From a virus, in IMG/VR virus record IMGVR_UViG_3300033149_005320, positions 1 through 29,226 of that record: DNA of 29,226 nt; one strand, written 5' to 3'. Shown here piece by piece: positions 1 to 29,226 of the stretch. Below the pieces are notes generated by a model. That model searched no databases and was not told the DNA's origin. It saw only the letters and a program-made list of their open reading frames with translations. Position numbers and translations under genes: made by a program. Every line of letters begins with the position of its first letter. The first letter of the stretch is position 1.

Positions 1-624
1 GGCTATGTGCCGGCAGAGGCAGTTCAGGCTTACGATCGGGCTATTCCAGAGTTAAGCGGAGCATTCAGAGTCGTGCAGTTCTCGAATTTGAACACTTACA
101 TTCATGATGCTAGGAACAAAATGGCTGCCAAGGTTTTGAAGATGCATGAGAGTTATAAGTTTGATTGGATTATGCACGTGGATGCGGATATGGTTTTTAC
201 AGCGTATGATGTTGAAAGGCTTTTGGTTCAGGCAGAAACAAAGAGATGGGATATCGCAAGCGGTATTTATTTTCGGAAGAAAGAACCGAATTTTCCTCTT
301 GTTTTCGTAGAAGGCGCAAAATTTTATATGGAAGAAATTCCAAAGACGCCTTTTAAAGCGGATGGTGTGGGCTTCGGATTTTTGGCTTGCAGGCCGAAAG
401 TTTATGAAGAGCTTTACAGGAAGCATGGCAAATATTTCTTTGATTACACCAGGCAACAACTTGGAGGAGTTGGAGGAGAGGATTTGGTTTTTTGCCAGAG
501 AGCGATAGAGCTGGGCTTTGATATATGGGTGGATCCATCGATAGAAGTTGGGCATGCTGGCGGCGTTATTACAAGTAAGAATTATTATAACAAAAACGGA
601 GGAAATGAAGATGCAGAACGATAG
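1..624 (+). CDS. Glycosyltransferase-like protein, 5' truncated by window edge
   Basis: The frame is open to the first base, so the start probably lies outside the window; a GTG at position 7 is the only internal start near the edge. About 208 residues are visible. The sequence WIMHVDADMVF contains a DxD-like element (DAD) typical of GT-A fold glycosyltransferases, which bind a nucleotide sugar and a metal ion there. Downstream, VGFGFLACRP and the GGVGGEDLVFCQRAIELGFDIWVDP stretch match the usual acceptor-side region of phage-borne family 2-like enzymes, with the ED as candidate catalytic base. The acceptor is unknown; virion protein, host surface or modified DNA base are all possible. The next gene overlaps its end by 14 bases. 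Fold confidence is fair; the substrate cannot be told. Confidence 0.7.
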   Translation, partial: GYVPAEAVQAYDRAIPELSGAFRVVQFSNLNTYIHDARNKMAAKVLKMHESYKFDWIMHVDADMVFTAYDVERLLVQAETKRWDIASGIYFRKKEPNFPLVFVEGAKFYMEEIPKTPFKADGVGFGFLACRPKVYEELYRKHGKYFFDYTRQQLGGVGGEDLVFCQRAIELGFDIWVDPSIEVGHAGGVITSKNYYNKNGGNEDAER

Positions 625-934
625 ATTCAACCGCTCGCTTGACGGCAAAGAGCGAGAACGGGAAAGAATTGCTATAAAGAGAAACCAGAACGCGCTTAAG
701 AAATTCGAGCTGCAGGTTGAGCTTAACAACAACGAAATAGAGCGCTTGCAGATTGAGAACGAGGAAGTGCAGAAGAGAATGGGCGAGCTGAAGGAAAGCA
801 TTGAGGTTGGTAAGAAGCTTGTCAGCGGAGCAAAGATCAAGGATGTTGTTCCGCCTGAGAAGCTTTACGGCAAGCCTGTGCCAGGGCAATCGGAAAAGAA
901 ACCGGAACCTAAGCCTGCAGTAAAGCTTGACTGA
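611..934 (+). CDS. Small coiled-coil protein, unknown function
   Basis: This encodes 107 residues, mostly charged alpha-helix. Residues from about 15 to 75 show a heptad-like pattern rich in Glu, Lys, Arg and Leu, so a coiled coil is likely, followed by a Pro/Lys-rich tail. ATG 611 was chosen because GGAGG at 598-602 lies 8 bases upstream; the ATG at 605 would be too close to it. It overlaps the end of the glycosyltransferase by 14 bases, so the two are probably co-translated. No known family is recognised. It could be a structural or DNA-associated accessory protein. Confidence 0.7.
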   Translation: MQNDRFNRSLDGKERERERIAIKRNQNALKKFELQVELNNNEIERLQIENEEVQKRMGELKESIEVGKKLVSGAKIKDVVPPEKLYGKPVPGQSEKKPEPKPAVKLD

Positions 935-947
935 GTTAGATGGTTCA

Positions 948-1166
948 ATGAGTCAGCACGAGGCAATTAAACAATTCGTTCAGAAGGAACTGACGAAGAA
1001 AACAGGTTTAATTAGCCTTGAGATTAGAGAAATGAAGGAAGATATTCAATGGATTAAAAAAAAAATCACTCAACATAAGAAAACAATGGAGAAGCTGAGG
1101 CAAAGGATCGAACACTTGGAAAGAGAACAGGCAGCCGAACCGGATGTGACAGATTTTGGAGTATGA
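948..1166 (+). CDS. Small coiled-coil protein, unknown function
   Basis: This encodes 72 residues from ATG 948. A longer reading from TTG 927 adds seven residues and overlaps the upstream stop; neither start has a clear ribosome binding site. The protein is lysine- and glutamate-rich with a heptad-like pattern from about residue 20 to 60, so a coiled coil is likely. It ends in an acidic tail. Its stop overlaps the next ATG as ATGA (1163-1166), which points to translational coupling. The function is unknown. Confidence 0.6.
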   Translation: MSQHEAIKQFVQKELTKKTGLISLEIREMKEDIQWIKKKITQHKKTMEKLRQRIEHLEREQAAEPDVTDFGV

Positions 1167-1342
1167 GGAAAATGTTTAAAGGAAAAAGACTCAAATGTAA
1201 ATGCGGAGGAAAAGTATTCCGCATGCATCTTATAGAATCTGCACATTATGAGGTGTACTGCCAGAAGTGCAAGAAGAAAGTGATGACAATCAAGGAAACT
1301 CTGGAAGAGTTTGAAAAAAGCCAGGGGGAATTAGACACATGA
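1163..1342 (+). CDS. Small zinc-ribbon protein
   Basis: This encodes 59 residues. Four cysteines sit in two pairs, CKC at residues 12-14 and CQKC at residues 33-36, with basic residues around them. This is the layout of a small zinc ribbon, although the first pair is CxC instead of CxxC. Both ends overlap their neighbours as ATGA (1163-1166 and 1339-1342), which is strong support for a real gene. Such mini zinc fingers are common in viral genomes and may bind nucleic acid or protein. The specific role is unknown. Confidence 0.7.
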   Translation: MRKMFKGKRLKCKCGGKVFRMHLIESAHYEVYCQKCKKKVMTIKETLEEFEKSQGELDT

Positions 1343-1542
1343 TTGAAGACGAGAAGGGATTTAGAATGTACAGAAAAAAACCTGTTTGCATTCTGGCAAG
1401 GCAAATGAAAGAGCCCTTTGAAGTTAAGACTTTAGAAGGCACAATGAAAGGAAAGGCAGGAGACTACCTTGTTATTGGTGTGAAGAAAGAACGCTATCCT
1501 GTGGACAGGGAAATCTTCGAAGAAACATATGAGGAGGTTTAA
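1339..1542 (+). CDS. PGDYG-domain-like small phage protein
   Basis: This encodes 67 residues. The order KKPVCILARQ, then FEVKTLEGTMKGKAGDYLVIGVK, then YPVDREIFEETYEEV matches the small phage protein often called PGDYG, in which a central [PA]GDY motif is followed by a C-terminal xIFxxTYE motif. Here the motif is AGDY. The molecular role of the family is not established. The start overlaps the previous stop, and the gene runs directly into the ParB-like gene. Family assignment comes from remembered motif similarity. Confidence 0.8.
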   Translation: MIEDEKGFRMYRKKPVCILARQMKEPFEVKTLEGTMKGKAGDYLVIGVKKERYPVDREIFEETYEEV

Positions 1543-1544
1543 CT

Positions 1545-2144
1545 GTGGAAAAAATAAAAATTTCAGAGCTTGAGGTTGTACCAATTGACGATCTTAAGAT
1601 CGATGGTAAAAATCCTAATAGAATGAGTAAGGAGAAACGTGCGGCGTTGAAGAGGAATATTCAGAGGTATGGATTTATTGTTCCGATAATTACTAATAGG
1701 GACTTGTTGATTGCGGATGGGCAGACGCGCTGGGAAATAGCTAAAGAGCTTGGGATGACAGAGGTTTCAATAATGAGGCTGAATGTTTCCGAGGTTGACA
1801 GGAGGATGTTGCGCCAGATTTTGAATAAATTGAGAGGAGAGCATGATGTGCGCTTGGATATTGAAGAGTACACTGAAATTTTGAAAGATATTGGTATAGA
1901 AGAATTCGCAGACTTTGTTGGCATGGAAAGAAAATATATTGAGGATGTGCTTGAGTCCAAGAAAGAATTTCCAGAGGAATATTTGGAGCTGCAGCAAATG
2001 CGTGATACGGTACCGGTTGATAGCATGAGTATAATAAAGCTCAATCTTACAGAGAAACAAAAAGAACATATTCAAAAGAAACTCAAGGCAGATGGAAAGC
2101 AAATGTTTCAAATAATCGATTATTTTGTGTTGGTGGAAAAATGA
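1545..2144 (+). CDS. ParB/Srx-fold nuclease-like domain protein
   Basis: This encodes 199 residues with a GTG start, supported by GAGGAGG at 1531-1537. The N-terminal hundred residues resemble the ParB N-terminal (ParB/Srx) fold: VVPIDDLKIDGKNPN, then KRNIQRYGFIVPIITN, then IADGQTRWEIAKELG, where the DGxxRxxAxxELG element is the family hallmark. The rest is helical and could bind DNA. Phage ParB-domain proteins commonly sit beside or fuse to DNA methyltransferases, and this gene overlaps a cytosine methyltransferase gene as ATGA at 2141-2144. There is no ParA partner in the window, so plasmid-type partitioning is less likely than a role in DNA modification, nicking or packaging regulation. 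Confidence 0.82.
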   Translation: MEKIKISELEVVPIDDLKIDGKNPNRMSKEKRAALKRNIQRYGFIVPIITNRDLLIADGQTRWEIAKELGMTEVSIMRLNVSEVDRRMLRQILNKLRGEHDVRLDIEEYTEILKDIGIEEFADFVGMERKYIEDVLESKKEFPEEYLELQQMRDTVPVDSMSIIKLNLTEKQKEHIQKKLKADGKQMFQIIDYFVLVEK

Positions 2145-3070
2145 AAGTTATTGATTTGTTTGCAGGAGCAGGAGGATTCTCTGAAGGATTCCGACAGGCA
2201 GGATGCGACATAACAGGATTTGTGGAATACTGGAAGCCGGCAATCGAAACATTCAAAGAAAACTTTCCTGAAACAAAATTAATCGGAGAGGACATTACAG
2301 TAGTCTCAGAAGAAACAATAAAAAAATTTAAAGCAGACGTGATTATTGGGGGCCCTCCATGCCAGGGATTCTCAATGGCAGGAAAAAGAGATCCAGGCGA
2401 TACAAGGAATACACTCTTTGAACATTACTTGAAATTCGTAGAAATACTTAAGCCAGATTATTGTGTGCTGGAAAATGTTAAAGGAATTTATACAATGAAA
2501 GCCCGGGATGGAGAACCTATTTTTAACAAGCTGCTTAAAGGATTTGAGGGCTTGGGATATGAGATAAAAGCAAAAATTCTAAATGCAGCTAATTATGGTG
2601 TTCCACAGGCTAGACAGCGAGTTATCTTTATTTCAGCTATACCTGGAAAGGGAATAAGGTACCCAAAGCCAATAAAGGACAAAAAAACATTACAAGACGT
2701 GCTTAATTTGCCTTATGAACCTAACAAATCAATAAATCATGTGTATGAGTTTAATAAAAAGCTATTTATAAAAGCTCATTACTTGGAACAAGGAAAGAGA
2801 TATAGTACATTCCATTCAGCAGGCAGAAAATTAGTAAAAGAAAAAGTAGCACCGACAATAACAAAGTCTGGCAGATTTATTCATCCAACATTCAACCGGT
2901 TAATTAGCGTTCGGGAAGCAGCAAGAATTCAAAGCTTTCCAGATAGTTTTATGTTTAAAGGAACACTTAGAGAAATGTATGGACAGATCGGCAATGCAGT
3001 GCCTCCAGCGATGGCGAAAGCAATTGCCGAAGCAATTTTTTCGGAGGAAAAAAATTATGGGAACGAATAA
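2141..3070 (+). CDS. DNA (cytosine-5-)-methyltransferase, orphan
   Basis: This encodes 309 residues with the C5-methyltransferase motifs in order: motif I DLFAGAGGFSEGF (5-17), motif IV GGPPCQGFS (70-78) with catalytic Cys74, motif VI ENV (111-113), motif VIII QARQR (156-160), motif IX around RLISVREAARIQSFP (253-267) and motif X GQIGNAVPPAMAKAIAEAI (281-299). It transfers a methyl group from SAM to cytosine C5. The target-recognition region between motifs VIII and IX is short, about 90 residues, and its specificity cannot be read. No restriction endonuclease gene is next to it, so it is an orphan enzyme that probably masks viral DNA from host restriction. Codons tend to end in A (gga, gca, aca) more than in the neighbours, suggesting separate acquisition. 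Confidence 0.96.
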   Translation: MKVIDLFAGAGGFSEGFRQAGCDITGFVEYWKPAIETFKENFPETKLIGEDITVVSEETIKKFKADVIIGGPPCQGFSMAGKRDPGDTRNTLFEHYLKFVEILKPDYCVLENVKGIYTMKARDGEPIFNKLLKGFEGLGYEIKAKILNAANYGVPQARQRVIFISAIPGKGIRYPKPIKDKKTLQDVLNLPYEPNKSINHVYEFNKKLFIKAHYLEQGKRYSTFHSAGRKLVKEKVAPTITKSGRFIHPTFNRLISVREAARIQSFPDSFMFKGTLREMYGQIGNAVPPAMAKAIAEAIFSEEKNYGNE

Positions 3071-3512
3071 GGAAATTGAAATTAGAAGAGAAAAGGTTGC
3101 TATTTTAACATTACAGGGCTTTTCTGCGTCACAGATTGCTAAGGTTTTGAAGGTTACGCCCAGAACAATAGAGAAGGATAGGGAAAATCACCGAAAGAAT
3201 TGGACGAAAAAATTCAAGAAAGAGCCGTTTGAAAAGGTACTTTATAGTTTTTCAATGCAGAATGATGCTGTATGCAAAAAGGCTTGGAAAATTTTGGAGA
3301 ACTCGTCAGATGAGAAAATTAAAATTAAATGTCTTAATACAATTGATAGGTGTGCGGAAAGAAATGTAAAGATATTGCAATCCTTGGGAGTAGTGGATCA
3401 AGCGCCTGATAAACTTGAGTTGTCGGGAAAGCTTACTGTTCAGAAGATAATTGAAATTGGCAGGCAGATAAAAAAGGAAAAGGAGGAAAGCCATGAAAAA
3501 GCAAGCGTGTAA
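3057..3512 (+). CDS. Small terminase subunit-like HTH protein
   Basis: This encodes 151 residues from ATG 3057, chosen because TCGGAGGAAA ends just before it; the longer frame upstream lies inside the methyltransferase gene. Residues 16-45 form a helix-turn-helix (LQGFSASQIAKVLKVTPRTIEKDREN), as in small terminase subunits that bind the packaging site. The middle is helical (NDAVCKKAWKIL and IKIKCLNTIDRCAERNVKILQSLGV) and the C-terminus is basic. The position, one gene before the large terminase, supports a TerS role in DNA recognition. A transcription regulator is the alternative. It overlaps both neighbours. Confidence 0.65.
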   Translation: MGTNKEIEIRREKVAILTLQGFSASQIAKVLKVTPRTIEKDRENHRKNWTKKFKKEPFEKVLYSFSMQNDAVCKKAWKILENSSDEKIKIKCLNTIDRCAERNVKILQSLGVVDQAPDKLELSGKLTVQKIIEIGRQIKKEKEESHEKASV

Positions 3513-4071
3513 GTGTGGCTGTAGGGATTTTAACATAGATAGGGAAAACCCGAGGAGAGTAAGTTGTGTATCCTGTAATCAGCGGTATACTTGGAATGGT
3601 AAAGAATTTGTGGCTACTAAAAAGATTAAAGCAATAATTCAGGAAGTTGAAAGAATCCTGGGTCTTGATTGGAAGCCAGAGCCAGTAAAACCGGAAACGT
3701 ACGGTGAGACTGCTGCGGATAAAGAGTTTAAGGAATTGCTGCTTAGGGAAAAGAAAGCTGCGAGGGCGCGGCCAAAAAAAGAAAAAAAGCCTCCTTTGCT
3801 TTCTTTGGCTGCGCCTTCTAAGAAAAGAATGCGTTGGGCGAAATGTTGGAGAGATTACTTGGCTTATGTAGTTGAGGAGGGAATTGTGCGAGTTGAGGAT
3901 TATGAGCATGTGGGAAAGATTCGAGGAAAGCATATTTTGAAGGAAGCGCATAGGAGAATCAAGCGTCTGGGCTATAAGTCAAGGATTAATTTTGGTTGTA
4001 GTACAATTGAATTCTTGGGCGACAGGGAAAAAGCCATGGATGACCTCAGGGAATTGGAAACCTGGGGATAG
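3493..4071 (+). CDS. Zinc-ribbon protein of unknown function, next to terminase
   Basis: This encodes 192 residues with GGAGGAAA just before the ATG. The N-terminus has Cys at residues 6, 8, 10, 25 and 28 (CKCGC and CVSC), a probable zinc ribbon. A basic linker rich in Lys, Ala and Pro follows at about 85-115. The C-terminal 75 residues (from KRMRWAKCWRDY to the end) look like a helical, DNA-binding-type domain with many Arg, Lys and aromatic residues. No family is recognised. Its place between TerS-like and TerL genes suggests a packaging accessory or nuclease-associated role, which is inference only. Confidence 0.7.
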   Translation: MKKQACKCGCRDFNIDRENPRRVSCVSCNQRYTWNGKEFVATKKIKAIIQEVERILGLDWKPEPVKPETYGETAADKEFKELLLREKKAARARPKKEKKPPLLSLAAPSKKRMRWAKCWRDYLAYVVEEGIVRVEDYEHVGKIRGKHILKEAHRRIKRLGYKSRINFGCSTIEFLGDREKAMDDLRELETWG

Positions 4072-4072
4072 T

Positions 4073-5434
4073 ATGGATGAGGAAGAGTTCGTCAGGCATA
4101 TTATTGCAGGAGAGGATAATTTCCCTTATTTTGTGAAGCATATTTTTTCGAGGTCTTTTGATAGGTTTATTGAAGGGCAGCATGTTTATAATACTGCTGA
4201 GTTTTTGGGAAAGAATGATAGGACAATGCGAGTGAGTGCCAGGGATCATTTCAAGAGCACGAGCTTGTATGCGCATTTTATGTATGATTTGATTTATAAC
4301 CCGGGCTTGGAGTGCCAGTACTTTTCTTACAATACAAAGATGGCAGCATATCATGGATCTAAGATCAAGCAGTTAATTGAGAAGAATCCGTTTTATGAGG
4401 ATTGTATTGACTTGAAGCCGACGGCGGAGGGAATCCTGAAATATGCTTGGGTGGAAAAAAGGCATGAGGTAACAAGGCTTACGCCAAACGGATTGCTTTC
4501 CTTCCAGAAGGGAATTCACTGTCCAAGAATCTATGTGGACGATCCTTTGAGAGAGCCAGAAAACAAATTGAATGCTGTAGTTATCAAAAAGATCAATAGG
4601 ATTTTTGTTACAGACGTTATGAGCATGCTGAAGGAAGGCGGTCAGATGCATGTGATTGGAACACCGCAGACAGACTTTGATTTCTTTTTCGACAAGAACC
4701 TGACAACGAGATTTGAGGTACAGGTTTTGCCGGCAATAAAGGATTGGAAAAAGCAGGAGGTTCTTTGGCCAGAGCACATGTCTTGGGAAGAGCTAATGAA
4801 AAGGAAAAGGGAGTTAGGGGAGAGGATTTTTAATCAGGAGTATATGTGCAAGCCGGTGTGGACGGAGCAGGCTTGGTTATCCCTGGAAAAACTATATACT
4901 GCAGTTAATAGTTCTTTGAAGCCTTTGAAGGAAATGCTTAAAGCGAATTATGTTGTTTTGGGTTGGGATGTGGGAAAGAAAGTGCACCCGAGTCATGTGA
5001 GTATTTTTGAGAATGACAGGTCAAAGCATTGGAGGCAGATTTATCAGAGGTTTCTTGATGGGATGAGCTATACTGAGCAAAAGGATTTCGTGAATGAGTT
5101 ATGCAGGAAGTTTAAGGTTGACAGGGGCCTTTATGATGCTACTCGGGGGGAACTGGAGAGTTTTGTTGAGAGAAGGGAATTGCATCGTAGTCTTGAGCCA
5201 ATTATTTTTAAGGTGCAAACAAAGCATGACATGGCTACTAATTTTGAGAAAATGATTGAGAACAAAGAAGTCGAGTTATTGAATGATCGGAGAATGCTGG
5301 ATCAGGTTCTTGTAGTGGATAATGACTTGCAGGCCCTTGAGACTCCGGAGGGCCATGGGGATTCTTTTTGGAGCATCGCAATGGCTTTGTGGGCCGGGGG
5401 CAATAGAGTTGAATCTTTTAGTGAGGGAGTTTAA
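4073..5434 (+). CDS. terL: Large terminase subunit (ATPase-nuclease)
   Basis: This encodes 453 residues from ATG 4073; GGGGAT just upstream supports this start over the longer open frame. TerL powers DNA packaging and cuts the genome. The ATPase half has a Walker A-like ARDHFKST (56-63), Walker B IYVDDP (153-158) and the coupling motif IGTPQ (195-199). The nuclease half has the RNase H-fold acidic residues Asp299 in GWDVG, Asp355 in YDATRG and Asp430 in HGDSFWSIA. The usual glycine before Lys in the P-loop is Phe60, an unusual variant. Length and domain order match phage and archaeal-virus TerL. It works with the portal encoded just downstream. Confidence 0.95.
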   Translation: MDEEEFVRHIIAGEDNFPYFVKHIFSRSFDRFIEGQHVYNTAEFLGKNDRTMRVSARDHFKSTSLYAHFMYDLIYNPGLECQYFSYNTKMAAYHGSKIKQLIEKNPFYEDCIDLKPTAEGILKYAWVEKRHEVTRLTPNGLLSFQKGIHCPRIYVDDPLREPENKLNAVVIKKINRIFVTDVMSMLKEGGQMHVIGTPQTDFDFFFDKNLTTRFEVQVLPAIKDWKKQEVLWPEHMSWEELMKRKRELGERIFNQEYMCKPVWTEQAWLSLEKLYTAVNSSLKPLKEMLKANYVVLGWDVGKKVHPSHVSIFENDRSKHWRQIYQRFLDGMSYTEQKDFVNELCRKFKVDRGLYDATRGELESFVERRELHRSLEPIIFKVQTKHDMATNFEKMIENKEVELLNDRRMLDQVLVVDNDLQALETPEGHGDSFWSIAMALWAGGNRVESFSEGV

Positions 5435-5497
5435 GTGTTGAAGAAATCAGGCGAATTATTGTTTAGAGAGCTCGGTTTTGAAGAAAAAAAGCGTTAA
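5435..5497 (+). CDS. Possible 20-residue leader peptide
   Basis: A short frame starts with GTG directly after the terminase stop, with AGGGAG 5-10 bases upstream, and encodes MLKKSGELLFRELGFEEKKR. Its CGT TAA end falls exactly on the first half of the conserved leader element at 5492-5529. It may be a translated leader or chance. No homologue is recognised. Confidence 0.25.
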   Translation: MLKKSGELLFRELGFEEKKR

Positions 5498-5529
5498 ATT
5501 TATTAAGCACTTCTGCAGATATAAGGGCG
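5492..5529 (+). promoter_or_regulatory. Shared cis-element, copy 1 (before portal gene)
   Basis: The arrangement is CGTTAA, 13 variable bases, then TTCTGCAGATATAAGGGCG. Copy 2 at 16044-16081 has the same two blocks with the same 13-base spacing. The variable part here has a TATA-like TTTATTAAG, and the fixed block contains GATATAAG. It lies 22 bases before the portal ATG. It could be a late promoter with its downstream sequence, an operator or an RNA-processing site. Confidence 0.6.
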
Positions 5530-5550
5530 AATTCTCGCGAGGAATGCTGC

Positions 5551-7527
5551 ATGTCAATTTTGGGAGACGCTTTAAGTAAGGGAAAAAGCCTTGTTGATGG
5601 CTTGCTTGTTCCGAAATATAAGGACAAGGATATCGAGCCGATTACGAAGAAGGATTTGTGGACTGCGAATATTACAAACGCGTTGTGCAAGAAGGCTTAT
5701 GAGCGGAATGGTGTCACGAGAAAGCTGGTTAATAAGTTGGCGAACGATACTTTTGACAATTGGTTTTATGTTGAGTCAGAGAACCAGCAGCTGATTGATG
5801 ACGTGGTAAATGTTTTTTCTGCAAAGAGCAAGTGGCTGCATGATGACGAAGTAAAGTATTTGAACTTGCAGTGGAATTTAAAAGAAGCTTACAAGGTTGG
5901 AATGGTTGAGGGCTATGCGCTTTTAGTTTTAGGATTTTCAGACGATGCGTCGCTGAGTGAGGAACTTGATAACCCAAGAAGCTTGGATTATTTGAGTATT
6001 CTTACACCAAGCGATGTTAAAAAACTGATTTTGGATGAGGATGAGAACAGTGACACGTTTGGGGAATTGATTGCAGCAAAAGTAAAGATTGGGAAAGGAG
6101 AGCCGAAAGTAATTCATGCAAGCAGGTTTATTTTTTTGCCTGTGAACACTTATGGAAACAGTGTGAACGGCATTGGGCTTGTTAGGCCTGCTTATAATTA
6201 TTTGACTGTTTTGGACAACGTGTTCTGGAGCACGGGCCAGAGCTTTTATAGGTATGCTTCTGGTTTTCCGCATATTAAAAAGAAGGGCGGAACACCCACG
6301 GAAATGAATAAGATTAAAGCTCAGTGGAAGGAAGTAAACAGTTTGACTGGTTGGGTAAGCAATGATGACACGGAAATAGATTTTACTGGAGCAAAGGCAA
6401 CGGCTTTGGATCCGGAGAAATACTTTAACGTGGCTTTGACTGGAGTAGCGATGTGTTTTGATATTCCGGTGGATATTGTGAAGGGCGTTGCAGCAGGAGC
6501 TGTGACCGGAAGTGAGACAAACCTGAAGGACTATTACTCGGACATTTCTTCAAAACAGCAGTTGGATTGGACGCCGATAATCGAGCAGCTTATCACGATT
6601 TTGCAGGAAACGAAGCAGGTTGTCCAGGGCGAGTTTAGGATAGTGTGGAATCCTTTGGAGGAAATGGATGAGAAGGAAATGGCTGAGATTGAAAAGCTGA
6701 AGGCTGAAACAGAGAAGTTGAGGATTGAGGCTGGGAGTTTGGATCCTCAGGAAGTAAGGGCTGTTAGGTTAAAGGAATCAAAGCAGGATAGCAAGCTGGA
6801 TCAGATTGAGTATAATTATGAGTTTCCTGAGGAAACCCATTTGGATGCTGGAAGAGTTGAAAAGATAGCACAGCAGTATTCTGATGACATAACCAGGCTT
6901 TTCAGCGTTTCAGAGATAGTTAAAGCAATTAAAGACAGCGAGGTTGAGGGAATTCTTAATGATGATTATGGGGATCTTGAGAAGGACTTGGGTTTGATTG
7001 AAGAGGCCAGGAAGAAAAAACTTAAGGAAGCTGTGGATAAAAACATAGATGAGGCTTGGCAATATGGCTGGGACGTTGCAGAAATACAGCTTGACAAGAA
7101 CATTATAGCAACCGAGACTGCTTTGAAAATAAGAAAAATTTTGAAGCAATCAAATTACGCTTTTGTGAACGCTGTTGGAACAGATGTCACGAAAAAAACC
7201 TTGTTTGCTGTCCAGCAGGGAATTCTTAACGGGGAAAGCATTTCAAAGATTCGGAAGAGAATTGAGCCAATCATTGAGGGAGCAAAGCATAACGCTGACA
7301 CTATTGCCAGGACAGAAACCCACAGGGCAATGACGAAAGCAATCGTGCAAAACTACAAGGATTCTGGAATAGTAAAAAAAGTAAAGTACATTACTGCAGG
7401 GGACGACGTTGTCAGGCCATCGCATGCAGCATTGAACGGCCAGATTTTTGACGTCAACAACTTGCCGTCGGAATTGGATGAACCGAATTGCAGGTGCACT
7501 GTTGTGGCTTATTTTGGAGGGAGCTAA
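5551..7527 (+). CDS. Portal protein fused to MuF-like head morphogenesis domain
   Basis: This encodes 658 residues; GAGGA 7 bases before ATG 5551 sets the start. Residues 1 to about 390 resemble the DUF1073-type portal: ITNALCKKAYERNGVTRKLVNKLANDTF, GYALLVLGF, SILTPSDVKK, then the clamp-like segment DIPVDIVKGVAAGAVTGSE. The portal is the dodecameric ring at one head vertex through which TerL drives DNA. A charged coiled-coil linker (about 365-410) leads to a helical region and a C-terminal MuF (SPP1 gp7-like) domain: IARTETHRAMTKA, then VRPSHAALNGQIFDV and EPNCRCTVVAYF with the conserved CRC. MuF proteins are few-copy minor head proteins. The fusion makes both in one chain and fixes their stoichiometry. 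Such fusions are known but not the rule. Confidence 0.9.
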   Translation: MSILGDALSKGKSLVDGLLVPKYKDKDIEPITKKDLWTANITNALCKKAYERNGVTRKLVNKLANDTFDNWFYVESENQQLIDDVVNVFSAKSKWLHDDEVKYLNLQWNLKEAYKVGMVEGYALLVLGFSDDASLSEELDNPRSLDYLSILTPSDVKKLILDEDENSDTFGELIAAKVKIGKGEPKVIHASRFIFLPVNTYGNSVNGIGLVRPAYNYLTVLDNVFWSTGQSFYRYASGFPHIKKKGGTPTEMNKIKAQWKEVNSLTGWVSNDDTEIDFTGAKATALDPEKYFNVALTGVAMCFDIPVDIVKGVAAGAVTGSETNLKDYYSDISSKQQLDWTPIIEQLITILQETKQVVQGEFRIVWNPLEEMDEKEMAEIEKLKAETEKLRIEAGSLDPQEVRAVRLKESKQDSKLDQIEYNYEFPEETHLDAGRVEKIAQQYSDDITRLFSVSEIVKAIKDSEVEGILNDDYGDLEKDLGLIEEARKKKLKEAVDKNIDEAWQYGWDVAEIQLDKNIIATETALKIRKILKQSNYAFVNAVGTDVTKKTLFAVQQGILNGESISKIRKRIEPIIEGAKHNADTIARTETHRAMTKAIVQNYKDSGIVKKVKYITAGDDVVRPSHAALNGQIFDVNNLPSELDEPNCRCTVVAYFGGS

Positions 7528-7851
7528 ATGGTTAAGGTCATTGAAGTAGTGCAGAACGATGAGCTTTACGATATTGAGTTTATTGTAAAGGATTACTCCG
7601 GAACAGTGGTTGATCTTACGGATGTTTCTGAAATAAAATTGAAGGCCGCAACAGTTGGTGGAACAACGCTTGAATTGGACGATGACTGCACGATAGTGGA
7701 TGCAGCAAGCGGAACCTGCAAGTACACGGTTCAAAGCGGCGAGCTCGCAACAGTCGGGCTTTATCATGCTGAATTACAGATAACGTATTCAGGAGGAAAA
7801 ATAATCACTACTAAAAGATTTGACATAAGAGTAGTGAAGGATTTGCCATAA
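7528..7851 (+). CDS. BppU N-terminal-like beta-sandwich protein
   Basis: This encodes 107 residues and starts directly at the portal stop, with GGAGG inside the portal gene end. The pattern of DIEFIVKDYSGTVVDLTDVSEIKLKAA, a conserved middle strand, then GLYHAELQITYSGGKIITTKRFDIRV is that of the Ig-like N-terminal domain of baseplate-upper (BppU-type) proteins, which attach receptor-binding parts to virions. Here it stands alone as one domain. Its place next to the portal hints that it may sit on the head or neck. Assignment is by pattern recognition. Confidence 0.65.
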   Translation: MVKVIEVVQNDELYDIEFIVKDYSGTVVDLTDVSEIKLKAATVGGTTLELDDDCTIVDAASGTCKYTVQSGELATVGLYHAELQITYSGGKIITTKRFDIRVVKDLP

Positions 7852-7874
7852 AAATAAACAGGAGGTGTGTATGA

Positions 7875-8441
7875 ATGGCAGCAGCATTTAATGTAGTGTT
7901 GGACACAGGAGGAACAGACAACAATCCAGGATCAAGTGACGTAATAGACGCCTTGGGCCCGCCAACTCTAAGGTTCAAGCAGGCAGACAACTCAACGATA
8001 GACGCTAACGATCCTATACCGATTCCAGCAGCAGGTTCAGAGTACAGCAGATGGAAGCAGATATACTTGAAGTGCACGACAGCGCCGAGCACCAAAGTCG
8101 ACAACGTAAAGTTTTACACTGACGGCAGTGGATTCGGAACAGGGATAACAGTAAATGTCGGTGATGGAGTGCAAGTACATAACAGCGGAGCGACTACTGG
8201 CTATGATGTTTCGGACGCAAACGAAACAATGACGAATCACACAGATGTATCAGCAGTAACTGACGCATTCACTTATACAAGTGGATCACCAAGGACATGC
8301 ACGATTTCAGAAACAGATAGCCAAATCGATGCAATTGACGAAACAACAGACTATCTTGTCCTGCAAATGGTTGTGGATAACACAGCAAGCCCGGGAGATC
8401 TCGCAAACGAGACGTTTACCTGGCAGTACGACGAGATATAG
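7875..8441 (+). CDS. Ig-like structural protein, probable virion surface component
   Basis: This encodes 188 residues rich in Thr, Asp, Gly and Ser, with alternating beta-strand pattern and no signal peptide. The strand SRWKQIYLKC and the ending LANETFTWQYDE recall virion surface proteins of tailed viruses. GGAGGTGTGT lies upstream; the ATG at 7871 is in another frame and stops at once, so ATG 7875 is used. Codon choice (many AAC, ACA, GAC) differs from the portal gene and looks like a highly expressed or separately acquired gene. Head decoration, head fibre or neck protein are all possible. Confidence 0.6.
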   Translation: MAAAFNVVLDTGGTDNNPGSSDVIDALGPPTLRFKQADNSTIDANDPIPIPAAGSEYSRWKQIYLKCTTAPSTKVDNVKFYTDGSGFGTGITVNVGDGVQVHNSGATTGYDVSDANETMTNHTDVSAVTDAFTYTSGSPRTCTISETDSQIDAIDETTDYLVLQMVVDNTASPGDLANETFTWQYDEI

Positions 8442-8452
8442 GAGGGAAAAAC

Positions 8453-8626
8453 ATGCCTGAAAAAAAGGAACTGGCTCACACGGTTTGCTTTAAGTGTGGC
8501 AATCCAATTGCCAAATCCGAAGGCAATCCGATAAGGAGCGAGGATGGAAAAAGGTGGCTTGGCTGGGGATGTTTGAAGTGTTTTCCTGACGCCAAACCGT
8601 ACGAAGAGTTAGAAAAAGAAAAGTAG
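8453..8626 (+). CDS. Small zinc-ribbon protein
   Basis: This encodes 57 residues. Two CxxC pairs (CFKC at 12-15 and CLKC at 40-43) with a tryptophan-rich turn WLGWGC between them form a classic zinc ribbon. GGAGGG lies 6 bases before the ATG, a strong ribosome binding site. It sits within the fibre cassette. The role is unknown; such small ribbons often mediate protein or nucleic-acid contact. Confidence 0.75.
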   Translation: MPEKKELAHTVCFKCGNPIAKSEGNPIRSEDGKRWLGWGCLKCFPDAKPYEELEKEK

Positions 8627-8662
8627 CTGTTCAGTAGTTACTAAAAAGGAGGGACCAATACA

Positions 8663-9211
8663 ATGGACTCCAGCATTTATTGGAAAGCAATCTATAAGGA
8701 TGGCACGAGCTTGTGCCAGTTTGAAGAAAATGGAACCGAGAACAAGTACCCGGACATTGACCGGTACAAACTAACTGCTTTTGAAATCCGAAAGGCTGCA
8801 GTTGGAGAGCAGCCGGACAGGCTTTTGTTCAAAATGTTTATAGAGCCGGGCCGCAGGTTGATTTACAGGCGCAGAGTTTTGGAGAGAATGCGGTTTGGGA
8901 AAGCAGAGCCAGAGCTTGTTAAGAGAGAGATTGTTTATTTGGTTGGCTGGCAGGCTACTATTGGCGGTCGGAATGTGCAGGATATTGCTTATGTTTTTCC
9001 TGATGGGCATGTTGAGCTTGCAGGCAAATGGAGAGAAGCCCCTTATAATGCGATAGGAAATCCTTTATCGGTTGAAACGAAGTGTTATGACGAGAGACAT
9101 TTTACTGTTGGCGCGGTGCTTTTGAAAAAGGGAAAGAAGGAAGTGTCTGCTGGAGCGATTCTGGTCAAGAAAGAAACAAAAAAGGAGATTGAGGATGGCA
9201 AAGAAGTTTAA
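8663..9211 (+). CDS. Virion-associated protein with two FTADA-like repeat units at its C-terminus
   Basis: This encodes 182 residues from ATG 8663, with AAGGAGGG upstream. Residues 1-60 hold WKAIYKDGTSLCQF and YPDIDRYKLTAFEI, a pattern I recall from small proteins next to fibre genes in tailed viruses. The rest of the core is beta-rich. Residues 147-174 hold two degenerate units of a 14-residue repeat, FTVGAVLLKKGKKE and VSAGAILVKKETKK, related to the repeats of the next gene. It overlaps that gene by 17 bases. It may be a fibre-attachment or fibre-assembly partner; function is not established. Confidence 0.65.
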   Translation: MDSSIYWKAIYKDGTSLCQFEENGTENKYPDIDRYKLTAFEIRKAAVGEQPDRLLFKMFIEPGRRLIYRRRVLERMRFGKAEPELVKREIVYLVGWQATIGGRNVQDIAYVFPDGHVELAGKWREAPYNAIGNPLSVETKCYDERHFTVGAVLLKKGKKEVSAGAILVKKETKKEIEDGKEV

Positions 9212-12182
9212 GAAAATAAATGACAATACCTTTAAGTTAGCCATTGGCAGCGAGGAAATAGAAGTCGGAAACAAAGATGCTGCTGAATTTAAGCCCTCTG
9301 CAAAGCTCAAAAAGTGGGGCGAAGAATGCTTTTTAAATATTGGTTTGCCAACAACCGAGAATGTTTCTGCAGTAATTGAATATGACAAGCTTAAATGGAA
9401 AGGGAAAAAAAAAGAAGTAGTATTTTATGCTAAGGACAAAAAGGTCTATGAAAGCCTGAGCGATACAGGCATAGTTTATCCTTCTCTGGATGACAGCCAT
9501 ACTGTCGAGATTGTTGGAAGCGATCCACAAAAGCTTTTAATTGATGGCGAAGAGTGGATGTCGGATGCGAAGAGCGAAGTAGATTTCCACAAACAAATTG
9601 CCGACGCGGCAACCGGTGACGTCCTTGTGGCCGGGCTGGGCCTCGGGATAGTGCAAGAGTTCCTGCTGCAGAATCCGGCAGTGACATCAGTCATCACAGT
9701 CGAGGCCGTCCAGGAAGTGATTGACAAGCTGCAGGAAATAAAACCGCAGATCTTCGTCGGGAAGCATACAATCGTCCACGACGACTGTTTCTCATACTGC
9801 CAAACAACAAGCAAAAAGTTCGATTACATTTACGGCGACATCTGGATCCAATCAGGGCCGCGGTACTTCTATGAGTGGGAAAAGTTTGAAGCAGCTACAA
9901 GCCCTCTTCTTAAAGCCGGAGGAGTTATTGACTCTTTCCTGAAGAGGGACTATGAGCGCGCAATCTGTGAAACAACCGACGCCTTTGAAATGGAATTAAT
10001 TCTGAAAGAAAAGCCTTCAGACAATAAATTCCTTTTCGACATAGAAACCCAGGGCCTCAAATTCTACTATCAGAAGTTCCTGACACAGGAAGAAAAAGAC
10101 GCCGGCTCTTTCAGGTTGCCTGATGTTGAAGGCAGCTATGCCGTCTATCACTCGTTTAAGAAAAACAACAAATACAAAGCAGGGAAGGCATTCCATATTT
10201 ATAGGCCCAAGGCCTTTGACGCGGACGGAAAGGAAACCTGGTGTGTACTTCACATTGACGAAGCAGCCGGCAAATTAGAAATCACCGTGCCGCAAGAGTT
10301 TTTGGATAGTGGAAAATACCCAATTATTATAGATCCGACATTCGGTGAGACAGAGAAAGGCGGAACGGTTTGGTCAATTACAAATGCTTCTGCTGTAACA
10401 GGATCATCTTTTACAATGCCCGCTTCAGGAACAGGGAATTGGATAAAAGCATATATACTTGAACAGGGAATTGGTTCTACATCCCACTTGTCAAAAGCAG
10501 CAATATATGATCACAGCGATTCTACCACAATCACAAACGGAGTTACTGATGAGGAAACGATCCCTGCAGCACAGGATGCGGATTTCCAATGGACGTTCGG
10601 TACAGATCCAGATCTTACAAAAGACGATGTTTATATTTTGGTTTGCTGGGCTGCAACAGCTGCAAGAACCAATGTAAATATGTATTATGATGATGGTGTT
10701 GGAACAGAGCAAGGGCATGAATATGACAAAGCATATGACGGGACTTTTACAAGCCCTGCAACATTCTCTCACTTAGATGCGACATTTACAATTTATTGTG
10801 ATTATACAGTTGGAGGCGCAACAGAAACCAAAACCTTCATAGCAGACGCAATCCTTGTGGATCGCTTGACGAAAACATTCACTGCGGACGCTTTCTTGTT
10901 GGCGCATGGCCTGACGAAGGAATTCACAGCAGATGCATATTTGAGGAAAATCGGGACGAAAGAGTTTACTGCTGACGCTTACTTGCGAGCAGTGCAAACG
11001 AAAGTCTTTACAGTGGATGCGTACTTGCGCAAGACAGGGAGTAAGGAATTTGTTGCAGATGCTGTGCTAGTGGACCGGTTGACAAAGCAGTTTTCAGCGG
11101 ACGCCTTCCTGCAGAAAGAACAGAGCAAAGAATTTGAGGCAGATGGGATCCTGGTAAACAGGCACACGAAGGAACTCACAGCAGACGCGTACCTGCGAAA
11201 GCCATTCACTAAGACGTTCTCGGCAGACGCTTTTCTAAGGGCAGTGCAAACAAAGGAATTTACTGCAGACGCATACTTGCAGAGCCAGGGCCTGACAAAA
11301 GCCTTCACCGCAGACGCTTACTTGAGGAAATCATACACGAAACAGTTCACAGTGGATTCATATTTGCAGAGTAAAGGTCTTACAAAAGCTTTTACTGCCG
11401 ATGCGATTTTGCATGTTGCGACAGTAAAACAATTTACGGCAGATGCAATCCTGAAGGCTACATTCACAAAGGAGTTCACAGCAGACGCTTTCCTGAGGAA
11501 GGTTCAGACAAAGGAATTTACTGGGGATGCGATAGTAGTCAACAGGGAGACGAAGACGTTCTCTGCCGATGCGTTCCTGCTGGCAACGCAAACAAAAGCA
11601 TTTACTGGGAATGCGGTGGTTGTTGACCGGCTGACAAAAACCTTTACAGCAGATGCATTACTACGAATAATTTATTTCAAATCATTTACTGCGGATGCAT
11701 TCTTAAGAGCCGTTTTCACGAAGACGTTTTCTGCGGATGCTTTCCTGCAAAAGAAGGGATTGACAAAGACCTTCAGCGCGGACGCTGTGTTGCGCTTAGT
11801 AGCAACGAAGGAATTCACTGCTAATGCTATTTTGAAGGTAAGGAAAACGAAGGTCTTTACTGCGGACGCTTGGATCAGGCTCCGGACAACAAAGACCTTT
11901 ACAGCCAATGCTATCCTGAGAGTAGTAACAATAAAGACCTTTACTGTTGACGCAGTGCTAACAGGCACCGGGACAAAAACAATGACGGCGGACGCGATCC
12001 TTCACAGGTCATTCATAAGGCATCAGTTGGACGTGCATCTCAGGGACCCGAGGCTTACAGTAGAACTGCGAGATCCGACGCTCGATGTTAAGCTGAGGAA
12101 GCCGTCGCTGGATGTGGAGACAAGGAAAAGAGATCTTGATGTAAAGCTGAGAAAACTCTCATTGGACGTGGAAATTGCTTAA
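9195..12182 (+). CDS. Giant repeat fibre protein with an embedded SAM-methyltransferase-like domain
   Basis: This encodes 995 residues. ATG 9195 is chosen because GGAG at 9184-9187 is 7 bases upstream; TTG 9189 is too close. Order: residues 1-90, start of a beta-rich fibre module (FKPSAKLKKWGEECFLNIGLPT). Residues about 91-262 are a class I methyltransferase/spermidine-synthase-like domain with VLVAGLGLGIV (143-153) and Glu170 after the second strand. Residues 263-390 resume the fibre module (FEMELILKEKP, then FDIETQGLKFYYQKFLT, GSYAVYHS, YPIIIDPTFGETEKGG). Residues 391-541 are beta-sandwich. Then come 28 repeats TKxFTADAxL of 14-15 residues and a C-terminus of 9-residue LDVxLRxxx repeats. 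It is probably a long virion fibre. The embedded domain has more GC-rich, C-ending codons. Enzyme activity is not shown. Confidence 0.85.
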   Translation: MAKKFKKINDNTFKLAIGSEEIEVGNKDAAEFKPSAKLKKWGEECFLNIGLPTTENVSAVIEYDKLKWKGKKKEVVFYAKDKKVYESLSDTGIVYPSLDDSHTVEIVGSDPQKLLIDGEEWMSDAKSEVDFHKQIADAATGDVLVAGLGLGIVQEFLLQNPAVTSVITVEAVQEVIDKLQEIKPQIFVGKHTIVHDDCFSYCQTTSKKFDYIYGDIWIQSGPRYFYEWEKFEAATSPLLKAGGVIDSFLKRDYERAICETTDAFEMELILKEKPSDNKFLFDIETQGLKFYYQKFLTQEEKDAGSFRLPDVEGSYAVYHSFKKNNKYKAGKAFHIYRPKAFDADGKETWCVLHIDEAAGKLEITVPQEFLDSGKYPIIIDPTFGETEKGGTVWSITNASAVTGSSFTMPASGTGNWIKAYILEQGIGSTSHLSKAAIYDHSDSTTITNGVTDEETIPAAQDADFQWTFGTDPDLTKDDVYILVCWAATAARTNVNMYYDDGVGTEQGHEYDKAYDGTFTSPATFSHLDATFTIYCDYTVGGATETKTFIADAILVDRLTKTFTADAFLLAHGLTKEFTADAYLRKIGTKEFTADAYLRAVQTKVFTVDAYLRKTGSKEFVADAVLVDRLTKQFSADAFLQKEQSKEFEADGILVNRHTKELTADAYLRKPFTKTFSADAFLRAVQTKEFTADAYLQSQGLTKAFTADAYLRKSYTKQFTVDSYLQSKGLTKAFTADAILHVATVKQFTADAILKATFTKEFTADAFLRKVQTKEFTGDAIVVNRETKTFSADAFLLATQTKAFTGNAVVVDRLTKTFTADALLRIIYFKSFTADAFLRAVFTKTFSADAFLQKKGLTKTFSADAVLRLVATKEFTANAILKVRKTKVFTADAWIRLRTTKTFTANAILRVVTIKTFTVDAVLTGTGTKTMTADAILHRSFIRHQLDVHLRDPRLTVELRDPTLDVKLRKPSLDVETRKRDLDVKLRKLSLDVEIA
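9462..9980 (+). other. Region encoding the embedded methyltransferase-like domain
   Basis: Residues 90-262 of the repeat fibre. An N-terminal beta segment HTVEIVGSDPQKLLIDG leads to WMSDAKSEVDFHKQI, then the glycine loop GLGLG, an acidic strand end VE at 169-170, and FDYIYGDIW (209-217). This is the order of spermidine-synthase-type Rossmann methyltransferases. Codons here are often C- or G-ending (gac, gtc, gcc, ctg), unlike the flanks, most clearly from 9600 to 9870. Confidence 0.7.
10827..12014 (+). repeat. 28 tandem repeats of a 14-15 residue FTADA unit
   Basis: The consensus is TK-x-F-T-A-D-A-x-L-x4. I count 24 units of 14 residues and four of 15 (those ending in GL), which sum exactly to the 396 codons present. 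The DNA copies differ widely, so the array is old or under selection against exact repetition. Confidence 0.92.
12027..12179 (+). repeat. Six short 9-residue LDVxLR repeats at the fibre C-terminus
   Basis: Units LDVHLRDPR, LTVELRDPT, LDVKLRKPS, LDVETRKRD, LDVKLRKLS and a partial LDVEIA follow the 14-residue array directly. Alternating hydrophobic and charged residues suggest a beta-helical or trimeric stem tip. Confidence 0.85.
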
Positions 12183-12191
12183 AAAAAGAAT

Positions 12192-12199
12192 TAAATATA
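12192..12199 (+). promoter_or_regulatory. Possible archaeal TATA box
   Basis: TAAATATA inside an AT-rich stretch right after the repeat-fibre stop. If used by an archaeal TBP, transcription would start near 12220, before the second fibre gene. No mapped start is available. Confidence 0.3.
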
Positions 12200-12208
12200 A
12201 ATAGTAGG

Positions 12209-12310
12209 ATGAGGGATATAGAAGGAATGTGCATGACTTGGATGGGAAGGATTGACCAGGAAAAAACGCAGGGCCTGGGGGCTTATAGCACATTGAGGGG
12301 ATTGAGTTGA
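12209..12310 (+). CDS. Possible 33-residue micro-ORF
   Basis: ATG 12209 opens a 33-residue frame whose stop overlaps the TTG start of the next gene (TTGA at 12307-12310). No clear ribosome binding site lies before it, and the protein has no recognised motif. The overlap fits the tight packing of this genome, but the frame could be chance. Confidence 0.3.
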   Translation: MRDIEGMCMTWMGRIDQEKTQGLGAYSTLRGLS

Positions 12311-14268
12311 AAATACAAGGTGGAAAAGTAAGCCACAAGAAGCTCAAGGACTTGAATTCTGAAGAGTTTATGCACTTGACTGGCGAGGAGTATAGGACTC
12401 TTACGAAGGGAAAGAATGCTGACAAGCTGCATGTCCATAAGTTTCCTGAAACTTTTGTCGGCGGAGGAGGTGGAGGCGGCGGAGTGAGTGCTTGGATTGG
12501 CTTGACTGATACACCAGGTGCTATTGAAGCGTTGAAGGGAGTGCGAGGTAATGCTGCGGGAGATGCTTTGGAGTTTTATACAGTCACGGATACTGATGAA
12601 AAGGTTGCAGTTGATTCCGAAGCTGTTGCTGGTTATCTTGGCGCGGCTTCTAATGAAGGAGTGTTAAGAACTGGTTCTAATTTGTCTTATGTTGATGGTG
12701 GGGATTTTGTCACGCTTGATGTGGATTCTGCGAAAGTGACTAACTGGGATGCTGGCTATTCTCATATTTCTTCTGATGGTTCAAGCCATTCAAAAGTAAC
12801 TGCTAATGAGACAGCGATTGCTTTGAATACTACACATAGGGGAAGTGATGGAAGTGACCATTCGTTTATTGATCAGTCTGTTATCTCTGGAGCTTCTCCT
12901 ACTTTTGATGGTTCTAATTTTACTGGGATTCCAGATGGTGCACTTGATCTAAATTATGTTAAAGCTTCAGGAGATACGATGTCAGGAAGCTTGAGCATTT
13001 ACGACACTCTTAGCGCAACACTAATAGGATTCAATGATTACTCTATGTTGGATAATTACAATAAAAACGAGCTCCATGACGCTTATTATCGGGGAACAGT
13101 AACCTACACTATTACTGGACCTGGTTATATACCAACAAGCTCAAACAACCTGTTTGACGGTGTTGAGGGAAGCAGGCTTACTCTAACAGGAGCAGACGCC
13201 AGCACAGAGCTTCAAATAGACATAGAACTTGATGAAGCACTGCCAACATATTTAAGCGCAAAATGGCAGCCGTTTGTAAACTTCAGAACTTTCACAGGAT
13301 ATTCTCACTTCAAAGGAATAGAAGTTTTTGTTTCCACCGACGGAGTGAATTATGTGAATCCTAGCGGGGATGCTTGGAAAACAACAGACTCAGCAGCAAA
13401 CTATACCTACAATGGGCTTTGGCAGGGCGTGGAAGGAGTGCCGACTGATGGCTGGCCGCCCAAGTTCATTCGCTTCGTGTTCACAGACCATTATAACACA
13501 GGTTATGGTTCAAACCCAGAACGAGTATATCTCTCAGAAATCGGGTTAAGGCACAGGCTTGCGCCTTGGAGCAGAAAATATGCCACGAAAGTAAACAGTA
13601 AATACTGGGGAACACACAATTACTACCCGAAAGGAAGCGAAACCACTCCAAACATAGAAATAGACGCAGAAACTGGCGCAATAACGACCAAAATGCTGGC
13701 TGTTGGTGATGCGACAAACTACACTGAAATCAAATCAGATGGCTCGCTTGTTTTTCATGGAACTGCAAGAACAAAGAAAAGTATTTGGATTCAAGCAGAA
13801 AGCTTGAGAGCACCCGGAACAAATGGAGCAACATTCACAGATGCAGGAATAACGGGAGCGTGGGAGTTTGCAGATAATGTTACAAGATATGTGGTCTGCA
13901 AGTTTCCGCTCAGAACAGACATTGACAGAACAGAAGATATTGAACTTGTATTAGGCTGGTTTTCGTCAGCTACAACAGGAAATTGTAAATGGCAAATAGA
14001 ATATCTGTTGCGGGGCGAAGATGAGGATATGACTGCTGTAGCTGAAAGTACTGAAACACAAACAGTTGCTTCGTCTGAAACAGCTAGTGGTTTGGTTCTT
14101 ACAACTTTCACAATACCGTCTGAAGACATATCAGAAACAGACCATTGCGTTTTAATCAGAATTGCAAGAGTTGGAGGAGATGCGGCTGACACTATGAGTG
14201 CTTCTGCTTTGCTATCAGGTTTATGTTTCCAATTTACTTCTGACAAAATAGGCGGTGTGATGATATGA
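12307..14268 (+). CDS. Fibre protein with polyglycine hinge and discoidin-like domain
   Basis: This encodes 653 residues with a TTG start; GAGGGG at 12295-12300 supports it. The N-terminal 50 residues (LNSEEFMHLTGEEYRTLTKGKNADKLHVHKF) look like a virion-attachment segment common in fibres. A run of eight glycines at residues 53-60 forms a flexible hinge. Residues 60-230 are low-complexity fibre stem. About 270-420 resembles an F5/8 type C (discoidin) carbohydrate-binding domain: NNLFDGVEGSRLTL, LQIDIELDE, FTGYSHFKGIEVFVSTDGVNYV and PKFIRFVF. The C-terminal 200 residues form another beta-sandwich. It is a probable receptor-binding fibre. Codon style changes near 12960, hinting at a mosaic origin. 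Confidence 0.75.
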   Translation: MKIQGGKVSHKKLKDLNSEEFMHLTGEEYRTLTKGKNADKLHVHKFPETFVGGGGGGGGVSAWIGLTDTPGAIEALKGVRGNAAGDALEFYTVTDTDEKVAVDSEAVAGYLGAASNEGVLRTGSNLSYVDGGDFVTLDVDSAKVTNWDAGYSHISSDGSSHSKVTANETAIALNTTHRGSDGSDHSFIDQSVISGASPTFDGSNFTGIPDGALDLNYVKASGDTMSGSLSIYDTLSATLIGFNDYSMLDNYNKNELHDAYYRGTVTYTITGPGYIPTSSNNLFDGVEGSRLTLTGADASTELQIDIELDEALPTYLSAKWQPFVNFRTFTGYSHFKGIEVFVSTDGVNYVNPSGDAWKTTDSAANYTYNGLWQGVEGVPTDGWPPKFIRFVFTDHYNTGYGSNPERVYLSEIGLRHRLAPWSRKYATKVNSKYWGTHNYYPKGSETTPNIEIDAETGAITTKMLAVGDATNYTEIKSDGSLVFHGTARTKKSIWIQAESLRAPGTNGATFTDAGITGAWEFADNVTRYVVCKFPLRTDIDRTEDIELVLGWFSSATTGNCKWQIEYLLRGEDEDMTAVAESTETQTVASSETASGLVLTTFTIPSEDISETDHCVLIRIARVGGDAADTMSASALLSGLCFQFTSDKIGGVMI

Positions 14269-14717
14269 TTGTAGAAATAGGTGAGGAAACAGTTTTTTAC
14301 GCTTCTTTCGTGAACCCGGAAGGAAAGCGAGCAGTGCTGGTTAGCCGGCCAGTTATTGAATTGTTCCTGGAAAGCGAGTCTGTTTTCAAAGCCAGAATGC
14401 AAAAGGAAAAGAACTATTTCTTTTTGAAGAAAAAAATAGAGCTAAAGCCAGGAAACTATATGGTTGCTTACTCTGCAGTGGATACCGATGGAGTAAAATT
14501 GCTGGGTGAAGAAAATTTGACTGTTGTTGAAAAGAATATAGAAATCCAGAAAATGAATGAAGAATTGCAGAAATTCGGTAAAATATATAAAGGGGAATGT
14601 AAGAGTATAATAGAAAGATTGAAGAAACAAGCCGAGAACGTAACAGCAATAAAAAGCATGTTGAAAAAGTTGTTACCATCTAAGAAAATCGAAGAGCTGG
14701 TGATGAATGAAAAATAA
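14265..14717 (+). CDS. Small Ig-like plus coiled-coil protein, unknown
   Basis: This encodes 150 residues and overlaps the previous stop as ATGA. Residues 1-90 look like one beta-sandwich domain (IGEETVFYASFVNPEGK and ELKPGNYMVAYSAVDTDG), similar in style to Ig-like phage domains. Residues 90-150 are a charged helix with heptad spacing. It may cap or attach the upstream fibre. It also overlaps the protease gene by 11 bases, linking the fibre cassette to the head genes. No family is recognised. Confidence 0.6.
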   Translation: MIVEIGEETVFYASFVNPEGKRAVLVSRPVIELFLESESVFKARMQKEKNYFFLKKKIELKPGNYMVAYSAVDTDGVKLLGEENLTVVEKNIEIQKMNEELQKFGKIYKGECKSIIERLKKQAENVTAIKSMLKKLLPSKKIEELVMNEK

Positions 14718-16002
14718 GTTTGATTTTCTTTTAAGTGAGTATGAAGAGCGGGTCAAGGCTCTTGAAGACTCCTTGGAGCAAAAGGTGCAGCAGCTTGGCG
14801 ATGTGAACAAGCGGCTTGCTGTGGTTAATGAAAGGATTGAAAGTCCGCGGGTTGACGCGGCCTTGGAGGCTTTGAAAAAAGTGTTGAATGATCCCGAGCC
14901 AGAAGTGACTGAAAAGTATGTGCGGATAAGACAAAAGCCTCCAGGACAGTACGTGCGGATGAGGACGATCACGATTAGCTCGGCGAAGGGCATCAAAGCA
15001 GTCATCGGATTCAAGAAGGGCGGCGGAAGCGAAGTGCAATCATACTTGTTTGACAAGAAGAAATGGACTATTGCAACTGCAAAGAAATGGATTGCAGAAC
15101 ACAAAGGAGATTCGCTAAGCGACATGGTTCTATTCGACAAACTGAAAACTGATGCGGAGTGGACTACTGCTTACATTAACACTTTTCCAAACAGCAGTTT
15201 TGCTGTTGTGGAGCCTGATTATAAAACCGGGAAGACAAAGAACAAGGCAGCAAGGCATTTGCCTTTTAAAGACAAGAATGGTAAAATTGATTTACCGCAT
15301 TTAAGGGCTGCTCTTGCGAGAATGAATCAAATTAAGCCGGTGACAAAAAGCATTTCAGTTGCTGAGTTGAGAGCTAAGGCCAGGAAGGTTTTAACTGTTG
15401 CAGCAAAAGCAAACTTGAAAAGCAGCCAGTTTGCTGATGAGCTTTTAACCGACATGATTAGTGCGCTTTCTGTTGAAAGGAAAAACGTGGACATGGCTGA
15501 CAGCATCATGGTTGACGAATGGATTGAGACAGACGATGGAGTGATTTTTAAGGATGTTGTTTTTACGAAGGAAATGGTGCAAAAGTATCCGGACGGAATG
15601 CATTACAAGCCGGCAAGCGAATTGAAGGCAGCGCTTGATTCTTTCAGAGGCAAGCCGGTTGTGGGTTGGACACATCCAAAGGAAAAAGTAGTGACAAGCA
15701 TGAAGCAACAGGTCGGTCATATTGTTTTTGACTCTGTGAAGTGGGACGAGGCTCGAAAGAGAGCTTATGGCGATATTTTTATCAAGAAGGACCCAAAGAA
15801 CCAGAAGCTTATCGATGTGATTAAAAAGAAGAGACTGGAGGATAACAGTATTGGGTTTCGTTGTGATATCGTTAAAATGCCTGGGGAATTCCAGGGCCAG
15901 CATTACGATTATGTTCAAAAAAACTTTTTTATGGACCATCTTGCACTTGTTTATCAGGGAAGGGCAACCAGCAGAGATGGTGTTGGCATTAACGCATTTT
16001 AG
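14707..16002 (+). CDS. Three-module prohead protease-like protein (DUF2213/XkdF-like)
   Basis: This encodes 431 residues. After a coiled-coil N-terminus (5-60) there is a module with SYLFDKKKWTIATAKKWIAEHKG (112-134), then one with SSFAVVEPDYKTGKTKNKAARHLPF and DLPHLRAALARMNQIKPVT (163-213). The C-terminal module (about 262-431) matches phage DUF2213-type maturation proteases: WTHP with His323, GHIV with His338, DNSIGF with Ser381, and a final FFMDHLALVYQGRA with His411. These positions are candidate catalytic residues. It would trim scaffold and capsid during head maturation, and the scaffold, decoration and capsid genes follow. The order of modules is recognised from similar metagenomic virus proteins; activity is inferred. 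Confidence 0.72.
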   Translation: MKNKFDFLLSEYEERVKALEDSLEQKVQQLGDVNKRLAVVNERIESPRVDAALEALKKVLNDPEPEVTEKYVRIRQKPPGQYVRMRTITISSAKGIKAVIGFKKGGGSEVQSYLFDKKKWTIATAKKWIAEHKGDSLSDMVLFDKLKTDAEWTTAYINTFPNSSFAVVEPDYKTGKTKNKAARHLPFKDKNGKIDLPHLRAALARMNQIKPVTKSISVAELRAKARKVLTVAAKANLKSSQFADELLTDMISALSVERKNVDMADSIMVDEWIETDDGVIFKDVVFTKEMVQKYPDGMHYKPASELKAALDSFRGKPVVGWTHPKEKVVTSMKQQVGHIVFDSVKWDEARKRAYGDIFIKKDPKNQKLIDVIKKKRLEDNSIGFRCDIVKMPGEFQGQHYDYVQKNFFMDHLALVYQGRATSRDGVGINAF

Positions 16003-16043
16003 TCCAGAAAGGATTATTTTTTCTTGAAAAGTTGTTGAAAAAC

Positions 16044-16081
16044 CGTTAAGAATATAAAGGAGTTCTGCAGATATAAGGGCG
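16044..16081 (+). promoter_or_regulatory. Shared cis-element, copy 2 (before scaffold gene)
   Basis: It has the same CGTTAA, 13 bases, TTCTGCAGATATAAGGGCG layout as copy 1. The variable part here holds AATATAAAGG, a good TATA-like match, and the scaffold TTG start is 33 bases downstream. Confidence 0.6.
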
Positions 16082-16114
16082 GATTTAATCCTTAACAATT
16101 ACGGAGGGATTTGT

Positions 16115-16636
16115 TTGGACACAGAGAAACTGCAAGAAGTTCTTGAGACTGATTCCCCTGAGGATGTTGTAGATTTGGCTGTTGAAAGGATCAACGAGCT
16201 GAAGGCTGATTCTGCTGAAAAACAGAAAAAGATTGATGAGCTGGAAAAGAAACTGAAAGCCAAAGGCGATCAGGACGAAGACGAAGAGAATGAGGACTCA
16301 GAAGAGAATGAGGACTCAGAAGACGAGGAAGGTTCAGCAAGCAACGGCCAGGGAGAAAAGGACAAGGGCAAAGAAAAGGAATCCGAAGAGGACGAAAAAT
16401 CCTTAAAGGAAGAGAATGAGAAGCTTAAAGCTGAAAACGAGAAGTTGAAAGCTGAAGCTGCTGAGAAAGGTGATGCGCTTAAGAAACTCGATGACGAGGT
16501 TCAGAAGCTGCAGAAGAAAACCGATGCAATTGGATCAAAGCAAGTCAAAAAGCTTTGGAACGATGCTGACGACGACATAGACGAGCTGAAAGAAAAAAGG
16601 CTCCATATGTTTGCTGACGCGAGAGGTGGTAAGTAA
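16115..16636 (+). CDS. Acidic coiled-coil capsid scaffold-like protein
   Basis: This encodes 173 residues from TTG 16115; GGAGGG at 16103-16108 lies 6 bases upstream. The protein is almost all Glu, Asp and Lys, with helical heptads at 15-55 and 95-140, an acidic central patch and a basic patch near residue 145 (SKQVKKLWNDADDD). No cysteine is present. This composition and its place between protease and decoration/capsid genes match a scaffolding protein that guides capsid assembly and is then removed. Exact homology cannot be stated because of low complexity. Confidence 0.7.
   Translation: MDTEKLQEVLETDSPEDVVDLAVERINELKADSAEKQKKIDELEKKLKAKGDQDEDEENEDSEENEDSEDEEGSASNGQGEKDKGKEKESEEDEKSLKEENEKLKAENEKLKAEAAEKGDALKKLDDEVQKLQKKTDAIGSKQVKKLWNDADDDIDELKEKRLHMFADARGGK
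16283..16318 (+). repeat. Two tandem 18-bp copies in the scaffold gene
   Basis: An 18-bp unit coding for EENEDS occurs twice head to tail. It lengthens the acidic linker and is a likely site of slippage length change. Confidence 0.9.
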
Positions 16637-17055
16637 TGGCAGCAAGAGTTTATGATGACAATCCTGCTTTTGTGGCACCTGCTTTTACAAGAACCGCTGA
16701 TGGCACAATAGTGTTTGGCGCACTTGTTGAAGTTGGCGCATCAGCAGGGGAGGTCAAGGAAACCGCAGGAGAGACAAGCGTTGCCATTGGAGTAGCATGG
16801 ACTGATGAAGCCATCTATGACAAGACCGGTGACAGCCAGTACACTGACGGTGATGCTGTGATTGTTAAAGCCCTTTTACCAGGGAAAATCTACTATCTGA
16901 AAGCCAGTGAAGCTATCTCTGAGGGAGATAACGTTCACCCAGCTGCAGATGGAGAGATTGCAAAGCACACAAACGGAACCAATGATTACCTGATTGTTGG
17001 AACAGCCTTGGAGGACATTGGAAGTGGCTCCTACGGCAGGATTTTAGTGAGGTGA
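16636..17055 (+). CDS. Capsid decoration protein (DUF2190-like)
   Basis: This encodes 139 residues and starts by TAATG overlap at the scaffold stop. The sequence ALVEVGASAGEVKETAGETSVAIGVAWTDE, then DGDAVIVKALLPGKIYYLKASEAISEGDNVHPAADGEI and YLIVGTALEDIGSGSYGRILV follows the short beta-domain pattern of phage decoration proteins found just before the major capsid gene. It would bind the outside of the expanded head and stabilise it. The position directly upstream of the capsid protein supports this. Confidence 0.78.
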   Translation: MAARVYDDNPAFVAPAFTRTADGTIVFGALVEVGASAGEVKETAGETSVAIGVAWTDEAIYDKTGDSQYTDGDAVIVKALLPGKIYYLKASEAISEGDNVHPAADGEIAKHTNGTNDYLIVGTALEDIGSGSYGRILVR

Positions 17056-17060
17056 GCAGG

Positions 17061-17903
17061 ATGAGACAATTAAATGCAATAATGAACGATGCAGCCCTAA
17101 CCTCAGAAGAGTACAGGGAGATCAGAAAGGCAGTAGTCGAGCCTCGCTATGACAACCTGGCGGGAAGACAGGTAATTCCTGTGAGAAAGGTTGGAATAGG
17201 AAGGCAAGAATACGGCCACGACGTGCTGAGTGAATCCGGAGCAGCTGACCTCATTAAGAAGGCAACCAATTTTCCAGGAATGGATGTCAATAAGACAAGG
17301 AGTTTGACATGGATTCCGAAAATAGGTGTGTCTTTTGCGATAGCGAGGGAAGACCTGCTTTCAAGCAGGGAGTACGGCGAACCATTGAATACTCTTATGG
17401 CGCGCAGGGCCAGCAGGCTTGTGCAAAATAAAGAGAACACAATGATTGTCGCAGGAACAGATACTCCTTACTCGATTACAGGGCTTTATGAAGCAGTTGC
17501 TTCAGGTAACACTGTTTCAGGTTCAGACTGGGGATCAAATGATCCGACTACTGACGTGATTTCGGCAATTGGAAAAATTGGATCCACGTTTAACTCGGAT
17601 ACTTTGCTGTTGAACCCAGTGCAGTACAAAGAGTTGCTGAGAAGGAATACTAATACGGATAAAATGTACATAGACCTAATAAGGGACATGGGCATTACTC
17701 CGAAGATAGACAAGGATATCACGGCAGGCACAGGTTTGCTTATGGCAACAGGGGCAGACATTGCGGAGCTCATTGTAGCTGAGGACCTGGACGTGGAAGA
17801 GGATTACGTGCTGAGCAATCAGTCGTACATTTTCAACGCGTTCCTGAGAAGTGTGCCGGTTGTTTACGAAAGCGACGCACTTTGTACAATTACAGGGATC
17901 TAA
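17061..17903 (+). CDS. Major capsid protein, HK97 fold
   Basis: This encodes 280 residues. ATG 17061 is preferred over GTG 17052 because GAGGTGA at 17049-17055 is correctly spaced only for the former. Seen: an N-terminal helical arm, then RQVIPVRKVGIGRQEYGHDVL, the spine-helix region PLNTLMARRASRLVQNKENTMIVAGTD, LLLNPVQYKELLRR and the beta segment LIVAEDLDVEEDYVLSNQ. This is the layout of short HK97-fold capsid proteins, close in style to encapsulin-like and archaeal-virus types. It forms the icosahedral shell. The preceding scaffold and decoration genes agree. The stop codon lies inside a hairpin at 17894-17911. Confidence 0.82.
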   Translation: MRQLNAIMNDAALTSEEYREIRKAVVEPRYDNLAGRQVIPVRKVGIGRQEYGHDVLSESGAADLIKKATNFPGMDVNKTRSLTWIPKIGVSFAIAREDLLSSREYGEPLNTLMARRASRLVQNKENTMIVAGTDTPYSITGLYEAVASGNTVSGSDWGSNDPTTDVISAIGKIGSTFNSDTLLLNPVQYKELLRRNTNTDKMYIDLIRDMGITPKIDKDITAGTGLLMATGADIAELIVAEDLDVEEDYVLSNQSYIFNAFLRSVPVVYESDALCTITGI

Positions 17904-17911
17904 GGATCCCT
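17894..17911 (+). terminator. Hairpin with T-tract after the capsid gene
   Basis: AGGGATC (17894-17900), loop TAAG, GATCCCT (17905-17911), a perfect 7-bp stem containing the capsid stop codon, then T-rich sequence to 17930. This fits an intrinsic-type terminator or attenuator after the highest-demand gene. Confidence 0.65.
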
Positions 17912-17999
17912 TTTTCCCTTTCTTTTTTTTGGGGAAAAAAGAGAAGACCTGGATTAAGCCAGGCAAGGGCAGTCGCTGCCTGAAAGCCGTTTTGACGGT
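17911..17999 (+). other. Chain of small hairpins between capsid and connector genes
   Basis: Four further inverted repeats follow the first hairpin: TTTTTCCC/GGGAAAAA (17911-17918 with 17932-17939), CCTGG/CCAGG (17948-17952 with 17959-17963), GGCAG/CTGCC (17968-17972 with 17976-17980) and CCGT/ACGG (17987-17990 with 17995-17998). No gene is seen here. It may be a structured RNA, a terminator cluster or an mRNA stability element. Confidence 0.6.
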
Positions 18000-18017
18000 A
18001 AAGCGAGGTCGAAGGAA

Positions 18018-18377
18018 ATGGGAACATATTGCACAGTAAAGGATGTTTGGGAACAGATAAAAATTGATGACGACGTAATGTCGGACGATGATGTGGAGAA
18101 AAGGATCACGCAGGCCGAGGAATGGGTTAATGGTGTGCAGGATGCTTCTTATTCTGGAACGATCCCAACATTGATTAAGTATGCGACAGCGTGCTATGCA
18201 GCTTCTTTGATTTATAATTTTCTTTTTACTGAGCATGAGCCGAATGCGAGCAATCAGGGACAAATCCTGGAGAAAAGAGCCAGGGAATATTTAGAAACTT
18301 ATAACGCGGCAGCTCATAGTGTTGAATCTGGAATGGAGAAAATTAACAGCGATTTTTTCTCTACGGATACTGGGTGA
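18018..18377 (+). CDS. Head-tail connector protein (gp6/adaptor-like)
   Basis: This encodes 119 mostly helical residues. The opening CTVKDVWEQIKIDDDVMSDDDVEKRITQAEEWVNG and helical IPTLIKYATACYAASLIYNFLF match the small head-tail adaptors (HK97 gp6 or SPP1 gp15 type) that bind the portal and extend the neck. AAGGAA lies just before the ATG. It is the first gene after the capsid, the usual place for an adaptor. Homology is from pattern and position. Confidence 0.68.
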   Translation: MGTYCTVKDVWEQIKIDDDVMSDDDVEKRITQAEEWVNGVQDASYSGTIPTLIKYATACYAASLIYNFLFTEHEPNASNQGQILEKRAREYLETYNAAAHSVESGMEKINSDFFSTDTG

Positions 18378-18381
18378 TTGT

Positions 18382-18825
18382 GTGATAAGAATAGAGTATC
18401 ATGCTGAGGAAGTTTTAAGGGGCTTGGAAATAGGAAAAACCCAGCTGAAAACATCGCTTTTTGCAGGCCTTTTTAGGGCAACAGCTTTGGCAAGAGAATC
18501 TGTTATTGAGAATATAAAAGGCGGAATGAGAAAAGGCTTGGGATGGCCGCCTTTTACGCCGTCAACTATTGCGAGGAAAGCAAAGAGAGGAAGGTCTTTA
18601 CAGGGCCTTGTTGACACTGGCAGAATGATGGGTGCAGTGCATGAAAACGTGAGCCAGTCCAAGCTTGAAGGATATGTTTACCCGGGCGTGGATTATCATA
18701 AGTACCATGAAATGGGAACAAGAAAGATGCCGGCAAGGGAAACTTTTGCGCCTGTTCCAAAGCAGATTAACCAGAAAATTGAGGAAGTTTTTAAAGAAGA
18801 AATTTATAGGGCGGTGGGAATGTGA
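18382..18825 (+). CDS. HK97 gp10-like / virion morphogenesis protein
   Basis: This encodes 147 residues from GTG 18382, with GGGTGAT just upstream; the longer frame begins inside the previous gene. The sequence GWPPFTPSTIARKAKRGRSLQGLVDTGRMMGAVHENVS followed by GVDYHKYHEMGTRKMPARETFAPV is characteristic: the YHxxMGTRKMPAR segment is a hallmark of gp10-like/tail-completion proteins that cap the neck or tail. Position between adaptor and tail-terminator-like gene agrees. Confidence 0.8.
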   Translation: MIRIEYHAEEVLRGLEIGKTQLKTSLFAGLFRATALARESVIENIKGGMRKGLGWPPFTPSTIARKAKRGRSLQGLVDTGRMMGAVHENVSQSKLEGYVYPGVDYHKYHEMGTRKMPARETFAPVPKQINQKIEEVFKEEIYRAVGM

Positions 18826-19286
18826 GTGAAACAAGCAGTGACGACATGCTTGTGGCAATTCGCAACAAGCTGAAGGAAAACATTGAGAATGACGAAAACC
18901 TTGCTGACATTAAGAAAGTTTACAAAGGAGCGCCTAAGAGCATTCCGAATTATCCCTGTGTTTTGCTTGACTACGATGAGGAAGACGTGGTTCAGAAGCA
19001 TAAGGGCCAGACGAACATTGGGGAAACAATTCGGATGAACATCATTGTCCTGGAAAAGTATTTGGAGTATAATGACAGGCAAGATAAATTACTTAAGCTT
19101 ACAGGGATCTTGAAAAAGAACCTTAACACGAATCGGTACCTAAACAGTTTACGGGATGCAGATGGAAACTGGAGAGTCTTGGACGTGAAGGTACGGAGCA
19201 TAAGGTACGAGGCCCTTGTAAATCCAAAAACATTCGTGCTTGATTCAAGCGAAATAAGAATAGAAATCTCAACGGAGGGGATTTAA
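18822..19286 (+). CDS. Tail terminator-like protein
   Basis: This encodes 154 residues and starts with GTG overlapping the previous stop (GTGA at 18822-18825). Features: MLVAIRNKLKENIENDENLADIKKVYKGAP, IPNYPCVLLDYDEEDV, TIRMNIIVLEKYL, and a beta-rich C-terminus. Size, alpha/beta order and gene position match tail terminators (lambda gpU/HK97 gp11 class), which cap the tail tube and join it to the neck. Direct sequence identity is weak. Confidence 0.6.
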   Translation: MSETSSDDMLVAIRNKLKENIENDENLADIKKVYKGAPKSIPNYPCVLLDYDEEDVVQKHKGQTNIGETIRMNIIVLEKYLEYNDRQDKLLKLTGILKKNLNTNRYLNSLRDADGNWRVLDVKVRSIRYEALVNPKTFVLDSSEIRIEISTEGI

Positions 19287-19287
19287 T

Positions 19288-19545
19288 TTGAGAATAAAAG
19301 CAAAAGTTGAAGGCGAGCTCAACCTCACCGGCCAGGGATTTTATTGGGATCATAGGCCGGGGGATGAGCGCGAAGTTTCTGAAGAGTTGGGGAAGAAAAT
19401 CTTGACTAATAAGAACTATGTAAAGGTCGGCGCCTCCAGCAAGACCGCGCCGAAAAAGCCAAAGGATGAAAAGCCTGAGGATAAACCGGTTGAAAGGCTG
19501 GATGAGAAAAAGCCGGAAAAGAAAATAGGAGGCGGTAAGGAATGA
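19288..19545 (+). CDS. Small beta-barrel-like protein with lysine-rich tail
   Basis: This encodes 85 residues from TTG 19288, with GGAGGGG upstream. Residues 1-48 (LNLTGQGFYWDHRPGDEREVSEELGKKIL) look like a small beta-barrel/SH3-like phage domain found near neck genes. The last 35 residues are a disordered-looking KPEDKP tail. Function is unknown. Its end overlaps the tail-tube start by ATGA. Confidence 0.55.
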   Translation: MRIKAKVEGELNLTGQGFYWDHRPGDEREVSEELGKKILTNKNYVKVGASSKTAPKKPKDEKPEDKPVERLDEKKPEKKIGGGKE

Positions 19546-20882
19546 CTCAGAGAGATTTTTCTGGATGGAGTTCTCAGACAGGATACGAGGAAGAGTCAGA
19601 GTATGGAACTGAAGTCGGAAGCGCGATGTCTGATTTTGGCGGAAAGATTCTTACATGTGGAATCCAGTCTGATTCAACGGTCATAAAGCATCGAAGCAAA
19701 ACAAGCGGCAGAAATATCGGCGACCAATTGCCTGGCAGAGTAAAGGTTTCCGGGCCTATTGAGATTAGTCCACAGGATGGTCATTTCCTGCAATATGCTT
19801 TTGGTGAAATAGTTAAGGGAGCAAAAGGAGATGGAAGTGCTACTCCGGTGCATGCAGTTACTGAAACCGATTGTGTTGTAAGCGGTTGTAATCTTACGGA
19901 GCAGGACACTCCGGACATGACTTTGAAGCTTGCGGCAGACGGAACATTCTACCAAAGCAGTTCGTTGAAAACAACGACAGCAGTAAACGACATAACCATT
20001 GGTGCAGCTCACGCGAGCTTGGACAGAGTGGATATTGTTTCAATCAAGGACACTGCAGGAACAACAAGTGCAACAGTGACAGCTGGAACAGCTGCAGCAA
20101 GTCCTGTGCCTGATTGGGCCAGCGTGCCAACAGACGAGCTTGCTATCACACTTGTTTGGGTTGGAGCAGGAGTTACAGAAATCAACACAACAGACGTAAG
20201 GCAAATTTTCTGGATTAAGGAAGCGAACACCTTAAACAGCATGACAATCGAGGACAGTTATATAGATCCAGCAGGAAACACCAATGACGATGTTGTAAGA
20301 GTTTTCAATGGCTGTAAAGTGGACCAGTTTTCGTATAGTGTTTCAAGAGAGCAAACAGAGGCAATAAAATTCGCTTTCCAGTTTATAGGAAAAAAGCCTT
20401 GGACATATTATGGAACGGATAGAAGTGCAAGCACTATAACCGAATCTAGTGCAGGTTTTTTCCTGGAGTGGAATACTACGATTTCGATTGCTGGCGGAAC
20501 AGACTACGATTTAAACGATTTCAGTTTTACTTTGAACAACAACCTGAAAGCCAGGGGAACAGACGGAAGGTACATCAGCAAACTTGTTGAGGGAACCAGG
20601 ACATACACTGCGACAGCAAAGATTGACTTGCTTGACAAGGAAGAGGTTGAAAGAGAGTACGGGGCAAGCGACGCGCAGTCACCACAGGACACGATTGGAA
20701 CATTCACAATAGTGCACACGATGAAAAAGCCAGATTACGAACTGCTTCAGTTTACGTTCAGCGATTGCACGTACAACAAGACACCGACAAGCGATCCACT
20801 GGAAGACCTTGTGCAGCAGGACCTTGACATTAACATTAAGAGCTGTGAGGTCATGATGGTTGATGCTACGGAGACTTACTGA
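19542..20882 (+). CDS. Major tail tube protein with an inserted beta domain
   Basis: This encodes 446 residues. The N-terminus (SGWSSQTGYEEESEYGT, then GRVKVSGPIEISPQDGHFLQYAFG) and the C-terminal half (VDQFSYSVSREQTEAIKFAFQFIGKK, then NDFSFTLNNNLKARGTDGRYISKLVEGTRTYTATAKIDLLD) match a siphovirus tail-tube protein; it polymerises into stacked rings. Residues 110-222 form an additional beta-rich segment (ITIGAAHASLDRVDIVSIKD, VTAGTAAASPVP, LAITLVWVGAGVTEINTTDVRQ) like trimer-forming fibre/baseplate domains; it probably projects from the tail surface. ATG is supported by GGCGGTAAGGA. Size is larger than a bare tube protein because of the insert. Confidence 0.8.
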   Translation: MTQRDFSGWSSQTGYEEESEYGTEVGSAMSDFGGKILTCGIQSDSTVIKHRSKTSGRNIGDQLPGRVKVSGPIEISPQDGHFLQYAFGEIVKGAKGDGSATPVHAVTETDCVVSGCNLTEQDTPDMTLKLAADGTFYQSSSLKTTTAVNDITIGAAHASLDRVDIVSIKDTAGTTSATVTAGTAAASPVPDWASVPTDELAITLVWVGAGVTEINTTDVRQIFWIKEANTLNSMTIEDSYIDPAGNTNDDVVRVFNGCKVDQFSYSVSREQTEAIKFAFQFIGKKPWTYYGTDRSASTITESSAGFFLEWNTTISIAGGTDYDLNDFSFTLNNNLKARGTDGRYISKLVEGTRTYTATAKIDLLDKEEVEREYGASDAQSPQDTIGTFTIVHTMKKPDYELLQFTFSDCTYNKTPTSDPLEDLVQQDLDINIKSCEVMMVDATETY

Positions 20883-20893
20883 GGAGGCATGGG

Positions 20894-21019
20894 ATGAGCT
20901 TAAGATGTTTGTTAGGCTTTCATGACTTCAAGAAAGTCCGAAGGTATGGAAACCAGCACGGGAGCAAATTGGTTCTTGAATGCTCCCGGTGTGGAACCAT
21001 TAAAGAGGAGGCGGTTTAA
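20894..21019 (+). CDS. Small zinc-ribbon protein
   Basis: This encodes 41 residues from ATG 20894; GGAGG at 20883-20887 lies 6 bases upstream, and ATG 20889 is in another frame and ends at once. CLLGFHDFKK and CSRCG give Cys5, His10, Cys34 and Cys37, a compact zinc site often seen in tiny phage proteins. It lies between tail tube and chaperone; function is unknown. Confidence 0.7.
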   Translation: MSLRCLLGFHDFKKVRRYGNQHGSKLVLECSRCGTIKEEAV

Positions 21020-21502
21020 TTGGCAAGATTGCAAGCTAATGAAATTCTGCATAGGAGGAACGAGAAGGGCGAGCTCATTCCTGTAGAGGTTGAGCTGGAA
21101 GCGTTCCGAAAATACGAGTACGTTGAGGTCAAGCAAAAGGACGGCAAAATAAAAAGAGAAAGAAAGCTCAAGGAGAACGGACCAACTGTAATGGTTATTC
21201 CCCTTATGCGGGGCGAGATTCAGAGAATGATGGCTGAAGCTGAGCAGAAAAAGAAAGCAGGAGAAACAAATGTCTTCGAGACTGATTCGAAGAAAGACGT
21301 AGAGCTTTTGCTTAAACATTTAGTCGATCCAAAGCTAACGGAGGACCAAATCAGGGACCTGAAACCGGATTATGCTGGAGCAATAGTCACAGCAATAATG
21401 GCAGTGTCTTTGAATCAATCGCAGGAAACAATGGCGCAGGTTTCAAAAGCAGCAATCATGAAAAAAGCCAATGACCTGGAGAACTCGTTGAAAAAAAAAT
21501 AG
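21020..21502 (+). CDS. Tail assembly chaperone (gpG-like)
   Basis: This encodes 160 residues from TTG 21020 with GAGGAGGCGG upstream. It is helical and charged (VMVIPLMRGEIQRMMAEAEQKKK, VELLLKHLVDPKLTEDQI, YAGAIVTAIMAVSLNQS). Its place between tail tube and tape measure is that of lambda gpG-type chaperones. The gene ends TTG AAA AAA AAA TAG, so ribosomes can slip by -1 on the nine A residues and read on to 21663 as a longer form. The chaperone and its extended form would bind the tape measure and recruit tube subunits. Confidence 0.8.
   Translation: MARLQANEILHRRNEKGELIPVEVELEAFRKYEYVEVKQKDGKIKRERKLKENGPTVMVIPLMRGEIQRMMAEAEQKKKAGETNVFETDSKKDVELLLKHLVDPKLTEDQIRDLKPDYAGAIVTAIMAVSLNQSQETMAQVSKAAIMKKANDLENSLKKK
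21491..21499 (+). promoter_or_regulatory. Slippery A9 tract for -1 frameshift
   Basis: Nine A residues directly before the zero-frame TAG contain A-AAA-AAA. Slippage by -1 puts ATA GAT CCT next and bypasses the stop. No strong stem-loop downstream was identified by eye. Confidence 0.6.
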
Positions 21503-21663
21503 ATCCTGGTGAAGGATTGCTGGAGGCGTTCCTCCATTACCGGGGCTATAATTTTTTCAACATGAACGCCCTTACTTACCAGGAAATTGATCGGTTGCTC
21601 GAGGCTCATAAGAGAGTCCAGACAGAAGGAACAAAGGAGAGGAACCTACAATGGTTGCAATAG
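21499..21663 (+). CDS. Chaperone extension (gpT-like), read by -1 frameshift
   Basis: In the -1 frame, 54 codons follow the slip site: IDPGEGLLEAFLHYRGYNFFNMNALTYQEIDRLLEAHKRV and a basic end. The frame is open only from 21475 and closes at the TAG 21661-21663, 13 bases into the tape-measure gene. The fusion would be 214 residues. A pattern of aromatic residues followed by a helical end resembles the T domain of gpGT. A separate start at TTG 21517 (after GGTGAAGGA) is the main alternative. Confidence 0.6.
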   Translation: MDPGEGLLEAFLHYRGYNFFNMNALTYQEIDRLLEAHKRVQTEGTKERNLQWLQ

Positions 21664-23798
21664 GCGGAAATGTAGTACAGATCATAATTAAGGCAACAGA
21701 CCAAGCCTCCGCTGTGATTGACGGCGTGAAACAAAAGACCGGGGGATTGGGCGCAGCAATGGACAAACTCCGGGGCCCGATGCTTGCTGTTGGAGCCGCG
21801 TCTGTTGGAATGGCGGCCATTTCTGTTAAGTCATTCGCCGATTACGAAACGTCCATGGCGAAGGTAAATACTCTTTTGGACGAAGGAGAGAATGCAACAG
21901 AACTTTATGGGGATAGTGTTGCACGGCTTGCAGAAGAGTATGGTGTTGCTGGGGGCCGCATGGGCGTTGCAGCAGGATTGTACCAGACTATTTCTGCAGG
22001 AATAACTGACACGGCCGAAGCTACCCAGTTTTTAGAAGCTGCGACTAAGGCAGCAGTGGGAGGAAGCGCAGAGCTTGACACTGTTATTCTGGCTGGAACG
22101 AAGACAATGGCTGCCTTTGGATTGAGCGCGGAAGATACTGAAATGGTCATGGACAAGTTTGCGGGAACAGTGAAAGCAGGGCAGACCACGATGTCAGAGC
22201 TTGCAGGAGCATTTCCAAGAGTTTCGGGAATGGCCGGAGAGATGGGTGTAAGCCTTGACGAAACGCTTGGAACGCTTGCTGGATTGACTAAAATAATGGG
22301 CAGCACAGAAGAGGCAGCAACCGGAATGAGTGCCATATTTACAGGGCTATTAAAACCGACTGATACTATGAAGGAAACGCTTGCAGGCTTGGGATTTGAA
22401 TCAGGCCAGGCAGCAATAGAGTCCCTGGGCCTTATGGGCACGCTGCAGGCATTAAAAGAGGCGAGCGGAGACGATGCCGAAGCAATGGGAGAGCTGTTCG
22501 GAAACGTCCAAGCGCTTAGATCTGTTTTCCCTGCGCTTGGAACAGCAGCTGAAGACGTTGCAGCAAGCATCGATATAGTGTCAAATTCGGCTGGATTGTC
22601 AACGAAACAATTCGAGGATATGGACAAGACGGCCGGACAAAGGATGGCAAAGCTGCAGGCAAAATTCGAGGGAATGACTGTAAGAATCGGCGAAGCGCTG
22701 ATGCCGCTTTTAGAGAAAATGGTGCCGATCGTTGAGCAGGTAATTGAGATTTTTGCAGGACTGGATCCAGTGATCCAAGCAGGAGTTCTTGTACTTGGAG
22801 CATTGGCAGGAGCATTCGCTTTATTGTGGCCTGTTATTAGTGGCATAGCGGGAGCTATCGGCGGAGCCGGGGGATTGACGGCTGTCATAGCAGCGTTGAC
22901 TGGTCCGATTGGTTGGGTGATTGCAGCTGTTGGTTTGCTTGCTGCTGCTTGGGCTACGAACTTTGGGGGAATTAGAGATATTGTTGATAGTGTAATCAAA
23001 AAAGTTGCACCTATTTTTGAAAAAATAATGAACTTGCTTGGGCACATTGTTGAAATTCTTGTTGACCGACTCGGGCCTATTGCAGAGGAAATTTTTGCAG
23101 GAGTGAGTGTTGCTATCGAGTTGGCTTGGGGATTTATCGAGCCTATTTTTAATAAAATTTGTGAAGCTGTAGGGCTTGTAATTGATACGTTTGATGCTTT
23201 GCTTTCTGCTTTGGAAGGGGATTTAGGGCCGCTTGAAAATGTTTTAAACAAATGGCTTGGTTTTTTCATAGGAATTTTTGACGATGTAATAGCCGGAGCT
23301 GGAACTTTTGTTGTTGACATTTTTAACAAGATAAAAAGAGGCATTGAGGATGTTGGAAGCTGGCTTTACACTGCTGGAAGAGATTTGATTTGGAGCATTA
23401 TTGATGGCTTGCAGTCTATCGGATGGCGGATTTGGGATACTATCATGGGTTTTATTCCTTCTGTTAGTGACATTACAGATGCTATTTGGGGAGTAGTGAA
23501 CACTGCAAGCAACACGTTGCAGGGAACAGGAGATTATCTTGTTGGCTCTGTGACTGGAACCGGAGGAATATGGGGCGATTTTATTGCCAGGCCAGGGCAG
23601 CCAATTCAGTATTTTAGTCCAACCGATACTGTTATTGGAGTAAAGGACACTTCTGTATTAGCGCCTGCAACAGGGCCAAGAACAATAAATGTTTATATGA
23701 CTGGCGTGACTTTTGCAAGTGATTACGATGTGGATGCTTTTAAAAGAAGACTTGCAGATGCAGAGGAGGAAGCCTGGGCAAGCAGGCAGAATAGGTGA
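21651..23798 (+). CDS. Tail tape measure protein
   Basis: This encodes 715 residues; GGAGAGGA lies upstream. It matches the TP901-type tape measure: an N-terminal helix, then FADYETSMAKVNTLLDE, ITDTAEATQFLEAATKAAVGG, TVKAGQTTMSELAGAFPRVSGMAGEMGVSLDETLG and the IAGA/ALLWPV hydrophobic region (about residues 370-440) for membrane interaction during DNA delivery. By the 0.15 nm per residue rule the tail would be about 100 nm. No enzymatic lysin domain is visible. Codon style shifts from A-ending to T-ending near 22910, hinting at a mosaic joint. Confidence 0.92.
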   Translation: MVAIGGNVVQIIIKATDQASAVIDGVKQKTGGLGAAMDKLRGPMLAVGAASVGMAAISVKSFADYETSMAKVNTLLDEGENATELYGDSVARLAEEYGVAGGRMGVAAGLYQTISAGITDTAEATQFLEAATKAAVGGSAELDTVILAGTKTMAAFGLSAEDTEMVMDKFAGTVKAGQTTMSELAGAFPRVSGMAGEMGVSLDETLGTLAGLTKIMGSTEEAATGMSAIFTGLLKPTDTMKETLAGLGFESGQAAIESLGLMGTLQALKEASGDDAEAMGELFGNVQALRSVFPALGTAAEDVAASIDIVSNSAGLSTKQFEDMDKTAGQRMAKLQAKFEGMTVRIGEALMPLLEKMVPIVEQVIEIFAGLDPVIQAGVLVLGALAGAFALLWPVISGIAGAIGGAGGLTAVIAALTGPIGWVIAAVGLLAAAWATNFGGIRDIVDSVIKKVAPIFEKIMNLLGHIVEILVDRLGPIAEEIFAGVSVAIELAWGFIEPIFNKICEAVGLVIDTFDALLSALEGDLGPLENVLNKWLGFFIGIFDDVIAGAGTFVVDIFNKIKRGIEDVGSWLYTAGRDLIWSIIDGLQSIGWRIWDTIMGFIPSVSDITDAIWGVVNTASNTLQGTGDYLVGSVTGTGGIWGDFIARPGQPIQYFSPTDTVIGVKDTSVLAPATGPRTINVYMTGVTFASDYDVDAFKRRLADAEEEAWASRQNR

Positions 23799-23803
23799 TT
23801 TGA

Positions 23804-24193
23804 ATGGTTGACAAAACGTTTACTGCAGATGCGATTTTGTATTTGGATGGGAAAATTACTCTGGGAGCCCTAACTTTAACGGTTGATTATGATGAAATTA
23901 GGCCTAAGTATAAAATAAACAGTGCCAAGCACACGATTTTAAGCGCTTCGAACTCAAAAAGGCAATTTTTGGGTAGAGACTCGCATCAATATGACATTAA
24001 AGGAATCTTCTCCGGAGCGAACAAAGATACGGACATGACGACAATGAGGAACTACTATCTTAATAACACGGAAATAGCTTTCCAGGGCTATACCGATCTG
24101 GCAGTACAGGTGCGCATAATTGACCTGGAGGAACGTGACTATTACACTTATTGGGAATATAAGATTACAATTGAAGAAACAGGAGGGCTTTAA
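23804..24193 (+). CDS. Small distal tail protein carrying one FTADA unit
   Basis: This encodes 129 residues with GGTGAT just before the ATG. It opens with KTFTADAILYLDG, a single unit of the repeat that dominates the fibre at 9195-12182. The rest (DIKGIFSGANKDTDMTTMRNYYLNNTEIAFQGYTDLAVQVRIIDLEERDYYTYWEYKITIEE) resembles a small Dit-like/gp53-like tail-tip protein. Its place between tape measure and hub supports a distal-tail role. It may anchor a fibre by repeat pairing. Confidence 0.6.
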   Translation: MVDKTFTADAILYLDGKITLGALTLTVDYDEIRPKYKINSAKHTILSASNSKRQFLGRDSHQYDIKGIFSGANKDTDMTTMRNYYLNNTEIAFQGYTDLAVQVRIIDLEERDYYTYWEYKITIEETGGL

Positions 24194-27088
24194 TTGGCGC
24201 GTGAAACTCCGGACTGGGATTTGGAAGTAAACGATGTCAGTATTAAAGGCGACAATGTAGTGAAAAGGCTGAGTGTGGATCTTCCGGTTAATTCGCAGGC
24301 TTCTTCTTTTTCAGCCACGCTTTATAATGAGGGCGGAAACTGGACTAATTATTTTGCGTACCATGATGACATCAAGATTTATTTAGGTTACACTGACACG
24401 GGAACGGTTGGGCTTTTTCATGGAAGAGTTGAAAGGATTCAAAAGTCTTACAGAAAAAGCGGAACAGAAATAACAGTAAGCGGTCGGGGAAACTGGGTTA
24501 AGCTTATGGAGAAATTTACGGTTAATTCTTATTCAAACGCAGACTACTCGACGATTATTACAACCGAGATTGCGGCACTTGTTTCTGGCATCACTACAAA
24601 CAATGTGGAGAATACAGGAATAACGCCTGCAGAGGAGTTCTTGGATCATGTTTTCTTAAGTGATATGGTTACGGAGTATTGCAGGAGAGCTCAGTTTTTT
24701 GCCTGGGTTGACTTTGATGATGACCTGCATTTTACGGACGACCCGGGAGCTAATTCTGTGAGTTTGGATTCTGGAGATGGCGGAAACATTGAGGAAATAA
24801 GCCTGAATATAGATTGGAAGGCGGTAAGGAACTATATCAGAGTTTATGGTAAGGAAGTTGAGGAAGTTTCTTTGTTTAAAACAGAGCAGGATGACTCGAG
24901 TATTGCAGAGTATGGTAAAATCATGAAGATAGTGAAGAACGCGAGCCTGGATACTTCGAGTCTTGTGCAGAGTATTACGAATGCCACGCTTTTGGAAGAC
25001 AAGGATGTGGAGTGGGGCGGTCTTGCGATTGTTTACGGTGACGAAAGAATAGAGCCAGGTAAAACTATTACTGTGAACGTTTCAGAAATTGGAGAAAACG
25101 GAACTTCTTTTAGAGTAAGGCATGTTAAGCACATGCTTGAACCAAGAGGCAGTGGTTTTAAGACAACGGTTATGCTTGTTGAGGAAGAGAAAAGCACAGC
25201 CAAGTTTTACAAAGAGCTTTATGAGAAAGGCCAGGAATCAACTACTTATGCCAACTCAGGAAACTATGATGAGAGTTATGTGTTCAAGTTCACGAAAGAC
25301 CAGGATGACCTTTGGACTTTTTCAAATTGTTTTACTACGGATTCGTCTTTGAAGATAGGTAATCCTGTTTCAGCTGGAACCTGTACCTTGACTGATGCAA
25401 TCGTGGGCGACAAGAATTACACGAAGTGCCTGCCTTTTGTGAGAGAAGAGTTTCCCGGAAACGATGCGAACCTTTATCAGGCGTCGAATGACGGTGGAAG
25501 CACGTGGGAAACATTGGATCCGCATGGAGGGGAAGATGATACTGCGGTAGAGCACACTTTTGCGAGTGCGAGCGGGGACAAGAACGATTTAAAGTTTAAG
25601 ATTACTGTGGACACTTTTGATGCATTAATACACGGAACTAAAACAGAGGAAGTTATCGCTTACAGGCCAAGCAACCTTATAGAATTTGATTATGGGACTG
25701 GCATTACTTTCAAAGAGTACTGGAGGTATAATACTCCCTGGGGCGGTGATGCTTACGGTGTGACCTTTGACCAGGATAAAAAATTTTATTTGGCGACAAG
25801 TGACAAAAAGATTTACACAGTAGATGCTGTTTCTGGAATGAATGGAATTGAAGAAGCAACACTTAGTGTGGATATTGGAGGAATGTATCATGATGGAACA
25901 AACCTTTATATTATGGACAGAACAAATAACAGGATCAGTAAAAGGAACGCTTCTGATTTAACAGTTGAGGATTCTAATATTTCTTTGCCGGCAAATGCAG
26001 GAACTGGATTATGGGGATTGGGGCATGATGGAACAGATTTCATTTTTACAAGCAGACCTGATGGCTCAGCGAGAGTTACAAATAGTGTGTGGGTTAAATG
26101 CACAAGCACTGAAAGGTTTGTGGATGATTGGTATTATGGCGGTTCAGGAACGTATGCGAACACTGGAGCCGGCTACAATTCTGTTAATTCAAAATTTTAT
26201 GCAGTAAGAGACGGGACAAAGTACTTGATGGAATTCAATGCGAACATGGTTTCGATTTCAGCTGCTTTGAACATGGAAACGGTTTGTGGAACAGCAGGAT
26301 ACAAGCCGCAGAGTTGCTGCGATGACAACGTGACGTTATGGAGCACAAATTATAATGGTTCAACGAACAGGATAGCAAAGCACACTGCAGGAAGCTATGG
26401 GAGTGCAGCTGCTGCAACCTATGATTTTGCTGAAAGCACTTACGGAAAGTTTGTTGGAATTTGTTTTGACGGGACAGACTTGTGGGTGCTTTCAAATAAA
26501 GGAACTTACGGAACTTGGTATAGGATTAACACGTCGGGAGTGATCCAAGCAACACATACAATAACAAGCAGTAATTCCGGGGGAAACGCTTGGGCAGATT
26601 GTGAATGGGATGGATCAAACCTTCATGCCACTTACACAACAAAAGGAACAACAAACAGGGATAAAATAATTTACAAATTTAATTCAACGCCTACAACGAT
26701 TTCGGCAGAACTGCAATTTGGGTGGTATCCATATGGAAAGCTTGAGTATGATGGTACAATTGGAAGAGGCTTGGCATGGGATGGCTCGAACTTTTGGATT
26801 ACTTGGTACTATCCAACAGATTCAACACACGGAAACTGGTTCAGGCTTGCGAATCAAGGAGACTTCGGAGCATTAAGAGAAGTTTTATATCCTTACGATT
26901 GTTGCTCTGACGGAACATATATTTGGTTCATTGAAAACACGTCTTACACTACGCAGATATTGAGAAGCACGGGCGAGCTTGTGGAAGAACTTACAACATT
27001 CGAGTTCGCTTATGCAATAGACTATGCTGCAGATGTTACAAGTAGTAAAGTTTACACTTTTGGAGCGTATTTGAAGTTGGATTATTGA
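24194..27088 (+). CDS. Baseplate hub protein fused to a beta-propeller-like region
   Basis: This encodes 964 residues from TTG 24194; AGGAGGG lies upstream. Residues 1-340 match the hub of gpD/gp27-like type: VNDVSIKGDNVVKRLSVDLPVNSQASSFSATLYN, IYLGYTDTGTVGLFHGRVERIQ, EITVSGRG, then the later RNYIRVYGKE and GKTITVNVSEIGENGTSFRVRHVKHML. About 350-495 is a beta-sandwich (LYQASNDGGSTWETLD). From about 520 to 940 there are nine motif repeats of the form DGTxLW, near residues 521, 567, 612, 665, 711, 759, 806, 863 and 906, as in NHL/SMP-30-type beta-propellers. The C-terminal part is probably an adhesin or carbohydrate-reading head. Confidence 0.85.
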   Translation: MARETPDWDLEVNDVSIKGDNVVKRLSVDLPVNSQASSFSATLYNEGGNWTNYFAYHDDIKIYLGYTDTGTVGLFHGRVERIQKSYRKSGTEITVSGRGNWVKLMEKFTVNSYSNADYSTIITTEIAALVSGITTNNVENTGITPAEEFLDHVFLSDMVTEYCRRAQFFAWVDFDDDLHFTDDPGANSVSLDSGDGGNIEEISLNIDWKAVRNYIRVYGKEVEEVSLFKTEQDDSSIAEYGKIMKIVKNASLDTSSLVQSITNATLLEDKDVEWGGLAIVYGDERIEPGKTITVNVSEIGENGTSFRVRHVKHMLEPRGSGFKTTVMLVEEEKSTAKFYKELYEKGQESTTYANSGNYDESYVFKFTKDQDDLWTFSNCFTTDSSLKIGNPVSAGTCTLTDAIVGDKNYTKCLPFVREEFPGNDANLYQASNDGGSTWETLDPHGGEDDTAVEHTFASASGDKNDLKFKITVDTFDALIHGTKTEEVIAYRPSNLIEFDYGTGITFKEYWRYNTPWGGDAYGVTFDQDKKFYLATSDKKIYTVDAVSGMNGIEEATLSVDIGGMYHDGTNLYIMDRTNNRISKRNASDLTVEDSNISLPANAGTGLWGLGHDGTDFIFTSRPDGSARVTNSVWVKCTSTERFVDDWYYGGSGTYANTGAGYNSVNSKFYAVRDGTKYLMEFNANMVSISAALNMETVCGTAGYKPQSCCDDNVTLWSTNYNGSTNRIAKHTAGSYGSAAAATYDFAESTYGKFVGICFDGTDLWVLSNKGTYGTWYRINTSGVIQATHTITSSNSGGNAWADCEWDGSNLHATYTTKGTTNRDKIIYKFNSTPTTISAELQFGWYPYGKLEYDGTIGRGLAWDGSNFWITWYYPTDSTHGNWFRLANQGDFGALREVLYPYDCCSDGTYIWFIENTSYTTQILRSTGELVEELTTFEFAYAIDYAADVTSSKVYTFGAYLKLDY

Positions 27089-27170
27089 GGGGGGGGCGGA
27101 CTGGTGCAATCGAAAAATTGATTCAATTGAAAAAACGCTTGTTAGAATTGAGAACGATCACAAGGAAGAA

Positions 27171-27338
27171 ATGAAACTAATGAGAGAAAGATTCAAGGAC
27201 GACGAGAGAGATATAGAGGATTTGAAAGAATTTAGGACAAAGGTCTGGAGCATTGGAGCGGCTATTGGAGTGGTGGCAAGTGTTGTCGCTTTTTTGGGAA
27301 ACTTAGTTTTTCAATTTTTTATCAAAATTTGGAGGTGA
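27171..27338 (+). CDS. XhlA-like membrane-anchored protein, upstream start unclear
   Basis: The frame from ATG 27171 encodes 55 residues: a charged helix (RERFKDDERDIEDLKEFRTKV) and a membrane segment WSIGAAIGVVASVVAFLGNLVFQFF. This is the organisation of the haemolysin XhlA family, often beside holins. The same frame is open upstream to 27075 and adds the typical coiled coil (KIDSIEKTLVRIENDHKEE) but has no start codon there. GTG 27104 would give the full protein only if one A were missing from the AAAAA at 27113-27117. A sequence error, a real frameshift or a short start are all possible. Confidence 0.55.
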   Translation: MKLMRERFKDDERDIEDLKEFRTKVWSIGAAIGVVASVVAFLGNLVFQFFIKIWR

Positions 27339-27342
27339 AACT

Positions 27343-27639
27343 ATGCTGTACACAATAGGAGAGGGACTGGTTGCAGGAGCGGCTTACGGCTTGTGGAAAT
27401 TCTACAACAAAAAGCAGAAGGCTATCGATGAGAGGAGGGATTACAAGTTTTCTTTTCAGAAAAAGAAGTTTGTGAAAACTTTGCTTATTGGTGCTATGGT
27501 CGGTGGAGTTGCTGCATATTTCGGGATTTCTGTTGAGATGGCTTTCGGAAACGAGCTGCTGTACTTCGGTGCGGTTGTTGCGGTCGAGGAAGCAATCAAG
27601 ACAGTTCGGAGGTTTCTTCAAAGGCAAGGAGTCTTGTGA
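27343..27639 (+). CDS. Small membrane protein, holin-like
   Basis: This encodes 98 residues with GGAGGTGA before the ATG, an ideal ribosome binding site. Hydrophobic segments at about 3-17, 47-65 and 70-88 flank a basic middle (KKQKAIDERRDYKFSFQKKK). Placed between the XhlA-like and a second two-segment membrane gene, it may be a holin or antiholin. No family is recognised. Confidence 0.55.
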   Translation: MLYTIGEGLVAGAAYGLWKFYNKKQKAIDERRDYKFSFQKKKFVKTLLIGAMVGGVAAYFGISVEMAFGNELLYFGAVVAVEEAIKTVRRFLQRQGVL

Positions 27640-27645
27640 ACGGGA

Positions 27646-27810
27646 ATGTTTGGAGCCATTCTTGATGCGGTTACTGCAATATTCACAGCAGTAGCCGCTG
27701 TTTTGTTTTGGATGTTGGTCAATAAGTTCGGGGCCAGGCTGTCGTTTAAGCGGCTGATTTTGATACTGTTAGGTCTGGTCTTGATTTTGCTGGCTATTGG
27801 ATGGCTTTGA
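27646..27810 (+). CDS. 54-residue two-TM membrane protein, holin-like
   Basis: The ATG frame runs to TGA 27808-27810. Residues 4-24 (AILDAVTAIFTAVAAVLFWML) and 36-54 (RLILILLGLVLILLAIGWL) are membrane segments with a short basic turn NKFGARLSFK between, the shape of a class II holin. CGGGA lies close before the ATG. It is the last gene before the control region. No endolysin gene is in the window. Confidence 0.55.
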   Translation: MFGAILDAVTAIFTAVAAVLFWMLVNKFGARLSFKRLILILLGLVLILLAIGWL

Positions 27811-27817
27811 TGGGTTT

Positions 27818-28029
27818 ATCGATAACGTTAACGATTAGTGGAAGTGAGCCTTTAAATGCAAAATTCAAAGAGTATTAAGCGATTTGAAGCAAAATAAGGT
27901 CTCTGTCAATCGTTTACGATACTTTAGAGTTGTAGTAGTAGTATAGTTAGCGAAATGTCTATCGTAAGTCATTTATCGACGATAGAGAATTACAGTAGTA
28001 TAGTAGTACAGAAGTCCAGAAGATCGTAA
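27818..28029 (+). promoter_or_regulatory. Array of ATCGT half-sites and palindromes
   Basis: Seen: near-palindrome at 27818-27835; ATCGTTTACGAT at 27909-27920; TCTATCGT (27958-27965) paired with ACGATAGA (27979-27986); palindrome TATCGACGATA at 27974-27984; and GATCGTAA at 28022-28029. The core is ATCG[TA] in both directions. It looks like operators for a dimeric viral or host regulator. Confidence 0.6.
27925..28029 (+). repeat. Degenerate tandem repeat of about 60 bp
   Basis: Two copies share TAGAG (27925, 27983), AGTAGTATAGT (27937-27947 and 27994-28004, exact) and ATCGTAA (27961-27967 and 28023-28029) in the same order with similar spacing. Iteron-like. Confidence 0.65.
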
Positions 28030-28102
28030 CTCTTTGACAAAGGAAATATTGGACTGGCTATATTATTTGGGTGATTATGGGTATGAAAAGTTAAATAACA
28101 AG

Positions 28103-28130
28103 TTTTTTAAATACATATGTACATTGTATT
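28103..28130 (+). promoter_or_regulatory. TATA-like promoter with overlapping palindromes
   Basis: TTTTAAATA (28105-28113) fits an archaeal TATA box; a start about 25 bases on would leave a short leader before AAAGGAG and ATG 28158. TACATATGTA (28112-28121) is a perfect palindrome, and AATACA/TGTATT (28110-28115 with 28125-28130) flank it. A repressor binding here would control the small regulator genes. Confidence 0.45.
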
Positions 28131-28157
28131 TACTGAAATTTACAAAGGAGTTTTTTT

Positions 28158-28370
28158 ATGGGAAAAGAAAAAGAGAACAGAAAGGAAAGCGAAAACAGAA
28201 ACGATGCAACTGTTGTCAGGATTTCAGGCGAGCTAAAAAAATTTTTAGAAACCAAGAAGCTCGTACCAAACGAAACCTGGGACCACGAATTCAAACGCCT
28301 TTTAAATTTTGATGCCGGTAAAACCGGCAGGAGAGCGATGCAAAATGCAGGAAAAAAGAAAAGAGAATGA
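28158..28370 (+). CDS. Small RHH-like regulator
   Basis: This encodes 70 residues with AAAGGAG 7 bases before the ATG. Residues 17-50, ATVVRISGELKKFLETKKLVPNETWDHEFKRLL, follow a ribbon-helix-helix pattern: a short beta strand (TVVRIS) then two helices, as in CopG/antitoxin-like archaeal and viral regulators. The N-terminus is basic and the C-terminus lysine-rich. It is the first gene after the operator-rich region and probably regulates its own promoter. The RHH call is fair, not firm. Confidence 0.65.
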   Translation: MGKEKENRKESENRNDATVVRISGELKKFLETKKLVPNETWDHEFKRLLNFDAGKTGRRAMQNAGKKKRE

Positions 28371-28506
28371 ATGTGTTATCTGCCACGGCCGAGAGTTTTC
28401 GGCTGGGGAACCGATAGCGTATTACGTCTGCGATAAATGCTCGAAGAGGCACGCAGAGGAAGAAGCCAGGGACTTCGAGCTGGAGGCTGATTTGAATGGG
28501 TTTTAA
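28345..28506 (+). CDS. Small zinc-ribbon protein
   Basis: This encodes 53 residues from ATG 28345 (the frame is open further upstream but GGAGAG near 28329 suits this start). CVIC (10-13) and CDKC (29-32) form a zinc ribbon with GEPIAYYVCDKCSKRH, followed by an acidic helix. It overlaps both neighbours. The role is unknown, but its place among regulators suggests nucleic-acid contact. Confidence 0.68.
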   Translation: MQEKRKENECVICHGREFSAGEPIAYYVCDKCSKRHAEEEARDFELEADLNGF

Positions 28507-28651
28507 ATTCGACGGCACAATCAGCCTGAAGGAAATGACAGAGAGAGCAGAGCGCGAAGGCGCAACAGAGATCAAGCGGATTCTGCCAGAGCAAAGAAAT
28601 CTCACGGATGTAGAGTTGGGATTCCGGAGGGGAAAAGAATGCAGGAAATAA
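28496..28651 (+). CDS. Small unknown protein
   Basis: This encodes 51 residues; GGAGG 9 bases before ATG 28496 supports it, and it overlaps both neighbouring genes. The sequence is charged and helical (LKEMTERAEREGATEIKRILPEQ), with no motif recognised. It is too short for the longer ORF list but fits the operon spacing. Confidence 0.55.
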   Translation: MGFKFDGTISLKEMTERAEREGATEIKRILPEQRNLTDVELGFRRGKECRK

Positions 28652-29172
28652 GGCAGGAATCGATTACTGAGAAGGTAAGTCAGCTCGAGAGTACCGTAAG
28701 CGATTTACAGAGTGAAGTAAAGAGATTGAAGGCAGCGGTTTTCTGTAATTCGCCGGCAAAGGCTGCGAAGATGCAGCGGATTGCGGAGCTAGCGGAATTG
28801 AATGAGCAAGTGACGGTTACAACAATTAAAAGCGAATTCAAGATTAGGTCAAGTAATTATGCAAGAGAGCTTATGCAGGAAACAGCACAGGCTCACGGAC
28901 TGATTTTTTTCAAGGGCCAGCCGGGAATGGAGAGCTACATAACCAAGCATGAGGTACAGAACAAAGCAATGCATGCTTACTCAGAAGTTTACAAGCGGCT
29001 TATTGAGGGGCCAATTGGAAAAGAAATGACAGAGAGTGCCATAGCGCATGCATACAACCTGAACGGTCAAGAATTAATGAGTGTTATCGGGCACTTAGCC
29101 AGGCACAATAATTTGCATGTAGTTTTGCCGATGAACAGGAAAGGAATCAGGAGAGTAAAGAGAGTGAGATAA
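28639..29172 (+). CDS. Winged-helix-like DNA-binding protein with coiled-coil N-terminus
   Basis: This encodes 177 residues, with CGGAGGGG upstream of ATG 28639. Residues 8-36 form a coiled coil (EKVSQLESTVSDLQSEVKRLKAAV). About 44-100 has helix-turn-helix order (AKMQRIAELAELNEQVTVTTIKSEFKIRSSNYARELMQETAQAHGLIFF), and 130-177 may be a second helical or wing part ending in a basic RKGIRRVKRV. It could regulate transcription or replication. Function is not identified; the fold is inferred from helix spacing. Confidence 0.6.
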   Translation: MQEIRQESITEKVSQLESTVSDLQSEVKRLKAAVFCNSPAKAAKMQRIAELAELNEQVTVTTIKSEFKIRSSNYARELMQETAQAHGLIFFKGQPGMESYITKHEVQNKAMHAYSEVYKRLIEGPIGKEMTESAIAHAYNLNGQELMSVIGHLARHNNLHVVLPMNRKGIRRVKRVR

Positions 29173-29226
29173 ATGAAGCAGTTAGTCCGAAAGGATATGA
29201 GTAAGCTCGCCGGGGGGAATGAGCAA
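29173..29226 (+). CDS. Start of a gene cut by the window end
   Basis: ATG 29173 follows the previous stop directly (TAAATG). Eighteen codons are visible (MKQLVRKDMSKLAGGNEQ) before the window ends. Too little is seen to name it. Confidence 0.5.
   Translation, partial: MKQLVRKDMSKLAGGNEQ

Follow-up and report, generated by a model that had tools for sequence, protein, structure and literature searches.

A methyltransferase-type domain inserted into a loop of a fibre-like protein from an uncultivated tailed virus

The fibre-like protein of 995 residues encoded by IMGVR_UViG_3300033149_005320, the 29.2-kb record of an uncultivated virus, contains a methyltransferase-type domain which is inserted between the two halves of a fibre module, and we regard both the identity of this domain and its insertion as practically certain. 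The window, i.e. the whole stretch of DNA analyzed here, comprises 29,226 nucleotides of this record. The initial annotation of the same DNA had already placed such a domain within a fibre protein; what our analysis mainly adds is that inserts recur in this module in other viruses.

The genes of the record are those of a tailed virus and encode, among others, a terminase-like protein, a portal with MuF, a DUF2213 (protease-type) protein, a major capsid protein, a tape measure and tail proteins. The cluster that contains the gene for the 995-aa protein is placed between the portal and DUF2213 and also includes a BppU_N protein (7528-7851). The last 17 nt of the upstream ORF (8663-9211), stop included, are shared with the start of the fibre-like gene. 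The open reading frame is genuine, and the domain lies where it had been placed, its extent on the fibre profile (Table 1) being close to the earlier estimate of 9462-9980. Within the protein the module gives way to another segment, which extends to about residue 545; then come the repeats and finally a short end.

Table 1. Coordinates of the fibre-like gene, its parts and conserved motifs in the window, and of inserts in related fibre genes
Feature	Position	Strand	Evidence or remark
Fibre-like gene, 995 aa	9195..12182	+	ATG 9195, stop 12180-12182, AAGGAG before start
Fibre module, N-terminal half, residues 1-83	9195..9443	+	fibre profile, E 3e-14
Inserted methyltransferase-type domain, residues ~84-259	9444..9971	+	profiles, AlphaFold, structural matches, fibre-profile alignment
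Family motif MSDAKSE, M122 to E128	9558..9578	+	conserved in stand-alone relatives
Motif I GLGLG, residues 147-151, predicted SAM-binding loop	9633..9647	+	alignment with stand-alone family
E170, acidic end of strand 2	9702..9704	+	alignment with stand-alone family
D197	9783..9785	+	alignment with stand-alone family
DIW, residues 215-217	9837..9845	+	D invariant, W near-invariant in stand-alone family
Fibre module, C-terminal half, residues 260-390	9972..10364	+	fibre profile, E 8e-53
About 28 tandem 14-residue repeats, TKxFTADAxLxxxx, shaft-like	10824..11999	+	also in L002
Second-kind insert, same loop	L034:3221-3955		
Second-kind insert, same loop	L045:3140-3970		also in L064
Second-kind insert, same loop	L224:2772-3542		
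Second-kind insert, same loop	L269:2742-3488		
Methyltransferase-bearing fibre, second of two adjacent fibre genes	L053:7248-8477 (L162:5001-7574)		

Recognizable halves of the module lie on both sides of the domain, as had been described, and in the relatives of these flanks the two halves are joined directly by a short loop. In the fibre-profile alignment this native loop measures 33 residues or less in all but a handful of 136 distinct modules, and the methyltransferase domain of the window is present in just one of them. The search for homologous fibres free of the domain, which had been proposed as a check on the insertion, accordingly found that nearly all of these 136 modules lack it. 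The closest architecture is that of L002, which has no insert, shares the 14-residue repeats and is 55% identical to the window's protein in the C-terminal half of the module (the corresponding value for MW202647 is 41%). Directly upstream of its insert-free fibre, L002 encodes a 261-aa protein (L002:429-1214) with no Pfam or PHROG match.

Since the relatives of the flanks have the short loop and the frames that hold relatives of the enzyme do not exceed 370 aa (the longest stop-to-stop frame among about 90 stand-alone relatives from phages and IMG/VR), the fusion is unique to the window's record in the collections searched. Two scans of IMG/VR, for the module and for the insert, brought up no protein closely related to the fusion, and a search of 12 fibre-bearing records, run without a positive control, found no stand-alone copy of the domain. 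The first-ranked BFVD match, A0A5Q2W7D1 (E 1.3e-20, 402 columns), was not accepted as a second fused protein because the columns count gaps and a TMq of 0.50 is what the two fibre halves would give by themselves.

When the excised domain was searched against PHROG, phrog_15480 ('methyltransferase') was matched with an E-value of 4.3e-15 over positions 65-193 of the 245 of the profile. Pfam PF01564 (Spermine_synth) matched it with an E-value of 5.9e-5 and 23.1 bits, against a gathering score of 22.9, while the whole 995-aa protein reached 20.2 bits and stayed under this cut-off. Both matches bear out the methyltransferase-type Rossmann domain that had initially been recognized from GLGLG (147-151), VE (E170) and FDYIYGD (209-215). 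Stand-alone relatives of the insert were found by tblastn in 24 phage records, and an alignment-based IMG/VR scan with the insert family yielded 134 relatives, 80 of which were retained.

The AlphaFold model has a mean pLDDT of 81 over the 395 residues modelled, with low-confidence stretches at 87-98, 216-226 and 250-257; its input was alignment A4, in which the fibre rows are right and the methyltransferase rows are misplaced past the HDD motif, as alignments mixing fibres and methyltransferases misplace one of the two groups. The N-terminal half of the module consists of beta strands with a pLDDT of about 90, and the insert is modelled as a separate alpha/beta domain, not as part of the fibre beta domain, which is the outcome for which the initial annotation had suggested a structure prediction. 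The top rows of the Foldseek search were thermospermine and spermidine synthases (E about 5e-8). With VIA-align the best structural alignment was to guanidinoacetate N-methyltransferase (Z 16.0, rmsd 2.7, 155 residues, model 92-255), yet at 22% identity, and as the following rows lie within a few Z of it, the similarity is secure for the fold only.

The alternative suggestion of a polyamine enzyme fared less well. The insert has the Rossmann core in common with the spermidine synthases and aminopropyltransferases (PF01564), but those have GGGDG and DxxDP where the insert has GLGLG and DIW (DIWI at the positions aligned with DxxDP), and polyamine synthesis is not supported on these grounds. The spermidine-synthase motifs are absent from the insert and from the stand-alone family alike, and the NCBIfam spermidine synthase equivalog gave the insert a score of 18.5, its cut-off being 260. 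By family name and fold, a methyl-transfer-type domain would be a good reading of the insert. Profile and motifs assign it to the same family as the PHROG 15480 phage methyltransferases TPMD03_11 of Thiohalocapsa phage LS06-2018-MD03 and gp338 of Caulobacter CcrPW. These relatives, however, are stand-alone proteins, encoded in the neighbourhoods examined among replication and accessory genes, whereas the insert sits in a fibre module; it is filed here as a PHROG 15480 domain and not as a typical member protein of that family.

All 11 invariant columns of an 11-sequence alignment (MSD..E, GLGxG, E, D and DIW) are retained in the insert. In a larger set of 82 sequences the columns conserved to at least 98% are retained at M122, E128, G141, L144, G147, L148, G149, G151, E170, D215 and W217, the sole change being that of M152 to I; the value of 100% given there is inflated because GM was required by the scan pattern. 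Over the 31 well-conserved columns of the same set the insert keeps 71%, the mean being 91%. The conserved C-terminal W of the stand-alone relatives is F248 in the insert, and their N-terminal 45-60 residues or so are missing, profile columns 1-56 being unmatched. The insert's branch in the tree is long (2.32); its position beside L126 was distrusted as a long-branch join. With nearly all signature residues present, the insert is not visibly decayed as far as its sequence can tell.

The core of the insert (residues 113-220) has a GC3s of 0.629. As a control, 792 equal-size windows of the contig's other genes were used, in which the mean GC3s was 0.396 (sd 0.079) and the maximum 0.604, and the codon-usage likelihood of the core is lower than that of all 792. 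A foreign origin of the core is supported by this codon usage. The C/G-ending codons to which the initial annotation had drawn attention are thus confirmed for the core, whereas the contrast to the flanks is less clean than described, the N-terminal half having a GC3s of 0.35 but the C-terminal half one of 0.49.

Profile columns 88-92, which form the loop that holds the insert of the window, take a domain of about 220-277 aa in L034, L045/L064, L224 and L269. These inserts form a family of their own and gave no match to the insert of the window; Pfam and PDB-sequence searches with those of L034, L045, L224 and L269 likewise gave none, and for want of such support a lipoate-ligase-like look, noticed by eye, was dropped. 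An AlphaFold model with an insert of this kind was poor (pLDDT below 50 over the insert). In L053 the fibre contains a methyltransferase of another kind (Methyltransf_11, 24.9 bits, cut-off 21.2), whose DIGGGTG motif is intact. Reading the sequence directly places it in another loop, columns 129-137, between YQPTL and TPENVEGSYAVYH; hmmalign assigns it to the first loop, but the sequence itself puts it elsewhere. The paralogue next to it has no methyltransferase, and both adjacent fibre genes end in long STSTS repeats. Because a domain occupies the same loop in four other viruses and the methyltransferase of L053 another one, the module seems, from its sequences, to be a recurrent insertion platform, in which the loop used in the window would serve as an attachment point for additional parts. 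An apparent extra stretch of about 180 aa in L164:5043-6371, close to where the fibre module ends, may mark a third site of insertion.

The 995-aa protein is probably located in a virion fibre, judging from the neighbours of its homologues and from its own shaft-like 14-residue repeats. The module itself matched no Pfam or PHROG family. Structural genes were seen near the homologues at a few loci (L168, L034, L026 and L189). In detail, L168 has a PHROG tail-fibre gene (phrog_6320, 2e-47) directly upstream of the homologue and a major head protein about 2.5 kb downstream, L034 has a tail-fibre-like gene upstream, and portal or protease genes are nearby in L026, L168 and L189. Repeat-rich C-termini occur in part of the fibre family. 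The BppU_N gene of the window, which is of baseplate type and belongs to the same cluster, agrees with a fibre setting. The homologues in L024, L037 and L070 start with hydrophobic, signal-like stretches, so that not every family member need be a virion protein.

The explanation that we consider best overall, and which we put forward tentatively, is that of a fibre-inserted methyltransferase-type domain acting in the producing cell. A class I SAM-dependent methyltransferase-type domain of PHROG 15480 has entered, in frame, a loop of the beta-rich fibre-like module. Its residues make it rather likely that the insert still binds SAM; catalysis within the producing cell, directed at the virion or the envelope, is possible but more doubtful. 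Against a function stand the missing N-terminal residues, the change of W to F at 248 and the 71% of well-conserved columns kept. SAM is an intracellular (cytoplasmic) co-substrate, and action in the producing cell, where it occurs, is for this reason favoured over action on free virions. The target of methylation would lie near the nascent fibre and could be a protein of the virion, the fibre itself included, a glycan on such a protein, or some component of the host envelope. A glycan target is worth considering because a glycosyltransferase-like gene is present at 1-624 of the window and similar genes lie 51 bp from the fibre in L045 and 155 bp from it in L189. After release the domain would be displayed passively, without its co-substrate. 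It is rather unlikely that the module is, more broadly, a general docking platform on tailed viruses, in whose fixed loops SAM-dependent enzymes and other domains have been captured repeatedly, with the predicted fibre-tethered methyltransferase marking, in the course of infection, either the fibres of the virus itself or the envelope of its host.

A serious rival, if on the whole an unlikely one, is a repurposed, non-catalytic Rossmann domain which would be a bulky part for display or binding, contributing to host-ligand adhesion, spacing or trimer packing. Lectin-like domains serve as such parts on other fibres, and one relative (L037) bears a Laminin_G lectin-type domain elsewhere on its fibre. 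The different domain in the same loop of L034, L045/L064, L224 and L269 would likewise suggest that bulk or binding may be selected, and the insert's lack of the N-terminal residues and the C-terminal W found in stand-alone relatives fits as well. However, hardly any of the SAM-binding and DIW residues have been lost, and the methyltransferase that entered the module in L053 is a second, unrelated one with its motif intact.

A recent, non-adaptive or transitional gene fusion without stable function would account for the single known case of the domain in this module, for the foreign codon usage of its core and for its long tree branch, but we regard it as quite unlikely, as the 995-aa frame is open throughout, the signature residues are retained and the insert sits exactly in the loop which tolerates inserts in other viruses.

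The proposal of the initial annotation, an enzyme displayed on the virion which would modify the surface of the host or be active within it in the course of entry, appears improbable. The fibre-type setting agrees with it, and enzymes on tail spikes are generally common (depolymerases), but SAM is found inside cells, which makes an enzyme working outside the cell the least likely version, and we know of no fibres that enter the cell. A virion-borne methylase does exist in DarB of phage P1, a DNA adenine methylase with helicase that acts on injected DNA (PMC5512222); DarB is, however, a head protein whose action on DNA involves a helicase partner; the window's protein shows neither feature, and Pfam found no SF2 helicase domain over its 995 aa.

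A chimera from metagenome assembly is highly improbable. In its favour, there is a single contig with a sharp change in codon usage, and the IMG/VR scans turned up no independent contig that carries the fusion. Yet each junction keeps the frame and falls in the very columns that hold other inserts in four other distinct viruses; this recurrent-insertion pattern is the strongest argument against a chimera, chance being unlikely to hit that loop twice in frame.

Domain shuffling is already known from phage receptor-binding proteins, whose tail fibres and spikes are hot spots of mosaicism (PMC10684548), and so are methylases borne in virion heads (PMC5512222). The exchange of domains is alike in the window, where the domain gained is of SAM type and occupies a loop used repeatedly for insertion; methyltransferases are absent from the main text of the mosaicism paper. 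With DarB and the polyvalent proteins the window's protein would share a methylase domain in a virion protein, but its scaffold is fibre-like. In the open-access literature we found no precedent for a methyltransferase domain in a tail fibre or a fibre loop. The well-studied enzymes of phage fibres and spikes are mostly polysaccharide-cleaving. A SAM-type domain in a fibre loop, together with two unrelated methyltransferases in one module of different viruses, would suggest a route by which viruses label their receptor-binding parts or the envelope of the cell. The finding also locates, within a fibre scaffold, a site where insertion occurs naturally.

Some further features of the record were noted. 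A single reading frame (5551-7527) encodes a fusion of the portal protein (Phage_portal_3) with the Mu F-like domain, and the major capsid protein (17052-17903) matches Linocin_M18 of the encapsulin family (1.7e-15) better than Major_capside (9e-9). Finally, the gene at 23804 starts with the 14-residue repeat motif of the fibre (23804-23860, VDKTFTADAILYLDG).
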